A stretch of 64,000 bases of DNA from Kiloniellales bacterium. Its GTDB lineage: Bacteria; Pseudomonadota; Alphaproteobacteria; Kiloniellales; JAKSDN01. The position numbers were made by a program, and so were the translations under genes. The stretch spans positions 1 through 64,000 of the forward strand of contig JANQLT010000023.1 in assembly GCA_028280455.1 (NCBI GenBank), given 5' to 3'. Positions within the stretch are counted from its first letter, which is position 1; the number at the start of each line of letters is the position of its first letter. Shown piece by piece: positions 1 through 64,000 of this stretch. The notes under the pieces are model-generated. The model was not told where the DNA came from and searched no databases. It was given only the letters and a program-made list of their open reading frames with translations.

Positions 1-1318
1 GGACCGCCAGGACCCAGGGCAGGATGAGCTCGCCGGCGTGCTTTCCGACGATGGTGGCGCCGACGATGCGGCCGCGACCGTCGATCACGGCCTTGGCGAA
101 ACCTTCTGTTGCGCGCTCGGCCTGGGCACGGTCGTTCTCGGCGAAGGGGAAGGTGGTGGCGGTTGCCTTGCCGTCCTTCTCCTTGGCCGCCGCTTCCAGA
201 AGGCCGACGTGTGCCAGCTCGGGCTCCGTGTAGGTGACCCAGGGCACCGCCCGGTAGTCGACCTTGGACGGCAGACGGAACAGCGCGTTGCGGATGACGA
301 TGCCGGCGTGGTAGCCGGCGACATGGGTGAACTGGTAGCCGCCGGTGACATCGCCGACGGCGAAGATGCGCTTGTTCGAGGTCCGCAGGCGCTGGTCGAC
401 CGCGATGCCCTTGCCGTCGTAGTGGACGCCGGCGGCATCGAGGTTCAGCGACGAGACCGAGGGGGTCCGGCCGACCGCGACCAGCAGGTGGCTGCCCTGG
501 ATGACCCGGCGCGCCGCACCTTCCTCCCCCGCGCCCTCTTCGCCCGGGCCCTCGACGGTCACGGCCACGCCCTTGGGGCTGCCGTTGCCGTTGCGGACCA
601 GGTTGGCCACCGACTGCACCTTGGTGCCTTCGAGGATCTCGATGCCCTCGCGGCGCAGCCGGGTGACGACCACCTCGGCGGCCTCGGGGTCGTCCTTGCC
701 GAGCGCCCGGCTGCGGGCCAGCACCGTCACCTTGGCGCCGAGCCGGCGGAAGGCCTGGGCCATCTCCAGGCCGATCGGCCCGCCGCCGACGATCACCAGG
801 TGCTCCGGCCGCTCCTCCAGGTCGAAGATGGTCTCGTTGGTGAGGTGCGGCACCTCCTCGATGCCGGGGATCGGCGGCACCGTCGGCGAGGAGCCGGTGG
901 CGACCACGAAGCGCCGGGCGCGGACGGTCCTGTTGCCGGCCAGGATCTCCTGCGGCCCGGTGAAAGCGGCCTCGGCCTTGATCACCTCGACGCCGAGGCC
1001 TTCGAAGCGCTCCACGGAGTCGTGCGGCGCGATGTTGGCGATGACGCCCTTGACGTGCTTGTGCACGGCCGGAAAGTCGATCGCCGGCTCGTGGCCGTTG
1101 ACGCCGAAGGCCGCGCTGACCCGGGCGCTCTGGGCGTGGTGCGCGGCGGCGAGGATCGACTTGGAGGGCACGCAGCCGACGTTGAGGCAGTCGCCGCCCA
1201 TCGCGCCCTTCTCGACCAGGACGGTCTTGGCACCCATCTGGCTCGCCCCGGCCGCGACCGACAGGCCGCCGGAGCCGCCGCCGATGACGCAGATGTCAGC
1301 CTTCAGGATGTCGCTCAT
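1..1318 (-). CDS. FAD-dependent NAD(P)-disulfide oxidoreductase (dihydrolipoamide dehydrogenase / mercuric reductase-like), partial
   Basis: This is a class I pyridine nucleotide-disulfide oxidoreductase. It uses FAD, NAD(P) and a redox-active cysteine pair to move electrons between a dithiol/disulfide substrate and NAD(P). The protein starts at ATG 1318 with the Rossmann motif VIGGGSGG near residues 11-18. The redox pair follows in GGDCLNVGCVPSK near residue 43. A second dinucleotide-binding motif (VIVGGGPIGLEMA) and the FAD motif (FAVGDVTGG) come later. About 439 codons are visible and the frame stays open to the window edge, so the last few dozen residues, with the usual dimerisation-domain His-Glu pair, are missing. 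The lipoyl enzyme is not certain, because no 2-oxoacid dehydrogenase genes are adjacent. A SoxF or mercuric-reductase-like paralogue fits equally well. Confidence 0.85.
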   Translation of the reverse strand, partial: MSDILKADICVIGGGSGGLSVAAGASQMGAKTVLVEKGAMGGDCLNVGCVPSKSILAAAHHAQSARVSAAFGVNGHEPAIDFPAVHKHVKGVIANIAPHDSVERFEGLGVEVIKAEAAFTGPQEILAGNRTVRARRFVVATGSSPTVPPIPGIEEVPHLTNETIFDLEERPEHLVIVGGGPIGLEMAQAFRRLGAKVTVLARSRALGKDDPEAAEVVVTRLRREGIEILEGTKVQSVANLVRNGNGSPKGVAVTVEGPGEEGAGEEGAARRVIQGSHLLVAVGRTPSVSSLNLDAAGVHYDGKGIAVDQRLRTSNKRIFAVGDVTGGYQFTHVAGYHAGIVIRNALFRLPSKVDYRAVPWVTYTEPELAHVGLLEAAAKEKDGKATATTFPFAENDRAQAERATEGFAKAVIDGRGRIVGATIVGKHAGELILPWVLAV

Positions 1319-1362
1319 GGCGCCCTCTCGATCATGCAAGCCCGGTTCGGGGATGGCCCCGC

Positions 1363-1845
1363 TCAGTTCCGCACGATGATCGGATAGTCCGGCGTCGGAT
1401 TGAGCGGGCAGGAATAGACGTACTCGCCCTCGGTCAGCTCGATCTCGTAGTCCTTGGTCACGCCCTGTGCGAGACCGCCACCCGAGACCTTGGGCTTGAA
1501 GGGGATCTGGACGGCACTGGCCGCCCTGAGATAGTAGCCCAGCGAATAGGGCACGTTCTTGTTGGTGACCCGGAAGATGTACTTGCCGGGCTTGAGCACC
1601 AGGGGCTCGACGGCGGCCAGGCGCTTGTCGCCGGTCTCGCCGTTGATCGCCGCGCAGTCGGCCTTCTTGCTGGAGCTGTAGGCATGGTCCATGCCCTCGG
1701 GCTCGACGAACTGGCAGGCGGTCTGGGTCAGCTCGATCACGGTGGCTTCGGCGGCGGCCGCGCCGTGGCTGGCGAGCCCGAGCATGGCGGCGCCGGCCAG
1801 AGCGGCGGCGAGGCTGGCGGTCCGGCGCGAATCGACTCTCGTCAT
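1363..1845 (-). CDS. exported small cupredoxin-like protein
   Basis: The 160-residue protein starts at ATG 1845. It has a clear Sec signal peptide: Arg-rich start, an Ala/Leu core near residues 11-24 and an AAA cleavage region near residue 31. The mature part looks like a small beta-sandwich: LKPGKYIFRVTNKNVPYSLG resembles the strand layout of cupredoxins, and it ends with EGEYVYSCPLNPTPDYPIIV. The C-terminal Cys sits where a type 1 copper Cys would be, but I see no His ligand arrangement around it, so copper binding is doubtful. It lies just upstream of the disulfide oxidoreductase on the same strand with a 44-bp gap, so the two may be co-transcribed and share a periplasmic redox role. That link is inference. 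Confidence 0.6.
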   Translation of the reverse strand: MTRVDSRRTASLAAALAGAAMLGLASHGAAAAEATVIELTQTACQFVEPEGMDHAYSSSKKADCAAINGETGDKRLAAVEPLVLKPGKYIFRVTNKNVPYSLGYYLRAASAVQIPFKPKVSGGGLAQGVTKDYEIELTEGEYVYSCPLNPTPDYPIIVRN

Positions 1846-1981
1846 GGCGGATTATCCCCGAGTGTTCGTCCTTAGAGAACGCAATATTGGCCGCGGCCCC
1901 AGGGAAGTCCTCCCGCGCAGGTTTTGAATTTATAACATTTCTATATCGGATATCCGCAGACACGCTGGGGTTATAGACGGA

Positions 1982-3469
1982 TCAGCCGCGGTCCGCGGGC
2001 AGCTCGAACCAGAAGCGGGTGCCTTCGCCGAGGCGGCTCTCGACCTGAAGCGCGCTGCCGTGGAGCTGCAGGATCTTCTGGCTGATCGCCAGGCCCAGGC
2101 CGGTGCCGCTGGGCTGCTCGGAGCGGGTGCGGTCGGCCCGGTAGAAGCGCTCGGTGATGTGCGGCAGGTCGACCTCGGCGATGCCGGGGCCGCTGTCGGC
2201 GACCTCGACCCGGGTCATCCAGTTGCCGTTCTCGAAGGCCAGCTTCACGCTGCCCCCCGCCTCGCTGTACTTGATGGCGTTGTCGATCAGGTTGTCGAGC
2301 ACCCGCTCGATCAGGCCGAGGTCGCCGAGGACCGGCGGCGTGCGCTCCGGCGAGATCACGTGCAGTGCGATGTCCTTCTTCTCCGCCGCCAGGTGGAACT
2401 TCTGGGCGACGTCCTGGATCAGCTCCTTGATCGAGAAGGGCTCGATCTCGATCACCGTGTCCCGGGTGTCGAGGATGGCCAGCTCGAAGAGCTCGCCGAC
2501 CAGGCGGCGTAGGCGCTCGGAGTAGCGCAGGGCGCGCTCGAGGTAGTCCTTCTGCTCCTCGGCGCTCATCTTGTCGTGGCGCAGCGCCACGGTCTCGATG
2601 GTGCCCTGCAGGGTCGCCAGGGGCGTGCGCAGGTCGTGGGAGATGTTGGCGACCAGCTCCCGGCGCAGCCCCTCCTCCTCCTTGAGCATGTCGAGCTGGG
2701 CGATCAGCCTTTGCGACATGGCCTGGAAGGTGCGCCCGGCCTGGTCGATCTCGTCGCCGCCCCTGTCCTTGGCCCAGTCGAGCGGCTCGGCCGGCGCGCT
2801 CAGGTCGCTCGCCTCGAAGGCGAGGATCGCGTCGTTCAGGCGCCGCAGCCGCCGCGTCACCAGGTTGAAGGCGACCAGCCCCACCGCCAGGGTGACGATG
2901 CCCGCACCGATGGCCAGCCAGACCGCCAGGCGCAGCACGTAGTCGCGCTCGAAGATCTCCAGGGTCGAGGCGTAGGCCTCGCTTTCGAGCACCGCGTAGA
3001 TGTAGCCGGCGATAACCGGGCCCTTCTGGATCGCCGCGGCCGAGAAGATCTTGCGGTCGGTGCGGCTGCGCGGGTCGTCGCCGCGCAGCGGATAGTCGCG
3101 ACTGCCGGCCAGGAAGGCCTTGATCGGCGCCAGCTCGACGCGCTCGCGCACCACCTTCCCCTCGGGCGCCGAGTAGCTGAGGATGCGGCCGTCGATATCG
3201 AGCAGGTAGACCTCGATGCGCGGGTTGACCAGCATCAGGCTTTTCACGGCGCGCTTGAAATCGGCCGCCTGCTCGAAGTCGCCGCCGATGTCGGAGCCGA
3301 TGTAGTCCATGATGTTGCCGGCCAGCGCCTGGTTCAGGCTCTGGTCGACCGCCTCGAGCTGCAGGCGGTTCATCATCAGGGTCATGATCAGGTAGGCCAG
3401 GCTGATCAGCAGGATCAGCCCGAGCAGGATGGCGATCAGCTTGCCGTAGAGGGTGCCGAGCAGCTTCAT
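1982..3469 (-). CDS. membrane sensor histidine kinase (two-component system)
   Basis: This histidine kinase autophosphorylates in response to an extracytoplasmic signal and passes the phosphate to the regulator encoded just upstream. The chosen start is ATG 3469, because it forms a 4-nt ATGA overlap with the regulator's stop, which suggests translational coupling; an in-frame GTG or ATG 33 nt further up is possible. Domain order is: a first membrane helix near residues 9-32, a periplasmic sensor segment of about 140 residues, a second helix near 180-205, HAMP, then HisKA with ISHDLRTP (His acceptor). The HATPase domain has an N box (DNLIDNAIKYS), a G1 box (DSGPGIAE) and a G2 box (GTGLGLAIS). 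The signal cannot be read from the sequence. Confidence 0.93.
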   Translation of the reverse strand: MKLLGTLYGKLIAILLGLILLISLAYLIMTLMMNRLQLEAVDQSLNQALAGNIMDYIGSDIGGDFEQAADFKRAVKSLMLVNPRIEVYLLDIDGRILSYSAPEGKVVRERVELAPIKAFLAGSRDYPLRGDDPRSRTDRKIFSAAAIQKGPVIAGYIYAVLESEAYASTLEIFERDYVLRLAVWLAIGAGIVTLAVGLVAFNLVTRRLRRLNDAILAFEASDLSAPAEPLDWAKDRGGDEIDQAGRTFQAMSQRLIAQLDMLKEEEGLRRELVANISHDLRTPLATLQGTIETVALRHDKMSAEEQKDYLERALRYSERLRRLVGELFELAILDTRDTVIEIEPFSIKELIQDVAQKFHLAAEKKDIALHVISPERTPPVLGDLGLIERVLDNLIDNAIKYSEAGGSVKLAFENGNWMTRVEVADSGPGIAEVDLPHITERFYRADRTRSEQPSGTGLGLAISQKILQLHGSALQVESRLGEGTRFWFELPADRG

Positions 3470-4167
3470 GGCGCCTCGGCGAACTTGTAGCCGACGCCCC
3501 ACACGGTGAGGATGTAGCGCGGCTCCGAGGGATCCTGCTCGACCTTGGCGCGCAGCCGGTTGATGTGGGTGTTGACCGTGTGCTCGTAGCCCTGGTGGCC
3601 GTAGCCCCAGACCTGATGCAGCAAGTCGGCCCGGGTGAAGACCCGGCCGGGATGCCCGGCGAAGTGGGCCAGCAGGTCGAACTCCCGCGCCGTCAGCTCG
3701 ACCGGCTTGCCGGCGATTGCGACGCTGCGCTTCTCGACGTCGATGGTCAGCGCGCCGGCGGAGAGCCGCGGCGGCGCCTGCGCCTTGGGCCGGGCCATCA
3801 TCTCGACGCGCCGGAAGATCGCCCGGATGCGCGCCAGCAGCTCGTGCAGGCTGCAGGGCTTCACGATGTAGTCGTCGGCGCCCATCTCCAGGCCGAGCAC
3901 CCGGTCGAGCTCGGTCGACTTGGCGGTCAGCATGATGATCGGCGTGTAGGGCGGCTGGGCCCGCAGCCGGCGGCAGACCTCCAGGCCCTCGACCTCCGGC
4001 AGCATGAGATCGAGGATGATCAGGTCGGGCCCGACCGCCTCGGCCGCCGCGAGCCCGGCCGCGCCGTCGTGCGCCACCTCGACCGCCCAGCCCTCGTCGC
4101 GCAGGTTGAGCGCCAGGATCTCGGCATAGTCCCGGTTGTCCTCGATCAGCAGGATCTTCTGCGCCAT
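3466..4167 (-). CDS. OmpR/PhoB-family response regulator
   Basis: This is a DNA-binding response regulator partnered with the overlapping histidine kinase. The start is ATG 4167, giving MAQKILLIEDNRDYAE, the classic receiver-domain opening; the upstream extension is Arg-rich and not conserved in type. The receiver has the acidic pair in IEDN, the phospho-acceptor Asp in LILDLMLPEVEG near residue 52 and the Lys in IVKPCS. The C-terminal winged helix contains LTAREFDLLAHFAGHPGRVF and ends with the usual GVGYKF. Length (233 residues) is normal. The region upstream, shared with the divergent toxin operon, should hold its promoter. Confidence 0.93.
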   Translation of the reverse strand: MAQKILLIEDNRDYAEILALNLRDEGWAVEVAHDGAAGLAAAEAVGPDLIILDLMLPEVEGLEVCRRLRAQPPYTPIIMLTAKSTELDRVLGLEMGADDYIVKPCSLHELLARIRAIFRRVEMMARPKAQAPPRLSAGALTIDVEKRSVAIAGKPVELTAREFDLLAHFAGHPGRVFTRADLLHQVWGYGHQGYEHTVNTHINRLRAKVEQDPSEPRYILTVWGVGYKFAEAP

Positions 4168-4280
4168 GCCCTCATCCGACAGGCCCCGCCCGCAGCCGTC
4201 AAGGGACCCGCGCCGGCGGGCCCGGGACCTCATGGGGACGTGATCGGCCGGACGATAGTGGCGATATCAGCCCGCGGGCT

Positions 4281-4299
4281 TGTAACCCAATGGGATACA
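4281..4299. promoter_or_regulatory. palindromic operator 1 of the toxin-antitoxin operon
   Basis: TGTAACCCAATGGGATACA is an almost perfect dyad (TGTA-n-CCCA-n-TGGG-n-TACA), 36 bp upstream of the toxin start. Type II antitoxins normally repress their own operon from such sites. The core CCCAATGGG with a TACA flank recurs at 4317-4333. Confidence 0.6.
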
Positions 4300-4316
4300 A
4301 ATTCACTTGTGATTAG

Positions 4317-4333
4317 TGCCCCAATGGGTTACA
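4317..4333. promoter_or_regulatory. second half-conserved operator of the toxin-antitoxin operon
   Basis: The sequence TGCCCCAATGGGTTACA repeats the core and right arm of the palindrome at 4281-4299. It ends just before the toxin start codon at 4335. Two sites about 34 bp apart centre to centre would place bound antitoxin dimers about three helical turns apart, covering the promoter. That occupancy is inference. Confidence 0.5.
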
Positions 4334-4334
4334 T

Positions 4335-4715
4335 ATGACAATGAACGAGCGACCGCCGATCACGGTCATCGAGACGCCGGAGTTCATCTCCGATGCCAAA
4401 CGGCTGTTCGGTGAGTCGGATCGCTGGGCGCTCGTCAACGCGATCGCTCACCACCCCGAGCGCGGCGATGTGATGCCAGGCTCGGGCGGCGCACGAAAGC
4501 TCCGCTGGGCAACCAAAGGAAAGGGCAAGAGTGGCGGCAGTCGCGTGATCTATCACTTTCACGGTTACGACACACCGGTGTTCTTGCTCGGCATCTTTGC
4601 CAAAGGCGAGAAGATAAACCTGACGAAAGCGGAGCTGAACGCCTTGTCGAAGATCCTCTCTGGCCTGGCCGAGGACTACAAAGAAGGAGTGAGACGGCAT
4701 GTCAAAGGCCGGTGA
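4335..4715 (+). CDS. RelE/ParE-superfamily (HigB-2-like) toxin
   Basis: This is the putative toxin of a type II toxin-antitoxin module. HigB-type toxins are ribosome-dependent mRNA endonucleases held inactive by the antitoxin. The 126-residue protein has the family core: GARKLRWATKGKGKSGG (basic strand), RVIYHFHGYDTPVFLLGIFAKGEK (strands with the terminal basic cluster) and a C-terminal helix. The toxin gene comes first, the reversed order typical of higBA rather than relBE. The ATG at 4335 lies directly after the second operator half, and a second in-frame ATG lies at 4341. No strong ribosome-binding site is visible. The antitoxin gene overlaps its end by 17 nt. Confidence 0.85.
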   Translation: MTMNERPPITVIETPEFISDAKRLFGESDRWALVNAIAHHPERGDVMPGSGGARKLRWATKGKGKSGGSRVIYHFHGYDTPVFLLGIFAKGEKINLTKAELNALSKILSGLAEDYKEGVRRHVKGR

Positions 4716-5037
4716 AAAGCTCATTCGCGCCGCCAAGCAAGCGCAAGCCTTCGCCCGGGGTGAAGCGGATCCGCGGGGCTATCGGGTTCATGTCCCGGCC
4801 CAGGTCGACGTCAAGGCGATCCGCAAGCGCTTGAACATGACGCAGTCGGCCTTCTCGGCGGCCTTCGGCATTAGTCTCAGCACCTTGCGAAAATGGGAAC
4901 AGGAAGGCCGCACACCCGAGGGCCCGTCTCGCGCCTATCTCAAGGTCATCGACAGGAACCCGGAAGCCGTCATGGTCGCGCTCGCAGACGACGAGGCCAC
5001 GTCGCGAGCAGCCGGCGCGAAGACAGTCAGTCGGTGA
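4699..5037 (+). CDS. XRE-family antitoxin (HigA-2-like)
   Basis: This 112-residue helix-turn-helix protein is the antitoxin and probable autorepressor of the module. VDVKAIRKRLNMTQSAFSAA followed by FGISLSTLRKWEQ is a textbook lambda-repressor-type helix-turn-helix near residues 35-70. RTPEGPSRAYLKVI is the conserved tail seen in HigA-type antitoxins. It starts at ATG 4699 inside the toxin gene, preceded by AAGGAG at about the right distance, so the two are translationally coupled. Its TGA stop directly abuts the stop of the convergent EamA gene. It should bind the palindromes at 4281-4299 and 4317-4333. Confidence 0.85.
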   Translation: MSKAGEKLIRAAKQAQAFARGEADPRGYRVHVPAQVDVKAIRKRLNMTQSAFSAAFGISLSTLRKWEQEGRTPEGPSRAYLKVIDRNPEAVMVALADDEATSRAAGAKTVSR

Positions 5038-5964
5038 TCAGCGGCGGCGGACGGCGAGCAGGCCGGCGCCGACGATCAGCAGCATGCCCAGGACGGTCGC
5101 GGCGCTCGGCGGGGTCGCGAAGACCAGGTAGTCCATGACCGCGACGAAGATCAGATAGCTGTAGTCGAAGGGCGCGACGCTGGCGGGCGGGGCCACCTGG
5201 TAGGCGCCGGCCAGGCTCATCTGGATCGCCACTACAAGGAGGGCCAGCAAGGCCAGGAGGCCCCACTCGGCCGGGCCGATGGCCGACCAGCCGAGCAGCA
5301 GGTAGGCGTAGGTCTCGGCCAGCGCGGCGGACGGCTTCCAGAGGGCGACGACGGCGCTGAAGACGACGCCGGCCAGCAGCATCGTCAGGTTCAGCGATAG
5401 CGACAGGGCCGCGGCCGGCAGGCCCTGGCACTTGCCGCGTGCCGTGATGTGGGTCAGCGCGTAGAGCAGGCCGCCGAGCACCGGGAGCAGCGCCAGGGGC
5501 GTGAAGGCCTCGCCGCCCGGCTGCAGGATCAGCAGCACGCCGGCGAAGCCGAGGGCCACGGCGATCCAGCGCCTGATACCCACGGGCTCACCGATGGCCA
5601 CGGCCGAGAGCAGGGTGACGAAGATCGGCCCGCTGTAGATGCCGGCGGCGACGGTCGAGAGGCTCAGGTGCGGGATCGTCGCGTAGAAGACGATGAGCTG
5701 CGTCGTCATGAAGAGCGCGCGCAGCAGCGGCCAGGGACCGAGCGCCGCCGACCAGATCGCCCGCTGCCCGCCCTGCCCCAGCGCGATCAGGAAGAACAGG
5801 GGCAGGGTCAGCAGGCCGCGCAGGGCGAAGATCTGCCAGAGCGACAGCCGGTCGCTGTAGACCTTGAACAGGGAATCCTGGATCGACATCAGGAACACGG
5901 CGCCGACGACCAGCGTGACGCCGAGGGCCACCTTGTTCGGTCGCGCATCCGGGGACTCGGCCAT
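5038..5964 (-). CDS. EamA/DMT-family transporter (drug/metabolite exporter)
   Basis: This 308-residue inner-membrane protein has about ten hydrophobic segments in two EamA repeats, the normal architecture of drug/metabolite transporters. Recognisable family stretches are SIQDSLFKVYSDRLSLWQI in the first helix pair, FAGVLLILQPG at the end of the first half and GMLLIVGAGLLAVRRR at the C-terminus. The start at ATG 5964 (MAESPDARPNK) keeps a short cytoplasmic tail; an upstream alternative at 6018 adds 18 residues that look non-conserved. Substrate is unknown. It is divergent from a LysR regulator with 121 bp between them, a layout in which the regulator often controls the transporter. Confidence 0.88.
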   Translation of the reverse strand: MAESPDARPNKVALGVTLVVGAVFLMSIQDSLFKVYSDRLSLWQIFALRGLLTLPLFFLIALGQGGQRAIWSAALGPWPLLRALFMTTQLIVFYATIPHLSLSTVAAGIYSGPIFVTLLSAVAIGEPVGIRRWIAVALGFAGVLLILQPGGEAFTPLALLPVLGGLLYALTHITARGKCQGLPAAALSLSLNLTMLLAGVVFSAVVALWKPSAALAETYAYLLLGWSAIGPAEWGLLALLALLVVAIQMSLAGAYQVAPPASVAPFDYSYLIFVAVMDYLVFATPPSAATVLGMLLIVGAGLLAVRRR

Positions 5965-6029
5965 CGTCGAAAACCCGCTCGCCGCCAGACTCGCCGGATC
6001 GCCGGCACGGTCGGGCACACTAGCGGCGC

Positions 6030-6085
6030 GCCTATTGTTCGACTAGGCGTTGTCTAATGATCGAATAGTTGAGATAATTCGAATA
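6030..6085. promoter_or_regulatory. AT-rich divergent control region between eamA-type gene and lysR-type gene
   Basis: This stretch is far more AT-rich than its surroundings. It carries repeated TTCGA elements in both orientations (CTATTGTTCGA, ATCGAATAG, ATTCGAAT). That pattern fits binding of a LysR-type dimer plus overlapping divergent promoters. No exact -35/-10 pair is claimed. Confidence 0.4.
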
Positions 6086-7009
6086 ATGTCCCTGGCCCCG
6101 ATCAACGGATTCGAGGTCTTCCTGGCCATCGTGCGCGAGGGATCGCTGCGCGCGGCGGCCCGGGCGCTCGGCCTCGGCGCGCCGGCGGTCAGTCACCAAC
6201 TGAAGGCGCTGGAGCGCCGTATCGGCGTCGACCTGCTGGTCCGCACGACCCGCTCGATCGAGCTGACCGAGGCCGGGCGCACCCTGCTCGACGGCGCCGG
6301 GCCCGCCTTCGCGGCGATCCAGGAGGCGATCGAGGGCACCCGCGCCGTCGGCAGGTCGGCCAGCGGCACCCTGCGCCTGACCCTGCCGCGCAGCGCCTAC
6401 AAGATGCTGATCGCGCCGATCCTGCACGACTTCCAGGCGCGCTACCCGGAGGTCAGCCTCGAGCTTTCGATCAACGAAGGGCTGGTCGACATCGTCAAGG
6501 AGGGCTTCCACGCCGGCTTCCGCCTGGGCGACCGGCTGACCCCCGGCATGGTCGCGGTGCGCCTGACCGGCCCGCTCTCGCCCTGTTTCTCGGCCGCGCC
6601 CGCCTACCTCGACGCCCACGGCCGCCCCCAGCGCCCGCGCGACCTGCTGAGCCACAAGTGCGTCCGCTACCGCTTCGTCACGGCCAACCGCATCTGGGAC
6701 TGGCAGGTCGTCGAGGACGGCCAGCTCAAGACGGTCGACCCGCCGACCCGGCTGATCTTCGACAGCATGCAATCGGTCATGCAGGCGGTGCGCGACGGCC
6801 ACGGCATCGGCTGGTCGCTGCGCGCGGTTGTCGACGACCACCTGGAGTCCGGCGCGCTGGAGTCGGTCCTCGACTCCTATGTGGCGCCGCTACCGCCCTA
6901 CTACCTCTACTTTCCGGAACAGAACCGACGGCTGGAGCTGCTGCGGATCTTCATCGATTTCCTCGCGTCGAAGCGCGAAACGCCAGAGGCCCAAGCCGCT
7001 CTCGCATAG
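6086..7009 (+). CDS. LysR-family transcriptional regulator
   Basis: The 307-residue protein starts at ATG 6086 (MSLAPINGFEVFLAIVREG). It has the LysR winged helix-turn-helix in residues 8-65: AARALGLGAPAVSHQLKALE, then RTTRSIELTEAGRTLL. The effector domain follows, with PRSAYKMLIAPILHDFQARY opening the first subdomain. The hinge and C-terminal half (CVRYRF, WDWQV, GHGIGWSL) resemble the group of AmpR/GcvA-unrelated LysR proteins common in alphaproteobacteria. The most likely target is the divergent transporter gene. Effector unknown. Confidence 0.9.
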   Translation: MSLAPINGFEVFLAIVREGSLRAAARALGLGAPAVSHQLKALERRIGVDLLVRTTRSIELTEAGRTLLDGAGPAFAAIQEAIEGTRAVGRSASGTLRLTLPRSAYKMLIAPILHDFQARYPEVSLELSINEGLVDIVKEGFHAGFRLGDRLTPGMVAVRLTGPLSPCFSAAPAYLDAHGRPQRPRDLLSHKCVRYRFVTANRIWDWQVVEDGQLKTVDPPTRLIFDSMQSVMQAVRDGHGIGWSLRAVVDDHLESGALESVLDSYVAPLPPYYLYFPEQNRRLELLRIFIDFLASKRETPEAQAALA

Positions 7010-7027
7010 GGCGCGGTCTCGCGCCAC

Positions 7028-7465
7028 TCAGTCCTCTAGAGGCGGAAGCCAGGTGAGCGAGGAATGATGCAAGGAGATGAGAATGCGTCCGTTCAGCTTG
7101 TGATAGGCGAAGGTGTAGTCGGCGCGGGTCGCGTTGCCGTCCCCGTCGATGAAGGTGTAATGCCCCATGTCCTTATAGCCGAGTCCTCCAGCCTTTAGGA
7201 TCGGACCGGCGGCACTCTGGAACTCCACTCGCTTCCAGCCTCGATTGAGAAAGCCATCGTCGTTGGGATAGTTCGGATCACCGCCCACGAAGTACGATCG
7301 CGTTCCGGCGCGATCGAGCCGAATGACGTCCGCCAAAGTCGGCTTGAAAAGAAGCGGTTCGTCCGGTGCGCCGAAATCGTAGAGGTCCAAGAGCTGGTCC
7401 ACGTCGCGCTCGATGACGTACTTTGCCCAAGCACGCTGCGCGGCGATGACTTCAGCCTTGCTCAT
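7028..7465 (-). CDS. NTF2-like (SnoaL/CaMKII-association type) protein
   Basis: The 145-residue protein starts at ATG 7465 (MSKAEVIAAQRAWAKYVIER). Its opening helix, the LYDFGAPDEPLLFKPT segment and the closing strand NGRILISLHHSSLTW match the cone-shaped NTF2-like fold of the SgcJ/CaMKII association family, whose endings carry a similar HHSS. Members are cytoplasmic and of varied or unknown function. It is convergent with the LysR gene (18 bp between stops) and is less GC-rich than its neighbours, as are the next two genes to the right. A short LysR-like relic follows beyond its 5' end, which suggests it came in by insertion. No specific reaction can be assigned. Confidence 0.7.
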   Translation of the reverse strand: MSKAEVIAAQRAWAKYVIERDVDQLLDLYDFGAPDEPLLFKPTLADVIRLDRAGTRSYFVGGDPNYPNDDGFLNRGWKRVEFQSAAGPILKAGGLGYKDMGHYTFIDGDGNATRADYTFAYHKLNGRILISLHHSSLTWLPPLED

Positions 7466-7584
7466 GGGCTCAAAGTTGCGCTCGTCGATCTCTCGGACTC
7501 CCCTCCGGTTGACTACCCGCAAGAGTACTGTGACGGATCGACACAGAAAAGATGTAGATTCTGCCGACGGGCCTGCGAGAAGCC

Positions 7585-7650
7585 CGCCTGACCGGGCCCC
7601 TCACCCCTGCTTCTCGGCGCCGCCCGCCTAACTCGACAGCCACGTCCCGC
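7585..7650 (+). pseudogene. short decayed LysR-gene fragment
   Basis: These about 66 bp align with 6560-6626 inside the intact LysR gene. Both contain CGCCTGACCGG, TTCTCGG, GCCCGCCTA and CTCGAC in the same order, at roughly 80 percent identity by eye. In the fragment the codon TAC has become TAA and there are small indels, so it cannot code. It could be a relic of a partial duplication or of a second LysR paralogue. It lies in the same orientation as the intact copy, on the far side of the NTF2-like gene. Confidence 0.55.
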
Positions 7651-7681
7651 CTGGGCACGGCCCCGGACAGTGTCGGGGCGG

Positions 7682-8698
7682 CTACTCGGTCATCAAACGC
7701 CAAAGCCGGCGGAAATGCTCGCGCGCCTGCTCCCGGTGAGTCTGATAGCGAACATGCTCCGTCGGCCCTGCATCCGGCGCGAGCTCGACTGAGAACAGGG
7801 CGCTGACTTCGTTCGGGACAAAGGAATAGCGCACATCGACGATGCGGTTGGGGTTGGCGGGATCGAGTGCGGTGAAGCCATCGCTGAAGTGAATGAACCG
7901 GGTCACGTCCCTTGCCTGCTGCGAGTCCCGCTCAAGCCAGGGGAAATCCTGTCCGACGTCTAGTTTGGCTAGGGATGTGCCTTCGTACACTTTGGGAGAG
8001 ATGCCGACTCGCATGGCATCGACAAAGAACGCGCCTTCGGTTTCATAGACGCTCTTCCAAACAAGGATGTTGCCAAAGCTGGGCTTTATCTCGAAACGAA
8101 GCGGTGCGTGTCCGCGCGAGGCAGCCAGATCTTCTGCGATGCCACGCGCAGCCTGATGCTGCCACCAGCCTGCCGCCAAATAGACGAGCGCCCAAGCCAG
8201 ACCGACGCGGGCCAAGCGCGGATCGTTGCGTACCGCGGCCATGACGACGGACAGCGCCAGCGGCAGCGAGAAAAGCGGGTCGACGATGGAGACGACGCTC
8301 CAGGAATAGCGCGTCTCGGCGAATGGCCAGAACAGCATCGTGCCGTAGGACGTCGCCGTGTCCAAAAGCCCGTGAGTGGCGTAGCCCAGCGAACACAACA
8401 GCGCTGTCTGCCAAAACCGCAGTTGCCAGCGGCGCCCCAGGACCCAGTGCAGCAACAACGCGACCGTCAAGCCGCCAAGCGGTATGAAGATGAGAGAATG
8501 CGTGAACTGCCGATGAAAGGTAAGAAACAGCAGCGGGTCGGTGCTCGAGCGGATCAGAATGTCCAGATCCGCAGCCATGCCGCCGACCATTCCCAAGAAA
8601 CCGGCGAGGGCGACCTGGTACTTGCGACGGCTGGACCCTTTCGCCCAGGTCGATTGCGGCAATGCGGCGCCCAAGGCGCCTTGCGTTAGGGGGTCCAT
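7682..8698 (-). CDS. membrane-bound metal-dependent hydrolase, YdjM/DUF457 family
   Basis: This 338-residue protein opens with MDPLTQGALGAALPQ and has the family's metal-ligand motifs: DLDILIR and FHRQFTHSLIFIP, then the GYATHGLLDTATSYGTMLF segment that follows a membrane helix. Several hydrophobic helices occupy roughly residues 25-190. The C-terminal third is soluble. Family members sit in the inner membrane. The Escherichia coli relative YdjM is LexA-regulated, but no biochemical role is firmly known. Base composition is somewhat lower in GC than the neighbours, consistent with the accessory character of this patch. Confidence 0.8.
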   Translation of the reverse strand: MDPLTQGALGAALPQSTWAKGSSRRKYQVALAGFLGMVGGMAADLDILIRSSTDPLLFLTFHRQFTHSLIFIPLGGLTVALLLHWVLGRRWQLRFWQTALLCSLGYATHGLLDTATSYGTMLFWPFAETRYSWSVVSIVDPLFSLPLALSVVMAAVRNDPRLARVGLAWALVYLAAGWWQHQAARGIAEDLAASRGHAPLRFEIKPSFGNILVWKSVYETEGAFFVDAMRVGISPKVYEGTSLAKLDVGQDFPWLERDSQQARDVTRFIHFSDGFTALDPANPNRIVDVRYSFVPNEVSALFSVELAPDAGPTEHVRYQTHREQAREHFRRLWRLMTE

Positions 8699-9078
8699 GT
8701 CACTCCAAAGCTAGGTTTGGCGGCCGAGTGCAAGCGTCAGAAACAGCGCGGCTGTTGTGCCAATACTGAGAATCCTCCGCAAGCCGCTAAACCGGGAGGC
8801 CGCGTTGTCAGGGGCGAAAATCCAAGGCCAGCTCTTGCCGCATGCCCCCCGGCCCAAGCGAAGCCAAGCGGACAGCTACGCGGACGACAGTGACGCTGTT
8901 CGTTCGTGGGTATGCGCTCTGTGAAAGCCGGCTTGCATCCCAAGGCGGGAATGCCGGCGCGATAGCCGCGCTGTCAGAGGAACTTGATGGAGAAAGACCC
9001 GCCGGCCGAGAAGGCACTCGCGAGAACCGGGCCTTATCCTGGTCGTCTTAGGGCCACGACAAAGCAAGGTCACCGTTC
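8699..9078. other. 380-bp stretch without a supportable gene
   Basis: Short frames exist on both strands, but none has a ribosome-binding site, a recognisable domain or the codon usage of the neighbours. It should contain the promoter of the hydrolase gene that starts at 8698. I see nothing else that I can name. Confidence 0.5.
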
Positions 9079-9160
9079 AGCGATCCGAGGAGGCCGCCTC
9101 CGGCTTGGCGCTCTTGACGCTGGCCAAAAGGGTCTCGTCGGCCGCGCTGTGAACGGCCTC
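9079..9160 (-). pseudogene. duplicated 3' end of the HD-GYP gene
   Basis: About 82 bp here match the last codons and stop of the intact HD-GYP gene at 9860-9941, with about seven differences by eye (over 90 percent identity). Read on the minus strand it still encodes SVKSAKPEAASSDR followed by the stop. Nothing upstream of it continues the reading frame. It directly follows the stop of the small exported-protein gene at 9167, so that gene is bracketed by two copies of the same 3' end in direct orientation. Confidence 0.8.
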
Positions 9161-9166
9161 GCGTCC

Positions 9167-9622
9167 TCAAGGATCCATCCAGTCAGGAAAGTACTCTGTA
9201 AGGTCGTCCTCCATGCTCATGTTATAGATGTGGTGGCCGAGCGAGGACCTGAGGACATGAAGCCTCCAGAATAGGTAGGCATTGCTCGAAGACCTAAGGG
9301 CGATGGTGAACTGCGCCAGGAATGACCCCAGCTTCTTCTCCTCGACAATCTCAACCTCGCTGATCGTCGCCCCCTTGAGCCCCGCGAAGAAGGTCTGAGC
9401 GTGGATCTGTGACGTTTCTTCGTCGAGGCCCGACTTCGACAGAAACGCCGCGAGGAATTCCTGGTTCGACTCCATCAGGACGGCCATGAACGCCTCGGCA
9501 GCCACTTCAGGCGTCTCGTAGGCGGGAAGTTCCGCAACGTCGATTGCGCCAGCGCGCGGCGGCGCAGCCACGAGCAAGCTGGCCGTGAGAAAAGCTACTG
9601 TCACTAGCCGAAGAGCTGTCAT
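9167..9622 (-). CDS. exported protein of unknown function
   Basis: I do not recognise this 151-residue protein. From ATG 9622 it has a convincing Sec signal peptide: MTALRLVTVAFLTASLLVAA, followed by an Ala-Gly-Ala cleavage region. The mature part is mixed alpha/beta and acidic, with EVAAEAFMAVLMESNQEFLA reading as an amphipathic helix and a C-terminal EDDLTEYFPDWMDP. A lipocalin- or NTF2-like export is conceivable but not shown. Codon use is less GC-biased than the flanking HD-GYP gene. The repeated HD-GYP 3' end on its downstream side indicates arrival by insertion or tandem duplication. Confidence 0.6.
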   Translation of the reverse strand: MTALRLVTVAFLTASLLVAAPPRAGAIDVAELPAYETPEVAAEAFMAVLMESNQEFLAAFLSKSGLDEETSQIHAQTFFAGLKGATISEVEIVEEKKLGSFLAQFTIALRSSSNAYLFWRLHVLRSSLGHHIYNMSMEDDLTEYFPDWMDP

Positions 9623-9859
9623 GCTTCCACCCAGCCTGCTACAGCGATGCCCAATGGAGAGAGAATACCTCAACGCTAGTGGTTGACGAACCGTCGATAG
9701 TCTATGGCGGGTTGCCATGCTGAGCCGGAGACATCGACCCCTCGAATTTGCGACGACCGACTGGAATGTCTTGTCCGATACGGCTCCCGACCGGCGGATG
9801 GGCTCGTAGCCGTTCCGGAAACGCCGCTCCCGAGCTTGCAGCCCCCAGGGGGCCGCCCC

Positions 9860-12043
9860 TCACCGATCCGACGACGCCGCCTCCGGCTTGGCGCTCTTGA
9901 CGCTGGCCAGCAGGGTCTCGCCGGCCGCGCTGTGCACGGCCTCGGCCAGGGCCTCGACCTGGGCCTGGGCGTAGCGCTCGGGGTTGCCGCGGAGGATCTC
10001 CAGCGCCTCCTCCGGGCCGATCTCCGGGCGGTGGGCGCGCGGCTCGACGCGGGCGCAGAACCAGTCGCAGAGGCCGAGGATCTGGGCGCTGCGCAGGATC
10101 TCGTCGCCGGCCAGGCCCTTGGGATAGCCCTGGCCGTCGATCCGCTCGTTCATCTGCAAGATGGTCTCGACCACCGGCAGCTCGAACTCGACGCCCTCGA
10201 GGATCATGGCCGCGTGGTCGACGTGCCGGCGCAGCAAGCCGACCTCCTCGGCGCTGAGCTTGGCCGGCTTGGCCAGCACCTCCTTGGGCACCGCGAGCTT
10301 GCCGACCTGCGACAGGTTGGCGGCGATGCGCAGGCTGTCGATCTCGTCGGCGCCGGCGCCCAAGGCCTCGGCGACGGCGACCGAGAAGCCGGCGACCCGC
10401 CGGGTGTGGCCGGCCAGATAGGGGTCGCGCAGCTCGATGGCGCGCACCAGGGTCGCCACCATCTGCTCGATCATGCGCTGACGGCGCGCGCGCTCCTCGA
10501 CCTCGCGGGTGACGTCGCGCGACACCGTGACGATGCCCTCGCTCTGCCCGCCCTCGCCCTGCAGCGGCACCTTGGAGATCTCGAAGAACAGGTCCTTGCC
10601 GTGCAGCTCGAAGGTCTCGGACAGCGAGACCGGCCGGCCGGTCTCCAGCGCCTTCTTGTCGGCGGCCTTGAGCCGCGCGGCGGCGGCCTCGCCGTAGACC
10701 GCCTCGTCGCCCTGGCCGAGGATCTCGTCGCGGCGCCGGCCGAGACCCTCGGCGAGGGCCCGGTTGACCAGGCGGTAGGCGCCGTCCCGGCCCTTCAGGC
10801 CGATGTGCTCGACGATGGAGTCGTTGATGCCGTCGAGCAGCCGCTTCTGGGCGGCGATGCGCGCGGCGAAGTCGCGGTACTGGTCGGCGAGCTGGCGGCT
10901 GTGCAAGCCGGCCAGGCGCCACCAGAAGGCGGCGAAGACGGCGAGCAGCACGCCGGCGAAGAGCGCGGCGATGATCCAGATGCCGGTGCGGTAGGTCGCC
11001 AGGCTCGCTTCGGCCGCCGCGGCGTTCTGCTCCTGCACGATCAGCCAGGGCGAGCGCGGCACCGCCAGGCCGGCGGCGTAGACCCGCGCGGCACCGTCGA
11101 TCGACGCGCGCGCGCCGAAGCCGAGCAGCGAGTCCATGCCGCTCACGAGCTCGACCGACAGGGGGCGCAGGGCGTCGGCCGCATTGGGCGCCACCTCGAC
11201 CATGCGGGAGACATCGCTTTGCACCAGGCGGGTCCGCTCGCCCGGCGCCGCCAAGGGGTCCTCGGAGAGGATCTCGATCAGCTCGGCACCGGCGACCAGC
11301 GAGAAGAGGAAGGCGGCGATCGGGTCGCCGCCGGCGACCGGTGCCTGCGGCGGCAGCACGGGGACGACGAAGTCGAACATCAGCTCGCCCGGCGCGCCCG
11401 CGGCGCGCAGCGGCCCGAAGCGCGGCTCGCCGGCGGACAGGGCGGCGCGCAGCAGGTCGACCTGGCCCGGGACCAGCCCGGGCGCCGAATCGCTCTTCAG
11501 GTAGGCCTGGGCGTTGCGCCGGCTGACCAGGTAGCCGTGGCGGAAGGCGGCGCCCTGGACGAAGTCGGTCAGCAGCCGCTGCATGTAGGGGCCCTGGTCG
11601 GCCAGGGGCACGCCGAAGCTGCCGGACTCGGCCTCGCCGCTTGAGAAGGGGTCCTGGTCGCCGCCCGGCGCAACAGCGCCGCCACCCGGCGCGACGGCAC
11701 CACCGGCCATCTCGACATCGAAGGCGAAGAGCCGGAACAGCTCGCTGTCGACCAGGCGCCGGGTCTCGGCGATGCGGCCGTCCAGCCAGGCCTCCATGGC
11801 CTCGACCTTGCGCTGGCTCTGGATGGTCAGGCGCTGCTCGACCTTGGCGGCCAGGCTGGCGCGCTCCTTGTTGATGGCCAGCATGCCGAGGACCAGCGCC
11901 AGGCCGGCCACGGTCAGCACCACCAGGCCCGCCCAGAGCAGCGCGCGCGAGCGCCCGCCGCCGCCGGCCCGGGCTTGGGGCTCGGGGCCGAGGAGGTCGT
12001 CTGCCGGGTCTTTCTCTGTCGTCTTGCTGGCCTGAGCGCTCAT
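9860..12043 (-). CDS. membrane PAS/HD-GYP-like protein with degenerate phosphohydrolase motif
   Basis: The 727-residue protein starts at ATG 12043. It has a membrane helix at about 34-56, an extracytoplasmic Cache-like sensor region to about 350, a second helix at about 353-376, a PAS domain at about 410-510 and an HD-GYP-like domain at about 525-690. HD-GYP enzymes hydrolyse cyclic di-GMP using an HD pair, further His residues and the GYP motif. Here the first His (AGHTRR, about 546) and GQGYP (about 638-641) remain. The HDIGK motif has become SQVGK (about 578) and the HHE triad has become MNE (about 631). It is therefore probably a binding or signalling protein, not a phosphodiesterase. The start was chosen because the 81 upstream codons are Arg-rich and lack family character. 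Confidence 0.85.
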   Translation of the reverse strand: MSAQASKTTEKDPADDLLGPEPQARAGGGGRSRALLWAGLVVLTVAGLALVLGMLAINKERASLAAKVEQRLTIQSQRKVEAMEAWLDGRIAETRRLVDSELFRLFAFDVEMAGGAVAPGGGAVAPGGDQDPFSSGEAESGSFGVPLADQGPYMQRLLTDFVQGAAFRHGYLVSRRNAQAYLKSDSAPGLVPGQVDLLRAALSAGEPRFGPLRAAGAPGELMFDFVVPVLPPQAPVAGGDPIAAFLFSLVAGAELIEILSEDPLAAPGERTRLVQSDVSRMVEVAPNAADALRPLSVELVSGMDSLLGFGARASIDGAARVYAAGLAVPRSPWLIVQEQNAAAAEASLATYRTGIWIIAALFAGVLLAVFAAFWWRLAGLHSRQLADQYRDFAARIAAQKRLLDGINDSIVEHIGLKGRDGAYRLVNRALAEGLGRRRDEILGQGDEAVYGEAAAARLKAADKKALETGRPVSLSETFELHGKDLFFEISKVPLQGEGGQSEGIVTVSRDVTREVEERARRQRMIEQMVATLVRAIELRDPYLAGHTRRVAGFSVAVAEALGAGADEIDSLRIAANLSQVGKLAVPKEVLAKPAKLSAEEVGLLRRHVDHAAMILEGVEFELPVVETILQMNERIDGQGYPKGLAGDEILRSAQILGLCDWFCARVEPRAHRPEIGPEEALEILRGNPERYAQAQVEALAEAVHSAAGETLLASVKSAKPEAASSDR

Positions 12044-12364
12044 AGCCGCAATTCGCTGCCGTGCCCCCGCGAGGGCATCGTCGGACCGGCCAATCTCGCC
12101 CAAAGACCTTAAGAAATTCTCGGTTCCGGGCGGACGCGGCGCGCGGCGCCGCCGGCCGCTCCTTGGCCTTCTAGGCCCGTCATCGCCGCGCCGCAAGCCA
12201 TTGTCGGCACGCTCCGGTTGTTTCGGCCCTGAATGTGCCCTTGAGAAATGGCCATTTGCCAGGCAAAACCGGCTTTCCGGGCACACGGTAGCAGTGGCAG
12301 CGGCGGGGCAAGCCGGCCCGGACAGCGATCCTTGCGGACCTCACAGGGCGGTCGAAACCTGGTC
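12044..12364. other. 321-bp divergent intergenic region
   Basis: This lies between the HD-GYP gene and the flavoprotein gene and should carry both promoters. It contains a GC-rich inverted stretch near 12140-12165 but no T tract, and no gene that I can support. The extra in-frame codons before ATG 12365 are Arg/Ser-rich and unlikely to be translated. Confidence 0.45.
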
Positions 12365-13966
12365 ATGGCGCAGGACTACGACGCGATCATCATCGGCGGT
12401 GGCCACAACGGCCTGACCTGCGGCGCCTACCTGGCCAAGGCCGGGCTCTCGACCCTGGTGCTCGAGCGCCGGCCGATGGTCGGCGGCGCCGCGGTCTCCG
12501 AGGAGGTCTTCAAGGGCTTCACCTTCTCGGTCTTCTCCTACGTCATGAGCCTGCTGCACCCCAAGGTGATCGAGGAGCTGGAGCTGGCCCGTTACGGCCT
12601 CAAGGTGCTGCCGGCGACCGATCTCTACTGCCCGCTGCGCGACGACGACTACATCCTCTACAGCGACGACGTCGCCCGGACCCAGGCGCAGTTCGCCCGC
12701 TTCTCGCGGCAGGACGCCGAGGCCTATCCGGCCTTCCTCGCCTATCTCCAGGAGTCGGCGGCGATCCTGCGCAAGCTGCAGCTCGAGACGCCGCCCGATC
12801 CGAGCCGGCGCGACTGGAAGTCCTTCAAGGACCTGGCCCTGCTGCTCTGGCGCTACCGCGAGCACGCCGGCGAGCTCTACCGGGTGATCGACCTCTTCAC
12901 CCAGAGCGCCGACGTCTTCCTGTCGCGCTGGTTCCGCAACGACACCATCAAGGCGGTGCTCGCCTACTACGCCTCGATCGGCAGCTTCACGGGGCCGAAG
13001 TCGCCGGGCTCGGCCTACGTCATCCTGCACCACCTGATCGGCGAGCACGAAGGCGCGGGCGGCTGGGGCTTCGTGCGCGGCGGCATGGGCGCGATCAGCG
13101 ACGCCCTCGCCACCTCGGGCCAGAGCCACGGCCTCAAGATCAAGACCAACGCCGAGATCGACAAGGTCCTGGTCGACGACGACCGCGTCCTGGGCGTCGT
13201 GACCAAGTCGGGCGACGAGTACCGCGCCAAGGTCGTGGCCAGCAACGCCAGCGCCAAGGTGCTGTTCCTCGACCTGATCGACCCGAGCGATCTGCCGGCG
13301 GTCTTCCTCGACGAGATCAAGCAGTTCCGCACCTACTCGACGGCCTTCAAGATCAACGTCGCCGCCAAGCGGCCGCCGCAGTACAAGGGCTTCGATGCCG
13401 AGAAGTGCGGCTTCGAGGTGCCGTCCTACGTCCACATGGCGCCGGACATCGACTATCTGGAGCGCGCCTACGACGACGCCAAGCACGGCTGGTATTCCTA
13501 CCGCCCCTTCATCACCGCCGTGGTGCCGACCACCGTCGACAACAGCATCGCGCCGGAGGGCAAGCACGTGGTGAACCTCTTCGGCGGCCACGCGCCCTAC
13601 AACCTGCGCAACGGCTCCTGGCAGCAGCAGCGCGGCGACTTCGTGCGCAACGTCATGAACACGATCCACGAGTTCGCGCCCGGCTTCGCCGACGACGTCA
13701 TAGACATGCAGGTGCTGCTGCCGCCCGACATCGAGGAGATCCTCAACATCCCCCACGGGCACATCTTCCACGGCGAGCTCTCGCCCGATCAGCTCTTCTT
13801 CATGCGCCCCGTCCCGCGTTTCGCCGACTACCGCACGCCGATCAAGGGCCTCTACCAGTGCGGCGCTTCCTGCCACCCCGGCGGCGGCGTCTCCGGCCTG
13901 CCGGGCCACAATGCGGCGCGGGAGATCCTGAAGGATGTCGGGACGAAGAAGAAGCGGGGCGCTTGA
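12365..13966 (+). CDS. FAD-dependent phytoene desaturase/PYROXD2-type oxidoreductase
   Basis: This 533-residue flavoprotein starts at ATG 12365 (MAQDYDAIIIGGGHNGLTCG). The N-terminal Rossmann motif DAIIIGGGHNGL is followed by an ERRPMVGGAAVSEE loop, as in phytoene desaturases and amine oxidases. The C-terminal FAD motif is GLYQCGASCHPGGGVSGLPG. Long carotenoid-desaturase-type proteins with GHNGL belong to the PYROXD2 group, whose substrates in bacteria are generally unknown. No carotenoid genes are nearby, so a carotenoid role is not supported. Size is normal. It is divergent from the HD-GYP gene. Confidence 0.87.
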   Translation: MAQDYDAIIIGGGHNGLTCGAYLAKAGLSTLVLERRPMVGGAAVSEEVFKGFTFSVFSYVMSLLHPKVIEELELARYGLKVLPATDLYCPLRDDDYILYSDDVARTQAQFARFSRQDAEAYPAFLAYLQESAAILRKLQLETPPDPSRRDWKSFKDLALLLWRYREHAGELYRVIDLFTQSADVFLSRWFRNDTIKAVLAYYASIGSFTGPKSPGSAYVILHHLIGEHEGAGGWGFVRGGMGAISDALATSGQSHGLKIKTNAEIDKVLVDDDRVLGVVTKSGDEYRAKVVASNASAKVLFLDLIDPSDLPAVFLDEIKQFRTYSTAFKINVAAKRPPQYKGFDAEKCGFEVPSYVHMAPDIDYLERAYDDAKHGWYSYRPFITAVVPTTVDNSIAPEGKHVVNLFGGHAPYNLRNGSWQQQRGDFVRNVMNTIHEFAPGFADDVIDMQVLLPPDIEEILNIPHGHIFHGELSPDQLFFMRPVPRFADYRTPIKGLYQCGASCHPGGGVSGLPGHNAAREILKDVGTKKKRGA

Positions 13967-14050
13967 GCTCTAGGCAGACAACGCAATGGCAGATGCCGAT
14001 AAGGCGGACCCGCGAAGACAGGACCCCCAAGACTGCAGGTTGGCCGCCAC

Positions 14051-14476
14051 CTAGCGTTTCTTCGGATACCACAGTTCGATCCGTCCACTTGCCGTCGCGC
14101 GGCGAGCGGTTTCCGCAGGAGACGGACGATAGACTTTGGCGATGAACGGCCGACTGTGCCGTTCGAGAAAACGCTCGATCCTGGGCAATGTCGCAACGAA
14201 GTTGTCGGCGAGAGCCGGAAACGGCGCATGGCCCACGATGACCAGCAAGGAAGCGCGATGGTCGACCACCGCCTGCAGCTCGTTGGGCGTATAGCGAATA
14301 CGGCTGTTGTGCGTGAGCGCGACCCAGCCACGCCGGCCAACTTCCGCTAACCACGCCTCGTCGGGCGCATTGTGGACGAAATGGTCGGCGTGTCTCTCGA
14401 CCGTCAACCCGGAGTCTTGCAAGATTTCCGGGAACCGGCTCCCAAGATCGCGATCCGTGAAATAGACAATGCTCAA
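14051..14476 (-). CDS. PIN-like (VapC45-type) putative toxin
   Basis: This 141-residue protein is the second gene of a toxin-antitoxin-like pair. It begins SIVYFTDRDLGSRFPEIL with acidic residues in the position of a PIN nuclease active site. Further acidic positions occur in NAPDEAWL, and a HNSRIRYTPNE strand follows. Proteins of this size downstream of DUF433/MerR-like genes are classed as PIN-like VapC45 toxins, presumed RNases. The start codon is TTG at 14476, forming a 4-nt TTGA overlap with the antitoxin stop, so translation should be coupled and weak. Nuclease activity is inferred from family, not shown. Confidence 0.7.
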   Translation of the reverse strand: MSIVYFTDRDLGSRFPEILQDSGLTVERHADHFVHNAPDEAWLAEVGRRGWVALTHNSRIRYTPNELQAVVDHRASLLVIVGHAPFPALADNFVATLPRIERFLERHSRPFIAKVYRPSPAETARRATASGRIELWYPKKR

Positions 14477-15180
14477 GCTGCCCGCTCGTAGACGGCCGCT
14501 TGTTCAATCTCTTCGGCATCGAGCCCGTAGTCCGCAGCGACATCGGCCACCGGTTCTCCGGCGTCGATCCGATCCGCGATCGCCCGGGTGGATACGCTCT
14601 TGCTGGCAAGAACAGGACGCCCAAACGCGAGACGAGCGTCGATCACTATTGGGCGCCCATATTGTCCTTCCCCTGTGGACAAGAACGGATAGAGCTGCAC
14701 AGGAAACTCAGAGCGATCCCAAACAATGCGCTTAAGGTGTTCCTGAAGCACGCGCCGCATGGCTAGCTGGCCGGATGCGGACAACTCGATCAGCGCGCCG
14801 TATCTTTCGAGAAAGACGCTCCCGGCGTTCGTGCGCAATTCCGGCCGGAGCAGCAGCCGCTTTATGCCCAGCTCCCTTTCGGCGTAACCGAGGGCACTTC
14901 GCAGTGCCGGCACTGACACGCCATGCTCGGTCCTTAGCGACCTCAGGACATGGGCTTCGATCAGATTCCAGAAAGACAGAAGAGGTGGCTTTCGTGACGC
15001 GGGGCGGATCAAGGGACGAAAGCGCGCGCCACCTTCTGCGGTTGGGTAATGGCGCCCCAGCGCCCAGGAACGCAGTGTCGCAGCCGGTAGCCGCAGATAG
15101 CGAGCGGCCTCGGCGACCGTGTAGGCGGGCGCATCGCGACTGTCGGCTTTCTCTCCGGACTTCCTGCGTGTGGCTTTCAT
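14473..15180 (-). CDS. DUF433/VapB45-like antitoxin with N-terminal MerR-like helix-turn-helix
   Basis: The 235-residue protein starts at ATG 15180 (MKATRRKSGEK). Residues 18-40 read YTVAEAARYLRLPAATLRSW, a MerR/excisionase-type DNA-binding helix-turn-helix. The C-terminus, GEPVADVAADYGLDAEEIEQ, is the hallmark of DUF433, which in this class binds and neutralises the PIN-like partner encoded next. It probably represses its own promoter in the 128-bp gap to the right. The further upstream in-frame extension to 15435 lacks family character. Confidence 0.75.
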   Translation of the reverse strand: MKATRRKSGEKADSRDAPAYTVAEAARYLRLPAATLRSWALGRHYPTAEGGARFRPLIRPASRKPPLLSFWNLIEAHVLRSLRTEHGVSVPALRSALGYAERELGIKRLLLRPELRTNAGSVFLERYGALIELSASGQLAMRRVLQEHLKRIVWDRSEFPVQLYPFLSTGEGQYGRPIVIDARLAFGRPVLASKSVSTRAIADRIDAGEPVADVAADYGLDAEEIEQAAVYERAA

Positions 15181-15308
15181 GGCAGGTATACTAGGTGGTT
15201 GCTGAACGGAACGCGATAGGCAACCCGTACCGGCTTTTGACGTAGCGCCCTTTCGAGGCTGTCCCTGAGTGACCTCTCTCTCCCTCGTCGACTGAGAGGG
15301 CTCGGCTA

Positions 15309-15791
15309 CTATGGCCCCAGCGAGGATGAGCCGGGCTCGGCAATCCGACGCGATCCTCTCCGGCGGCGGCCGCTCAACCTGAGGCCGTCTCGCATGTTGA
15401 GACTCAGGAGCGCGATGTTGACGGCGCCCATGCAAAGCTCGAGCGCCTGCACCGCATAGAACAGGCTGTCGAACTCGGCGGCGCGCGCCTTGGCGGCGAG
15501 GTACAGCGCGGCCGGGATGAGAATCAGGAGTCCGTTGGCCGCGATGTAGGGCATGCGCCTGACCTTAGCGCCGATAGGCCCGCCCCGACGCCCCTTCGCC
15601 AGGGCGAAGCCCGAGCCGCCCGCCGCCGCGAGGGCTGGGATCAGCAAGAGGAAGCCCCAGGGAATGGCCGTCTTGACCGCGACGACGGTCGCCTGGGAGG
15701 CGAACAGCTCGCTGAGCGCCGTCGAGAGCCAGAAGGTCGCGATCGTCAGGATCGCGAGCGTGCCGGCAACGAGATGGACGAGTCTGGTCAT
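15309..15791 (-). CDS. small four-helix integral membrane protein
   Basis: The 160-residue protein starts at ATG 15791 and shows four hydrophobic segments: about residues 5-28, 42-62, 85-103 and 113-130. The C-terminal tail is basic (SGRRRRGSRR). I do not recognise a named family. It is divergent from a MarR regulator and shares with it a control region containing two near-identical palindromes, so it is the most likely target of that regulator. Transport or membrane-stress roles would be guesses. Confidence 0.7.
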   Translation of the reverse strand: MTRLVHLVAGTLAILTIATFWLSTALSELFASQATVVAVKTAIPWGFLLLIPALAAAGGSGFALAKGRRGGPIGAKVRRMPYIAANGLLILIPAALYLAAKARAAEFDSLFYAVQALELCMGAVNIALLSLNMRDGLRLSGRRRRGSRRIAEPGSSSLGP

Positions 15792-15911
15792 CGCTTTACC
15801 CTTTCACCCGCGAACGCGCTTTGGCACGGCGGCGCGCGTCTCCGTTGCCGCAACCCTCCGGCTCACCCGCGGGGGTCGCAGAGGTGACACGGCAGGGTCC
15901 GGCGCTTATGG

Positions 15912-15924
15912 TGACATGATGTCA
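15912..15924. promoter_or_regulatory. MarR-type operator 1
   Basis: TGACATGATGTCA is a perfect palindrome with arms TGACAT/ATGTCA. It lies 121 bp upstream of the membrane protein gene and 64 bp upstream of the MarR gene. The same arms recur at 15952-15967. Confidence 0.65.
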
Positions 15925-15950
15925 AATTGGCATAGCGCACACATGGTTAT

Positions 15951-15968
15951 TTGACATCATAATGTCAA
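15951..15968. promoter_or_regulatory. MarR-type operator 2 overlapping a TTGACA box
   Basis: TTGACATCATAATGTCAA is a perfect dyad with a 4-bp centre, sharing TGACAT/ATGTCA arms with the first operator. It includes TTGACA, a consensus -35 hexamer, 32 bp upstream of the MarR start codon. Binding here would block the promoter, giving autoregulation. The exact -10 box is not clear. Confidence 0.65.
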
Positions 15969-15987
15969 TATATCTGCATGGGGACGA

Positions 15988-16455
15988 ATGAGAAGAGTCA
16001 AGCGCAGCGAGGCCGGAGCCGCCCTGACCGACCTGATGCTCGAGCTGTTCGGCCTCAACAACCGCCTGCTGGTCGCGGGGGACAGGCTGGTCGCCGGCCT
16101 CGGCCTGACGAGCGCCCGCTGGCAGGTGCTCGGCACCATCGTCGCCGCGGCGCGGCCGCAGCCGGTCGCCTGGCTGGCGCGTGACATGGGCGGCAACCGC
16201 CAGAACGTGCAGCGCATCGTCAACGATCTGGAGTCGGAAGGGCTCGTCGCCTTCGAGCCCAACCCGCATCACCGGCGGGCGCAGCTCGTCGTGCTGACCG
16301 ACAAGGGGCGGCGGGCCTTCGACGCCGCCATGCGGCTGCAGGCCCCCTGGGTGAACGGCCTCTCGAAGGGGCTCTCGGTCAAGGACCTGGAAACGGTCCG
16401 CCGCGTCATGGGGACTCTGCGGGAGAGGCTGGAGGACGACCAGGGACCCAAGTGA
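15988..16455 (+). CDS. MarR-family transcriptional regulator
   Basis: The 155-residue protein starts at ATG 15988. It has the winged helix-turn-helix layout of MarR: LTSARWQVLGTIV, then VAWLARDMGGNRQNVQRIVN (recognition helix), then NPHHRRAQLVVLTDKGR (wing with the family's basic beta-hairpin). MarR proteins bind palindromes as dimers and release them on binding small phenolic or oxidant ligands. The two TGACAT palindromes just upstream are the evident binding sites, and the divergent membrane protein gene is the probable co-regulated target. Confidence 0.9.
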   Translation: MRRVKRSEAGAALTDLMLELFGLNNRLLVAGDRLVAGLGLTSARWQVLGTIVAAARPQPVAWLARDMGGNRQNVQRIVNDLESEGLVAFEPNPHHRRAQLVVLTDKGRRAFDAAMRLQAPWVNGLSKGLSVKDLETVRRVMGTLRERLEDDQGPK

Positions 16456-16492
16456 CCGGCGCCGCGATCGTCCGGAAGCCTGGAGAAGGCCG

Positions 16493-17422
16493 TCAGGCCG
16501 CCACCGTCACCCGATAGCCGACCCGCGGGAAGTGGACGCAGACCGTGCCGACCCGCGTGTCCTCGCGCAGGATGGCGATGGTCTCGCGATCCACGAAGCG
16601 GACCGTGCCGGCGACCGCCGGGTCGCCGCCGTCGCCTTCCGGCACCACCATCACCGCCATGCCCGGCGCCAGGCCCAGCGGGTCGCCCGGGTCGGCAGCC
16701 TCCGGCGTCTGCGGCTCGGCCGCGTGGGCGATCTCCAGGGCTTCGCCGGCGTCCAGATCCTTCGAGGTGCCGTGGCCGATGTCGCGGACCCGGGCCTCCC
16801 AGGCCTCCAGGGCGGAGAACTCGGACAGCAGGGCCGGCCCGCCGGCCCAACGGCCGCGGATGAACCAGACCAGGTAGTAGACCAGGGCGTCGGGCAGGGT
16901 CGGCCGGGCGCCGAGGATGAAGGCACGGCCGCCGGCCAGGCGCTGCTCGATCCAGCCGAGCTGGCCGCGGAGCTGGGCGGTCAGGTGCGGCAGGTCGGCG
17001 CCGGCGGCCTCGAGGTCGTAGTCGGGCCCGAAGTAGAGCCGGCCGCGGTCGGCGGCGAAGTCGGGCGGCAGCGCCTCGGCCTGGGCGCCGAGCACGATGC
17101 GCACCGCGAGGTCGAGCAGCGGCCCGTCGGTCCAGCGGCTGACGCCCCAGGGCATGCCGGCGGCGTCGCCCGGCAGCAGGCTCGGCTCGGGGAAGCGCCG
17201 GTCCAGCGCCCGCAGGATGCACTGGCTGTCGCAGAAGACGTCGGCGCCGATCTGCATCACCGGCGTGCGCCGGTAGCCGCCGGTCAGCGGCATCAGCTCG
17301 GGCTTCGGCGGGATCCGCGGGATGGTCACCGAGCGCCAGCTCAGGCCCTTGATGCCGAGCGCCACCCGGACCTTCTCGGCCACCGGCGACTGCGGGTAGT
17401 GATGCAGAATGACCTGGCCCAT
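16493..17422 (-). CDS. glutathione S-transferase-family protein with extended C-terminus
   Basis: The 309-residue protein starts at ATG 17422 with VILHHYPQSPVAEKVRVALG, the thioredoxin-fold glutathione-binding domain including the SPVAEKVR loop. PVMQIGADVFCDSQCILRAL gives the cis-Pro and the Asp-Ser pair that contacts glutathione. The C-terminal helical domain follows to about residue 215. The last about 90 residues (GLAPGMAVMVVPEGDGG onward) form a beta-rich extension beyond the usual 200-230 residues, seen in some proteobacterial members. Substrate unknown. It is convergent with the MarR gene. Confidence 0.82.
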   Translation of the reverse strand: MGQVILHHYPQSPVAEKVRVALGIKGLSWRSVTIPRIPPKPELMPLTGGYRRTPVMQIGADVFCDSQCILRALDRRFPEPSLLPGDAAGMPWGVSRWTDGPLLDLAVRIVLGAQAEALPPDFAADRGRLYFGPDYDLEAAGADLPHLTAQLRGQLGWIEQRLAGGRAFILGARPTLPDALVYYLVWFIRGRWAGGPALLSEFSALEAWEARVRDIGHGTSKDLDAGEALEIAHAAEPQTPEAADPGDPLGLAPGMAVMVVPEGDGGDPAVAGTVRFVDRETIAILREDTRVGTVCVHFPRVGYRVTVAA

Positions 17423-17548
17423 CGGCGCCCCGTCCCTCGCGGTTGAAAGCCCCCTGTCCCTGCAGGAGCGCCCGGGCTACCGCAAGCCTTTTCCCGGCCC
17501 GCCGGCTGCGCTTAGATCCGGCCGGGCGCGATGGAGGGGCGAACAACC

Positions 17549-19564
17549 ATGCAGGTCGTCAAGGACTTTCCGCGGCAGGTCCGCGAGATCGAGAACGTCT
17601 GGATCACGCTGGCCGACGGCTGTCGGCTGGCGGCGCGGATCTGGCTGCCGGAGGACGCCGAGGCCGATCCCGTCCCGGCGATCCTGGAGTACCTGCCCTA
17701 CCGCAAGCGCGACGGCACCGCCGAGCGCGACCAGATGACTCACCCTTACTTCGCCGGCCACGGCTATGCCTGCGTCCGGGTCGACATGCGCGGCTGCGGC
17801 GAGTCCGACGGCCTGATGCTCGACGAGTACGCCCGGCAGGAGCAGGACGACGCCCTGGAGGTGATCGACTGGATCGCCGGCCAGCCCTGGTGCACGGGCA
17901 AGCTCGGCATGATCGGCATCTCCTGGGGCGGCTTCAACGGCCTGCAGGTGGCCGCGCGCCGGCCCGCGCCCTTGAAGGCCATCGTCACCATCTGCTCGAC
18001 TGACGACCGCTACGCCGACGACATCCACTACAAGGGCGGCTGCCTGCTGAACGAGAACCTCGGCTGGGCCTCGACCATGTTCTCGCACAGCGCCCGGCCG
18101 CCGGACCCGGCGCTGGTCGGCGAGCGCTGGCGGGAGATCTGGCTGGAGCGCCTGGAGAACACGCCGCTCCTGGCCGAGACCTGGCTGGGGCACCAGCGCC
18201 GCGATGCCTACTGGAAGCACGGCTCGGTCTGCGAGGACTTCGGCGCCATCGAGGCGGCGGTCTTCGCCGTCGGCGGCTGGGGCGACGCCTACAGCAACGC
18301 CGTGCCGCGCCTGCTGGCCGGCCTCGAGGCGCCGCGCCGCGGCCTGATTGGGCCCTGGGTGCACAAGTACCCGCACTTCGCCCCGCCGGCACCGCAGATC
18401 GGCTTCCTGCAGGAATGCCTGCGCTGGTGGGACCACTGGCTGAAGGGGCTCGAGACCGGCGTCATGGAGGAGCCGCTGCTGCGCGCCTACATCATGGAGA
18501 GCGCCCGGCCGGCGGCCACCTACGACGAGCGGCCCGGCCGCTGGGTCGCCGAGGCGGCCTGGCCCTCGCCGGAGATCGAGAGCCTGCGGCTGTTCCTCGA
18601 GCCCGGCCGGCTGGCGACCCAGTCGGACGCCGGCGACGACGAGTCGCTGAGCGTCAGCTCGCCGCAGTCGACCGGCGAGGCCGCCGGCGAGTACTGCGCC
18701 ATGCTGCTCGGCCCCGAGTGGCCGACCGACCAGAGCCTCGACGACGCCCGCTCCCTGGTCTTCGACAGCCCGGCCCTGGAGGACAACATCGAGATCCTCG
18801 GCGCCCCGGCGCTCGATCTCGAGTTGAGCTGCGACAAGCCGCAGGCCTTGATCGCCGTCCGGCTCTGCGACCTGCACCCGGACGGCGCCTCGACCCGGAT
18901 CAGCTACGGCATCCTCAACCTGACGCACCGCGACGGCCACGAGAGCCCGCGCCCGCTGGAGCCGGACAGCCGCATCTCGGTGCGCGTCCAGCTCGACGAC
19001 GTCGGCTACGCCCTGCCGGCCGGCCATCGGCTGCGCCTCGCCGTCTCGACCTGCTACTGGCCGCAGATCTGGCCCTCGCCCGAGCCGGCGACCCTGACCG
19101 TCTACCCCGGCGCCAGCGACCTGACCCTGCCGCTGCGGCTGCCGCGCGAGGAGACGGCGCCGAGCTTCGCCGAGCCTGAGAGCGCGCCGCCGCTCGAACT
19201 GGAGGTGCTACGGCCGACCAGCCACAGCCGCGTCGTCGAGCGGGACCTGGCGAGCGGCGCCGTGGTCATGCGCATCGAGGACGACCTGGGCGAGACCCGC
19301 AACCCGGCGCACGGCCTGGCGACCGGCGCCAAGGTCAGCGAGCTCTACAGCATCGACGACCGGGACCCGCTCTCCGCCCGCGCCGTCTGCGACTGGACCG
19401 AGACTCTGACGCGCGACGACTGGTCGATCCGCATCGAGGCCCGCCAGGAGCAGTGGGCCGACCGCGAGAGCTTCCATTTGCGCAGCAGCCTCACTACCTA
19501 CGAGGGCGACGCGCAGGTCTTCCAGCGCACCTGGGAGCGCAGCATCCCGCGCGACTTCCTCTAG
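17549..19564 (+). CDS. CocE/NonD-family X-Pro dipeptidyl-peptidase-like hydrolase
   Basis: The 671-residue serine hydrolase has the nucleophile elbow GISWGGF (Ser near 125), the oxyanion-side motif CVRVDMRGCGESDG and a C-terminal jelly-roll domain with GHRLRLAVSTCYWP, as in cocaine esterase and alpha-amino-acid ester hydrolases. ATG 17549 is preferred over ATG 17531 because GGAGGGG at 17533-17539 is well placed for it. These enzymes act on esters, amides or N-acyl amino acids in the cytoplasm; the true substrate is not readable. The 3-hydroxybutyrate dehydrogenase gene follows after 48 bp and may be in the same transcript. Confidence 0.85.
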   Translation: MQVVKDFPRQVREIENVWITLADGCRLAARIWLPEDAEADPVPAILEYLPYRKRDGTAERDQMTHPYFAGHGYACVRVDMRGCGESDGLMLDEYARQEQDDALEVIDWIAGQPWCTGKLGMIGISWGGFNGLQVAARRPAPLKAIVTICSTDDRYADDIHYKGGCLLNENLGWASTMFSHSARPPDPALVGERWREIWLERLENTPLLAETWLGHQRRDAYWKHGSVCEDFGAIEAAVFAVGGWGDAYSNAVPRLLAGLEAPRRGLIGPWVHKYPHFAPPAPQIGFLQECLRWWDHWLKGLETGVMEEPLLRAYIMESARPAATYDERPGRWVAEAAWPSPEIESLRLFLEPGRLATQSDAGDDESLSVSSPQSTGEAAGEYCAMLLGPEWPTDQSLDDARSLVFDSPALEDNIEILGAPALDLELSCDKPQALIAVRLCDLHPDGASTRISYGILNLTHRDGHESPRPLEPDSRISVRVQLDDVGYALPAGHRLRLAVSTCYWPQIWPSPEPATLTVYPGASDLTLPLRLPREETAPSFAEPESAPPLELEVLRPTSHSRVVERDLASGAVVMRIEDDLGETRNPAHGLATGAKVSELYSIDDRDPLSARAVCDWTETLTRDDWSIRIEARQEQWADRESFHLRSSLTTYEGDAQVFQRTWERSIPRDFL

Positions 19565-19612
19565 CCCTTGGCGCGAGCCTCCTCACCGCCCCCTTCGAAA
19601 GGTCAAGACCGC

Positions 19613-20395
19613 ATGCCGGACAGAAGAAGCGCCATCGTCACCGGATCGACCAGCGGGATCGGCCTCGGCATGGCCGAGGCCCTCGCCGAGGCCGGCAACA
19701 ACGTGATGCTGAACGGCTTCGGCGACGCCGAGGAGATCGAGCGGACCCGGGCCGCCCTGGCCGCGCGCTGCGGCGTCGAGGTCGGCTACAACGGCGCCGA
19801 CATGACGAGGCCTGACGAGATCGCCGCTCTGGTCGCCGCGGCCGAGTCGGCCTTCGGCCAGGTCGATATCGTGGTCAACAACGCCGGCATCCAGCACGTC
19901 GAGCCGGTCGAGGACTTCCCGGTCGAGAAGTGGGACGCGATCCTCGCCATCAACCTCTCCAGCGCCTTCCACACCGTGCGCCATAGCTTCGCCGGCATGA
20001 AAGAGCGCGGCTGGGGCCGGGTCATCAACCTCTCCTCGGCCCACGGCCTGGTCGCCTCGCCCTACAAGACGGCCTACGTCGCCGCCAAGCACGGCATGCT
20101 CGGCCTGACCAAGGTGCTGGCTCTCGAGGGCGCCGAGCACGGCGTCACCGCCAACGCGATCTGCCCCGGCTACGTCCTGACGCCCCTGGTCGAGAAGCAG
20201 ATCCCGGATACCGCCAAGGCCCGCGGCATCTCCGAGGACGAGGTGGTCAAGACCGTCATGCTCGGCCCGCAGCCGACCAAGCAGTTCGTCAAGACCCAGG
20301 AAGTGGGAGCGCTCGCCGCCTTCCTCTGCAGCGACGCCGCCGCCTCGATCACCGGCGCCGCCCTGCCCATCGACGGCGGCTGGACCGCGCAGTAG
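19613..20395 (+). CDS. bdhA: 3-hydroxybutyrate dehydrogenase
   Basis: This 260-residue short-chain dehydrogenase interconverts 3-hydroxybutyrate and acetoacetate with NAD in polyhydroxybutyrate or ketone-body use. It has TGSTSGIG for cofactor binding, NNAGIQ, the catalytic Ser (NLSSAHG) and the YKTAYVAAKHG Tyr-Lys pair. It also has the family-specific stretch VEKQIPDTAKARGISEDEVV, which separates 3-hydroxybutyrate dehydrogenases from other short-chain enzymes. The start is ATG 19613, after an AAAGG-like site. The end is convergent with the FAD oxidoreductase gene, 15 bp apart. Confidence 0.9.
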   Translation: MPDRRSAIVTGSTSGIGLGMAEALAEAGNNVMLNGFGDAEEIERTRAALAARCGVEVGYNGADMTRPDEIAALVAAAESAFGQVDIVVNNAGIQHVEPVEDFPVEKWDAILAINLSSAFHTVRHSFAGMKERGWGRVINLSSAHGLVASPYKTAYVAAKHGMLGLTKVLALEGAEHGVTANAICPGYVLTPLVEKQIPDTAKARGISEDEVVKTVMLGPQPTKQFVKTQEVGALAAFLCSDAAASITGAALPIDGGWTAQ

Positions 20396-20410
20396 CCGGC
20401 GCCCGCCCCA

Positions 20411-21721
20411 TCACGGGCAATCGTAGATGCGGATCGGCGAGCCGTCGGTGAAGCGGGAGAGGCGGAAGGGCGTCAGGTCGACGCGGGTCCGGCCCTTGCT
20501 GACCAGCTCGGCCATCAGCAGGCCGGCGGCCGGGCCGATGCCGAAGCCGTGGCCGGAGAAGCCGCTCGCCAGGAAATAGCCCTGCGGCGCCTCGACCGCG
20601 CCCATGACCGGGATCTGGTCGGGCGTGGTCTCGATGACCCCGGCCCAGGTCTCGGCGACCTCGATGCCGGCCAATTGCGGGAACAGCCGCTTGGCCTCGG
20701 CCAAGGCGAGGTCGAGGGTCGCACGCTCCGGCTTCGGGTCGAGCACGCGGTCGGCCTCGAAGGCGGTCGGCTTGGTGCCGTCCCAGCGGCCGGGCCGCAG
20801 CAGCTCGCGGAAGAAGGCTGTCGAGAAGCGCAGGCGCTGATCGCGGCCGGCCCGGCGATGGGCCGGCAGGAAGGCCCGCAGGTAGCGGAAGGCGTCGGGC
20901 ACCAGCTCGAAGACGTGTGACCCACCGTGGGCGATGCTGTAGCCGCCGTCCTGCCGGCGGCGAAAGGCGACCGAGACCGCGTCGACCGCCGACTGGGTGA
21001 CGAGAGGTGCCGGTTTGGTGCGCAGCACCGAGGCCTTGACCCCGAGCTGCGGCAGATCGATGCCCAGGTTGCGGCTGAAGCGGCTGGTCCAGACGCCGGC
21101 GGCGCAGACCACGGCCCGGCAAGCCGTCATGCCGCGCTCGGTCACCACGCCGGCCACCCGGCCCGCTTCGGTCTCGACCGTGCGCACGGCGCAGCCGGTG
21201 AAGACCTTGGCGCCCAGGCGCTCGGCGGCCGCGGCCAGGGCCGGCGCGGCCTTGGCCGGCTCGGCGCGGCCGTCGCTCGGCGTGTAGAGCGCCGCCTTCC
21301 AGCGCCGATCGGACTGGCCGAGCAGCGCGTCGGTCTCGATCGCCGAGAGCAGCCGCGTGTCGAGCTGGTAGGCCCTGGCCTCTTCCAGCCAGGCCTCGAA
21401 CTTGCCGACCTCCCGGTCGTTGCGCGCCAGATAGGTGACGCCGCCCTGGTACCAGCCGAGGTCGGCGCCGAGGCGCGCCTCCAGGCTTTGCCAGAGCCGC
21501 AGGCTCTCGATGATCGCCGGCAGCTCCAGCGGATCGCGGCCCTGCTTGCGCACCCAGCCCCAGTTGCGCGAGGACTGCTCGCCGGCGATCCGGCCCTTCT
21601 CGAAGAGCACCACCGGCACGCCCGCCTCGGCCAGGAAGTAGGCCGTGGCGCAGCCGACGATGCCGCCGCCGATGACCACCACCTCCGTCCTCTGCGGCAG
21701 GGCCGCGGACTCTTCAGTCAT
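20411..21721 (-). CDS. FAD-dependent amino-acid oxidase/dehydrogenase-type oxidoreductase (DadA-like)
   Basis: The 436-residue flavoprotein has VVVIGGGIVGCATAYFLAEA for FAD binding and EQSSRNWGWVRKQGRDP, a signature of a DadA-like subgroup. The C-terminal FAD contact is GFSGHGFGIGPAAG. It probably oxidises a secondary or primary amine, amino acid or N-methyl compound. It is the third gene of a tight operon behind doeA and doeB, only 3 bp after doeB. A role on an ectoine-derived amino acid or related osmolyte is therefore plausible but inferred. The transaminase and dehydrogenase (DoeC, DoeD) of the known pathway are not in the window. Confidence 0.8.
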   Translation of the reverse strand: MTEESAALPQRTEVVVIGGGIVGCATAYFLAEAGVPVVLFEKGRIAGEQSSRNWGWVRKQGRDPLELPAIIESLRLWQSLEARLGADLGWYQGGVTYLARNDREVGKFEAWLEEARAYQLDTRLLSAIETDALLGQSDRRWKAALYTPSDGRAEPAKAAPALAAAAERLGAKVFTGCAVRTVETEAGRVAGVVTERGMTACRAVVCAAGVWTSRFSRNLGIDLPQLGVKASVLRTKPAPLVTQSAVDAVSVAFRRRQDGGYSIAHGGSHVFELVPDAFRYLRAFLPAHRRAGRDQRLRFSTAFFRELLRPGRWDGTKPTAFEADRVLDPKPERATLDLALAEAKRLFPQLAGIEVAETWAGVIETTPDQIPVMGAVEAPQGYFLASGFSGHGFGIGPAAGLLMAELVSKGRTRVDLTPFRLSRFTDGSPIRIYDCP

Positions 21722-21724
21722 GGC

Positions 21725-22717
21725 TCAGGCTTGGGGGACGGCGACGAGGGCGATGCAGTCGCCCATGGCCACCAGGCCCGGGAAGTGGCGGCCGGTCAGC
21801 AGGCCGTCGATGCCGGCGCGGTACTCGACGGGGGCCGCGCCGCTGCGCTCCGGGTCGTAGACCCGGGCGATGACCTGGCCGGCGGCAACGCGCTCGCCGA
21901 GGTCGGCGCAGAAGTCGATCAGGCCCCGCGACTCGCTGATCGCGAAGCAGCGCTCGTCCGGCATCTCGAGCCTCACGGTCGGTCCGATCTCCGGGGCGCC
22001 GGCGAGGACGCCGGCGTGCTTCAGGACATTGTCGACGCCGCGCCGGGCGATCGCCGCCGTCGCCGCGGTCGCGCTGCCGCCGCCGCCGAGCTCGGTGGAG
22101 ATGAAGACCTTGCCCATGGCCTCGGCTTCCCGGTCGTACATGCCCGCCATCTCGAGCTCGAGCAGCATCAGGCTATAGGGCGCGTTGAAGGCCTCCATGG
22201 CGTCGACGCAGCGCGCCTGCTGCGCCTTGTCCTCCAGGACGTGGGCGCAGGCAAAGGGCAAAAATGTGAGCGTCTTGCCGCCGGAGTGGATGTCGACGAC
22301 GACGTCGGCCATCGGCAGCAGCGTCCGCGTGAAATAGTCGGCGATCTTCTCGGTGATGGAGCCGTCGGGGCGGCCGGGGAAGACCCGGTTCATGTTGCCG
22401 CCGTCGATCGGCGAGGTCCGGCGGCCGGCCATGAAGGCCGGATGGTTCATGGCCGGCACGACGATCACCCGGCCCGTGACCTGCTCGGCCGTCAAGCGGT
22501 TCGCCAGATCGAACAGCGCGATCGGCCCTTCGTACTCGTCGCCGTGGTTGCCGCCGCTGAGCAGGACGGTCGGCCCGGCACCGCGCTTGATCTGGGTGAT
22601 CGGGATCATCAGCGCGCCCCAGGCCGAGGCGTCGTGCGAATAGGGCAGCTTGAGGTAGCCGTGCTGGACGCCGTCGGCCGTGAAATCGATGGTCGGGCTG
22701 ATCGGGTTGCCGGTCAC
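21725..22717 (-). CDS. doeB: N-alpha-acetyl-L-2,4-diaminobutyrate deacetylase
   Basis: DoeB removes the acetyl group from N-alpha-acetyl-2,4-diaminobutyrate, the second step of ectoine breakdown. The 330-residue protein is of the succinylglutamate desuccinylase/aspartoacylase zinc family: GGNHGDEYEGP supplies a zinc His and Glu, and VVDIHSGG another His. It starts with GTG at 22717, 5 bp after the doeA stop, so it is co-transcribed with and likely coupled to doeA. The immediate doeA neighbour makes this assignment much firmer than the family alone would. Confidence 0.87.
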   Translation of the reverse strand: MTGNPISPTIDFTADGVQHGYLKLPYSHDASAWGALMIPITQIKRGAGPTVLLSGGNHGDEYEGPIALFDLANRLTAEQVTGRVIVVPAMNHPAFMAGRRTSPIDGGNMNRVFPGRPDGSITEKIADYFTRTLLPMADVVVDIHSGGKTLTFLPFACAHVLEDKAQQARCVDAMEAFNAPYSLMLLELEMAGMYDREAEAMGKVFISTELGGGGSATAATAAIARRGVDNVLKHAGVLAGAPEIGPTVRLEMPDERCFAISESRGLIDFCADLGERVAAGQVIARVYDPERSGAAPVEYRAGIDGLLTGRHFPGLVAMGDCIALVAVPQA

Positions 22718-22722
22718 CTGTC

Positions 22723-23907
22723 TCAGTCCTTGACCATCAGCTTGCGCGGCGTGCTGCAGAAGGGCTCCGCCCCCGAGGCGGTGACCAGGAAGGGCTCGGT
22801 GATCTCCAGGCCCCAGCTCTCCTGCCAGATCGCCGGCATCAGGTGGAAGGTCATGTTCTCCTGCAGGACGCTCTTGTCCCCCGGCCGGAAGCTGATGGTC
22901 CGCTCGCCCCAGTCCGGTGGATAGCTCAGGCCGATCGGATAGCCGCAGCGCGACTCCTTCTCGATGCCGTGGCGCGCGATGACCTGGCGCCAGGCCGCCT
23001 CGACCTCCTCGGCGGTGGCGCCCGGCTTGGCCGCCTCCAGGGCCGCGGCGATGCCCTCGAGGGCCGCGGCCTCGGCGTCGAGGAAGTGCTGCGGCGGCTT
23101 GCCGAGGAAGACCGTGCGCGACTGCGGGCAGTGGTAGCGCCGGTGGCAGCCGGCGATCTCGAAGAAGGTGCCCTCGCCCGCCTTGAAGGGCTTGTCGTTC
23201 CAGGTCAGGTGCGCGGCCGAGGCGTCGGCGCCCGAGGGGGTCATCGGCACGATGGCGGGATAGTCGCCGCCATGGCCATCCACGCCGCGTATGCCGGTGT
23301 GGAAGATCTCGGCGACCAGCTCGTTCTTCGGCAGGCCCGGCTCGATCAGCTCGAAGATGCGGGCATGCATGGCCTCGACGATGCGCGCCGCCCGACGCAT
23401 GTACTCGATCTCCTGGGGCGACTTGACCGTGCGCTGCCAGTTGACCAAGCCGGTGGCATCCTCGAAACGCGCCGTGGCCAGGTTCTCGCGCAGAGAGCGA
23501 TAGCAGGCGGCCGAGAAGTAGTAGTTGTCCATCTCGACGCCGACCGGCCCGGCGTCCCAGCCGCGCGCCGCGATGATCTGCGACAGCAGGTCCATCGGAT
23601 GGTGATCCGGCGACATCACGTAGCCGTCGCCGTACTCCAGGACGTTGTCATGGCTCATGAAGACGGTGCGCCGGGCACCGGCCGCGTCCATGCCGCGGCC
23701 GAACCAGACCGGCTCGCCCTCGAGGCGCAGCAGGACGCACTGATGCACGTAGAAGGACCAGCCGTCGTAGCCGGTGAGCCAGGCCATGTTGGAGGGGTCC
23801 GTGACGATCAGCAGCTCGAGGCCGCGTTCGCCCATCGCCGCCCGCACCTTGCCGATGCGCGCGGCGTACTCCTCGCGCGTGAAATCGAGCTCGACCTCTT
23901 CGGCCAT
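22723..23907 (-). CDS. doeA: ectoine hydrolase
   Basis: DoeA opens the ectoine ring to give N-acetyl-diaminobutyrate isomers. The 394-residue protein belongs to the M24 (creatinase/prolidase-like) fold. FTREEYAARIGKVRAAMGER opens the N-terminal domain and LTGYDGWSFYVHQCVLL is typical of DoeA/EutD. The pita-bread domain follows with HGGDYPAIVPMTPSG, HLTWNDKPFKAGEGTFFEIA and RCGYPIGLSYPPDWGE. The usual metal ligands of M24 peptidases are partly replaced, as is normal in this group. It is the first gene of the doeA-doeB-FAD oxidoreductase operon. No EhuABCD/TeaABC transporter or DoeX/EnuR regulator is adjacent. Confidence 0.88.
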   Translation of the reverse strand: MAEEVELDFTREEYAARIGKVRAAMGERGLELLIVTDPSNMAWLTGYDGWSFYVHQCVLLRLEGEPVWFGRGMDAAGARRTVFMSHDNVLEYGDGYVMSPDHHPMDLLSQIIAARGWDAGPVGVEMDNYYFSAACYRSLRENLATARFEDATGLVNWQRTVKSPQEIEYMRRAARIVEAMHARIFELIEPGLPKNELVAEIFHTGIRGVDGHGGDYPAIVPMTPSGADASAAHLTWNDKPFKAGEGTFFEIAGCHRRYHCPQSRTVFLGKPPQHFLDAEAAALEGIAAALEAAKPGATAEEVEAAWRQVIARHGIEKESRCGYPIGLSYPPDWGERTISFRPGDKSVLQENMTFHLMPAIWQESWGLEITEPFLVTASGAEPFCSTPRKLMVKD

Positions 23908-23989
23908 CTTGCGCCCCCCTGCGATCCCTGGACCCCTCGCCCCGCCTCGGCTCTTGCCGGCCGAGCAGCGACGCCGTGGATCTTATCGC

Positions 23990-26338
23990 TCAGCCGCGCG
24001 GTGGCGCCAGCGTCTCGGGAGACCCGTCCCGGGCGGCCAGATGGTCGCGGACGATCAAGGCGACCACGGCCGGCAAGCTCGGCACCCGCTGCCCGCGCAC
24101 CTCGGCGCCCTCGCCGTCGGCGATCTGCTCCAGGTCGCGCAGCATGGTCTCGAGCTTGGTCCCGGAGCCCGAGCGGAGGACCTGCGACAGGGCCTTGGCG
24201 ATGCTCTCCAGGTCGGGCGTCGGCTGGTCGCACTTGCAGCGGATCACGATGTCGCAGGGGCGCCGCCCGCCGGCCTGGTCGATCTCGTCGAAGATGGTGA
24301 CATAGAGCTGCGCGTCGAGCGGCGGCCAGCTCTCGCGATAGGTGACGTCCGCCAGCCTCGGAACCGGTCCCCGGCGCGCCGCCGAGGACTGCGACTCGAA
24401 GCCGCCCCGGTCCGGCGCCCAGGACAGCCCTCCGCTGGCTTCGGCGTCGCCTTCCGATCCAATCGGGGTCTCGGCCCCGGCGGAGCGCAGGACGAAGCGC
24501 TGGCACCCGAGCTCGTGCGCCTTGCGGAAGAGCTGGTCGCGCGCGACATCGTCCAGCCGGTCAGCCGTGGTGCTGGGACAATCCAGGGGCGAGTCCAGGA
24601 AGGGCTGCACCGTCGCTTGCATGGCCGCCTGCCGGTCGGGCCCTATCCGGTCGGCCGCGACCCAGGCCGGCCCCAGTGTCTCAGGATCGACCGAGGCCGG
24701 GTCGAGGCCTTTGCGCCGACAGGTCGCGAGGAACCCGGCGTCGAAGCAGTCGATCTCGCGCGCCTGCGTCTCGCCGTCGCGCAGCCGGCGCCGATGGCGC
24801 TGGGCCGGCACCGGCGAGATCCCCGGCGAGGCGCAGCCGAGCAAGTCGGCGGTCGCCTGGCTCTCGGCGACGCAGAGCAAGGCGCCGTTTCTCAGGCCCC
24901 GGCTCTCGATCCCGCGCCGCAGGATGTCGGGCAGAGACGCCAGACTCTGCGCCCCACTGGCCTCGCCTGCCCCGAAGGCGGGATAGCTCTCGCGCTCCTC
25001 GGCCAGGGAGATCGAGGCGCGGTAGGCGGCGTCGCGCAACCTGTCCAACACCTTGCGCACCGTCACGCGGGCCGCCTGGCTGCCGTAGGGCTGGCCGAGC
25101 TGCTGCAGGAGCGTGCCCAGGCCGACGACTCCCAGGCCGATGCGCCGCTCGGCTTTCGCCGCGGCCTCCTGTTCCGGCACGCCGTAGGGCATGACGTCGA
25201 TGGCGTTGTCGAGAAAGCGGACGCCGAGGGTGACGGCCGCGCGCAGCTTCTGCGCATCGACCGTCGCAGAGCCCCTGCCCTGGGATTGCAGCAGGGCGGC
25301 GAGGTTGATCGAGCCGCCGACGGCGGGGCCCCAGGCCGGCCAGAGCGGCGCCTCCGTCTCGGCGGTCGGCGCCGTTGCCGGTCGCATGTAGCGCGACCTC
25401 TGGACGAAGAGCACGCCGCAATCGCCCCGAGCGTCGTCGTGGCGCAGGATCTCCCGCCACAGCGCCCGCGCGGAAACGACCTGGTGGACGAACCAGGGGC
25501 GCACGACGCCGTCCGCGCCTTGCCGATCGCGCACCAGCGACTGCGTGCCCGGGTCGAGCGGCGGCGCGACGTGGCCGAGATCCCATTCGGCATCCGCCTC
25601 GACGGCGGCCATGAAGGCGTCGCTCACCGCCACCATCAAGCCGAGCCGCTCGAGCCGGCCGGGCTCGCTCCGGGCGGCCGCGAAAGCCGGCAGGTCCGGG
25701 TGATCGCAAGACAGCAGCGCCCTGCTGCGCCCCTGCCAGGAGAGGCCCTCGGACAGCATGCGCCGTGCCATCGTCTCCCAGACGTCGAGCACGGGGAGCA
25801 CACCGGACGCGCCCGCGCCGCCCTGGCCCAGACGCGCGCCGGCCGGCGGCAGCGCCGTCAAGTCCAGCTCGAGCCTGCCGCCGAAGCGCAGGGCCGAGAC
25901 GGTCGTCTCCAGCGACTGCAGGAGACCCAGGGGCTGGTGCTCGATGGCAAGCCAGCGGCCGACGCTGGCGCCGCCCGCCCTGAGCGGCGGCGCGGCCGGA
26001 GAGGCGCCGCCGATCGTCGCCACGAGCCGCTCGTCAGGGCAGAAGATGGCGGCGCACATCAGGGCCAGGCACTGGTCCTGTTGCGACTCGCGCTGGGGAT
26101 CGGCGGCGAAGACCGCCTCCACCACCCGGCGAAAGCTGTCGGCCGGGGAGGCCTCGCCCGGCAGGCGAAAGCGGTCTTGCCAGACGGCTCGGCAGATTTC
26201 CTGGCTGTCGAAGACCGGCGACAGCGGGCTCACGGAGGCAGCCCTCGCCGCCCGGCCGCGTCGCCGACGGACAGATTCTGTCCTCCCTGGTCCCGGTCGC
26301 GACAGCGACCCGGAAGCCGTCCCTGCATAGGAAGGCAT
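23990..26338 (-). CDS. NrdJ-like (class II ribonucleotide reductase) protein with lost active site and C-terminal TSCPD domain
   Basis: The 782-residue protein follows adenosylcobalamin-dependent ribonucleotide reductase from end to end. SQEICRAVWQDRFRL is near 45, GGAGASGVLPVLDVWETM near 173-190 and CDHPDLPAF near 211. VSDAFMAAVEADAEWDL, ALWREILRH, GGSINLAALL (near 341) and RRIGLGVVGLGTLLQQLG (near 398) follow. Next is NGALLCVAESQATADLLG, where a real enzyme has its phosphate-binding P-T-G-T-I loop, and then a TSCPD-like domain (DAQLYVTIFDEIDQAG) near 675-770. The thiyl-radical segment, normally N-P-C-G-E, aligns with TAETE near 325, so the catalytic Cys and Asn are gone. It should not reduce ribonucleotides. 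It is divergent from an XRE regulator. Regulatory, B12-binding or nucleotide-sensing roles are open guesses. Confidence 0.75.
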   Translation of the reverse strand: MPSYAGTASGSLSRPGPGRTESVRRRRGRAARAASVSPLSPVFDSQEICRAVWQDRFRLPGEASPADSFRRVVEAVFAADPQRESQQDQCLALMCAAIFCPDERLVATIGGASPAAPPLRAGGASVGRWLAIEHQPLGLLQSLETTVSALRFGGRLELDLTALPPAGARLGQGGAGASGVLPVLDVWETMARRMLSEGLSWQGRSRALLSCDHPDLPAFAAARSEPGRLERLGLMVAVSDAFMAAVEADAEWDLGHVAPPLDPGTQSLVRDRQGADGVVRPWFVHQVVSARALWREILRHDDARGDCGVLFVQRSRYMRPATAPTAETEAPLWPAWGPAVGGSINLAALLQSQGRGSATVDAQKLRAAVTLGVRFLDNAIDVMPYGVPEQEAAAKAERRIGLGVVGLGTLLQQLGQPYGSQAARVTVRKVLDRLRDAAYRASISLAEERESYPAFGAGEASGAQSLASLPDILRRGIESRGLRNGALLCVAESQATADLLGCASPGISPVPAQRHRRRLRDGETQAREIDCFDAGFLATCRRKGLDPASVDPETLGPAWVAADRIGPDRQAAMQATVQPFLDSPLDCPSTTADRLDDVARDQLFRKAHELGCQRFVLRSAGAETPIGSEGDAEASGGLSWAPDRGGFESQSSAARRGPVPRLADVTYRESWPPLDAQLYVTIFDEIDQAGGRRPCDIVIRCKCDQPTPDLESIAKALSQVLRSGSGTKLETMLRDLEQIADGEGAEVRGQRVPSLPAVVALIVRDHLAARDGSPETLAPPRG

Positions 26339-26348
26339 GTTACGAATT

Positions 26349-26363
26349 ACGCAATTCTTGCGT
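26349..26363. promoter_or_regulatory. candidate operator between NrdJ-like gene and XRE gene
   Basis: ACGCAATTCTTGCGT is a dyad with perfect 6-bp arms (ACGCAA/TTGCGT) in an unusually AT-rich 81-bp divergent region. It sits 11 bp upstream of the NrdJ-like ATG and 57 bp upstream of the XRE ATG, a good place for the XRE protein to control both. Confidence 0.45.
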
Positions 26364-26419
26364 CAATTGCCGCGAAAAACGCAGCAGACATTGTTCGGCG
26401 AGCGTGCGAAATTTGTAAC

Positions 26420-26986
26420 ATGGCCGATGCTCGCCTGGACCTTTCCTGGATCGTCCCGCGGCTTCGAGAGCTGGGCATGACTCAGTCCGAGCTGGCGGCT
26501 TCACTCGGTCTCGACCGCAGTCGGGTGAGCGAGATGCTGAACCCGAGTCGCGACAACAAGCCGCGCCGACTGCAGCTCAGCGAATTGCCGGCCATATCGC
26601 GCGCCCTGCGCATGCCCATCGACGAGATCGTCGCCCGAGCGACCGGCGACCGCGGCTACCGGGCGGACAGCGGCAAGGATCTGGAGCAGGCCGCGGACCT
26701 GACCGACCCTTCGGCGCAGCGCACCTATCACGCGACGCATGATGTCCTGAGCGTCATGACCAAGCACGAGCTGCTCGACATGACCAGCGAGGAGATCCAC
26801 GTCTACGCCATGGCCATCGCCCAGGCGGCGACCAAGCCGGGCCTGCACGACAGGACGCAGCTTGACGCCCATCTGCAGGACACGGTGATCCATCTCTGGG
26901 ATTTCAAGGCGATCCGGGGCGCCGCACCGCGGTCGCGGCCGAAGCCGAACGTCGGCGCCGCCAAGGCCGACTATAGGAAGCCGTAG
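26420..26986 (+). CDS. XRE-family helix-turn-helix regulator
   Basis: The 188-residue protein starts at ATG 26420 (MADARLDLSWIVPRLRELGM). Residues 13-55 form a lambda-repressor-type helix-turn-helix (MTQSELAASLGLDRSRVSEM) followed by a basic linker with NPSRDNKPRRLQLSE. The C-terminal half is helical with no recognised ligand or protease domain (no S24 Ser/Lys). The reading frame is open far upstream, but the base composition changes sharply at the AT-rich intergenic region, so only this part is a gene. It is divergent from the NrdJ-like gene and probably regulates it. Confidence 0.8.
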   Translation: MADARLDLSWIVPRLRELGMTQSELAASLGLDRSRVSEMLNPSRDNKPRRLQLSELPAISRALRMPIDEIVARATGDRGYRADSGKDLEQAADLTDPSAQRTYHATHDVLSVMTKHELLDMTSEEIHVYAMAIAQAATKPGLHDRTQLDAHLQDTVIHLWDFKAIRGAAPRSRPKPNVGAAKADYRKP

Positions 26987-27090
26987 CCTGGCGCCGAGAT
27001 CCGCTCAGCCAATGGTGTCCACCCCCTCTTGCCACGAAGCGGCAAGGCTGCTTTGCTACCAAGGGTGATGAATAGGGTGGTTTTCTAATC

Positions 27091-27411
27091 ATGGGAAAAG
27101 GCCAGACCGACCCGGGGGCAGCGCTCCGCGCCCTTGGGCAAGCAATAACCACGGCCAGACAAAGACAAGGCGTTACGAGGGAAGATCTATCGAGGGCATC
27201 CGGGTTGGACGTGCAACTTCTCGATGCATTGGAGTCCGGTCGGGAACAGCCGGCCCTCAGTCACCTCTTCAAGATATGCCTCGCCTTGGAAGAGCATCCG
27301 GAGTCGCTTTTCGATACGGCCCGCGAGCATCACGCCGTGGCCCGCCTGGTGACGCACGCCGACCTGCTCTTCGGCCTCTACAAGACGATCCGGCGCGACA
27401 AGGCTTCCTGA
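27091..27411 (+). CDS. small XRE-family helix-turn-helix protein
   Basis: This 106-residue protein has an N-terminal helix-turn-helix (LGQAITTARQRQGVTREDLS, then ASGLDVQLLDALESGREQP) in residues 15-60 and a short helical tail. It begins at ATG 27091 after an AT-rich leader. A GC-rich stem (8-bp arms GCGCGCGG/CCGCGCGC) follows the stop but lacks a T tract, so it is a poor terminator. No partner gene is adjacent. It may be an orphan antitoxin or a small regulator; nothing in the sequence decides. Confidence 0.7.
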   Translation: MGKGQTDPGAALRALGQAITTARQRQGVTREDLSRASGLDVQLLDALESGREQPALSHLFKICLALEEHPESLFDTAREHHAVARLVTHADLLFGLYKTIRRDKAS

Positions 27412-27473
27412 ACCGCCGAGGCTGATCGGGCGCGCGCGGTCCTGTGCCGCGCGCCGCCGTTCTCCTCTCAAGC

Positions 27474-27505
27474 GAAAAAAAAGAAGGGGGCCCGAAGGCC
27501 CCCTT
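27474..27505 (-). terminator. rho-independent terminator of the substrate-binding-protein gene
   Basis: Read leftward, AAGGGGGCC-TTCG-GGCCCCCTT forms a perfect 9-bp stem with a UUCG tetraloop (27484-27505). It is followed by a run rich in T (complement of the A tract at 27475-27485). It lies 24 bp after the stop of the minus-strand gene ending at 27529. This is a strong intrinsic terminator. Confidence 0.9.
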
Positions 27506-27528
27506 CCCGTTTCGCAGGGTCGCGAGGC

Positions 27529-29190
27529 TCAGCTCTCGACCCAGGTGTCGTTGAGTTGATGGTAGATGGTCGGGTGCATCTTGAAGTTATGCAGCTTCTT
27601 GCTGCCGGCCGTGAAGACCGAGCGCCAGAGCGGCTGCACGATGACCGCGTCGTCCTGGAGGATCTTCTCGACCTTCTCCATCTTCGCCTTGCGGGCGTTG
27701 ACGTCGAGCGTGGCACCGGCATCGTCCAGGGCCGCGTCGAACTCGGGATTGTTGTAGCGGCTCTCGTTCCAGGGCACGCCACCGCGGTAGCCGAGGTTGA
27801 GAACCATCACGCCGAGCGGACGGTGGGTCCAACCGGTCATGCCGAAGCCGGTCTTGTCCCAGACCTCCCAATAGCGGGCGCCCGGCATGATGTTGATGGT
27901 GACGTTGATGCCCGCCGCCTTCCACATCTCGACCATGGCCTGGACCGCGTCGACTTCCCACTTCTGGTCGTTGTTGCAGTCGATGGTCAGCGGCACACCG
28001 GCCTGTCCGGACTCCTGATAGAGCGCCTTGGCCTTCGCGATATCCTGCTTCTGGGCCGGGAGCTTGAAGTACTCCGGATGGATCGGCGCCACGTGATGGT
28101 CTTCCGCCACGGCACCCAAGCCGCGGTAGGCGATCTGCAGGACCTTCTCGTGGTCGACGGCGGCCTGCAGGGCCTGGCGCAGCTTCTTGTTGTCGAAGGG
28201 CGCCTGGTCGACCTGCATGCGGGCCACCGCGGTCTGCGCGGTCACCACCTCGAACAGCTGAGCATTGGGCAGCTGCTTGATCAGGTCGAGCTGATCGGTG
28301 AAGAGCTCGAAGATCAGGTCGACCTGGTTCGAGGCCAGGGCACCGACGTGGGCGGAGCGATCGTCGCCGAGATCGACATAGCGGATCTCGTCGAGGCTCA
28401 CGTCGCCGCCCCAGTAGGGCTCCTTGCGCTTGACCAGCTTGGCGATCTCGCCGACCCGGAACTCGGCAAGCTCGTAGGGGCCGGTGCCGACCGGGTTCTT
28501 CGAGAGGTCGCCGCCCTCGTCGCTGAAGCGGCGATGCACGATCGCCGTCGGATAGTTGTAGAGGTTCTCCGGGATCGACAGCTCGGGCCGGTTCAGGTTG
28601 AGCCGGACGGTGTGGTCGTCGACCTTCTCGACCGCGCCCGAGGTCATCTTCTTCTTGCCCTCGGAGTCCTCTTCGGTCATCGATGCGAAGAGGCCGATGT
28701 TCGATGAGCCGGTCGCCGGATCGAGCCAGCGCTCGAAGTTGAAGACGACGTCGTCGGCACCGAAGTCGTCGCCGTTCGACCACTTGATGCCCTTGCGCAG
28801 ATGGAAGGTCCAAGTCTTGAGGTCGTCGGAGGCCTCCCAGCGCTCGGCCAGGTAGGGCCGCGTGACGTTGTCTGGACCGGTGATGGTCATGTACTCGACC
28901 ATCTGGCGCGAGACGTTCGACTTCGGAATCCAATCGAAGGTCGAGGGATCCGTCATCTCCTGCACGCGGGTCGCGACGCGCAAGGTGCCGCCCTTGCCGG
29001 CGGCCGCCTTGGCTTCGGGCACGAAGGGCTGGCCGGTGATCTTGCCGGCCATGGCGTAGGCCGCGCTCGCCGAGACGCCGAGCATCGTCGCCGTCCAAAC
29101 GAAATCGCGTCGACTGATGTTCTCCTTCCTGAGCTCTTCCTGAAGCTCAGGGATGTAGGGGTGTGGATACTTCTTGTCACTCTTAGCCAT
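27529..29190 (-). CDS. Tat-exported ABC-transporter substrate-binding protein, family 5 (peptide/opine type)
   Basis: The 553-residue protein starts at ATG 29190 (MAKSDKKYPHPYIPELQEEL). ENISRRDFVWTATMLGVSAS is a twin-arginine signal near residue 26, so the protein is exported folded. The mature part is a SBP_bac_5 protein: TWTFHLRKGIKWSNGDDFGADDVVFNFERW near 150, KNPVGTGPYELAEF near 240 and ADHEKVLQIAYRGLGAVAED-like sequence near 360. Family 5 proteins deliver oligopeptides, opines or glycosides to ABC importers. No permease or ATPase genes lie downstream (a terminator does), so the cognate transporter is elsewhere or the gene is an orphan receptor. Ligand unknown. Confidence 0.9.
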   Translation of the reverse strand: MAKSDKKYPHPYIPELQEELRKENISRRDFVWTATMLGVSASAAYAMAGKITGQPFVPEAKAAAGKGGTLRVATRVQEMTDPSTFDWIPKSNVSRQMVEYMTITGPDNVTRPYLAERWEASDDLKTWTFHLRKGIKWSNGDDFGADDVVFNFERWLDPATGSSNIGLFASMTEEDSEGKKKMTSGAVEKVDDHTVRLNLNRPELSIPENLYNYPTAIVHRRFSDEGGDLSKNPVGTGPYELAEFRVGEIAKLVKRKEPYWGGDVSLDEIRYVDLGDDRSAHVGALASNQVDLIFELFTDQLDLIKQLPNAQLFEVVTAQTAVARMQVDQAPFDNKKLRQALQAAVDHEKVLQIAYRGLGAVAEDHHVAPIHPEYFKLPAQKQDIAKAKALYQESGQAGVPLTIDCNNDQKWEVDAVQAMVEMWKAAGINVTINIMPGARYWEVWDKTGFGMTGWTHRPLGVMVLNLGYRGGVPWNESRYNNPEFDAALDDAGATLDVNARKAKMEKVEKILQDDAVIVQPLWRSVFTAGSKKLHNFKMHPTIYHQLNDTWVES

Positions 29191-29589
29191 GGGCTCGAGG
29201 TCTCCTTCCGTTACTGCTCCCACAAGCAGAGACAGTCACGACGGATCCCGGCCTCGCGGCCGAGTCTCCACCCCTCACGGGCTCTACGTCCACCGTGGAA
29301 TTCAGTCGTGGCCGTCGCTCGAACCCGATTATGAACGGCCGTTCGGCCGCCCGAGCCCGATTACGACGACTCTCTCCCTGCCTCACGTTATTGCCGTCGC
29401 TCAGGTCAGATCACCCCCTCTTGCCTGACGGGATGAGCCGACTTGAGCCTGTAACCATGCAACGATGGCTACTTTATGGTCAATCGCGGCGCCCCAAATG
29501 GCCTGACCACGCCACAATATGGCAAACGAACGACGGCCAAAGCGCCGGAAGCGGGCCCCTATGGGCCGCGGAAAAGCAAGGAGTCCAAA
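29191..29589. other. about 400-bp intergenic region before the phage-derived cluster
   Basis: This holds the leader and promoter of the substrate-binding-protein gene and the boundary with the phage-derived cluster. A perfect 12-bp palindrome GAACGGCCGTTC lies at 29333-29344. Short frames are present but have no domain, ribosome-binding site or matching codon use, so I call none of them a gene. I see no tRNA and no obvious attachment-site repeat. Confidence 0.5.
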
Positions 29590-29636
29590 GAAAAAAGGCC
29601 GCCCGCCAGGGTCTGCGAGGACCCCGGCGGGCGGCC
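29590..29636 (-). terminator. strong rho-independent terminator of the phage late operon
   Basis: Read leftward, an 11-bp GC stem (GGCCGCCCGCC paired with GGCGGGCGGCC; arms 29597-29607 and 29626-29636) with an 18-nt loop runs straight into a T6 tract (complement of 29591-29596). It lies about 75 bp beyond the last lysis gene, so it closes the leftward structural operon and insulates the chromosomal gene to the left. Confidence 0.9.
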
Positions 29637-29710
29637 GAGTCGGGCGGGGAGGCTTCGGGAGAGTTCAGGCGCTGCTCGGGCCGGCTGGGCCGGCGCTTCA
29701 CGCCATCGTG

Positions 29711-30133
29711 TTAGCTGTGGCTAGAGTCGCGATAGAAGGCGAAGGGACCGATGACGGTTCGCGAGTCGCGGGCGAGGCCCTGCTTGGGCCTGACGCCACG
29801 CGGTAGAAGGTGGCAGGCCGCGCCGGTGCGATCGGGCTCGAGGCCGCCCAGCACGGCGGCGGCCGCGGCCAGGCACTCGCGCATGGCCGGCGTCTCGCAG
29901 GTCACCGCGAGGATCCGGCGCCGTAGGTCTGCATCGCTCCAGCAGTCGAACTGCCAGGGCGCGCGGCAGGCGGCGGCGACGCTCGAGCCCCACCAGCCGC
30001 CGCGCCGCGCCCGGTTGAGCACGACATGGGCGACCGCGACCTTGACCGGCCAGGGCGCACGGCCGCAGGTGCCGAGCAGAGTCCGGGCGAGGGTCTCGAG
30101 ATCCTCGGCACCGTATCCCTCCCCCGGCGGCAT
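29711..30133 (-). CDS. SleB-family cell wall hydrolase
   Basis: The 140-residue protein has the Hydrolase_2/SleB core: LETLARTLLGTCGRAPWPVK (catalytic Glu at LE), VAVAHVVLNRARRGGWWGSS, then CRAPWQFDCWSDADLRR. SleB proteins cleave peptidoglycan glycan strands. The start at ATG 30133 lies 1 bp after the stop of the preceding lipoprotein gene. As the last gene of the late operon it is the second cell-wall-degrading enzyme after the amidase, probably acting in lysis. A lack of a signal peptide means export would need the holin-like proteins encoded next to it. Confidence 0.83.
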   Translation of the reverse strand: MPPGEGYGAEDLETLARTLLGTCGRAPWPVKVAVAHVVLNRARRGGWWGSSVAAACRAPWQFDCWSDADLRRRILAVTCETPAMRECLAAAAAVLGGLEPDRTGAACHLLPRGVRPKQGLARDSRTVIGPFAFYRDSSHS

Positions 30134-30134
30134 C

Positions 30135-30389
30135 TCAGCCGGGCAGCAAGAGGCCCGGCTCGTCCTCGCAGGCGACGCCCAGCAGCGTGAAGCGCGCACC
30201 CTGCTGGCTCAGGCCGCTGTTGACGCGGCCCATGAGATGATCCCGCAACAGGGGATCCTTGGACTCGCAGTATCGGTTGCCGAGCTTGGCCCCGGTCGAA
30301 TAGAGCGTGCTCTTGACGGCGGCGACGCCGCTGCAGGCGCCGAGCAGCGGCACGCAGAGGCAGAGCGCGGCCAGGTTCACGACTCTCAT
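30135..30389 (-). CDS. small phage lipoprotein in the lysis cassette
   Basis: This 84-residue protein has a lipoprotein signal peptide, VVNLAALCLCVPLLGAC, with the lipidated Cys at about 19. The rest is short and basic. It overlaps the preceding small membrane protein gene by 4 nt (ATGA). Position and type recall Rz1-like outer-membrane spanin subunits, which help disrupt the outer membrane during lysis, but Rz1 is usually Pro-rich and this one is not. The spanin role is therefore an inference from context. Confidence 0.6.
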   Translation of the reverse strand: MRVVNLAALCLCVPLLGACSGVAAVKSTLYSTGAKLGNRYCESKDPLLRDHLMGRVNSGLSQQGARFTLLGVACEDEPGLLLPG

Positions 30390-30607
30390 TCCTTCGCCTC
30401 CTTCTTCGGGTCTTCGCTGGGGATCGCGGTGGCCTGCTGCGCCACCTGCTCGATGAAACGGACCACCCGGTCGTCCCAGGTCTCCGGGCTGGCCGCGGCG
30501 CGCGCCTTGAACCAGGCCCAGATGCTGATCGCGAGGCCCGGTAGCGCGGCGACCAGGGCCGCGCCGACCACCTCGCCGAGGCCCAGGGCCTCCGACGTGC
30601 TCTCCAT
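30386..30607 (-). CDS. small single-span membrane protein, possible holin or spanin partner
   Basis: The 73-residue protein starts at ATG 30607 after a good ribosome-binding site (AAAGGA). A hydrophobic helix runs from about residue 14 to 33 (VGAALVAALPGLAISIWAWF), then a charged tail (RVVRFIEQVAQQ, EDPKKEAKE). The gene overlaps the lipoprotein gene by ATGA, a pairing seen for i-spanin/o-spanin and for holin/lysis genes. No named family is recognised. Confidence 0.6.
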   Translation of the reverse strand: MESTSEALGLGEVVGAALVAALPGLAISIWAWFKARAAASPETWDDRVVRFIEQVAQQATAIPSEDPKKEAKE

Positions 30608-30621
30608 TTCTCGTCCTTTCT

Positions 30622-31284
30622 TTAGGCTGCTCGGAGAAAGTCCACCGCCGCCGCGACCAGGGCCGCGGCCAGCGGCCCGCGCCTCTCGTGCATGACCCGG
30701 CAGTCGCCCCGGTTGCTGCCGAAGCCCGGCTCGACGATCACGCTCGGCACCGCGAGCAGCGAGAGGTTTGTCGCGCCGCGCCCGGCCCAGGGCAGCTTGC
30801 ACCCGCGGTCGCGCATGCCGAGCACAGAGACCATCGCCGCCTGGACCGCCGCCGCGAAGGCGCCGTCCCTGGCCTTGTCGCCGTAGATGGTCTCCGTGCC
30901 GCTGGCCTGGGCCGAGGCGGCGGCGTTGAAGTGCAGCTCGATCGCCGCCCGTGCGCCCCAGTCGCGGGCCCGACCATAGGCGCCGCGCAGGCCGCCGCGA
31001 TCCCGGGTGAAGACCCGCAGGGCGAGACCCTTGTGGTCGCGCGCGGCACTTTCCATGAAGGCGGCCAGGCCGCGGTTCCAGTGGTATTCGCGGGCGGCGA
31101 TCGGCGCCAGGCCGGCCGCGCCGGGCCGCGCCTCGCTGTGACCCACGACGACGGCCAGCCGGCGATCCGCGGTGCCGCTCGCAATGGCCGGCTCGGGCGG
31201 CGCCGGCTCCGCCTCGGCAAGGATGTCGTCCAGCTCGTAGGCAAGCGCCGTCAGGCGCCGGCGCGCCTCCGGGTCCAGGATCAT
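30622..31284 (-). CDS. N-acetylmuramoyl-L-alanine amidase (Amidase_3-type endolysin)
   Basis: This 220-residue protein has the zinc-amidase signature: VVVGHSEARPG (first His near 48), REYHWNRGLA (Glu near 66), IELHFNAAAS (second His near 117) and VIVEPGFGSN (catalytic Glu near 183). It cleaves the amide bond between muramic acid and the stem peptide. There is no signal peptide, as expected for an endolysin released through a holin. It lies 21 bp after an XhlA-like membrane protein gene, forming a conventional holin-endolysin pair. Confidence 0.88.
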   Translation of the reverse strand: MILDPEARRRLTALAYELDDILAEAEPAPPEPAIASGTADRRLAVVVGHSEARPGAAGLAPIAAREYHWNRGLAAFMESAARDHKGLALRVFTRDRGGLRGAYGRARDWGARAAIELHFNAAASAQASGTETIYGDKARDGAFAAAVQAAMVSVLGMRDRGCKLPWAGRGATNLSLLAVPSVIVEPGFGSNRGDCRVMHERRGPLAAALVAAAVDFLRAA

Positions 31285-31305
31285 CGTCCGACTCCTCGCG
31301 GGGAT

Positions 31306-31521
31306 TCAGAGCAGCGGTAGCTGCTGCAGCTCGCGCAGATGCACGAGGATCTCGACCAGGGTCCAGAGCACGCCGGCCACGCCGCTGGTCGCCGTGCCGA
31401 CGGCCAGCCACATCAAGCGCTTGATCGCCCGCAAGGTCTCGAACAGGGTCTCGTAGCGCACCGCGCAAGCCACGACGTGCGCCCGCAGGTCCTCCTCCTC
31501 GGCCTCGCGCACCTCGCTCAT
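31306..31521 (-). CDS. XhlA-like small membrane protein (putative holin)
   Basis: The 71-residue protein has an acidic N-terminal coiled-coil-like helix (MSEVREAEEEDLRAHVV), a basic patch (RAIKRLMW) and one hydrophobic helix (about 38-60, LAVGTATSGVAGVLWTLVEI). That layout is the one of XhlA/hemolysin-type holin-associated proteins. Its start overlaps the tail-fibre gene stop by ATGA. It precedes the amidase gene, supporting a role in endolysin release. Confidence 0.7.
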   Translation of the reverse strand: MSEVREAEEEDLRAHVVACAVRYETLFETLRAIKRLMWLAVGTATSGVAGVLWTLVEILVHLRELQQLPLL

Positions 31522-32519
31522 GCGTTGCTCAGCCCGATGTGCAGGAAGTTGCCAGTGATCGTGGTGCTGGCAAAGAGCAGCCGCAGGCCCTCGATCGCGC
31601 CGGCCGTCAGGTACTGCCCGGCGGTCTGCGCTCGGAAGGCGAAGGGCTGCGAGTCGAAGTAGAGCAGGGTGCAGCTCACCAGGCCGAAGCCGGTCAAGGT
31701 CGGGTTCTGGATCTCGATCCAGCCCCGCGCCCGCGTGTTGGCGCCGTTGCTGAGCGTGTCGCCGCCCGTGACGTTGATCGCGCTGTCGGTCGCGGCGGCG
31801 CCCGACGTCTCCACGCCGTTGGTGATCTGGCGCTGCATCCCCGACCAGGCATAGTCGCCGGCACCGGACTTGTAGGCCCCGCCGGCCTTGACCCGCAGCA
31901 GCAGCGCGTGGTCGTTCGCGCTCGGCCTCACGTCGTCGAAGACGATCCGATGCGCGACGAAAGCGCTGTTGGCGAAAGAGGTCTCGAAGTCGACCGAGGA
32001 GGCGGCGCTCGGCGTCGCGCTGGCCAGCTTCTGCCAGGTGCCGGCCAGGTTCGCCAGCTTGACCTTCTTCGCCGTGCCGGCCGAGGCGTCGTAGGCCGCG
32101 ACGAAGTCGGCCGTGGTGTCCGGTGTCGAGTCCTCGGTCAGCGCGTTGATGACCTTGAGCAGGTTCTCCAAGGTCATCTTGCGCAGCGCCGCCGCCGTCG
32201 CGTCGTAGAGCGCGATCGTGTCGGCGACGGCCGGCGCCGTCTCGGCGCTCAGCCCGTTGACGTCGAGGGCCAGGCCGTCGGCGCTGCGCGCCAGGCCCGG
32301 GTTGGTCTGCAGCTTGGCCCGCAGGTTGCCGCCCGAGGACTCTAGCCCGTCGCCGATCCCTAGGGGCGAGCTGGGCGCCAGGAAGGCCGAGGCCTTCAGG
32401 TGGTTGTTGATGGTCTCCAGGTCGTCGCGGATCTGCTTGAGCTGCGCCCGCGCCTGCTTGGGATCGTCCGTCCCCTGATCGAAATGCGACGCCGAGCCAA
32501 TCGATGTTGGGAGAGTCAT
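31518..32519 (-). CDS. phage tail fibre protein
   Basis: The 333-residue protein starts at ATG 32519. Residues 1-60 contain a coiled coil (AQLKQIRDDLETINNHLKAS), followed by repeated ADTIALYDATAAALRKMTLE-like and FVAAYDASAGTAKKVKLANL segments typical of alphaproteobacterial phage tail fibres. The C-terminal beta-rich domain (GWIEIQNPTLTGFGLVSCTL) is probably the receptor-binding tip. It follows the tail-tip gene, separated by a repeat-rich 142-bp spacer. It is the gene most likely to set host specificity. Confidence 0.75.
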   Translation of the reverse strand: MTLPTSIGSASHFDQGTDDPKQARAQLKQIRDDLETINNHLKASAFLAPSSPLGIGDGLESSGGNLRAKLQTNPGLARSADGLALDVNGLSAETAPAVADTIALYDATAAALRKMTLENLLKVINALTEDSTPDTTADFVAAYDASAGTAKKVKLANLAGTWQKLASATPSAASSVDFETSFANSAFVAHRIVFDDVRPSANDHALLLRVKAGGAYKSGAGDYAWSGMQRQITNGVETSGAAATDSAINVTGGDTLSNGANTRARGWIEIQNPTLTGFGLVSCTLLYFDSQPFAFRAQTAGQYLTAGAIEGLRLLFASTTITGNFLHIGLSNA

Positions 32520-32539
32520 CGCTGAGAACCTCTAAGAGG

Positions 32540-32644
32540 ACACGGATGAACACGGATGAGCACGGATGGACACGGATAACCCGAAGAACAAACCAACTTG
32601 TTTGTTATTCGTGTGAATCCGTGGGTATCCGTGTTCATCCGTGT
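32540..32644. repeat. CACGGATGA iterated inverted repeat
   Basis: Four successive 10-bp units of the type ACACGGATGA run from 32540 to 32579. The complementary ATCCGTGTTCATCCGTGT follows at 32627-32644, pairing perfectly over 18 bp with 32540-32557. The loop includes a smaller CAAAC/GTTTG stem. It lies between tail-tip and tail-fibre genes and would form a large hairpin in the transcript. Confidence 0.8.
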
Positions 32645-32661
32645 AAACCTTGTTTTCTGAC

Positions 32662-35589
32662 TCATGTCTGTTTCGGCCCTTTGATCTCCGCGTCGATCAG
32701 CGCGTCGGCGAGCGTGCCGCTGCCGTCGTAGAGCTTGAACTCGGCCGCCAGGGTGCCGGGCGAGCCGAAGGCGGCGGCGCTCTTGCTGATCAGCTCCCAG
32801 GTCCAGCCGGCGCCGACGTTCTGGATCGCGGCGACCTTCGCCTGGCTGATCACCGACAGCTCGCCGGCGGCGATCCGGAAGTGGCCGGCGGCGATCCGCT
32901 CGAAGCGCGTCGTGTCGGCGCCCGCCGTGTTCACGTCGTTGACGTCGACCACCTCGGTCGCGCCGTCCAGCAGGATGGTCAGGGCCTCGATCGCCGTCGG
33001 CCCGGCCGGGCTCTCGGCGCTGGTCATGACCACCGAGATCTCGATGTAGCGCTGCGCCGTGACCGGCGCGAGCGGACCGAAGGGCCCGGAGACCTGCGGG
33101 CTGTCGCCCTCGCCGCCGGTGCGCATGGTGACCGCCTGCGTGCCCGTCCCCTCGACCGTCACCAGGGGCACGAAGGAGAGGTCGGCGCCGACGTCCAGCT
33201 CGATCCGGTACTCGATCGAGGCCGGGCTCGGCAGGATGGCGTCCCAGGAATCCGGCAGGTCGTCCCAGGCCCCCGGCGAGCCCGGCAGGTCGTCCCAGCC
33301 GCCCAGGCTGACCGAGCGCAGGGCGCGGTCGTCGTCGACGAAGCAGTCGGTCTTGCTGCCCGGAAAGCCGAGGTCGTGCTCCAGGCGGCCGATCAGCACC
33401 GAGCGCAGCCGCGGGTCGCCCAGGGTCGCCTGGATGAACAGCGCCTCCTCGGACTCGTTGCCCGAGGAATCGACCGTCTTGATCGCGAAGCTATAGGTGC
33501 CGGCGGCCAGCTCGTTGGTCTCGTGGGGGCTGCTCTGCAGCAGGCCGCTGTGCAGCGCCGTCATGGCGTCCCAGTCCGAGCTGCTGCCGGCCAGGTACTT
33601 GATCCGGTAGCCGCCGCCGACCCGCACATCGGCCGCCGGGCTGGCGTGGGTCCAGGCGAAGCGCCGCGTGCCGTCGGGCTGGCGCGCCACGGTGAAGGAC
33701 TCCGGCCGGCTCGGCAGCTCGGTCTTGCCGACCACGCTGTGCTGCAGCTCGTTGGCCCAGAGCGCGTCGTCCCGGTCGGAGACCGCGCCGATCTGGTTGA
33801 TCGCCCGGACCCGGATGTCGTAGGTGACGCCGTCCTGCACCGGCGCCAGGAACGCGGCCGTCGCCGCGCCGGGCACCAGGACCGACTGGGTGTTGCCGTC
33901 GCTCCAGTCGGTCGGCGAGCCGGCCAAGGCCGCGTCTCGGTACTGGATCTCGATCTGCCCGCCCTCGGTCACGAAGACGTCGGTCGGCGGCGTCCAGGTG
34001 ACCAGGATGCGGCTCACGACCGTGCCGTCGCCGGCCACGAAAAGCTGGGCATTGCCGCTGGCGAAGCCGACCCCGCTCGGCGCCGCCACCGAGAAGGGGT
34101 CCGGCAGCGTCGTGTCCGGCGCCGGGTCGTAGTCCAGGACCGCGCCGGCGTCCCAGTCCCAGGAGGCCGCGGACTCCTCCTGCAGCTCCAGCTCGATCGC
34201 GCCGTTCTGGTTGAAGGTCTTGGCGATGACCCGGAAGACCTTGGCGTTCCAGCCAAAGTCGGCGCCGGCCTGGTCGAGGGTCAGGGCCACGCTGTCGAAG
34301 ACCGCCAGCTTGAGCGCGGTCAGCTTGGCCGGGAACTTGACCGTGATGCCCTGCCGCGACTTGCGCAGCAGGATCTCGGCGATCCGCTGCGCCCGGACCG
34401 CGTCCTGGGTGAAAGGCAGCTCGATGTCCTTGACGATCTGCTGGCCGCCGTCCTCCGCCTCGTAAGTGGCGTTGGTGCGCATCGGGAAGTCTGTCGGCTC
34501 GTAGAGCTTGCTCGGGTCGACGAAGGTGCCGCGCACCGCGTTGAAGAGGTTGCGCCGCTCGACCCCGGTCTCGACCTCGATCGGCCCGGCCAGGTCGTCG
34601 GCGGTCAAGGTCACGGTCGGGGTCAGGTAGGCCCCGGCAAAGAGATGGTACTTGCCCTGGCTGTAGCTGATCGCCCCGGCGCCGGCCGAGAGCAGGTCCT
34701 CCATGATGTCGATCGGCGTGTCGGCCAGGTCGATCACGCCGTCGCAGGTATATCGCGCCTGGGTCGAGGGCGACTCGCCCGTGCCCATCTCGACCGGCTC
34801 GTCGCTGATGTTGGCGGCGGCGATGAAGCTGGCCAGGTCGATCTCGGTCAGGGGCGCGGCCAGCCCGAAGTCGGCCATCAGGTAGTCCAGGACGCAAAGC
34901 GCCCAGTTGTTGGACCAGGACCAGGTGCCGGCGTCGCCCGGGTCCTGCAGCGTGTCGCGCGGGTCCCAGACCTTGCGGCCGCGCAGCTTGAAGGCCAGCC
35001 GCGGCACGCCGTTCGGGAAGACGTTGCGGTCGTAGGTCAGGCGCAGCGTCGCATAGCCGAGGCCGCGCAGCCGGTGGTTGCTGCCCCAGTCGGCGACCTC
35101 GCCGGCCAGCAACGTGTCGACGCTCTGGTCGGCCTCGCCCTCGTGGAACTGCACCCGGATCTGGTTCTTGTAGCGCGTCGTGGTCAGCGTGCCGTCGCCG
35201 CTGAAGTCGCCGATCTCGGCGGCCTCCTCGGCGAAGAACACGCCGGTGAAGCCCTCGATCTCGTGGCCGGTGACCGGCACGACCAGATGCAGCACGCTCT
35301 TGTCGCTGCCCGTCGAGGCGCCGAACACCAGGGGCCCGGCGACCTTGGCCTCGCCGTAGACGATCTTGTGCGAGGCCACCGGCGAGCGCACCACCTCGAC
35401 CCGGTCCTGCGCCTGGCTGGCGAAGTCCACCGCAGCGCGCTTGGCCTTGGACTTGCTCGTTCCACCGAGGAAACCGCCGGCGAAGGACAGCGCGATGCTG
35501 CCGGCCTTGGCGATGACGTTGAAAGGCGGCGGCAGAAAGGCGCCGAAAATCCCCGCGATCTGACCGATCGCACCGACGATTTGGCCCAT
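32662..35589 (-). CDS. tail tip / central tail fibre protein (lambda J-like, GTA gp15 position)
   Basis: The 975-residue protein begins MGQIVGAIGQIAGIFGAFLP, a hydrophobic opening usual for tail-tip proteins. It continues with an AQDRVEVVRSPVASHKIVYG segment shared by J-type hub proteins and a hub region with WDPRDTLQDPG and LDYLMADFGL. A fibronectin type III-like stretch (near 530-620, PPTDVFVTEGGQIEIQYRDA) follows, then a second beta-rich module and a C-terminal beta domain. It should form the distal tail hub and contact the cell surface. Sequence repeats flank the gene on both sides (32540-32644 and 35591-35698). The upstream DUF6950 peptidase and hub-like genes match the order gp13-gp14-gp15 of RcGTA. 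Confidence 0.8.
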   Translation of the reverse strand: MGQIVGAIGQIAGIFGAFLPPPFNVIAKAGSIALSFAGGFLGGTSKSKAKRAAVDFASQAQDRVEVVRSPVASHKIVYGEAKVAGPLVFGASTGSDKSVLHLVVPVTGHEIEGFTGVFFAEEAAEIGDFSGDGTLTTTRYKNQIRVQFHEGEADQSVDTLLAGEVADWGSNHRLRGLGYATLRLTYDRNVFPNGVPRLAFKLRGRKVWDPRDTLQDPGDAGTWSWSNNWALCVLDYLMADFGLAAPLTEIDLASFIAAANISDEPVEMGTGESPSTQARYTCDGVIDLADTPIDIMEDLLSAGAGAISYSQGKYHLFAGAYLTPTVTLTADDLAGPIEVETGVERRNLFNAVRGTFVDPSKLYEPTDFPMRTNATYEAEDGGQQIVKDIELPFTQDAVRAQRIAEILLRKSRQGITVKFPAKLTALKLAVFDSVALTLDQAGADFGWNAKVFRVIAKTFNQNGAIELELQEESAASWDWDAGAVLDYDPAPDTTLPDPFSVAAPSGVGFASGNAQLFVAGDGTVVSRILVTWTPPTDVFVTEGGQIEIQYRDAALAGSPTDWSDGNTQSVLVPGAATAAFLAPVQDGVTYDIRVRAINQIGAVSDRDDALWANELQHSVVGKTELPSRPESFTVARQPDGTRRFAWTHASPAADVRVGGGYRIKYLAGSSSDWDAMTALHSGLLQSSPHETNELAAGTYSFAIKTVDSSGNESEEALFIQATLGDPRLRSVLIGRLEHDLGFPGSKTDCFVDDDRALRSVSLGGWDDLPGSPGAWDDLPDSWDAILPSPASIEYRIELDVGADLSFVPLVTVEGTGTQAVTMRTGGEGDSPQVSGPFGPLAPVTAQRYIEISVVMTSAESPAGPTAIEALTILLDGATEVVDVNDVNTAGADTTRFERIAAGHFRIAAGELSVISQAKVAAIQNVGAGWTWELISKSAAAFGSPGTLAAEFKLYDGSGTLADALIDAEIKGPKQT

Positions 35590-35590
35590 T

Positions 35591-35663
35591 CAGTTGTCAG
35601 ATGTCGGTTGAGAGATGTCAGTCACGGCAAAACCTCCTACTGACAACTCTCGACTGACAACTG
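35591..35663. repeat. CTGACAACT inverted repeat cluster
   Basis: CAGTTGTCAG at 35591-35600 is complementary to CTGACAACT elements at 35640-35648 and 35654-35662, with further GATGTC repeats between. The cluster occupies the spacer upstream of the tail-tip gene start. It looks like an imported intergenic repeat, not coding sequence. Confidence 0.65.
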
Positions 35664-35669
35664 CCATCT

Positions 35670-35698
35670 GGATCAAACGCGCCAAGCGCGTTTGATCC
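35670..35698. repeat. perfect 13-bp hairpin over the stop of the DUF6950 gene
   Basis: The arms GGATCAAACGCGC and GCGCGTTTGATCC are perfect complements with a CAA loop. The stop codon of the leftward gene and its last eight codons lie inside. There is no T tract, so it is more likely an RNA-stability or attenuating hairpin than a full terminator. Confidence 0.75.
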
Positions 35699-36095
35699 TA
35701 GGCATCGGCACGAAGACCAGGCCGGCCGGGGTCAGGAAGGCGGCGCGGCTGCCGAGGCAGATACCGAGGCCATCGAGCCCGTCGTAGCTGCCGGCCAGGC
35801 AGAGGTCGCCGCGCTGCGCCGACAGCGGCAGCACCTCGGCCTTGCCGTGCCGCGCCGCGATCTTCTCGACCACTGCCGGCAGGCCGCCGCCCGAAAAAGC
35901 CGCCAAGACCAGGCGCGCGCCGAAGGCGCTGCGGTAGCGGCCGCGGAAGGGCGCGCCGACGTCGACCCCGGTCATGACGGCCACCGCGCCACAGGCCCAG
36001 AGGCAGCAGTCGTCCCAGCCCCAGCGAAAGGGCCGGGTCCGCGAGTCCTGCAGATAGCCTTCCAGCCGGCTCGGCCAGTCTTGGTGGCGCTTCAC
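35673..36095 (-). CDS. DUF6950/NlpC-P60-like phage tail peptidase (GTA gp14 position)
   Basis: The 140-residue protein begins KRHQDWPSRLEGYLQDSRTR and continues PFRWGWDDCCLWACGAVAVM, which holds the family's catalytic-type Asp-Cys. A later Gly-His-like position reads LAGSYDGLDGLGICLGSRA and lacks an obvious catalytic His, so activity is uncertain. Proteins at this place in GTA-like tails are peptidoglycan peptidases that help DNA entry. It overlaps the preceding gene by ATGA. Its 3' end is built into a perfect hairpin. Confidence 0.75.
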   Translation of the reverse strand: MKRHQDWPSRLEGYLQDSRTRPFRWGWDDCCLWACGAVAVMTGVDVGAPFRGRYRSAFGARLVLAAFSGGGLPAVVEKIAARHGKAEVLPLSAQRGDLCLAGSYDGLDGLGICLGSRAAFLTPAGLVFVPMPRIKRAWRV

Positions 36096-36763
36096 CTGAA
36101 AAAGCTCGCGGCTGGCCAGACGATCTCCTTGGCCGCCATCTGCTCGGCGAAGGCCAGGCCGACGTCGCCGGGGTAGCGCTGCTGCTGGTCGGCGTCGTTG
36201 AAGCGCCTCACGCGCGGCCGCTCCCAGTCGGCCAGACGGCTCTCGACCACCAGGGCGATCGAGCCGGTCTCGCCGGCGGTGATGGTCATGACGTCCATCC
36301 GCCCCTCGAAGAGTCTGTCCGGCGTATCGACCAGCGCGTGGCCCGCGTCGAGGAATCCGAGAGAGAGAGTCGCGGTCCGGCCCTGGTAGGCCTCGCCGAG
36401 CGCGATCGCGACCAGCGAGGTGGGAATGCCGTTGAGAACCAGCCGCAGCCGGTAGGCCTGCAGCTCGACGCCCTCCTCCACCGCCTCGATCTGACCGAAA
36501 TGCCCGATGCCGCTGTAGCTGTTTCCGCCCCAGGCGATATCGAAGGGCGCGGTGGTCATGCGCAGGGTCTGTCCGGCGAAGTCCAGGGTGCAGAACAGCA
36601 GCGGCCGGACGACGCGCTCCACGGCCGCCGCGGCATTGAGCGCCGAGAGCGCATAGCCGGGCGATGCCGGGGCGCCGGCAGCCTGCAGCCCATGGGTGAC
36701 GACGAAGGCGACGGTGCCCGGCGCGAAGCCGATGCCACGGGCGATCAGGTGCTTGACGGCCAT
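36092..36763 (-). CDS. phage tail hub/baseplate-type protein (GTA gp13 / DUF2163-like position)
   Basis: The 223-residue protein contains VVRPLLFCTLDFAGQTLRMT, FDIAWGGNSYSGIGHFGQIE, LVLNGIPTSLVAIALGEAYQ and DQQQRYPGDVGLAFAEQM. These segments recur in tail proteins of alphaproteobacterial siphophages, with a resemblance to the hub protein encoded before the peptidase in GTA. The assignment rests on motif style and position, so it is moderate. It overlaps the next gene by 4 nt and the previous one by one base. Confidence 0.6.
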   Translation of the reverse strand: MAVKHLIARGIGFAPGTVAFVVTHGLQAAGAPASPGYALSALNAAAAVERVVRPLLFCTLDFAGQTLRMTTAPFDIAWGGNSYSGIGHFGQIEAVEEGVELQAYRLRLVLNGIPTSLVAIALGEAYQGRTATLSLGFLDAGHALVDTPDRLFEGRMDVMTITAGETGSIALVVESRLADWERPRVRRFNDADQQQRYPGDVGLAFAEQMAAKEIVWPAASFFR

Positions 36764-37644
36764 CAGGTGGCGCGCGTGCGGCTCGTCGGGTTGCTGGCGT
36801 CGTCGAGCGTGAAGGTCATGGCGGTCGCCACGCCGTCGAGCTTCTTGACGGTGATCGTCGTGCCGCTGACGGAGAATACGCCGGCCTGCTGCATGATCTG
36901 GAACAGGGCCTGGGCCAGGGTCGGCGCGGTGCCGTCCGGTGCATAGGATTCGACCATCTGCGCCGTGAGGATATCCGCGACCGCGATGTCGTTGAGGGCG
37001 GCGAGGCCGGCGTCCAGCTCGGCCTTGGTCGGCGGGTCATAGGCGGTCAGCGCCGCGGCGGCCTCGCTGTTGACCTCGGCGGCGCTGAGGTTGTTCAGGC
37101 CGGCGATCTGCGCCGGCAGGGTCGTGCCGGTGTCCTCGAGGATCGCCGCGACCTCGGTGTCGATGAAGGCGGCCAGCGCGTCCTTGTCGGCCGTCGCCTC
37201 GGCGCGCGTCGGCGGGTCGTAGTCGGCCAGCGCCGTGTCGGCCTCGGCGTTGACGTCGGCCTTCATCTGCGTGGTCAGGCCGAGATTGGCGTCGCCGATC
37301 TCGCGCAGGTCGACCTGCAGGCGATCCGCGCCGAACAGGGAATCCCAGACATTGGCGGGCACCACCATGAAGGCCATCCAGACCGGCAGGTGCGTCGCCG
37401 GGTCGCGCATCATGACGCTGAGCCGGCCCAGCGTATTGGTGTCCGTCGCGCTCAGGCCGACCAGATACCAGCCGAAGCCGTCGTGCGAGAAGCTGGTGCC
37501 GTTGCGCGCCAGAAAGCCGCCGCCGTTCTTGGAGAGGTAGACTGTCGGCGTCGTGAGCCCGATTTCCTCGCTGACGCCGTCCGTCGCGTCGGCCACCGGA
37601 CCGAGCTCCACGGTGGCGGCCGTCGACTGCTTGAGCCACTGCAT
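36763..37644 (-). CDS. phage tail-associated protein with VNAEA-type repeats
   Basis: The 293-residue protein has an N-terminal beta domain (residues 1-110: VELGPVADATDGVSEEIGLT and RDPATHLPVWMAFMVVPANV) found in many siphophage virion proteins. Two to three imperfect repeats follow (KADVNAEADTALADYDPPTR and SAAEVNSEAAAALTAYDPPT) that probably form a trimeric fibre shaft. The C-terminal beta hairpin (SVSGTTITVKKLDGVATAMT) is a usual capping element. A side-fibre or adaptor role is likely, but the exact position in the particle is unknown. Confidence 0.65.
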   Translation of the reverse strand: MQWLKQSTAATVELGPVADATDGVSEEIGLTTPTVYLSKNGGGFLARNGTSFSHDGFGWYLVGLSATDTNTLGRLSVMMRDPATHLPVWMAFMVVPANVWDSLFGADRLQVDLREIGDANLGLTTQMKADVNAEADTALADYDPPTRAEATADKDALAAFIDTEVAAILEDTGTTLPAQIAGLNNLSAAEVNSEAAAALTAYDPPTKAELDAGLAALNDIAVADILTAQMVESYAPDGTAPTLAQALFQIMQQAGVFSVSGTTITVKKLDGVATAMTFTLDDASNPTSRTRAT

Positions 37645-38865
37645 CTAGCCGGCCCTCCGTTGCCGATAGTGATGCGCCGCCGCCGGCATCGCCGCGCTCG
37701 GCCCCACGACCAGGTCCCCCGCCTCGAAGTCGTCCAGGCGCTGACCGCCCCGGAAGGCTCTCAGCCCGGTTCGGGTCTGCCCCGTGTGAGTGGTGTCGGT
37801 CCCGGTGACGTGCGACACGCCGGCGAAGAAGCCCTCCAAGTCCGATCCGTCGACTTCGAGACGCATCAAGTCGCCGTTCGGCGCCGCGTGGTTGTCGTTA
37901 TCGTCCGTGATCAGGGTGTAATTGTTGAAGCCGTTGATCCTGTAGAGCGCGCAGTCGCCGCCGACGAAATCGGAATGGGTATACATGTAGCCCGCGTGGC
38001 CCGATGAGCTGGAGCGAGCGATGACCCCGACATCGGGCACGCTGCCGGTGCCGGACACCTTCGTTGCCACGGCCTGCACATAGTGGTCGTCCCCCGACAG
38101 ATCCTTGTCCGCGCGCGAGGCATCGCCGCTGCCGTGGCCGCCGCTCTCCGCCGCGTTGGAGACGATCCCGAAGCCCCAGCCGTCCGTGTTGGTCCAGGAC
38201 CAGCCGCCTTCGCTCGATGTCCCGAGGGACGGGCTGTCGGCGCGGTCGAAGCTGTCGGTCGCCGTCGTGGCGTGGGGCAGCGGCTCTTCGTCGGGCAGGT
38301 CGCCCTGGATCAAGCGATGGTCCGTCGTCCGATACTTCGCGAGCTGCCAGTCGAGGGACCGGAGATACTGCTTGGAGCCCCGCGCCCTGTCGGCAGTCCT
38401 CTGCGCCTTGTAGTTCTGCCGCAATACCGCGATGACCTTGGGCGACAGCTCGGGGTCGTCGATCTCGAACCGCTTGCGAATTGCCAGGGGCCCGATAGCG
38501 AGGCCGATGGTTCCGTCGCGCTTCGGCATGACCGGCCGCCAGCGCGTCGTACCGGCGGCCTCGGCGTGCGCGCTGAAGAGCTCGAAGAGGATCTCGTCGA
38601 GACGCGTCGCCGACAGAGAGGTCCCGAGCTCGGCTTCCAAAGCCTGCCGGCGCGTCTGCGGCACGATCCCTTGGGGATCATCGGCGATCAGGCTAATTCC
38701 CAGCCGCTTGCCCGGGTCGCGCTCGAAGGCAAAGAGCCCGCGGCCGTGGTGTCTCTGACCACTCAAGGGACGCAGGTCGAGGGCATGCCTGGCGCCTTGG
38801 GGCCAGTGAAACCAGGTCTGGCCGTGGGCCAGGACTTTCCGGTAGGGAGCGGTCGCAAAGTACAT
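37645..38865 (-). CDS. phage virion protein with lectin-like beta-sandwich, function unknown
   Basis: This 406-residue protein starts at ATG 38865. The first 190 residues are charged and helical (RLDEILFELFSAHAEAAG, YKAQRTADRARGSKQYLRSL). From about 205 on, SFDRADSPSLGTSSEGGWSW and the following DNDNHAAPNGDLMRLEVDGS resemble a concanavalin/LamG-like sugar-binding fold. It probably adds a carbohydrate-binding part to the tail. It ends immediately before the next gene's ATG. Upstream of its start lies a perfect palindrome and an oppositely oriented GtrA gene. Confidence 0.55.
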   Translation of the reverse strand: MYFATAPYRKVLAHGQTWFHWPQGARHALDLRPLSGQRHHGRGLFAFERDPGKRLGISLIADDPQGIVPQTRRQALEAELGTSLSATRLDEILFELFSAHAEAAGTTRWRPVMPKRDGTIGLAIGPLAIRKRFEIDDPELSPKVIAVLRQNYKAQRTADRARGSKQYLRSLDWQLAKYRTTDHRLIQGDLPDEEPLPHATTATDSFDRADSPSLGTSSEGGWSWTNTDGWGFGIVSNAAESGGHGSGDASRADKDLSGDDHYVQAVATKVSGTGSVPDVGVIARSSSSGHAGYMYTHSDFVGGDCALYRINGFNNYTLITDDNDNHAAPNGDLMRLEVDGSDLEGFFAGVSHVTGTDTTHTGQTRTGLRAFRGGQRLDDFEAGDLVVGPSAAMPAAAHHYRQRRAG

Positions 38866-38898
38866 GGCTCCCCCGTAGACATCTGTGGACGCTCGGTG

Positions 38899-39028
38899 CT
38901 AGAGCGTTTGCCGATCGGGCGGCACCGGCCCGCTCCCCCTCCCGGCCACCCAATAGGATACTGCCGTGGGTGGCCGGGAGGGGGAGCGGGCCGGTGCCGT
39001 GACTCCGCGTCAGCGGAAAACGCGCTAG
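38899..39028. repeat. 130-bp palindromic element with perfect 33-bp inverted repeat
   Basis: The inner arms at 38920-38952 and 38967-38999 are perfectly complementary over 33 bp, with a 14-nt loop. Outer arms at 38899-38913 (CTAGAGCGTTTGCCG) and 39014-39028 (complement CTAGCGCGTTTTCCG) match at 13 of 15 bases. The outer motif resembles dispersed AGCGTTTTCC repeats common in alphaproteobacterial intergenic regions. It lies between the 5' ends of a leftward phage gene and the rightward GtrA gene. It has MITE-like form but no coding capacity. Confidence 0.85.
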
Positions 39029-39037
39029 CGAGTGGTC

Positions 39038-39451
39038 ATGACGGACAAACCGCCACTCAAAGGACTTGCCGCGCTGCCGGCGGTCGGCCTTCTGCTCCAG
39101 TACGGGCGGTTCGGCCTGGTCGGCCTGACCGCGACGGGCGTTCACGTCGCCGTCTTCACGGCGCTTCTGGAACTGACCGACTCCGCGGGATGGCTCGCCA
39201 ACCTGCCGGCCTTCTCCTTGGCGGTGGTGGTGTCCTACCTGGGTCATTTCTACTGGACCTTTCCCGGCTCCGACCGGGGGTCCTTTCCGCGATTCGTGGC
39301 GACGGCGATCTTCGGGCTCACCCTGAACACGCTGGCCGCGTTCGTCATCGTTGATCTGCTCGACCTGCCCTACATCTGGGCGATCGCGGTCATGGTTCTC
39401 GTGGTGCCTGTGCTGGTCTTTCTACTCGCGAAGTTCTGGGCCTTCCGCTAG
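39038..39451 (+). CDS. GtrA-family membrane protein (phage cargo gene)
   Basis: The 137-residue protein has four membrane helices: YGRFGLVGLTATGVHVAVFT, WLANLPAFSLAVVVSYLGHF, FVATAIFGLTLNTLAAFVIV and IWAIAVMVLVVPVLVFLLAK, ending FWAFR, the usual GtrA C-terminus. GtrA proteins move lipid-linked sugars or sugar phosphates across the membrane, and phage versions alter O-antigen to block superinfection. ATG 39038 is preferred over GTG 39032. It is the only rightward gene inside the leftward structural operon and stands alone, without the GtrB glycosyltransferase. This is typical of an independently expressed cargo (moron) gene. Confidence 0.88.
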   Translation: MTDKPPLKGLAALPAVGLLLQYGRFGLVGLTATGVHVAVFTALLELTDSAGWLANLPAFSLAVVVSYLGHFYWTFPGSDRGSFPRFVATAIFGLTLNTLAAFVIVDLLDLPYIWAIAVMVLVVPVLVFLLAKFWAFR

Positions 39452-39476
39452 CCGACGCGGTTTCGATCGGTGCCCC

Positions 39477-40118
39477 TTAGGACGAGAAGACCTCCACCGC
39501 CTCGAAGCCGATGCCGTAGCGCGAGATCCGGCTGGCATCCCAGGCGACCTCGTCTTCGGCCAGCCGCATCGTACAGCTCGCATCGGTCACGATGATCGTC
39601 GCGCCCGCGGCCGGTGCCGTGCGGATCGGCGGCTCGATCGAGACCGTCACCACACCGAAGCCGTCCGCCGCCGGCGCGTCCGCCGTCACCATGTGGAGCT
39701 GACGCCCCTCGCCGACGTCGTAGGCGATGTAGTCGCCGCTGAGCAGCAAGCCGGCTTCCGCCGGATCGGCCCCGGCGATCGCCAGGCTGGCGCCGCTCGG
39801 CGCCGGCGAGCCGCCGAGCACCGTCAAGGCCCCGGGCGCCTTCAGCCGCGCACCGCCGCGCGCCGTCCGGGCGTCCGGGTCGTAGCCGTAGAAGCGCCCC
39901 GACCGGCCGCGCAGCGCCACCAAGAATGCGCACCAGGCCGCCGCCCGGTCGCGTGCCATCGGCGGCAGGGCAAAGCTCGCCCGCCAACGCGCCCCCGGCA
40001 GCTCGAGTAGCTGACTCGACTGCGTGATCGGGCTGGTCAGGTCCGACTGCGTATTGCTGACCAGGCCGAAGCGGGTGTCCGCGAAGCCCGGCGCGCTCGG
40101 CATGCTGAGAACGGTCAT
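39477..40118 (-). CDS. phage tail protein of unknown detailed role
   Basis: The 213-residue protein starts at ATG 40118. Motifs LELPGARWRASFALPPMARD, FYGYDPDARTARGG and DYIAYDVGEGRQLHMVTADA recur in a family of siphophage tail proteins encoded between the tape-measure region and the tail-tip gene. Such proteins are thought to join the tail tube to the tip. Neighbouring cargo genes on both sides (FkbM-type on the right, GtrA on the left) separate it from the rest of the tail module. Confidence 0.6.
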   Translation of the reverse strand: MTVLSMPSAPGFADTRFGLVSNTQSDLTSPITQSSQLLELPGARWRASFALPPMARDRAAAWCAFLVALRGRSGRFYGYDPDARTARGGARLKAPGALTVLGGSPAPSGASLAIAGADPAEAGLLLSGDYIAYDVGEGRQLHMVTADAPAADGFGVVTVSIEPPIRTAPAAGATIIVTDASCTMRLAEDEVAWDASRISRYGIGFEAVEVFSS

Positions 40119-40130
40119 GGATTGGCTCTC

Positions 40131-40769
40131 TCACCAACTGAGAAGACAGCGCCCGCCGACGCGCAGGCGCAGGCGGGCGCCGAGACCCTGCAGCCACGCG
40201 ACGGCCGCTTCGTCGTCCAGCCCGTAGCGCCGCGCCTTGCCGGGCGCCTGCGCGACGATCACCACCGGTCGGTCGCGCCGCAGCATCCGCTCGGCGCCCT
40301 GCAGCGCGAAGAGCTCGCCGCCTTCGCAGGCCAGCTTCATCAGGTCGACCGGCAGGGCGTCGAGGCCGAGATCGTCGTAGCGCCGCAGCGGCAGCGCGCC
40401 CCGGCCGGCGACCCAGCTCTCGGCAGAGCTGGCGGCGGCCGTCCGCATCCCGGTTCGCCCCGACACCGCGCCCAGGGCGCCGGGCAGCAAAAGGACGCGC
40501 GGCACGGCGACGTTGCGGGCGAAACAGGCGCGGTGCACCGACAGAGGCTCGACGGCGATCACCGAGGCGAAGCGCTCGGCCAGGCGCCGCGACCAGAGCC
40601 CGACATGGGCGCCGACATCGACCGCCCGGCGCCGCGCTTTGCACAGCGCCAGCGCGGCCTCCACGACAGCCTCCGCCTCGTCCCCCAGGGAGCCGGGCGG
40701 CCGGGCGGCGAGCGCGGGCAGGAGCGCCGCCTCCCAGTCCGGCAGCCAGACTCCCGCGACCTGCTTCAC
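40131..40769 (-). CDS. FkbM-like SAM-dependent methyltransferase in the phage cluster
   Basis: The 212-residue protein starts with GTG at 40769. AVDVGAHVGLWSRRLAERFA near residues 49-68 is the SAM-binding glycine motif, and SVIAVEPLSVHRACFARNVA is the following acidic strand. VDLMKLACEGGELFALQGAE is close to the LxKxDxEGxE motif of FkbM enzymes, although Asp is replaced by Ala. FkbM methylates hydroxyls of sugars or macrolides. In a virion operon it might modify a glycan, capsule or virion protein. Its place inside a head-tail operon is unusual, so it is likely cargo. Confidence 0.72.
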   Translation of the reverse strand: MKQVAGVWLPDWEAALLPALAARPPGSLGDEAEAVVEAALALCKARRRAVDVGAHVGLWSRRLAERFASVIAVEPLSVHRACFARNVAVPRVLLLPGALGAVSGRTGMRTAAASSAESWVAGRGALPLRRYDDLGLDALPVDLMKLACEGGELFALQGAERMLRRDRPVVIVAQAPGKARRYGLDDEAAVAWLQGLGARLRLRVGGRCLLSW

Positions 40770-40834
40770 CGCCGCGGGTCCTCTCCTCTGCTCAGACGAT
40801 TCCGATGCGGAGCCTGCGGCGCGGCGGATCGGGT

Positions 40835-41491
40835 CTACAGAAGGTCATCAAGGCGCACCCGTGGGAAGCAGTCGATGGCGCTGTCGGGCCCGGCGTTCAG
40901 CACCTCGACGTCGAGCGCCGCGAGCTGCGGCAGCATGGTCTCGAACAGCGCCGCCCATTTGGCCATGCAGCCTGCCGAGGTCGGCACCGGCCGTCCCTCG
41001 AGGTCGCGGTGCTGGCCGAACCAATGCTCCTCGCCGGCCGGCCCCGGCTTCATGTCGTAGCCGACCAGGACGATCCGCCGGGCGCCGAGATGCAGCGCCA
41101 GGTTGACCGCCTGATAGCCGCTGTTGCGCCCGGTCTTGAGGCGGTCGCGCTCGAGGCAAAGCCCCCGCCGCCCGGCGGACCCAGGCACCCCCTCGTCGCC
41201 GTTGCGCAGCCAGCGCACCCGCGGGTCGGCCTCGGCCACGCGGGCGTCCAGGCTCACCTTCAAGCCGCCGAAGGCTTCGAAGGCCGGCCGCCCGCGGTGC
41301 CAGCTCCACCACTGCCAATCGCAGAAGTAGAGCAGCGGCGCCCAGGGACAGCGCCGATAGTTGTCGTTTACCGCGATCACCGGGCGCCCGCGCAGGCCGG
41401 CCAGCGCCAGGCCCTTGCTGCTCGGCCCGGAGGCGACGCAGAAGATCGTCTCGCCGCGCCAGACCGGCGGCACCGACCAGGCCTCCGGCAT
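40835..41491 (-). CDS. DUF115/6-hydroxymethylpterin-kinase-like phage protein
   Basis: The 218-residue protein begins ETIFCVASGPSSKGLALAGL, with a nucleotide-binding-like strand-loop. It continues VIAVNDNYRRCPWAPLLYFC and TGRNSGYQAVNLALHLGARR, then IVLVGYDMKPGPAGEEHWFG. These strings recur in proteins found beside head-completion genes of alphaproteobacterial prophages. They resemble DUF115/MAF-type transferases involved in sugar or cofactor transfer. Activity is unproven. It lies next to the FkbM-like gene, so the two may act together on a glycan. Confidence 0.62.
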   Translation of the reverse strand: MPEAWSVPPVWRGETIFCVASGPSSKGLALAGLRGRPVIAVNDNYRRCPWAPLLYFCDWQWWSWHRGRPAFEAFGGLKVSLDARVAEADPRVRWLRNGDEGVPGSAGRRGLCLERDRLKTGRNSGYQAVNLALHLGARRIVLVGYDMKPGPAGEEHWFGQHRDLEGRPVPTSAGCMAKWAALFETMLPQLAALDVEVLNAGPDSAIDCFPRVRLDDLL

Positions 41492-41493
41492 CC

Positions 41494-41910
41494 TCAGAGC
41501 GCCTGGGTCAGCACGCGAAAGCGCTGCACGCCGTGCCGGGTGAAGCCGTCCGGATCGAGCCGAGCATCGGAGAAGACGAAGCGCAGGTCGACCAGGCTGT
41601 GGCCGCCGACGCTCAAGCTGGCGCGGTCCAGGGTCGCGACCACGGCGGCCATGATGGTCTTGAGCTCCTTCATGCCCCGCTCGCGCGACCAGGCATGCAG
41701 GGTGACCTGCTGGTCCATGCCGTCCTCGGTCTTGCCGTCGAAAGGCCGCGCCGTGGCCGGGCCGACCACCAGGTAGGGATAGGGGCTCTTCTGCGGCACA
41801 TGGTCGAAGACGCTGCCGGCGCCGTCGGCCAGCAGAAGGGTCACGGCACTCGCGCCCTTCAAGGCCGCGACCAGTGCCGCCTGCACCGCGAGCTGGCTGT
41901 CCGCGGTCAT
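41494..41910 (-). CDS. DUF3168 tail completion/terminator protein (GTA gp8-like)
   Basis: The 138-residue protein has the DUF3168 layout: VQAALVAALKGASAVTLLLA near the start, VFDHVPQKSPYPYLVVGPAT, then QQVTLHAWSRERGMKELKTI and a C-terminal RFRVLTQAL. This family includes RcGTA gp8 and siphophage tail terminators, which cap the tail tube and join it to the head. It overlaps the HK97-gp10-like gene by ATGA. Here it follows the connector genes but comes after the tail tube genes, an unusual order. Confidence 0.83.
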   Translation of the reverse strand: MTADSQLAVQAALVAALKGASAVTLLLADGAGSVFDHVPQKSPYPYLVVGPATARPFDGKTEDGMDQQVTLHAWSRERGMKELKTIMAAVVATLDRASLSVGGHSLVDLRFVFSDARLDPDGFTRHGVQRFRVLTQAL

Positions 41911-42296
41911 AACTCGCCCCGGCCGGCCGCCAGCAGGCGGCGCGCGATGCCGGGCGCCATCCGGTGGAAGGCCGGCAGCAGCCAGGGCCGCGCCGCCAGG
42001 CGCCGGGTGCCGAACTCGAGATGCCGGCCGTAGTCGAGATCGCTGCCGACCTCGGCGCTCAGCCCGTCCGTCGCCGTCTCCGCCGTCACGCTCGCCGCCA
42101 GCCGCCCGCTGCGCCGGGCCGGCGCCTCGCCCGGGCCCGACGGACCCGCTTGCGACAAGGAAAGCCGGACCTCGTCGCGCAGCGCCTCGGCGCCCTCGGC
42201 GACCGCGGCCGCCACGGCGAGCCGCCGCGTCTCGGCCAGCAGCCGCAAGCGGCGGGCCAAGCGGGGCGCCTCCAGCAGTCGTGCCTGCAGCCTCAC
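41907..42296 (-). CDS. HK97 gp10-family head-tail protein
   Basis: The 129-residue protein starts with GTG at 42296, overlapping the preceding stop as GTGA. It is Arg/Leu/Ala-rich, with EVRLSLSQAGPSGPGEAPAR, RRSGRLAASVTAETATDGLS and GSDLDYGRHLEFGTRRLAAR followed by PWLLPAF. That ending, Y-x-x-x-x-E-x-G-T followed by R-P-x-L-x-P, is the mark of HK97 gp10 proteins. They function in head completion or tail joining. Confidence 0.8.
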   Translation of the reverse strand: MRLQARLLEAPRLARRLRLLAETRRLAVAAAVAEGAEALRDEVRLSLSQAGPSGPGEAPARRSGRLAASVTAETATDGLSAEVGSDLDYGRHLEFGTRRLAARPWLLPAFHRMAPGIARRLLAAGRGEL

Positions 42297-42622
42297 GTCG
42301 GCGCGCCCTCCTCGCAGAGCAGCTCGAGCCAGCGGCCGCGCTCGTCGCGGTCGCTCACCGCCCGGATGTTGAAGATGCGCGTGCCGTAGCGGATTCGCTG
42401 CGCCGTGGTCACGTCGCTGCGGTAGCGCAGCGTGATGCGATGGCTGTGCCGCGCGTCGAGCTGGCCGCCATGCAGCCGTTCCTTGCCGCGCAGCGGCGCG
42501 ATGCGGCCCCAGACCGTGGCCACCACCAGCGGGCTGGCCCAAGGGTCGCTCTGGCCGCCGTGGCCGTCGTCGCCCGGGTTGCCGGCCTCGATGGTCAGGC
42601 GCTGGCGAAGCGCGCCGATCAC
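42293..42622 (-). CDS. phage head-tail joining (head closure) protein
   Basis: The 109-residue protein starts with GTG at 42622, in a GTGA overlap with the upstream stop. It begins IGALRQRLTIEAGNPGDDGH and contains VWGRIAPLRGKERLHGGQLD and RHSHRITLRYRSDVTTAQRI. It ends with YGTRIFNIRAVSDRDERGRW, all typical of the Phage_H_T_join family (RcGTA gp7 position). It forms a ring that closes the packaged head. Confidence 0.82.
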   Translation of the reverse strand: MIGALRQRLTIEAGNPGDDGHGGQSDPWASPLVVATVWGRIAPLRGKERLHGGQLDARHSHRITLRYRSDVTTAQRIRYGTRIFNIRAVSDRDERGRWLELLCEEGAPT

Positions 42623-43278
42623 AGGCGCAACACCCGGAAGGGCGCCCAAAGCGCTTCCGCCCCCGAGCGGCCCAAGACCAGCTCGGGCGACTCGCCGCGC
42701 CGCTCGTAGAGCGCGGCGATCAGGCGCAGCATGCCGTCGCGTAGCGCCTGCGGAATGTTCGCGACGTAGTCGCTCGGCGAGCCGCTCGTGTCGGGCGCGT
42801 AGCCGGCGCGGTAGCGGATCTCGATCCCGTTGGCGGCCCGGGTCGGGCTCGGCCGGGCCGCGCCGCTGCGCAGCACCAGCCGGCCCGGCTCGCTCGCCCT
42901 GTCCAGATAGTAGTTCTCGGCCGGCCAGAGCGTGCCCTGGTCGGCGTCGTCGTAGAGCGTCACCTGCTCGACGGCACGCAGCGGCGGGCGCGGCAGCTCG
43001 ATCCAGCGCCGGCCGCGCTCGATCAGCGCACCCTCGCGCCAGCCCTCCTCGATGATGGCCGGCGCGCTCGGCCAGGCATCGAGGAACAGGGTCAGCGTGC
43101 GCTCGACCAGCGCGCGTCCCGTGTGCTGCTCGCAGGCCTCGCGGGCCGAGCGGATCAGCGCCGTCACCAGCGCGTCGTCGTCCGCCAGCTCGAGCCGGAG
43201 ATGCGCCTTCGCCTCGCTCAGGCTCACCGGCTCGACCGGCGGTGCCTGACTGGTCAGCAAGCGCAGCGGCTGTGCCAT
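42619..43278 (-). CDS. gp6-like head-tail connector protein
   Basis: This 219-residue protein has the connector layout: PVEPVSLSEAKAHLRLELAD, DDALVTALIRSAREACEQHT, GRALVERTLTLFLDAWP, LPRPPLRAVEQVTLYDDADQ and IPQALRDGMLRLIAALYERR. It forms a 12- or 13-mer ring under the portal. It starts at ATG 43278. In classical HK97/GTA order it would follow the capsid gene directly. Here the tail tube and tape-measure genes lie in between. Confidence 0.85.
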   Translation of the reverse strand: MAQPLRLLTSQAPPVEPVSLSEAKAHLRLELADDDALVTALIRSAREACEQHTGRALVERTLTLFLDAWPSAPAIIEEGWREGALIERGRRWIELPRPPLRAVEQVTLYDDADQGTLWPAENYYLDRASEPGRLVLRSGAARPSPTRAANGIEIRYRAGYAPDTSGSPSDYVANIPQALRDGMLRLIAALYERRGESPELVLGRSGAEALWAPFRVLRL

Positions 43279-43311
43279 GGCGTCCCTTCCCGTCCCAGTC
43301 CCGCAGAGCGC

Positions 43312-44145
43312 CTAGCCGCGGCGCCGGCCGGCGGTCTTGGCGAAACGGCCGCCGCGGTCCATCAGCGCGAAGACCTGTTGCACCGCCTCGTCCTTGATCC
43401 GCTCGCTGCGCGCGTCGAGCGCCGCGACGATCTCGGCGCCGACGCCGTGCTGCGCGCCGCGGGCATCGATGTTGTAGCTGTTGTGCACCTGCAGGCCGCC
43501 GCCCGCGCGGCCGAGCAGCGAATCGCTCGCCAGGCGCGACATGATCCGGCCCGGCTGGCTCGGCACGAAGAGCTCGCGGCCGGCCTCGCCGACCTCGTAG
43601 AGCCGGCCTGGCTCGACCGGCCCGCCGGCGCTGCGCAGGACCGGCGAGATGTCGAACAGACCGCCGCCACCTGAGCCGCCGAGGCCCCCAAGACCGCCGA
43701 TACCACCGAGGCCGCCGAAGAGATCCCCGAGGCCGCCGAAGATGCCGCCGCCCGAGCCGCCCCCGGAACCGGCGCCGTCGATGGTCTTGACCAGCGCACG
43801 CAGGATGTCGTCGAGGGCCGACAAGGCCACCTGGCGGAGCGCGGACCAGCTATCGATGCTGCCGCGCAGGGCGCGGCCCAAGACGCCCTGTATCGTGTCG
43901 GCCAGGGTCAGGACGCGGCGCGTGTTGTCGTCGAGCATACCGTCCAGCGCTGCGCCGCTACGGCCGGCGAGCGCGCCGGCCTGGGCGACCTGCTCGGTCA
44001 GCGCCGAGAAGCCCTGCGTCGCCCGCGCGACGTCGCGCGTCAGCACCTGACCGGCCGTCGCCGTCTGCTCGGAGACGCGGCGCAGCGCGGTCTGCAGCGG
44101 CCGCACGTCGGCTTCGATCCGAACGAGAAGGCGATCCAGCTCCAT
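43312..44145 (-). CDS. short tape-measure protein
   Basis: The 277-residue protein begins ELDRLLVRIEADVRPLQTAL, with coiled-coil helices to about residue 100. It has a glycine-rich linker (about 125-160) and ends with PGRLYEVGEAGRELFVPSQP, the common C-terminal domain of tape-measure proteins in this phage group. Tape measures set tail length at about 0.15 nm per residue, which suggests a tail near 40 nm, close to RcGTA (219 residues). ATG 44145 is one codon inside an alternative GTG start; a GGGAGGG site precedes both. Confidence 0.82.
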   Translation of the reverse strand: MELDRLLVRIEADVRPLQTALRRVSEQTATAGQVLTRDVARATQGFSALTEQVAQAGALAGRSGAALDGMLDDNTRRVLTLADTIQGVLGRALRGSIDSWSALRQVALSALDDILRALVKTIDGAGSGGGSGGGIFGGLGDLFGGLGGIGGLGGLGGSGGGGLFDISPVLRSAGGPVEPGRLYEVGEAGRELFVPSQPGRIMSRLASDSLLGRAGGGLQVHNSYNIDARGAQHGVGAEIVAALDARSERIKDEAVQQVFALMDRGGRFAKTAGRRRG

Positions 44146-44169
44146 CACCCCAGCCCTCCCAGATTTGGC

Positions 44170-44370
44170 TCAGCGCCGTTGCCGCTGACGGTCTTCGACC
44201 GATTTCTTGAAAGCCTCGAAGGCCGCCTGCCTGTCGGCGCCGGACAAGGTGTCCAGCGCCGCCTGCAGCTCGCAGGGCGTCGCCGCCCAGAAGTCGCTTG
44301 GCCGCCAGCCCAGGGCGACCAGCGCGAAGCCCATCATGCGTCGCAGCGGGTAGCGCTCCTCGCCGCTCAC
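44170..44370 (-). CDS. tail assembly chaperone, rcc01693/GTA gp10a-like
   Basis: This 66-residue protein reads RRMMGFALVALGWRPSDFWA, then ATPCELQAALDTLSG, the signature of the small chaperone family encoded between the gp10-like and tape-measure genes in GTAs and related prophages. It starts with GTG at 44370 in a GTGA overlap with the preceding gene. In many siphophages this spot uses a ribosomal frameshift; here a separate overlapping gene is used. Confidence 0.83.
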   Translation of the reverse strand: MSGEERYPLRRMMGFALVALGWRPSDFWAATPCELQAALDTLSGADRQAAFEAFKKSVEDRQRQRR

Positions 44371-44714
44371 GTCGGCGGCGGCGGCGGCGGCGGCGCGGCA
44401 CCGGAGATGGCCGCGCCCAGGAAGGCCCCCAAGCTCGGCGCCAGCGACGCGAGCCCCTCCTCGAGGACCATCTCGCCCACCGTCTCGAGCTTGGCCGGCT
44501 CGCCCGCGGCCCGCAGCCCCGCGGTGACGATCGCCGCCACGTCCGACACCCGGATATCGCCGCCCGCCAGCCGACGCGCCAAGCCGATCACCCCCTGCCC
44601 CGTCCGCGTCTCGATCTCCGAGATCGCCGCGAAGGAAGGCCGCATCACATAGCGCCGCCCGCCCAGCGAGATCTCGACCTCACCGCGCTGCGGATTGGCT
44701 TGCGAGTCTTGCAC
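44367..44714 (-). CDS. GTA gp10-family tail assembly protein
   Basis: The 115-residue protein contains NPQRGEVEISLGGRRYVMRP, SFAAISEIETRTGQGVIGLA and GDIRVSDVAAIVTAGLRAAG, the core of the family named after the gene transfer agent (DUF3356-like). It ends in a poly-Pro tail. The start is placed at GTG 44714 because GGAG lies 6 nt upstream; GTG 44726 is an alternative. It is probably one half of the tail chaperone pair with the overlapping small gene. Confidence 0.8.
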   Translation of the reverse strand: MQDSQANPQRGEVEISLGGRRYVMRPSFAAISEIETRTGQGVIGLARRLAGGDIRVSDVAAIVTAGLRAAGEPAKLETVGEMVLEEGLASLAPSLGAFLGAAISGAAPPPPPPPT

Positions 44715-44807
44715 TGATCGCTCCACTTGAACTGGGCCATTGAGGCCCCGCGCCCCCATGGGCGCGAAGCCAAGGGCGCGGATGCGCCCGCCCGGCGTCT
44801 GAGGGAC

Positions 44808-44861
44808 AGCGAGCGTTAGCTCGCGAAAAACACCAGCGAGCGTCAGCTCGCGGAAAACACC
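44808..44861. repeat. 27-bp tandem duplication at the end of the major tail protein gene
   Basis: Two copies of a 27-bp unit with three differences lie side by side (44808-44834 and 44835-44861), with a third partial copy inside the coding end. Each carries a GCGAGC/GCTCGC stem. The stop codon of the tail protein gene is in the second unit, so the duplication lengthened only the downstream spacer. Confidence 0.8.
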
Positions 44862-45256
44862 AGCGAGCCATTGTTGGCGAGCGTAAAGCCGTACTCCGTC
44901 GCGTCGCTCTGGGTGCCGCTGACGTTGAAGGCGGTCACCTGGAACAGGCCGGTGTAGTTGGCGCCGGCGGCGTTCAAGGTCAGGCGGCATTGCAGGTCGC
45001 TGCCGCTCTGCCAGGCATTGCGCACCGCGTCCAAGCCGCTGCTGTCGGGCCAGTCCGCCTTGCCCTGACAGGTCACGGTCGCCCGCCGCAGCACGTTGAG
45101 CGTCGCGCCCCAGCCCTGCTGGCTCTTGTCGGTCACGTCGTCCGTCTCGGTCTCGCCGACGAACTCCGTGTTCTGCTGCCCGGCCACGGTGACGTAGCTG
45201 ATCGGGCTACCCTCGCTCACCGCGAGGAGAACGTGGACTCCGGATTCCTTGGCCAT
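44843..45256 (-). CDS. phage major tail protein (TP901-1 type)
   Basis: The 137-residue protein begins AKESGVHVLLAVSEGSPISY and has FVGETETDDVTDKSQQGWGA, then TLNVLRRATVTCQGKADWPD and GLFQVTAFNVSGTQSDATEY. This is the pattern of the small TP901-1/RcGTA gp9-type tail tube proteins. It polymerises into the tail tube. It starts at ATG 45256, 100 bp downstream of the preceding gene, and its 3' end is followed by a tandem duplication. Confidence 0.83.
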   Translation of the reverse strand: MAKESGVHVLLAVSEGSPISYVTVAGQQNTEFVGETETDDVTDKSQQGWGATLNVLRRATVTCQGKADWPDSSGLDAVRNAWQSGSDLQCRLTLNAAGANYTGLFQVTAFNVSGTQSDATEYGFTLANNGSLVFSAS

Positions 45257-45355
45257 GCTCTCTCGTCTCGCTTCAGGTTTCGGCGATCGCGCTCACGGCC
45301 GCGCCGCGACCGGGGACGGAGCCTGCCGGCCTCGCCCCCGGTCCGGCGGCGGCGG

Positions 45356-45805
45356 TCAGCTCGCCGGGGCGTGGCGCAGGCGGCCGGCCAGCAGCCAGGC
45401 GCCGATCGGCCCGCCGATGGTCAGGGCCGTGGGCGTCAGGGTGACGCGCAGGAAGCGCTTGCCGCCGACGTAGCCGACGCGCACCGGCAAGGCGTCGTCG
45501 GTCACCGTCGAGACGACGCCGCCGGTCACGGCGCTCGGCCCGATGACGTCCAGCAGGGTCACGTCGGCATAGCTGCCGGGCGAACCCGTGCCGTCATCGT
45601 CGGCGTGCTCCAGCTTGATCGCGACCTGGGCGCCGCCGGTCGGCGGGTCGCCCAGCTCGTTGACGTCGCCGAAGTCCACCAGGACCTCGGCCGCGCTGGA
45701 GCCGGCGAGGTCGAGGTTGCCGCTCGCCAGTGCCGAGCTGGTGATGGTCTGCACCTGGATCGCCCGGGTCGGCACCAGGTTGTTGTGAAGATCACGCATG
45801 GTCAT
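45356..45805 (-). CDS. virion protein downstream of capsid (decoration or head-stabilising type)
   Basis: The 149-residue protein begins MTMRDLHNNLVPTRAIQVQT and continues with NLDLAGSSAAEVLVDFGDVN, VAIKLEHADDDGTGSPGSYA and VRVGYVGGKRFLRVTLTPTA. Proteins with this beta-rich pattern are encoded right after the capsid in many alphaproteobacterial prophages. Decoration or cement function is plausible but not established. A second in-frame ATG lies at 45799. Confidence 0.65.
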   Translation of the reverse strand: MTMRDLHNNLVPTRAIQVQTITSSALASGNLDLAGSSAAEVLVDFGDVNELGDPPTGGAQVAIKLEHADDDGTGSPGSYADVTLLDVIGPSAVTGGVVSTVTDDALPVRVGYVGGKRFLRVTLTPTALTIGGPIGAWLLAGRLRHAPAS

Positions 45806-45818
45806 GCTCGGCCTCCCG

Positions 45819-46979
45819 TCAGGTGCTGCACTTGAGCTTGGCGATGGCCTCGGGCAGCACCACCTGGCCGCCGACCCGGCGGCGGGCGATGAAGCGGATC
45901 TTGCCCGCGGTCGCCTGGGTGAAGGGGTCGCGCAGCACCGAGAGCTGGATGCGGTCGACGATGGTGTAGCCGCGGCGCAGGTCGCCGAACACGATCGGCG
46001 TCGCGTCGGCGCCTTCGTCGGGCATGTCCGGCACCTCGACGTAGGGCGAGCCGAGGATGGTGTTGGGTTGGCCGACCGCCAGGCCCGGCTGCCAGACGTA
46101 TTGCTTCTGGTTGTCCTTCAGGCGGCGCACGGCGGCGAGCGTGCTGCGGTTGAGCAGCCAGACGCCGCGGATCGCGTAGCCCGTCTTGATGGCGTGCCAG
46201 AGGCTGATCAGGCCGTCGGCCTGGCCGCTGGCGTCGGCGATGCTCGCCGCGCTGCCGCTGGCCGTCGAGGCGACCTCGGCATGGTCGAGGAGGCCCTCGG
46301 GCCGCCCGACGCCGTTGCCGTCGACAAAGGCCGCGCCCTCTGTGACGGCGAACTGCTCGGCGAACTCCATGCGCAGCTCGCTCTCCAGGTCGAACTCGCT
46401 GTCCTCCAGCATCTGCTGGGAGACGTCGACCAGGGCGTACATCTCGTGGGTCGGGATATCCTCGAGCCCGTAGGTCAGGCCCTCGGTCTCGCTGCGCGTG
46501 CCCTGCTCGGCCGTCCAGACGGCGCCGAAGGTGCCCGTGCGCCGCGGGAGCTGCAGGGCGTTGCGGCTGGTCTCGCGGACCCGCGCCCAGTCGCGCAGGG
46601 GCGAGAACTCGACCTCGCCCTTGATGATCTCGCGGGCGAACTCGGCGGGCGCGAGATAGCCGGCCGCCGGGTCGTTGCCGACGGTCAGAGCCTTCATCTC
46701 CTCGCGGCCGAGCGCCTTGTTGACCGGGTTCGGCTCGTCGCGGGTGCCGTAGCGCAGGTATTCGAAGTAGGCCTTCGCGTCGGGCGCCAGGCGGTCCTCG
46801 GCGGGCTCGGCCGGGCCGCGGCCGCTGCGCCGCAGCGCGGTCTCGATCTCGTCGAGCCGGCCGTCGAGCCGCTGCAGCGTCTCTTCGCTGCGGCCCTGCT
46901 GCCGGTCGTTCTCTTCCTTGAAGGCTTCGAAGGCCTTGAACTGCTCTTCGAAGAGGCCCTTCAGCTCATTGAGCTCCAT
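45819..46979 (-). CDS. HK97-family major capsid protein
   Basis: The 386-residue protein starts at ATG 46979 (MELNELKGLFEEQFKAFEAF), with an N-terminal coiled-coil delta domain to about residue 60 that the protease removes. The HK97 fold follows: RYGTRDEPNPVNKALGREEM near 95, KALTVGNDPAAGYLAPAEFA, IPTHEMYALVDVSQQMLEDS, GSPYVEVPDMPDEGADATPI and the C-terminal FIARRRVGGQVVLPEAIAKL. Its start lies within the protease gene (14-bp overlap), so synthesis is coupled. Confidence 0.9.
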   Translation of the reverse strand: MELNELKGLFEEQFKAFEAFKEENDRQQGRSEETLQRLDGRLDEIETALRRSGRGPAEPAEDRLAPDAKAYFEYLRYGTRDEPNPVNKALGREEMKALTVGNDPAAGYLAPAEFAREIIKGEVEFSPLRDWARVRETSRNALQLPRRTGTFGAVWTAEQGTRSETEGLTYGLEDIPTHEMYALVDVSQQMLEDSEFDLESELRMEFAEQFAVTEGAAFVDGNGVGRPEGLLDHAEVASTASGSAASIADASGQADGLISLWHAIKTGYAIRGVWLLNRSTLAAVRRLKDNQKQYVWQPGLAVGQPNTILGSPYVEVPDMPDEGADATPIVFGDLRRGYTIVDRIQLSVLRDPFTQATAGKIRFIARRRVGGQVVLPEAIAKLKCST

Positions 46980-47673
46980 GGCGGGACATCCTTTCGGTGT
47001 AAGCGGAGAGGCAGGCGGTCGCGCGTCGCAAGACGGCGGCCAGGTCTTCCGATCCTCCACCGGGAACGTCCCGTTCGGTCAGTGCAGGCCAGCCTCCCGA
47101 AGCCAAGCGCTTGGCGGCCCGGTGCGAGAAACCGAGCTCGTCCCTGAGCGCGGTCTCGAGCTGACGGATCGTCTCGATCCGCCCGCGGCTCTTGACCGCC
47201 GCGACCCGCGCCGCGCTGTTGGCCGGGAGTGTCACGAGTGAGATCTCCAGGAGATCGATGTCGGTCAGCAGGCGCCCGCCGTGCTTGCCGGCTTCGCTGC
47301 GCCGTGCCTGGAAGCCGATCGAGAGGCCGTTGAGCGCGCCGTCGCGCAGCAGGGCGTAGGCCTCGCGCGCCTTCTGCACTTCGAGAGTCAGCCGCCCCTC
47401 GACCACCAGGCCGCGCTCGTCCTCCCGCAGCGACAGCCAGCGGCCGATCGGCGCGCCCGCGTCGTGCTGCCAGAGCATGGCCGGCAGGCTGCCGCGCGCC
47501 CGATGCTCCGCCAGCCCGCGCGCGAAGGCGCCTGCCGCGATGACGTCGCCGAAGCTGTCCGGCGGCCCGCCGAAGGTGCTGGCGTAGCCGGCGAAGCCGC
47601 CGGCCGTCTCGATCGTCGCCAGCTTGAACTGATAGGCCGGCGACAGCCGCTTCGTCTCGGGTTCAGGTTTCAC
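46966..47673 (-). CDS. HK97 prohead protease (peptidase U35)
   Basis: The 235-residue serine protease matures the capsid. It has GGFAGYASTFGGPPDSFGDV, the His in SLPAMLWQHDAGAPIGRW (near 70) and the Ser in DGALNGLSIGFQARRSEAG (near 118), followed by DLLEISLVTLPAN. It starts with GTG at 47673, 12 bp after the portal stop, and overlaps the capsid start. The last 60 residues are a basic tail that may act in scaffolding. Confidence 0.9.
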   Translation of the reverse strand: MKPEPETKRLSPAYQFKLATIETAGGFAGYASTFGGPPDSFGDVIAAGAFARGLAEHRARGSLPAMLWQHDAGAPIGRWLSLREDERGLVVEGRLTLEVQKAREAYALLRDGALNGLSIGFQARRSEAGKHGGRLLTDIDLLEISLVTLPANSAARVAAVKSRGRIETIRQLETALRDELGFSHRAAKRLASGGWPALTERDVPGGGSEDLAAVLRRATACLSAYTERMSRHGAQ

Positions 47674-47685
47674 GAGCCGACGTCC

Positions 47686-48876
47686 TCATCTCTTGCCGAA
47701 GCCGATCGCTTCCCGCGCCTCGTCGCGCGTCAGAACATCGAACTGCACCGCCCGCGTCAGCATGCGCCAGCGCGCCTCGCGCCGCGGCGCCAGGGCCGAG
47801 ACCTCGTCGAGGTCGAGGTCGAGCGCGAGGCCTTCGCCGAACATCGGCGTCAGCCAGGCGTTCAGCTCGTCGCGGACATGGCTCAGCAGCGGGATGACCG
47901 TCTGCTCCCAGAAGGCCAGGCGCGCTTCCTGGTAGTTGGAGTAGGTGTTGTCGCCCGGAATGCCGAGCAGTTGCGGCGGCACGCCGAAGGCCAGGGCGAT
48001 GTCGCGCGCGGCGCTGTGCTTGCTGGCGAGGAAGTCCATGTCCTTCGGCGAGAGGCTCATTTCCTGCCACTTGAGGCCGCCCTCCAGCAGCATCGGCCGG
48101 CCGGCGTTGCGCGCGCCCTGGTACTGCTCCTCGATCTCGCTCTTGATCCGGGCGAACTGGACGTCGTCCAGGTTGCCGAGCCCTTCGCCCGGCTCGTAGA
48201 CGATGGCGCCGGAGGGCCGGGCGCCGTTCTGGATCAGCGCCGTGTTCCACTTGCCGGCCTCGTTGTGCTGGTCGATGCCGAAGGCGGCGGCCTCGGCCGG
48301 CGGCAGGCCGTACCAGTCGTTCACCGGGTTGAAGGTGCGCAGGTGCAGCACCGGCGCCTGGCCGCTCGCCGGGTCGCAGGGCCAGCGCTTCTCCTTGCCG
48401 CCGACCCGGTAGAGGTAGCCCTCGACCAGCCCGGTCGGCCCGGGTAGCACCGACATGCGGTCCGGCCGCAGCGGCCAGAGCTCGCGCGGCGCCCGGCCGC
48501 TCTCCGGGGCGACAGCTTCGATGTAGCTGTTGCCGGCGATCTGCAGGTAGCCGATGACCGCTTCCAGGAACTCGGCGCGCGCCATCGCCGGGTTCGGCCG
48601 CGCCAGCAGCGCCAGCAGCGGATGCTCCGTCAGGCGCCGGCGCGCACCGGCCGAGCGTTCGTGCAGGACCCAGGGCACCGCGGCGGCGCTGCGGCTGATC
48701 TCGTTGATCGCCCGATGCACCACGACGTTCTTGCGGTAGCCCTCGCCCGCGAAGTCCTCGTAGCGCCGCCCCATGAAGAGCGGCTGCCCGGTCATCTGCA
48801 GGGCGAGCATCGGGCCGACGCCGCTGGCCTTGGTCTGCCTCTGCCAGAGCGCCTTCCAGGCCGCGCGCAGGTTCAT
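47686..48876 (-). CDS. HK97-family portal protein
   Basis: The 396-residue protein shows KNVVVHRAINEISRSAAAVP, HPLLALLARPNPAMARAEFL, YLQIAGNSYIEAVAPESGRA, LHLRTFNPVNDWYGLPPAEA and FGVPPQLLGIPGDNTYSNYQ, a complete set of HK97 portal motifs. Twelve copies form the DNA entry ring at one vertex. Its ATG directly follows the large-terminase stop without a gap. Confidence 0.92.
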   Translation of the reverse strand: MNLRAAWKALWQRQTKASGVGPMLALQMTGQPLFMGRRYEDFAGEGYRKNVVVHRAINEISRSAAAVPWVLHERSAGARRRLTEHPLLALLARPNPAMARAEFLEAVIGYLQIAGNSYIEAVAPESGRAPRELWPLRPDRMSVLPGPTGLVEGYLYRVGGKEKRWPCDPASGQAPVLHLRTFNPVNDWYGLPPAEAAAFGIDQHNEAGKWNTALIQNGARPSGAIVYEPGEGLGNLDDVQFARIKSEIEEQYQGARNAGRPMLLEGGLKWQEMSLSPKDMDFLASKHSAARDIALAFGVPPQLLGIPGDNTYSNYQEARLAFWEQTVIPLLSHVRDELNAWLTPMFGEGLALDLDLDEVSALAPRREARWRMLTRAVQFDVLTRDEAREAIGFGKR

Positions 48877-50331
48877 TCAAAGCCTCCTCAAGCGCGGCCG
48901 GCCGCCGCCGACCAGCAGGGCGAAGGCGCCCGCCGCCGCGTCGACCTGGTCGTCGTGGCCATCCGGAAAGGACTCCAGCTCGGCCAGGAAGGCGCCGTTC
49001 CAGCGCCCCTTGACCAGCCGGACGTTGCCGGCCTCGGCCTGGGCCGAGAGCGGCGCCGCCCGCGTCACCTTGTCGCCGCGCTCGCGCAACAGGCGCACGC
49101 GGTAGCCGGCCAGCAGCCGTACGAACCTCTGGGCCTGCGCCTTGCCCGCCTGTCCGGGATCCTGCGGGATGCCGATCTCGACCTCGGACCCGTCGCTGGT
49201 CGCCGTGTTGAGCAGGGCGCGCTCGACCTTCAGGGGCGAGCCGCGCAGCCGCACGACGTCCTCGACGAGGAAGCTGCCGTCCTCGGCCCGGCGCATCCGC
49301 ACGCCGGCGGTCCAGTCCGGGTCCTTGCCCTTGCCGGCCTCGCTGGCGGCCAGGTCCCAGACCCGCACGGCGCGCCCGCCGGCCGGCGCGGCCGCGACGA
49401 TCTCGAAGAAGGCCCGCTGGAAGTAGAGCCCGGCCGCCGGCCGGATCTTCCAGTTGCCGCGCTCCAGGCGCTCGCGCTCGACTTTCGGCAGCGCGCGCAG
49501 CTTGGCGCGATAGCCCGGGTCGCGCGCCAGCAGGATGCGGTTGTCCTGCAGGCTCGCGGCGATGAAGGTGACCGACAGCGGCTGCCGGTCCATGCCGTGC
49601 TCGGCGGTCAGCGCCTCGTCGCTGTCGGCCCAGACGATGCTGTCGTCGAAGCGCAGGAACCAGCGCAGCCGGCCGCTGCGCTCGGCGATGGCGTAACCGC
49701 TCTCCGCGTCGATCCACCAGGCGACGAAGTCCGCCAGCCAGGACTCCGGGTCCGGGTTGCAGGTCGCCCGGATGTAGGGGCGCACGCCGCAGGTCGAGCG
49801 GTTGCGGCCGAGCAGGTAGAAGAACTGCCGCTCGGTGAAGTGCTCGAGCTGATCGAAGCCGATCAGCGGGATCTGCGCGCCGTCCCAGCTGAAGCGGTCG
49901 CGCTCGTATTCCAGATGGCTGAAGGCGATCTTGGCCCCCGAGGGGAAGCGCCAGTCCAGCCGTTGCTCGCGCGCCTGGCCGCCGAGCGGGCCGTAGAGCG
50001 CGCGGCTTTCGTCCCAGAGCCCGCCCTCCTGGCGCACCTGAGTCGAGGTGCGCCGGAAGATGACGGCGCCGAAGCCGGCGTTGCCGAGGTGGCGCAGCGG
50101 CTCCAGCAGCAGCGCGAAGGTCTTGCCGCCGCCGGCCGCGCCACCGTAGATCGCGATGTCAGCCGGGCTTGCGAGGAAGCTCTCCTGCGGGCCCTTCTGC
50201 GGCCTGGTCTCGACCGTTGTCCGGGAGGTAGACGACGACTTGGCCTTGCTTGTCCGGCGTCGCGCCGTCGGCTTTGCGGCCGGCGGCTTGCTTGCCGGCC
50301 GGCTTGTCTTTCGACTCGTCGCTCTCGCCAC
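48877..50331 (-). CDS. terminase large subunit
   Basis: TerL pumps DNA into the head and cuts it. Walker A is IYGGAAGGGKTF (residues 61-72), Walker B is in IPLIGFDQLEHF near 133 and coupling motif ATCNPDPESW near 167. The nuclease domain starts near 325 with WDLAASEAGKGKDPDW and ends with SFPDGHDDQVDAAAGAFALL. It starts with GTG at 50331, overlapping the preceding gene by 173 nt. The first 45 residues are a Lys/Arg/Ser-rich tail unusual for TerL, so the true start could be further in, near the LASPADIAIY segment, or translation could be coupled. Confidence 0.9.
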   Translation of the reverse strand: MARATSRKTSRPASKPPAAKPTARRRTSKAKSSSTSRTTVETRPQKGPQESFLASPADIAIYGGAAGGGKTFALLLEPLRHLGNAGFGAVIFRRTSTQVRQEGGLWDESRALYGPLGGQAREQRLDWRFPSGAKIAFSHLEYERDRFSWDGAQIPLIGFDQLEHFTERQFFYLLGRNRSTCGVRPYIRATCNPDPESWLADFVAWWIDAESGYAIAERSGRLRWFLRFDDSIVWADSDEALTAEHGMDRQPLSVTFIAASLQDNRILLARDPGYRAKLRALPKVERERLERGNWKIRPAAGLYFQRAFFEIVAAAPAGGRAVRVWDLAASEAGKGKDPDWTAGVRMRRAEDGSFLVEDVVRLRGSPLKVERALLNTATSDGSEVEIGIPQDPGQAGKAQAQRFVRLLAGYRVRLLRERGDKVTRAAPLSAQAEAGNVRLVKGRWNGAFLAELESFPDGHDDQVDAAAGAFALLVGGGRPRLRRL

Positions 50332-50665
50332 TCGCCTTCCAACCCATGCGCGCCTTGGTCCACCAGATCGCCGCGCTGGTGTTGGGCGGGCGCTCCTTCT
50401 GCACGACCTTGCCGTCGACCACGACCTCCGGCTGACCGGTCGCCTGCAGGAACAGGGACTCGGCGACCTTGGCGTTGGCCTTGGCGAAGCCCTGTTCGAT
50501 CTCTTTGCGGAAGTGCCGGGTCAGCGTCGCCTTGCTGATCGCCTTGCCGGTCGCCGGGTTGATCACCACCCGGCGGATCTCGTCCAGCGGAATGCCGTAG
50601 CCGACCATCAAGGCCACGGCCTCGCGGTCCTGATCGCTCGCCCGATAGGCCATGCCCGCCGTCAT
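50159..50665 (-). CDS. small terminase-like helix-turn-helix protein
   Basis: The 168-residue protein begins AYRASDQDREAVALMVGYGI, with a helix-turn-helix (IPLDEIRRVVINPATGKAIS, KATLTRHFRKEIEQGFAKAN). It continues with NTSAAIWWTKARMGWKASGE and a low-complexity basic tail. The position before TerL and the helix-turn-helix plus oligomerisation helix match small terminase subunits (GTA gp1-like), which recognise DNA for packaging. It overlaps the large subunit by 173 nt in another frame. ATG 50653 is an alternative start. Confidence 0.75.
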   Translation of the reverse strand: MTAGMAYRASDQDREAVALMVGYGIPLDEIRRVVINPATGKAISKATLTRHFRKEIEQGFAKANAKVAESLFLQATGQPEVVVDGKVVQKERPPNTSAAIWWTKARMGWKASGESDESKDKPAGKQAAGRKADGATPDKQGQVVVYLPDNGRDQAAEGPAGELPRKPG

Positions 50666-50813
50666 GTGTTCTTAGAGGAGTGATGCGCGGCACCGAAGTG
50701 CCGACCGCCCACGAAAAAACCCGCCCGGCGGCGCCGAACGGGTTGTCTTGCCCGATCTCTCGAGCGTGCGTTTTATAGCCACTTTCGATGGCCATTGTCA
50801 AGAAGAAAAACAA

Positions 50814-51494
50814 TCAACGCGAGAATCCGTAGTGCGCCGCCAGGGTCGCGAGGGCGGTGATGACGATGCCCTTGGCCACCTTCTCGTCGAGCGAGCGGCC
50901 GGCGCCGAACTGCGAGCTCCGGGCGAATTCCTTGATCGTCCGGCCCTCGCCGAGCACCGACCAGATCGCCGCGCCGCCCGGGCTGGCGTGGCCGCCGAGC
51001 GCCTTCAGGGCGCGCGCGACCCGCTCGCGACCGGCCAGCATGACTTCGTTCAGATCCTGACCGCCGCCACCGGAGAGACGCGAGAGGTCGCGGGCATGCA
51101 GCGTGTTGAGCCCGGCGCGGGCGAAGTCCTCCTCGAAGCGTCGGCCGGCCTCGAGCGCGTCGCCGTCGATGGAGCCGCGCCGATGCAGGACGGCCAAGGT
51201 GTCGTGGACCCGGTGGGGATGGCCCGGCCGGCCGTCGCTGTCCGGGAGCTGGCGGGCGAAGCGCTCGACGACCGGGCCGCTGTCGTCGCTCAGGGCGCCG
51301 TGTTGCTTGCGGTAGAAGATCGGCCCGGCGCTTTCCGCCATGCCGCGATGGCGCGCCTTCCTGTCCCCCTCCTCGGGCAGCGACCAGGACGAGCTGCGTC
51401 GCGCCCGGCGGATCGGCGCCGCGTCCTCCGCTTCGAGAAACCCGCCGCTCTTGCGCGCGCCGCCGCCTCGCTCCGGTGACTTTCTCCTAGCCAT
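50814..51494 (-). CDS. DUF6456-like regulatory protein of the phage cluster
   Basis: The 226-residue protein starts at ATG 51494 with a basic, disordered first 60 residues. From about 92 on it reads HRVHDTLAVLHRRGSIDGDA, LEAGRRFEEDFARAGLNTLH, ALGGHASPGGAAIWSVLGEG, RTIKEFARSSQFGAGRSLDE and GIVITALATLAAHYGF. The C-terminal part looks like a helix-turn-helix of the kind seen in DUF6456 proteins near phage packaging genes. It may activate the late operon; that is inference from position. Confidence 0.6.
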   Translation of the reverse strand: MARRKSPERGGGARKSGGFLEAEDAAPIRRARRSSSWSLPEEGDRKARHRGMAESAGPIFYRKQHGALSDDSGPVVERFARQLPDSDGRPGHPHRVHDTLAVLHRRGSIDGDALEAGRRFEEDFARAGLNTLHARDLSRLSGGGGQDLNEVMLAGRERVARALKALGGHASPGGAAIWSVLGEGRTIKEFARSSQFGAGRSLDEKVAKGIVITALATLAAHYGFSR

Positions 51495-51555
51495 GACTCA
51501 GCCGGCCTCCTGCCATCGGTGATCCCGCTCGGCGGCTTGCACACGCCGGGTGGCG

Positions 51556-51867
51556 CTAGGGAGTCGGCGCACCGCCGCCGGCCGAACCCGCGACCGCCCC
51601 CTCGACAAATCGCTCAGCCGTTTCTTCGGCCACCCGAGAGCGCGCCAGGTGGGCCGCGCAATAGGACGTCTTGTCGACGGTCGGCCGGCCGCACTTGTCC
51701 GTATCCAGGAAGGGCGGCTCGCCATCGAGCCATTGGCAGCGTCGCGGCGCCGGTCCGGGCTCCGCGGTCCAACGCAGCGGCCGTATCGGCATGGCCAGGG
51801 CAAAGCGCCCCCTCGACGGCTCGCCATGGGACCCGGCTTGCGGTCCCGCGCTCCCCACGATGCTCAC
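51556..51867 (-). CDS. short protein with a GcrA C-terminal-like Cys/His motif
   Basis: The start is set at GTG 51867, because GGGAGG lies 7 nt before it; this gives 103 residues. PAPRRCQWLDGEPPFLDTDK-CG and then KTSYCAAHLARS reproduce the C-x(n)-C-G-x(n)-YC-x2-H end of GcrA, the alphaproteobacterial cell-cycle activator that recruits RNA polymerase sigma-70 at methylated promoters. The N-terminal GcrA DNA-binding helix-turn-helix is absent. It may act as a partner or decoy for GcrA or sigma-70. It lies divergent from the repressor, at the head of the regulatory end. Confidence 0.55.
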   Translation of the reverse strand: MSIVGSAGPQAGSHGEPSRGRFALAMPIRPLRWTAEPGPAPRRCQWLDGEPPFLDTDKCGRPTVDKTSYCAAHLARSRVAEETAERFVEGAVAGSAGGGAPTP

Positions 51868-51960
51868 GTCCCAGCCTCCCTCGATGCCGTCGAAACCCCT
51901 GCCCCGCTTGCCGTCCCGCCGCTTCTTCGCCACCGCTGCCGCCGAGAAATCGGTACGATC

Positions 51961-51988
51961 AGTGGTGTTCGTTAGGAGAAACACTACT
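51961..51988. promoter_or_regulatory. candidate operator region of the S24 repressor
   Basis: AGTGGTGTT at 51961-51969 and AACACTACT at 51980-51988 form an inverted repeat (8 of 9 positions) with a 10-bp centre. It lies between the leftward GcrA-like gene and the rightward repressor gene, in an AT-rich stretch. AGTGGTAC recurs at 52040-52047. It is a likely repressor binding site. Confidence 0.5.
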
Positions 51989-52057
51989 TTTGCGCGCTAC
52001 ACGTGTCAATACATATTGTGGATGATTTTTACCGCTTTCAGTGGTACAAGCCGTATC

Positions 52058-52777
52058 ATGCTCAACCTGCCTTCCGAGCGACTACGCTGGGCCCGGGAAC
52101 AGGCCGGCTATCGCTCCGCCGCTGCCTTCGCGCGCGCCGCCGACGTGCCGGAAGTGACCTATCGGGCGCACGAGAAAGGCCCGCGGGCGGTCGGCGGCCG
52201 GGGCCTCTCCGAGCAGGCCGCCCGGCTCTACGCCGAGCATCTCGGCGTGTCCTGGGCCTGGCTGCTGACCGGCATCGGCGAGCCTTTCGCCAAGGCCGGC
52301 GACGCCGGCGGCGGCCAAGGCGCGGCCGCGGGCGGCGGCCAGCGCTTCGACCTGCCGGCCGGTGCGAGCCTGCAGCGCGACGTGCCGCTCAGGGGCGTCG
52401 CCGTCGGCGGCGACGACGGCTGCTTCGAGTTCAACGGCGAGGTGGTCGACTACGTGCTGCGGCCGCCGGGCATCGCCCAGGCGCGCAACGTCTTCGCCAT
52501 CTACGTGGTCGGCACCTCGATGGTGCCGCGCTACGAGGAGGGCGACCTGGTCTTCGTCCACCCGGGCCGCCCGGCCCACGCCGGCTGCGACGTGCTGGTC
52601 GAGCTGCTCGACGAGAACGGCCAGGCCGGCCCCTGCTACATCAAGCGTCTGCTGGGGCGCGGCCCGAGCAAGCTGCGCCTGCTGCAGTTCAACCCCCGGG
52701 GCGAGATCGAGATCCCGCTCTCGCAGGTGCGCCTCGTCTACCGCATACTGACGGCGGCCGAGCTGCTCGGGGTCTAG
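52058..52777 (+). CDS. phage repressor, XRE helix-turn-helix plus S24 (LexA-like) peptidase
   Basis: The 239-residue protein starts at ATG 52058. Residues 6-70 form the helix-turn-helix (RLRWAREQAGYRSAAAFARA) with a VTYRAHEKGPRAVGG linker. The S24 domain has the catalytic Ser in VVGTSMVPRYEEGDLVFV (near 154) and the Lys in GPCYIKRLLGRG (near 196). Such repressors hold the late genes off and are inactivated by RecA-stimulated self-cleavage. A clear Ala-Gly cleavage site is not obvious, though AAAGGGQ near 90 is a candidate. It is the only S24 protein in the window and is divergent from the phage operon. Confidence 0.88.
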   Translation: MLNLPSERLRWAREQAGYRSAAAFARAADVPEVTYRAHEKGPRAVGGRGLSEQAARLYAEHLGVSWAWLLTGIGEPFAKAGDAGGGQGAAAGGGQRFDLPAGASLQRDVPLRGVAVGGDDGCFEFNGEVVDYVLRPPGIAQARNVFAIYVVGTSMVPRYEEGDLVFVHPGRPAHAGCDVLVELLDENGQAGPCYIKRLLGRGPSKLRLLQFNPRGEIEIPLSQVRLVYRILTAAELLGV

Positions 52778-52865
52778 GCCGGCCCGCGATCGTTCGAGAC
52801 AAGACGTAACGTCACGGACGCTTCATTCTGTATCTGACACAGCGAAGAGCGCCGAGCCGACAGCG

Positions 52866-53117
52866 ATGCCCGTCAGACCCGACCACCAGCCCGCGATCGT
52901 CCTGCGCCGACCGCTCGAGCGGGCGCTGCATGCCCAGCGGGCCGAGATCGCCCTCCTGAGCGATCAGATCCGCGACGCCCTGGCCGCCCTGGCCCTCGGC
53001 GGCGCGACGCGGCGCGGCCCGACCCTGGCCTGGCTGCGCCGCGCCCAGGCCGCCCGCCGCGCCCGGCAGCGCAGACTCGCCGCCCTGCGGCAGCGCCACG
53101 GGACGCCCCGCTCGTGA
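52866..53117 (+). CDS. small Arg/Ala-rich helical protein of unknown function
   Basis: This 83-residue protein starts at ATG 52866 and is predicted almost wholly helical (LERALHAQRAEIALLSDQIR, then DALAALALGG). The second half is strongly basic. Its stop overlaps the GTG of the alcohol dehydrogenase by GTGA, which argues for translation. No family is recognised. The ribosome-binding site is weak, so confidence is limited. Confidence 0.45.
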   Translation: MPVRPDHQPAIVLRRPLERALHAQRAEIALLSDQIRDALAALALGGATRRGPTLAWLRRAQAARRARQRRLAALRQRHGTPRS

Positions 53118-54121
53118 GCAGCGGCACCATGCGCGCCATGTGCTTGGAGCGTGCCGGCGCGCCCCTAAGGCTGCACGAACAGGCCGTGCCGACGCCGGCC
53201 GCGGGCCAGGTCCTGGTGCATGTCGCGGCCTGCGGCGTCTGCCGCACCGACCTGCATCTGGTCGACGGCGAGTTGCCGGACCCCAAGCTGCCCGTCGTGC
53301 CCGGCCACGAGATCGTCGGCCGGGTCGAGGCGGTCGGGCCGGGCCCCTCCGCCCTGCTGCCCGGTCAGCGCGTCGGCATTCCCTGGCTCGGCTGGACCTG
53401 CGGCGACTGCCCCTATTGCCGCAGCGGCCGCGAGAACCTCTGCGAGCGGGCCGCCTTCACCGGCTACACCCTGGACGGCGGCTACGCCGACTACGCCCTG
53501 GCCGACCAGCGCTACTGCTTCCCGCTGCCCGAGGCCTACGACGATGCCGAGGCCGCGCCGCTGCTCTGCGCCGGCCTGATCGGCCACCGGGCGCTGACCA
53601 TGGCCGGCGACGGCGAGCGGCTCGGCCTCTACGGCTTCGGCGCCGCCGCACACATCGTCGCCCAGGTCGCCCGCTGGGAGGGCCGCAAGGTCTTCGCCTT
53701 CGTGCGCCCCGGCGACAGCGCCGCCGAGGATTTCGCCAGGCGCCTCGGCGCGGCCTGGACCGGCGGCTCCGACGAGTTGCCGCCGGAGCCGCTGGACGCG
53801 GCGATCCTCTTCGCGCCGGTCGGCGCGCTGGTGCCGGCGGCGCTGCGCGCGGTCGTGCCGGGCGGCACGGTGGTCTGCGCCGGCATCCACATGAGCGACA
53901 TCCCGAGCTTTCCTTACGAGTTGCTGTGGCGCGAGCGCCGCCTGCTCTCGGTGGCCAATCTGACCCGGCGCGACGGCGAGGCCTTCCTGGCGATCGCCCA
54001 CAAGGTGCCGGTGAAGACGACGGTCGAGCGCCTGCCGCTCGCCGAGGCCAACGAGGCGCTGGCGCGCTTGCGCGAGGGCCGATTGCAGGGCGCAGCCGTG
54101 TTGATGACGGGACAGGCGTGA
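53114..54121 (+). CDS. zinc-dependent alcohol dehydrogenase
   Basis: The 335-residue medium-chain dehydrogenase has the catalytic zinc Cys in ACGVCRTDLHLVDGE, the His-Glu in VPGHEIVGRVEAVG and the structural zinc cluster CGDCPYCRSGRENLCERA. The Rossmann motif is GLYGFGAAAHIVAQ near residue 170. It oxidises or reduces alcohols/aldehydes with NAD(P). GTG 53114 overlaps the upstream stop; ATG 53129 is an equally good start. It sits just outside the phage repressor and belongs to the chromosome. Confidence 0.88.
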   Translation: MSSGTMRAMCLERAGAPLRLHEQAVPTPAAGQVLVHVAACGVCRTDLHLVDGELPDPKLPVVPGHEIVGRVEAVGPGPSALLPGQRVGIPWLGWTCGDCPYCRSGRENLCERAAFTGYTLDGGYADYALADQRYCFPLPEAYDDAEAAPLLCAGLIGHRALTMAGDGERLGLYGFGAAAHIVAQVARWEGRKVFAFVRPGDSAAEDFARRLGAAWTGGSDELPPEPLDAAILFAPVGALVPAALRAVVPGGTVVCAGIHMSDIPSFPYELLWRERRLLSVANLTRRDGEAFLAIAHKVPVKTTVERLPLAEANEALARLREGRLQGAAVLMTGQA

Positions 54122-54138
54122 GGGTCGGCCGACGGCCG

Positions 54139-54819
54139 CTAGTTGCCCATGAACTCCAGGGCTTGGGCGTTGGCCGCCTGGCGCTCCTGCTCGCTCAGAG
54201 TCGCGAACACGTCATTGCGCGCCTGCGCCGCGCCGGGCGCGCCGGCGATGTCGGCCAGGGTCAGCCAGGAGGCCGCCAGCACGCGGTTCTCCTTCACGCC
54301 GCGGCCCTCCAGGTACATCAAGGCGAGGTTCGCCGCCGCGGTGCCGACGCCCGCCTTGGCGGCCACCGCATAGAAGGCCGCGGCCCCCGCGAGATCGGTC
54401 GGCAGGCCGAGGCCGCGCTCCAGTTGAACGCCGAGGTTGTAGCAGGCCACGCCGATGCCTTCGTCGCAGGCCGCGCTGTACCACTCCGCCGCGGCGGTCA
54501 GGTCCGCCGGCCCGCCGCGCCCCGACTGCAGCATGCCGGCCAGCCGGAACTGCGCGGTCGCATGTCCCTGCTCGGCCGCAGCCCGATACCAGCGCCGCGC
54601 TTCGGCGAGGTCGTTGCCGGTGCCGACGCCGCGCTCCAGGATCACGCCGAGCCGGTACTGCGCCTCCGCGTTGCCGGCGGCTGCCTGCTCCTGATACCAG
54701 GAGAGGCCCTGGCCCCAGTCGAAGAACTGCTGCTCGACCGCGGACGCCGAGGGCGCCGACAGCAGCAGCGCCGGCGCCAAGCCGAGAGCGACAAGGAAGG
54801 CGCTAATCGATCGGCGCAT
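54139..54819 (-). CDS. exported Sel1-repeat (TPR-like) protein
   Basis: The 226-residue protein starts at ATG 54819 with a Sec signal peptide (RRSISAFLVALGLAPALLLS). Four to five Sel1 repeats follow, such as AAAGNAEAQYRLGVILERGV, AAAEQGHATAQFRLAGMLQS and VAAKAGVGTAAANLALMYLE. Sel1 proteins are periplasmic or surface adaptors for protein-protein contacts. The start overlaps the upstream lipoprotein gene by 17 bp, so the two probably form one operon. Confidence 0.82.
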   Translation of the reverse strand: MRRSISAFLVALGLAPALLLSAPSASAVEQQFFDWGQGLSWYQEQAAAGNAEAQYRLGVILERGVGTGNDLAEARRWYRAAAEQGHATAQFRLAGMLQSGRGGPADLTAAAEWYSAACDEGIGVACYNLGVQLERGLGLPTDLAGAAAFYAVAAKAGVGTAAANLALMYLEGRGVKENRVLAASWLTLADIAGAPGAAQARNDVFATLSEQERQAANAQALEFMGN

Positions 54820-55042
54820 CGAACCAGCCGACTCTGCGCTCGGCTTCGCCCGCCTGCGGCTGGGCATAGCAGTCCACGCGAGCCAGAGTCCGGTAGCAGG
54901 CGCGGGGCGCCAGCGCGACGGACGAGCCTTCGAGCCAGTTGGCCCGGTTCATCTCCGCCTCGCTCGGCCGCAGATCGGCCCAGGGGTTGCTGCAGGCGCT
55001 CGCCACCAAGGCGATCAGTAGAGCGCCCGTCATACGCCCCAT
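54803..55042 (-). CDS. small lipoprotein
   Basis: This 79-residue protein starts at ATG 55042 with a lipoprotein signal TGALLIALVASAC (Cys near 17). The mature part contains a Cys pair (APRACYRTLARVDCYAQPQA) that could form a disulfide. It overlaps the Sel1-repeat gene. No function is recognised; an envelope role with the Sel1 protein is inferred from their coupling. Confidence 0.65.
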   Translation of the reverse strand: MGRMTGALLIALVASACSNPWADLRPSEAEMNRANWLEGSSVALAPRACYRTLARVDCYAQPQAGEAERRVGWFDAPID

Positions 55043-55178
55043 GTCTAGCCTCCCGCTTGTTCCCGACCCCAAGACTGTAAGATAAGCAGTTTCCGGTTGT
55101 GTCGCAAAGGTGACAAACCCTGAGAGGCCGCGGAAAAGCGGCTCCACCCAAGGATTTCTGCCGATTTCAGCCAGGGAT

Positions 55179-57089
55179 ATGTCCAAAAGGGGACCTAGAG
55201 CCGCCAAATCCGGGAAGAAATCGGCGGCCAGACCCGGCAACGAAGCCCTCCGGCGCTTCCGGGCGGCCAACGAGGCCCTGCGCGCCGGCCGGCCCGAGGC
55301 CGCCGCGAAGGCCTATCGCGGCTTGATCCGCACGCATGGCCGTCAGCCCGAGCTGCACAACAACCTCGGCATCGCTCTCAAGCGCCTTGGCAAGCTCGAC
55401 GAGGCGGCGGAGTCCTTCCGCCGCGCTGCCGCCTTGGCGCCCGACTACGCCGCCGCCCAAGGCAACCTCGCCGGCCTGCTCGCCCAGCTCGGCCGCTTCG
55501 AGGACAGCCTGCCGCACTACCTCGCGGCAGAACGCCTGGACCCCGCGAACAAAGCACACCGCCAAGGCTTCGCGACGGCCCTGCGGCCGATCCGCTTCCG
55601 CACGGCCAACGCGGAGCTGCGCGCTGCCGCGGCGTGCCTTCTCGACGACGACGGCATCGACCCGCAGCCGTTGGCGCCTGCCCTCCTGTCCCTGCTGCGT
55701 CTCGAGCCCGCCGTGCAATGCGCACTCGCCGCTGCAAACGACGACGACGCGCTGCTTGACTGGCTGACCGGTTCAGAGGCTTCCGCCTTTCTCGAGCAAC
55801 CGCTCTTACGGCGTCTGCTGACGCGCTGCATATTGCCGGATGTCGCATTCGAGCGCTTGCTGACCGGCATCCGCCGGCTGTGCCTGACCGAAGCGCGCGC
55901 CAAAGAGGTGATGTCAGGCGCGCCCGGCTTCTTCGCCGCCCTCGCCTGCCAAAGCTGGCTCAACGACTTCGCCTACGCCGAGACTATGGCGGAACGCGCG
56001 TTGCTCGAGGTGCCCGCTTCGAGCGACTTGCTGTCACCCGCGCTCCTGACCTACGCCCTCTACCGCCCCTTGGCGGCACTGCCGCATGCACAGGACATAG
56101 CTCCGCAAGGCGATGCCGTTGCGGACCTCCACCGGCTCCAGCTTCGCGAGCCGCTCGCCGAGCGCGAGATCGAGGCGGACCTGCCGAGCCTGACGCCGAT
56201 CGACGACGCGACCTCGCAGGCGGTGCGGCAACAGTACGAAGACAACCCCTACCCGCGCTGGCTGAGCGCGCGCGCCGCCGAGCCGCGCCCGCTCGGCGCG
56301 GTGCTCCGAGAGCTCTTCCCGCATCAAGCGTCGCTGCGATCGATGCCGAGCGACACGGCCCTGAAGGTCCTGGTCGCCGGTTGCGGCACCGGCAAGCATG
56401 CGCTCGACGTCGCCCGCCGCTTCGCCGGTGCCGATGTGCTGGCCGTCGATCTCAGCCGCCGCTCTCTCGCCTACGCCGCCCGCCAGGCCCGCGACCTCGG
56501 CCAGGCGAACCTGCGCTTCGCCCAGGCCGACCTGCTGAGCCTGGCGCCCGGCACGCAACGCTACGGCCTGATCGAGTCCATGGGCGTGCTACACCACCTG
56601 GAGGACCCGCTGGCCGGCTGGCGCCGCCTGCTCGCCCTGCTCGACGACGGCGGCTTCATGCGCATCGGCCTCTACAGCCGCACCGCCCGCCGCCACCTGC
56701 GGACCGCGCGCGACCTCGTCGCCGATTGCCCGCGCGATCCCGACGGCCTGCGCGCCGCGCGCCAGAGACTGATCGCGCTACCCGAGACCGACCCGGCACG
56801 CGCCGTGCTCGGCGAGCTGGACTTCTACAGCCTCTCCGGCTGCCGCGACCTGCTGTTCCACGTGCAGGAGGTCGGCTTCTCGCTGGCGGAGATCGCCGCC
56901 GCGCTCGACGCGCTCGGCCTCGACTTCCTCGGCTTCGAGTTCGTCGACCCCACGCTGCCGCGCGCCTACGCCGCGCGCTTCCCACAGGACAAGACGCTCA
57001 CCGACCTCGACACCTGGTCGAGCTTCGAAGCGGAGAACCCGGAGAGCTTCCGGACGATGTATCAGTTCTGGTGTCGGCGCCGCGCCTAG
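55179..57089 (+). CDS. TPR-repeat protein fused to a SAM-dependent methyltransferase
   Basis: The 636-residue protein starts at ATG 55179. The N-terminal third carries tetratricopeptide repeats (ELHNNLGIALKRLGKLDEAA, AQGNLAGLLAQLGRFEDSLP). A central helical part follows. From about 395 to 560 a class I methyltransferase is present (VLVAGCGTGKHALDVARRFA, LAVDLSRRSLAYAARQARDL, GVLHHLEDPLAGWRRLLALL). TPR-methyltransferase fusions are common in alphaproteobacteria and are thought to modify proteins or glycans recruited by the TPR part. Substrate unknown. It ends convergently with acuI, with overlapping stop codons in CCTAGG. Confidence 0.82.
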   Translation: MSKRGPRAAKSGKKSAARPGNEALRRFRAANEALRAGRPEAAAKAYRGLIRTHGRQPELHNNLGIALKRLGKLDEAAESFRRAAALAPDYAAAQGNLAGLLAQLGRFEDSLPHYLAAERLDPANKAHRQGFATALRPIRFRTANAELRAAAACLLDDDGIDPQPLAPALLSLLRLEPAVQCALAAANDDDALLDWLTGSEASAFLEQPLLRRLLTRCILPDVAFERLLTGIRRLCLTEARAKEVMSGAPGFFAALACQSWLNDFAYAETMAERALLEVPASSDLLSPALLTYALYRPLAALPHAQDIAPQGDAVADLHRLQLREPLAEREIEADLPSLTPIDDATSQAVRQQYEDNPYPRWLSARAAEPRPLGAVLRELFPHQASLRSMPSDTALKVLVAGCGTGKHALDVARRFAGADVLAVDLSRRSLAYAARQARDLGQANLRFAQADLLSLAPGTQRYGLIESMGVLHHLEDPLAGWRRLLALLDDGGFMRIGLYSRTARRHLRTARDLVADCPRDPDGLRAARQRLIALPETDPARAVLGELDFYSLSGCRDLLFHVQEVGFSLAEIAAALDALGLDFLGFEFVDPTLPRAYAARFPQDKTLTDLDTWSSFEAENPESFRTMYQFWCRRRA

Positions 57090-58084
57090 GCGTTGACGTT
57101 GACCACCGTCCGGCCGCGCACTTGGCCCTTGAGAATGGTGTCGGCCATGCCGGGCAAGTCGCCGAGCGCGACCTCCTGGACCATGGCGTCGAGCTTCTCC
57201 ATCGGCAGGTCGCTCGCGACGCGGTCCCAGGCGGCGCGCCGCCGGTCCTGCGGGCACATCACCGAGTCGATGCCGAGCAGGTTCACGCCGCGCAGCAGGA
57301 AGGGCAGCACCGTGCTGTTCAGATCGTTGCCGCCGGCCAGGCCGACGGCCGCGACGGAGCTGCCATAGGCCATCTGCGTCAGGACGTGGGCCAGGGTCGT
57401 GCCGCCGACAGAGTCGATGCAACCGGCCCAGCGCTCCTTGTCGAGCGGCCGGCTCGGCGCCTCGGCCAGCTCGTCGCGCGCCACCAAGGTGGTGGCGCCG
57501 AGGCCCTTCAGATAGTCGTGGGTCTCGACGCGGCCCGTGGAGGCCGCCACCTGGTAGCCCAGCTTGGCGAGGATCGCCGTGGCGACCGAGCCGACGCCGC
57601 CGGCCGCGCCGGTGACCAGCACTTCGCCCCCACCGGCGCTAGTGTCGGGCGTCAAGCCATGGTCCTCGAGCGCCATCACCGCGAGCATGGCGGTGAAGCC
57701 CGCGGTGCCGACGGCCATGGCCTGGCGCGCCTCGAAGCCCGGCGGCAGGGGCACGAGCCAGTCGCCCTTGACCCGGGCCTTTTGGGAGAAGCCGCCCCAG
57801 TGCATCTCGCCGACCCGCCAGCCGGTCAGCACGACCTTGTCGCCCGGCTTGAAGCCGGCGTGCTCGCTCGCCTCGACCGTGCCGGCGAAGTCGATGCCGG
57901 GGACGTGGGGATAGCTCCGCACCAGCCGGCCGATCCCCTTGAGGATCATGCCGTCCTTGTAGTTGATCGTGGAATAGTCGACCGCGACGGTGACGTCGCC
58001 CTCGGGCAGGCGTGACTCCTCCAGCTCCTGCACGCCGGCCGATACCTTGCCGTCGGTCTCTTCCAAGACGACCGCCTTGAACAT
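57086..58084 (-). CDS. acuI: acryloyl-CoA reductase (AcuI/YhdH-type quinone oxidoreductase)
   Basis: The 332-residue MDR enzyme reduces acryloyl-CoA to propionyl-CoA with NADPH, which removes the toxic acrylate made from DMSP or 3-hydroxypropionate. Family marks are YSTINYKDGMILKGIGRLVR, SYPHVPGIDFAGTVEAS, the cofactor motif VTGAAGGVGSVATAILAKLG near 160 and GINLLG-like RGVNLLGIDSVMCPQDRRR. Several of these distinguish AcuI/YhdH from other quinone oxidoreductases. Upstream (right) lies a thiolase, so the pair may act on short acyl-CoAs. No DMSP lyase is in the window. Confidence 0.88.
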   Translation of the reverse strand: MFKAVVLEETDGKVSAGVQELEESRLPEGDVTVAVDYSTINYKDGMILKGIGRLVRSYPHVPGIDFAGTVEASEHAGFKPGDKVVLTGWRVGEMHWGGFSQKARVKGDWLVPLPPGFEARQAMAVGTAGFTAMLAVMALEDHGLTPDTSAGGGEVLVTGAAGGVGSVATAILAKLGYQVAASTGRVETHDYLKGLGATTLVARDELAEAPSRPLDKERWAGCIDSVGGTTLAHVLTQMAYGSSVAAVGLAGGNDLNSTVLPFLLRGVNLLGIDSVMCPQDRRRAAWDRVASDLPMEKLDAMVQEVALGDLPGMADTILKGQVRGRTVVNVNA

Positions 58085-58125
58085 CGCCTTCCCCTTCCCC
58101 CTATCTCGGATCGAGCGCTACAGCC

Positions 58126-59292
58126 TCAGCGCAGCGGCTCCAGGATCGACACGTAGTTGGCGACCGCGGCGCCGCCCATGTTGTAGACACCGGCCAGCTT
58201 CGCGTCCTCGACCTGCATGTCCTCGGCCTGGCCGCGCAGTTGCAGCGCGGCCATGACGTGCATCGACACGCCGGTCGCGCCGATCGGATGGCCCTTCGAC
58301 TTGAGGCCGCCCGAGGGATTGACCGGCAGCTTGCCGTCCTTCTCCGTCCAGCCTTCCTCGATCGCCCGCGCGCCCTGGCCGCGCGGCACGAGTCCCATGG
58401 CCTCGTACTGCAGCAGCTCGGCGATGGTGAAGCAGTCGTGGGACTCGACCAGCGAGAGGTCGTCGAGCGTCACGCCGGCGCTGCCGAGCGCCTGCTGCCA
58501 GGCCAGCTCGCAGCCCTCGAAGAGGGTGATGTCGCGCTTGCTCATGGGCAGGAAGTCGTTGACCTGCTTGGCCGCCCGGAAGACCACCGCCTTGGGCATG
58601 GCGAGCGCCGTCTCGACGTCGGTCAGCATCAGCGCGGCCGCGCCGTCCGAGACCAGCGAGCAGTCGGTGCGCTTCAGCGGCCCGGCGACCACCGGGTTCT
58701 TGTCCGAGGGATTGCGGCAGAAGTCGTAGCCCAGGTCCTTGCGCATCTGCGCGTAGGGATTGGCCGTGCCGTTGCGATGGTTTTTGGCGGCGATGCGGGC
58801 CAGCGCGTCGCTCTGGTCGCCGTGGCGCTGGAAGTACTGCTGGGCGATGCGGCCGAAGACGCCGGCGAAGCCGCCCTCGATCTCGCCCTCCTCCTTCATG
58901 TAGGCGCACTTCATCAGGACGCCGCCGAGCTCAGGCCCCGAGAGCCCGGTCATGGTCTCGACGCCGACCACCAGGACGAAGCGGGCGCGGCCCGAGCCGA
59001 TCGCCTTGATGCCGCTGTGCACCGCGGCCGAGCCGGTGGCGCAGGCGTTCTCGACCGTCGTCGAGGGCGTGAAGCGGAAGCCCTCGTCGGCCTGCAGCAC
59101 CAGCGAGGAGGGAAAGCCCTGGGCCGCGAAGCCGTCGTTGAAGTTGCCGACGACGATCTCGTCGATGTCCCTGGGCGCCAGCCCGGCGTCGGCGACGGCA
59201 TCGCGCACCACCGAGACGATCAGCGATTCGACGTCTTCTTCGGGATGCTTGCCGAACGGCGTGTGGCTCCAGCCGACGATGCAGGCTGTCAT
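58126..59292 (-). CDS. SCP-x-type thiolase / acetyl-CoA acetyltransferase
   Basis: The 388-residue thiolase starts at ATG 59292 (MTACIVGWSHTPFGKHPEED). The nucleophile Cys is in VENACATGSAAVHS (near 84), the His in ESHDCFTIAELLQYEAMG and the second His in GGLKSKGHPIGATGVS. The HDCF form is typical of SCP-x/SCP2 thiolases rather than the bacterial PhaA/FadA group. It probably cleaves or condenses 3-oxoacyl-CoA; the chain length is not readable. It lies 41 bp upstream of acuI on the same strand, so an acyl-CoA operon is likely. Confidence 0.87.
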   Translation of the reverse strand: MTACIVGWSHTPFGKHPEEDVESLIVSVVRDAVADAGLAPRDIDEIVVGNFNDGFAAQGFPSSLVLQADEGFRFTPSTTVENACATGSAAVHSGIKAIGSGRARFVLVVGVETMTGLSGPELGGVLMKCAYMKEEGEIEGGFAGVFGRIAQQYFQRHGDQSDALARIAAKNHRNGTANPYAQMRKDLGYDFCRNPSDKNPVVAGPLKRTDCSLVSDGAAALMLTDVETALAMPKAVVFRAAKQVNDFLPMSKRDITLFEGCELAWQQALGSAGVTLDDLSLVESHDCFTIAELLQYEAMGLVPRGQGARAIEEGWTEKDGKLPVNPSGGLKSKGHPIGATGVSMHVMAALQLRGQAEDMQVEDAKLAGVYNMGGAAVANYVSILEPLR

Positions 59293-59428
59293 GGCGCGGC
59301 TCTCCTGAAGGCTTACAGCGCAGCAGATAGACTGCCGCACCCGGAAACGCCAGGCCGGAAATTCCAGGCCGGAGGCGCTTGAGCTACTATGTGGGGCTTC
59401 GCCCCGCGCCAGACGAGAGCCCGATGCC

Positions 59429-59674
59429 ATGGACGACGTCCAAGTCCCGATCGCCGAGATCTACGTGCCGACCAAGCGGCGCACGACCCTCAAGCCCGAG
59501 CTGGTCGCCGAGCTGGCCGAGAGCATCCTGGAGAACGGGCTGCAGGTGCCGATCAACGTCCGCCAGGACAAGGACCGCTATGTCCTGGTCGAGGGCCTGC
59601 ACCGGCTGGAGGCCTGCAAGGCCCTGGGCGAGGAACAAATCACCGCGATCATCGTCCGCGCCCGGCAGCACTGA
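59429..59674 (+). CDS. stand-alone ParB N-terminal (ParB/sulfiredoxin-like) domain protein
   Basis: This 81-residue protein is only the ParB N-terminal domain: VPIAEIYVPTKRRTTLKPEL, then ELAESILENGLQVPINVRQD and the VLVEGLHRLEACKALGEEQI box, where ParB has G-E-R-R and here E-G-L-H-R. This domain binds CTP in true ParB and is a nuclease or kinase scaffold in others. No DNA-binding helix-turn-helix follows. It is probably a small regulatory or DNA-modifying accessory protein. It starts at ATG 59429, just upstream of and divergent from the thiolase gene. Confidence 0.72.
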   Translation: MDDVQVPIAEIYVPTKRRTTLKPELVAELAESILENGLQVPINVRQDKDRYVLVEGLHRLEACKALGEEQITAIIVRARQH

Positions 59675-59697
59675 CACCAAAGCTCGATGAGCGGGGC

Positions 59698-60012
59698 TCA
59701 GAACTCCAGGGGCCCGGTGAGCTGCGCCCGGACGCCGTCCATCTCTTCCTCGGCCTCGAGGGCCAGGATGTCGAGCGCGACGCCTTCCAGCAGGCAGGGC
59801 CGCTGATCGAAGGGCGTCTCCGGGTCCTGCACGGCGCCGCAGCGCGGACAGCCTTGGGTCACCGGCCCGCGCTGTTGGGGCGACAGCGCGCGGGCCTTGG
59901 CGCATATGCCCCGGCCGACGAAGGGATCCCGGTAGAGCCGCCGGTCGGGCGCCTTGTCGGGCACCGTCGCCGGGGTCGCGGATCGCCGCGGGTCGCTGTC
60001 TTTGTCGGTCAT
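59698..60012 (-). CDS. small cysteine-containing protein of unknown function
   Basis: The 104-residue protein starts at ATG 60012. RLYRDPFVGRGICAKARALS and VTQGCPRCGAVQDPETPFDQ contain a CxxC (CPRC) and further Cys that could bind zinc, although no complete finger is clear. It ends with an acidic helix (EGVALDILALEAEEEMDGVR). The family is not recognised. It is convergent with the ParB-like gene. Confidence 0.5.
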   Translation of the reverse strand: MTDKDSDPRRSATPATVPDKAPDRRLYRDPFVGRGICAKARALSPQQRGPVTQGCPRCGAVQDPETPFDQRPCLLEGVALDILALEAEEEMDGVRAQLTGPLEF

Positions 60013-60203
60013 CGCTGGGCGCCTTTCACTAGGCGCCAAGTCTCCGACGGCGTGGTTAACAGGGCCTTGACGGCGCGTCTTCACGGCCCCGGGTCACGGA
60101 CGCGTATTCACGGTCGATTGCCCGGGGCATCGGGCCGTTGCCTGGGATAGACTGCGATCGATTCTCACCCCATCGAGCGGGCGCGGGCCCGCGGAGGCGA
60201 AAC

Positions 60204-61121
60204 ATGCGAAAGCTCTTCCTGGCCTTGCTGGTCGCGCTTTGGGCGCCGCAGGCCGCGGCGGCCGGCGCGGTGCCGGCCCTGGTCGACGCCGACTGGCTGG
60301 CCGCGAACCTGGACAAGCCGGACCTGGTCGTCCTCGACCTCCGCAACCAGCTCGGCAAGCAGTCGCGGACCGACTACCTGGCGGGCCACGTGCCGGGCGC
60401 GATCTACAGCGACTATCTGCGGGCCGGCTGGCGGACCCAGGTCGACGGCGTGGTCGGCCAGTTGCCGCCGGTCGCCGATCTCGAGGCCCTGATCGGCGGC
60501 CTGGGCATCGGCAACGACGACCACGTCGTGCTGGTCAGCGGCGGCAAGAGCGCCCTCGACATGGGCAGCGCGACCCGCGTCTTCTTCACCTTCAAGGTGC
60601 TCGGCCACGACCGGGTCTCGATCCTCGACGGCGGCTACAAGGCCTATGCGGCCGACCCGGCCCGGCCGGTCGAGACCGGCGCGGTGACCCGGCCCGCCAA
60701 GTCCTTCACCGCCGCCTTCCGCCCCGAGCTGCTGGCCGACCGCGGCGAGGTGGCCGCGGCCATCGAGGGCGACGCGGCGCTGATCGACGTCCGGCCTGAT
60801 GCGCAGTACCGCGGCGAGGCCAAGCACCCCATGGCCCGGCAGGCCGGCACCCTGCCCGGCGCGGCCTCGCTGCCCCAGGGCAAGCTGACCGAGTACGGCG
60901 GGACGCTGGTCTCCGCGACCACCGCCGCCGCGCTCCTGAAGATGGCCGGCGTCGAGCCGGAGCAGGAGACCATCGCCTTCTGCAACACCGGCCACTGGGC
61001 GTCGCTGGGCTGGTTCGTCAGCCGCGAGCTGCTCGGCAACGAGTCAGCCAAGCTCTACGACGGCTCGATGGTCGACTGGACCGCCGATCCGGCGCGCCCG
61101 GTCGAGGTGAAGGCGAACTGA
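60204..61121 (+). CDS. periplasmic two-domain rhodanese (thiosulfate sulfurtransferase)
   Basis: The 305-residue protein starts at ATG 60204 after GGAGG, with a Sec signal (RKLFLALLVALWAPQAAAAG). Rhodanese domain 1 spans about 23-150, but its loop has VSGGKSALDMGSATRV, with Ser where the active Cys should be. Domain 2 has the active loop AFCNTGHWASLGWFVSREL with Cys near 260. It transfers the sulfane sulfur of thiosulfate to thiols or cyanide outside the cytoplasm. It is followed after 25 bp by the YeeE-type transporter, so it probably delivers or processes thiosulfate for it. Confidence 0.88.
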   Translation: MRKLFLALLVALWAPQAAAAGAVPALVDADWLAANLDKPDLVVLDLRNQLGKQSRTDYLAGHVPGAIYSDYLRAGWRTQVDGVVGQLPPVADLEALIGGLGIGNDDHVVLVSGGKSALDMGSATRVFFTFKVLGHDRVSILDGGYKAYAADPARPVETGAVTRPAKSFTAAFRPELLADRGEVAAAIEGDAALIDVRPDAQYRGEAKHPMARQAGTLPGAASLPQGKLTEYGGTLVSATTAAALLKMAGVEPEQETIAFCNTGHWASLGWFVSRELLGNESAKLYDGSMVDWTADPARPVEVKAN

Positions 61122-61146
61122 CTAGCGACGCCTACGAGATCAAGCC

Positions 61147-62373
61147 GTGACTCTGGCGCTCGGCGAGGCGGGACGGCCCGCGGCCCTGCCCGAAGCGGCC
61201 GGCTGGCCCGGGCCGGACCCGCGGGTGGTGCTGCCGGCCGGCCTGCTGCTGCTCGGCGGCGCCCTCGCCCTGGCCGCCGCGGTCGGCTGGCGCATGGCCG
61301 CGCTCTATCTGATCGGCGGCGCCCTCGGCCTGGTGCTCTACCACGCCACCTTCGGCTTCGCCGGCTCCTGGCGCCGTCTCCTGGCCGAGGGCCGCGGCGC
61401 GGGCCTGCGCGCCCAGATGGTCATGCTGGCCCTGGCCAGCGCGATCTTCCTGCCGGTGCTCGCCAACGGCTCGCTGTTCGGCCAGTCGGTCGGCGGCGCG
61501 ATCGCGCCGGTCGGCCTCTCGGTGGTGGTCGGGGCGGCGCTGTTCGGGATCGGCATGCAGCTCGGCGGCGGCTGTGCCTCCGGCACCCTCTTCGCCCTCG
61601 GCGGCGGCTCGACCCGCATGGTCGTCACGCTGGTCTTCTTCATGGTCGGCTCGGTCGTCGGCAGCGCCCACCTGCCCTGGTGGCTCGACGCGCCGAGCCT
61701 GGGCAGCGTCTCGCTGTCGCGCGCGCTCGGCTGGGCGCCCGCCTTGGCGCTGCAGCTCGCCGTCTTCGCCCTGATCGCCCTGGGGACGATCTGGCTCGAG
61801 CGCCGGCGCCACGGTGCCCTGGAGCCGATCACAAGGCCGCAGAGCGGCGCCGCGCGCCTGCTGAGCGGGCCCTGGCCGCTGCTCTGGGGCGCGCTGCTGC
61901 TGGCCCTGCTGAACGTCGCGACCCTCGCGGTCGCCGGCCACGCCTGGACCGTCAGCTTCGGCTACACGCTCTGGGGCGCCAAGGCCGCCGGCGCGCTGGG
62001 CCTCGACGTCGCGAGCTGGCCCTTCTGGACCTGGCGCTTCCCGAAGGCGGCGCTGGAAGGCAGCCTGTTCGAGAACAGCACCTCGGTCATGAACTTCGGC
62101 ATCGTCGCCGGCGCCCTGATGGCGGCGAGCCTCGCCGGCCGCTTCGCACCGGCCGGCCGCGTGCCGCTCGGCCCGGCCCTGGCCGCGGCCCTCGGCGGCC
62201 TGCTGATGGGCTACGGCGCCCGCCTCGCCTTCGGCTGCAACGTCGGCGCCTACTTCTCCGGCATCGCCTCGGGCAGCCTGCACGGCTGGCTCTGGCTGCT
62301 CGCCGCGCTCGTCGGCACCCACCTCGGCATCCTCTGCCGGCCGTTGTTCGGCCTGGACTCCAAGCGCAGCTAG
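61147..62373 (+). CDS. YeeE/YedE-family (TsuA-like) thiosulfate/sulfur transporter
   Basis: The 408-residue protein starts with GTG at 61147 and has about ten membrane helices. The conserved Cys motifs are GMQLGGGCASGTLFALGGGS (Cys near 143) and RLAFGCNVGAYFSGIASGSL (Cys near 360), as in TsuA, where the cysteines relay thiosulfate across the membrane. The start is 25 bp after the rhodanese gene, so the pair is an operon. The protein has two internal repeat halves and a normal length. The cytoplasmic partner (TsuB/YeeD) is not present. Confidence 0.87.
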   Translation: MTLALGEAGRPAALPEAAGWPGPDPRVVLPAGLLLLGGALALAAAVGWRMAALYLIGGALGLVLYHATFGFAGSWRRLLAEGRGAGLRAQMVMLALASAIFLPVLANGSLFGQSVGGAIAPVGLSVVVGAALFGIGMQLGGGCASGTLFALGGGSTRMVVTLVFFMVGSVVGSAHLPWWLDAPSLGSVSLSRALGWAPALALQLAVFALIALGTIWLERRRHGALEPITRPQSGAARLLSGPWPLLWGALLLALLNVATLAVAGHAWTVSFGYTLWGAKAAGALGLDVASWPFWTWRFPKAALEGSLFENSTSVMNFGIVAGALMAASLAGRFAPAGRVPLGPALAAALGGLLMGYGARLAFGCNVGAYFSGIASGSLHGWLWLLAALVGTHLGILCRPLFGLDSKRS

Positions 62374-62500
62374 ACGGCCGGCCAACCTGTCCTCGATTTC
62401 ATCTCGCCGTCAGGCGCCCGCAAGGCGCCGCGGCCCATCTCTCGGCCGAGTAGCGAGTCGCCTGGCGACCCGCCGACCCTTGCCGTGGAGGATAGACGTC

Positions 62501-64000
62501 ATGTCACCCAACGTTCCGACCCTCGAAGCCGGGCCGTCGCAGCGCCGGTCGCGCCGCCGCCTGGCCGGCGCCGCCCTCGCCGTCGGCCTGGCCACGTCGC
62601 TCGCCCTGCCCGCCTGGGCCCGGCCCGCGCCCGACAGCTTCGCCGACCTGGCGGCCGCGGTCTCGCCGGTCGTCGTCAACATCTCGGTCGAGATCGAGCG
62701 GCCCGCCGTCGCCGGCGGCGGCGACCCGCGCGACCCCTTCCGCCAGTTCGGGCCGGACTCGCCCTTCCGCGACTTCCTGGAGCGCTTCTTCGGCGATCAG
62801 ATGCCGCCGCTCGGCCCGCATCAGGGCGGGCCCGGTCTCGGCCAGCGCGCCCTCTCGGCCGGCTCCGGCTTCATCGTCGACGCCGAGGGCTACGTCGTCA
62901 CCAACAACCACGTCGTCGAGCAGGGCGGCGAGATCACCGTCATCCTGAGCGACGGCGACAGCTACGAGGCGACCCTGGTCGGCGGCGACGAGCGCAGCGA
63001 CCTGGCGCTCCTGAAGATCGAGGCCGAGCGCGCCTTGCCGACCGTCGAGTTCGGCGACTCCGACGCGGTCCGGCCCGGCGACTGGGTGCTCGCCGTCGGC
63101 AATCCCTTCGGCCTCGGCGGCACGGTGACCGCCGGCATCGTCTCGGCGCGCGGCCGCGCGCTGCCCGGCGGCGCCCTGATCGACTACATGCAGATCGACG
63201 CGCCGATCAACCGCGGCAACTCCGGCGGCCCCTCCTTCAATGCCGAGGGCGACGTGGTCGGCGTCAACACCGCGATCTTCAGCCCGAACGGCGGCAGCGT
63301 CGGCATCGGCTTCGCCATCCCCTCGAACCTCGCCGAGTCCGTCATCGCCCAGTTGCGCGAGTCCGGTTTCGTCGAGCGCGGCTGGCTCGGCGTGCAGATC
63401 CAGCAGGTGACGCCGGACATCGCCGAGGGCCTCGGCCTGGAGGCGCCGCGCGGCGCGCTGATTGCCTCGCTGGTCGAGGGCGGCCCGGCCGAGGGCGCGG
63501 GCTTCCGTAGCGGCGACGTGGTGCTCGACTGGGACGGGCAGGCGGTCGAGAAGATGCGCGACCTGCCCCGCCTGGTCGCCGCCACCAAGCCCGGCAAGAC
63601 GGTCGCCGTCGAGGTCTGGCGCGGTCGCGAACCGGAGACCCTCCGTGTGACCACCGGCTCGCTGCCCGAGCAGCGCAAGCAGGCCGCCGCACCCTCGACC
63701 GGCGCGCAACCGGGCGGTGCGACCGTTCTGCCCGGCACCGGCCTCTCGGTCGTCGCCCTCGACGAGCGGGAGCGCAGCCGACCGGACCTGGCCGAGGGCA
63801 CGGACGGCCTGCTCGTCGTCGCCGTCGAGCCGGACAGCGCGGCGGCCGCCCAGGACATCCGGCGCGGCGACGTGATCGTCAGCATCGCCCTGCAGGACCT
63901 GCGCAGCCCCGACGAGGCCTTGGGCGCGCTCGAGTCCCTGCGCCGCGACGACAAGCCGGTCGCCACCCTGATGATCGCGCGCGACGGCGACACCCGCTTC
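62501..64000 (+). CDS. DegP/MucD-type periplasmic serine protease (Do family), partial
   Basis: ATG 62501 follows GGAGG at the right distance. The first 40 residues are an Arg-rich Sec signal (RRSRRRLAGAALAVGLATSL). The trypsin-like triad is His 137 in VVTNNHVVEQ, Asp 167 in RSDLALLKIE and Ser 241 in NRGNSGGPSF. Two PDZ domains follow; the first starts near 285 with ERGWLGVQIQQVTPDIAEGL and the second near 415 with GTGLSVVALDERERSRPDLA. It degrades or refolds misfolded envelope proteins. Five hundred residues are visible and the frame runs off the window end, so only a short tail is missing. Confidence 0.92.
   Translation, partial: MSPNVPTLEAGPSQRRSRRRLAGAALAVGLATSLALPAWARPAPDSFADLAAAVSPVVVNISVEIERPAVAGGGDPRDPFRQFGPDSPFRDFLERFFGDQMPPLGPHQGGPGLGQRALSAGSGFIVDAEGYVVTNNHVVEQGGEITVILSDGDSYEATLVGGDERSDLALLKIEAERALPTVEFGDSDAVRPGDWVLAVGNPFGLGGTVTAGIVSARGRALPGGALIDYMQIDAPINRGNSGGPSFNAEGDVVGVNTAIFSPNGGSVGIGFAIPSNLAESVIAQLRESGFVERGWLGVQIQQVTPDIAEGLGLEAPRGALIASLVEGGPAEGAGFRSGDVVLDWDGQAVEKMRDLPRLVAATKPGKTVAVEVWRGREPETLRVTTGSLPEQRKQAAAPSTGAQPGGATVLPGTGLSVVALDERERSRPDLAEGTDGLLVVAVEPDSAAAAQDIRRGDVIVSIALQDLRSPDEALGALESLRRDDKPVATLMIARDGDTRF

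Follow-up and report, generated by a model that had tools for sequence, protein, structure and literature searches.

P0002, a putatively retained, non-catalytic NrdJ-like protein of likely phage-type ancestry beside a divergent XRE regulator gene

Gene P0002, situated in the window (the whole stretch of 64,000 nucleotides of DNA analysed here), encodes a homologue of NrdJ, the class II ribonucleotide reductase (RNR), from which, as read from its sequence, the complete catalytic apparatus of the family is lost: the radical cysteine, the redox cysteines, the phosphate loop, substrate loop 2 and the cysteine tail. On balance we read P0002 as a retained, non-catalytic NrdJ pseudoenzyme of phage-type ancestry that is linked to an XRE-type regulator (Table 1). 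Betaherpesviruses already provide cases of dead RNR large subunits that have taken on new tasks. What looks new, on the basis of one draft genome, is a bacterial class II pseudoenzyme with phage-type ancestry and a regulator of its own, and no description of a bacterial class II RNR pseudoenzyme was found in the literature searched, coverage of which was incomplete. If P0002 is made and selected, the RNR scaffold can persist without catalysis in bacteria, and the gene would provide a simple case of a phage enzyme turned to another use.

Table 1. Positions of P0002, its diagnostic segments and the adjoining regulatory features in the window
Feature	Position	Strand	Remark
P0002, catalytically dead NrdJ-like protein	23990..26338	-	ATG start, 782 codons
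TSCPD domain, residues 676-767	24038..24313	-	weak match, no Cys-rich zinc tail behind
Degenerate phosphate loop, residues 491-498	24845..24868	-	A-ESQATAD for A-PTGTIS
Degenerate finger loop, residues 316-341	25316..25393	-	radical Cys and second redox Cys missing, 6 residues deleted
Insertion of ~22 residues, around residues 258-280	25499..25567	-	common to phage NrdJ clade, absent from cellular NrdJ
CDHP motif, residues 211-214	25697..25708	-	conserved, retained
Inverted repeat, left arm, 18 nt	26336..26353	.	over annotated P0002 start
Promoter-like TTGACG-18-TAACAT	26337..26366	-	1 found vs 0.0 expected in shuffles
Operator-like palindrome TTACGCAAttcTTGCGTca	26347..26365	.	within promoter spacer; ACGCAAttcTTGCGT at 26349-26363
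Inverted repeat, right arm, 18 nt	26405..26422	.	over XRE start
XRE/Cro-CI type regulator P0003, 188 aa	26420..26986	+	divergent from P0002
Second small HTH protein, 106 aa	27091..27411	+	after XRE gene

Homology, fold and catalytic residues

The initial annotation described a full-length relative of NrdJ with a TSCPD domain, and Pfam profiles, a search of the PDB and structure prediction agree with that description, while the curated NrdJ cutoffs are missed. Thus, P0002 scores 158.8 bits against the RNR barrel family PF02867 (cutoff 23.9) and 23.5 bits, barely above the cutoff of 22.8, against the TSCPD family PF12637, with 199 bits against TIGR02504 (NrdJ; curated cutoff 399.95) and 248.8 bits, far below the cutoff of 906, against NF005401/PRK06948, a "ribonucleotide reductase-like protein" with the same domain order. 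Sequence search of the PDB returns RNR structures of both class II and class I, with T. maritima NrdJ (1xjk/1xje) on top. An AlphaFold model computed from a 20-sequence alignment has a mean pLDDT of 72.8, with a confident barrel and values below 50 over residues 317-337, and Foldseek ranks human RNR1 and T. maritima NrdJ first among its PDB matches (E about 1e-28); since the alignment was built from catalytic relatives, the model indicates that the sequence fits the fold and does not prove it. Going by its sequence, P0002 is certainly a true RNR/NrdJ homologue. Identity to the family consensus amounts to 44% in the barrel core (residues 341-460) and to 46% in residues 137-256, a stretch that is also the best conserved across the family and that we take to be the region of the subunit-contact helices in NrdJ structures.

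Comparison of P0002 with 61 aligned relatives over 225 near-invariant columns reveals that 102 are kept and 123 are not, and that 56% of the columns conserved at 97% or more have changed. Within the functional segments 47 of the 59 near-invariant positions are lost, against 76 of 166 elsewhere (p = 7e-6, which is a guide only, as the segments were taken from RNR function but with the list of lost residues in view). As can be seen from the individual motifs, the finger loop carries T325-A-E-T-E329 in place of NPC(G)E, bearing out the TAETE replacement put forward in the initial annotation, with E329 as the kept Glu of NPCGE provided that a one-residue insertion (W333) is allowed. The NC of the first redox-cysteine strand has become GG122-123 (Cys to G123), and the GAC of the second redox cysteine GPA337-339 (Cys to A339). 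The phosphate loop, PTGTIS in the family, reads E492-S-Q-A-T-A-D498, also as proposed before, substrate loop 2 has gone from RRGAMM to WQGRSR and the apical phosphate loop from PAGR to PDER, and in the specificity-site helix H134 stands where the family has an invariant Asp. No C-terminal Cys array or Cys-rich re-reduction tail is present after residue 703. The Cys-Asp-His-Pro motif that had been noted near residue 211 is indeed retained, as C211-D-H-P214.

The same genome holds two further, intact NrdJ genes (C59 and C72). The C59 protein (C59:6087-8453) resembles P0002 in the order of barrel and TSCPD domain at about 30% identity, and possesses the NPCAEQ and PTGTIS motifs and the Cys-rich tail that P0002 is without.

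Likely phage-type ancestry and distribution

Among the relatives gathered, the highest full-length score to P0002 is that of a viral locus, L153 (303 bits, 31% identity), cellular NrdJ proteins reaching at most 279 bits, and when P0002 is split in two the best match is viral for each half (L153 and L172). The spacing around the insertion listed in Table 1 points the same way: the distance from W252 to L293 is 41 residues in P0002, 33-45 in the phage clade (23 of 23 members) and, with few exceptions, 17 in cellular NrdJ, and the insertion residues of P0002 match those of L153 (VRDRQGADGVVRPWFVHQ beside VERDDRGRIEPWFAYS). Of the 30 positions that are diagnostic, 11 are phage-like in P0002 and six are cellular-like. 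In a phylogenetic tree P0002 joins between the phage and cellular clades on a single branch of 7.7 changes per column, a length that keeps the tree from settling its exact place. Full-length homology, insertion and diagnostic residues are hence features that P0002 has in common with the phage NrdJ clade (IMG/VR loci L153, L148, L149, L104 and L172), and from these sequence features a phage-type ancestry, which the initial annotation did not mention, is likely. The look of a captured phage enzyme stems from the fact that the nearest relatives are working phage NrdJs, and capture from a phage is plausible. The differences lie in the radical cysteine, which all members of the phage clade have, and in the phosphate loop, which nearly all of them have, P0002 having neither, and in the surroundings: in at least two contigs the phage NrdJ gene has DNA polymerase I as its neighbour, whereas P0002 is next to an XRE gene. 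In the course of events that we propose, a bacterium that already had two working NrdJ genes would have acquired an NrdJ from the lineage that phages carry today; the newcomer would then have lost its catalytic apparatus, while its fold was retained for a task other than catalysis.

Two phage NrdJs from viral contigs (L172 and L106) contain an intein whose insertion point is precisely the radical cysteine, NPC|GE, and another, L155, has a variant phosphate loop, IAPVGTGS instead of IAPTGT, in an otherwise catalytic-looking protein.

The radical cysteine is kept in all 180 distinct relatives, as N[PS]C[GSA]E in 177, interrupted by an intein at NPC|GE in two and as NLCGE in one; the latter three had at first been flagged as being without the finger motif. 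No second dead NrdJ was found in samples of 63 genomes of the order, 385 and 372 genomes of the class and 399 genomes of the phylum, nor in 80 viral loci. In each of these distribution searches the residues were inspected in the best loci only, and a dead copy that is highly divergent may therefore have escaped notice elsewhere. When profiles A2 and A3 were run against the order and class genomes, every locus that was read proved to be an ordinary NrdJ, and the search of plasmids and phages for orthologues of P0002 yielded no dead form. A search of GTDB contigs with P0002, which detects close relatives only, gave one relative, a catalytic Roseobacter NrdJ; the corresponding search of viral contigs alone gave no match, and alignment gave 80 loci there, all catalytic. 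One candidate, G443 (L108), was suspected of being a dead relative owing to its high score and was found to be catalytic.

Retained function or decay

That catalysis was lost while length and reading frame were retained had been taken as a sign of selection in the initial annotation, and this argument is backed by simulation, by third-position GC content (GC3) and by the nature of the replacements. The long open frame that it relied on runs along the minus strand, which is newly assigned here, and its 782 codons include no stop. Neutral drift, taken as the source of the changes at the invariant columns, was simulated in 60 runs that started from the intact C59 gene at the intergenic GC of 0.666. 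None of the 60 runs was stop-free, the mean being 10.8 stops and the minimum 4, and the GC3 expected after the simulated drift is 0.81 vs 0.91 in P0002 from codon 36 onward. With the equilibrium GC set to 0.80 instead, a single run out of 60 remained stop-free, on account of which the argument against decay is strong and not absolute; indels, if included, would strengthen it. Where columns of P0002 have changed, the replacements are more conservative than shuffling would give (z = 6.2), and some of this conservative divergence may be older than the loss of catalysis. Taken together, these data favor selection on P0002 for some role.

Among the rival explanations, plain decay survives best. It holds that a redundant, acquired NrdJ copy is drifting, and that its frame is open since stops are rare in GC-rich DNA or since the loss is recent, in which case P0002 is just one more dead gene whose frame has stayed open by luck. 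The two intact NrdJ genes in the genome make P0002 dispensable, no orthologue of it occurs in the sampled genomes of the family, order, class and phylum, and high-GC frames do stay open readily, as illustrated by the frame antisense to P0002, which is open for about 880 codons too. Yet more than half of the columns that are invariant in live enzymes have changed in P0002 and not one stop or frameshift has appeared, whereas every neutral run at the local GC acquired at least four stops; moreover, GC3 stands at 0.91 despite an intergenic GC of 0.67, and the replacements are of a conservative kind. We consider decay unlikely on this evidence, though far from negligible. Close relatives of P0002, in which in-frame stops would be looked for, were not found in the sampled genomes.

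On the plus strand, an open frame of 1070 codons (23774-26986) runs antisense to P0002 and on into the XRE gene. Considered as a gene in its own right it was rejected, being the XRE frame extended upstream with a base composition that fits the antisense frame of a GC-rich gene.

Divergent regulator, possible role and surroundings

P0003 is recognized as an XRE-type regulator by HTH_26 (29.4 bits) and HTH_3 (26.6 bits), both above cutoff. A divergent XRE regulator with a palindrome in between had been part of the initial annotation, and the intergenic region contains an inverted repeat with 18-nt arms that are 89% complementary and cover both annotated ATGs; a scan of the 5.9-Mb genome allowing up to two mismatches gives no further occurrence of its motif. 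Positions 26347-26363 form a perfect TTACGCAANNNTTGCGT site (expected number 0.05 at 2 mismatches). The promoter-like TTGACG-18-TAACAT, the only such site in the region, is directed toward P0002 and spans the operator-like palindrome. Its -10 box and the annotated P0002 ATG overlap, and codons 1-35 have a GC3 of 0.63, against 0.91 for the remainder, so that the coding signature is absent at the 5' end; on these two grounds the GTG at 26233 (residue 36), giving a product of 747 aa, is more likely to be the true start. The XRE protein probably represses P0002 and regulates itself, and it would do so by binding the operator palindromes that overlap the P0002 promoter. A divergent regulator with intergenic palindromes is the arrangement known from XRE divergent pairs with operators between the genes, the difference being that the partner gene here encodes an RNR pseudoenzyme, and no such pair was found elsewhere.

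Comparison of the XRE protein with phages and plasmids gave no match. Its closest paralogue in the genome belongs to another pair of HTH genes (L082:8553-9348, contig C97 of G000), which has no NrdJ beside it; the first members of this pair and of the pair at 26420-27411 are 31% identical, and the second members have similar ends (..DKAS).

As for the task itself, the retained pseudoenzyme would most likely act by protein contact, binding being the most economical role for the parts that remain, namely the barrel, the subunit-contact region and the TSCPD domain. As candidate partner we put a catalytic NrdJ first, be it a resident one or one that a phage brings in; together with it P0002 would form mixed, less active oligomers. 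This choice follows from the finding that active-site and tail mutants of an NrdJ exchange electrons within mixed oligomers (PMC5704485), meaning that mutant subunits cooperate and that a dead subunit can join the complex; a live NrdJ as the actual partner is nevertheless a conjecture, and one that we hold to be quite doubtful. A new binding role for a dead RNR has a precedent in another lineage, that of the enzymatically inactive betaherpesvirus RNR large subunits, which act by binding other (signalling) proteins (PMC11772975). These proteins (M45, UL45 and U28) are, like P0002, inactive, full-length RNR large-subunit homologues, but they are of the class I lineage of eukaryotic viruses with protein-binding roles, whereas P0002 is a bacterial class II protein, which makes the likeness one of analogy and not of descent. 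In a bolder version, P0002 would be a domesticated phage enzyme, an XRE-controlled dead decoy or dominant-negative subunit that poisons the NrdJ oligomers of incoming phages or tunes those of the host; this we regard as a long shot, which if true would supply a bacterial counterpart of the inactive betaherpesvirus subunits.

The initial annotation had suggested sensing of nucleotides or cobalamin, and a ligand sensor, with a barrel that still binds either and signals to the XRE regulator, would make sense of the remaining barrel core and CDHP motif and of the adjoining regulator gene. The pockets for such ligands are, however, precisely the part that is lost: the phosphate loop (PTGT), the apical phosphate loop (PAGR), substrate loop 2 (RRGAMM) and the finger loop (NPCGE) account for phosphate-holding and substrate-pocket residues among the 47 of 59 positions counted above, the Asp of the specificity-site helix has given way to H134, and CDHP is found family-wide and is no mark of a sensor. 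Sensing thus becomes very improbable, and the suggestion does not hold up well.

Still less credible is that P0002 has remained an enzyme, with a displaced cysteine or other residue bearing the radical or with catalysis of a different reaction. The cysteines of P0002 are at positions 49, 90, 95, 100, 211, 307, 489, 502, 531, 540, 587, 612, 695, 701 and 703. Cys307 and Cys489 are on strands adjoining the former active site and E329 may match the catalytic Glu, but these two cysteines are the nearest ones. The stretch from residue 308 to 488 has none, so the finger loop and its vicinity offer no displaced radical site, the very case that the initial annotation had named as speaking against its reading. 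The finger loop is also six residues shorter and poorly modelled, and the redox pair and the tail cysteines are lost as well.

P0002 is known from one genome, a draft assembly with an estimated contamination of 4.93%, so misassembly or a contaminant was considered and is judged highly improbable, as the gene is internal to a 71-kb contig, its neighbours match it in GC and codon use, and the adjoining ectoine-degradation-like genes share about 70% identity with their counterparts in the same family. These adjoining genes (20411-23907, minus strand) encode an M24 peptidase, an AstE/AspA deacylase and a DAO oxidoreductase, lie directly downstream of P0002 on the same strand after a gap of 82 bp, and form a row resembling an ectoine-degradation operon (doeAB-like). 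Relatives of the order have an M24 peptidase of about 70% identity to this one, in different surroundings; the genes upstream of it there are unrelated to P0002, hence the position of P0002 is not conserved. On the other side, about 3.4 kb from P0002 and separated from it by an ABC solute-binding gene, starts a prophage-like block (29711-51341, minus strand) with PHROGs matches to a cell wall hydrolase, a J-like tail fibre protein, a major head protein, a portal protein and the terminase large subunit, and a CI-like repressor gene (52058-52777, plus strand) lies beyond the terminase end of this block.
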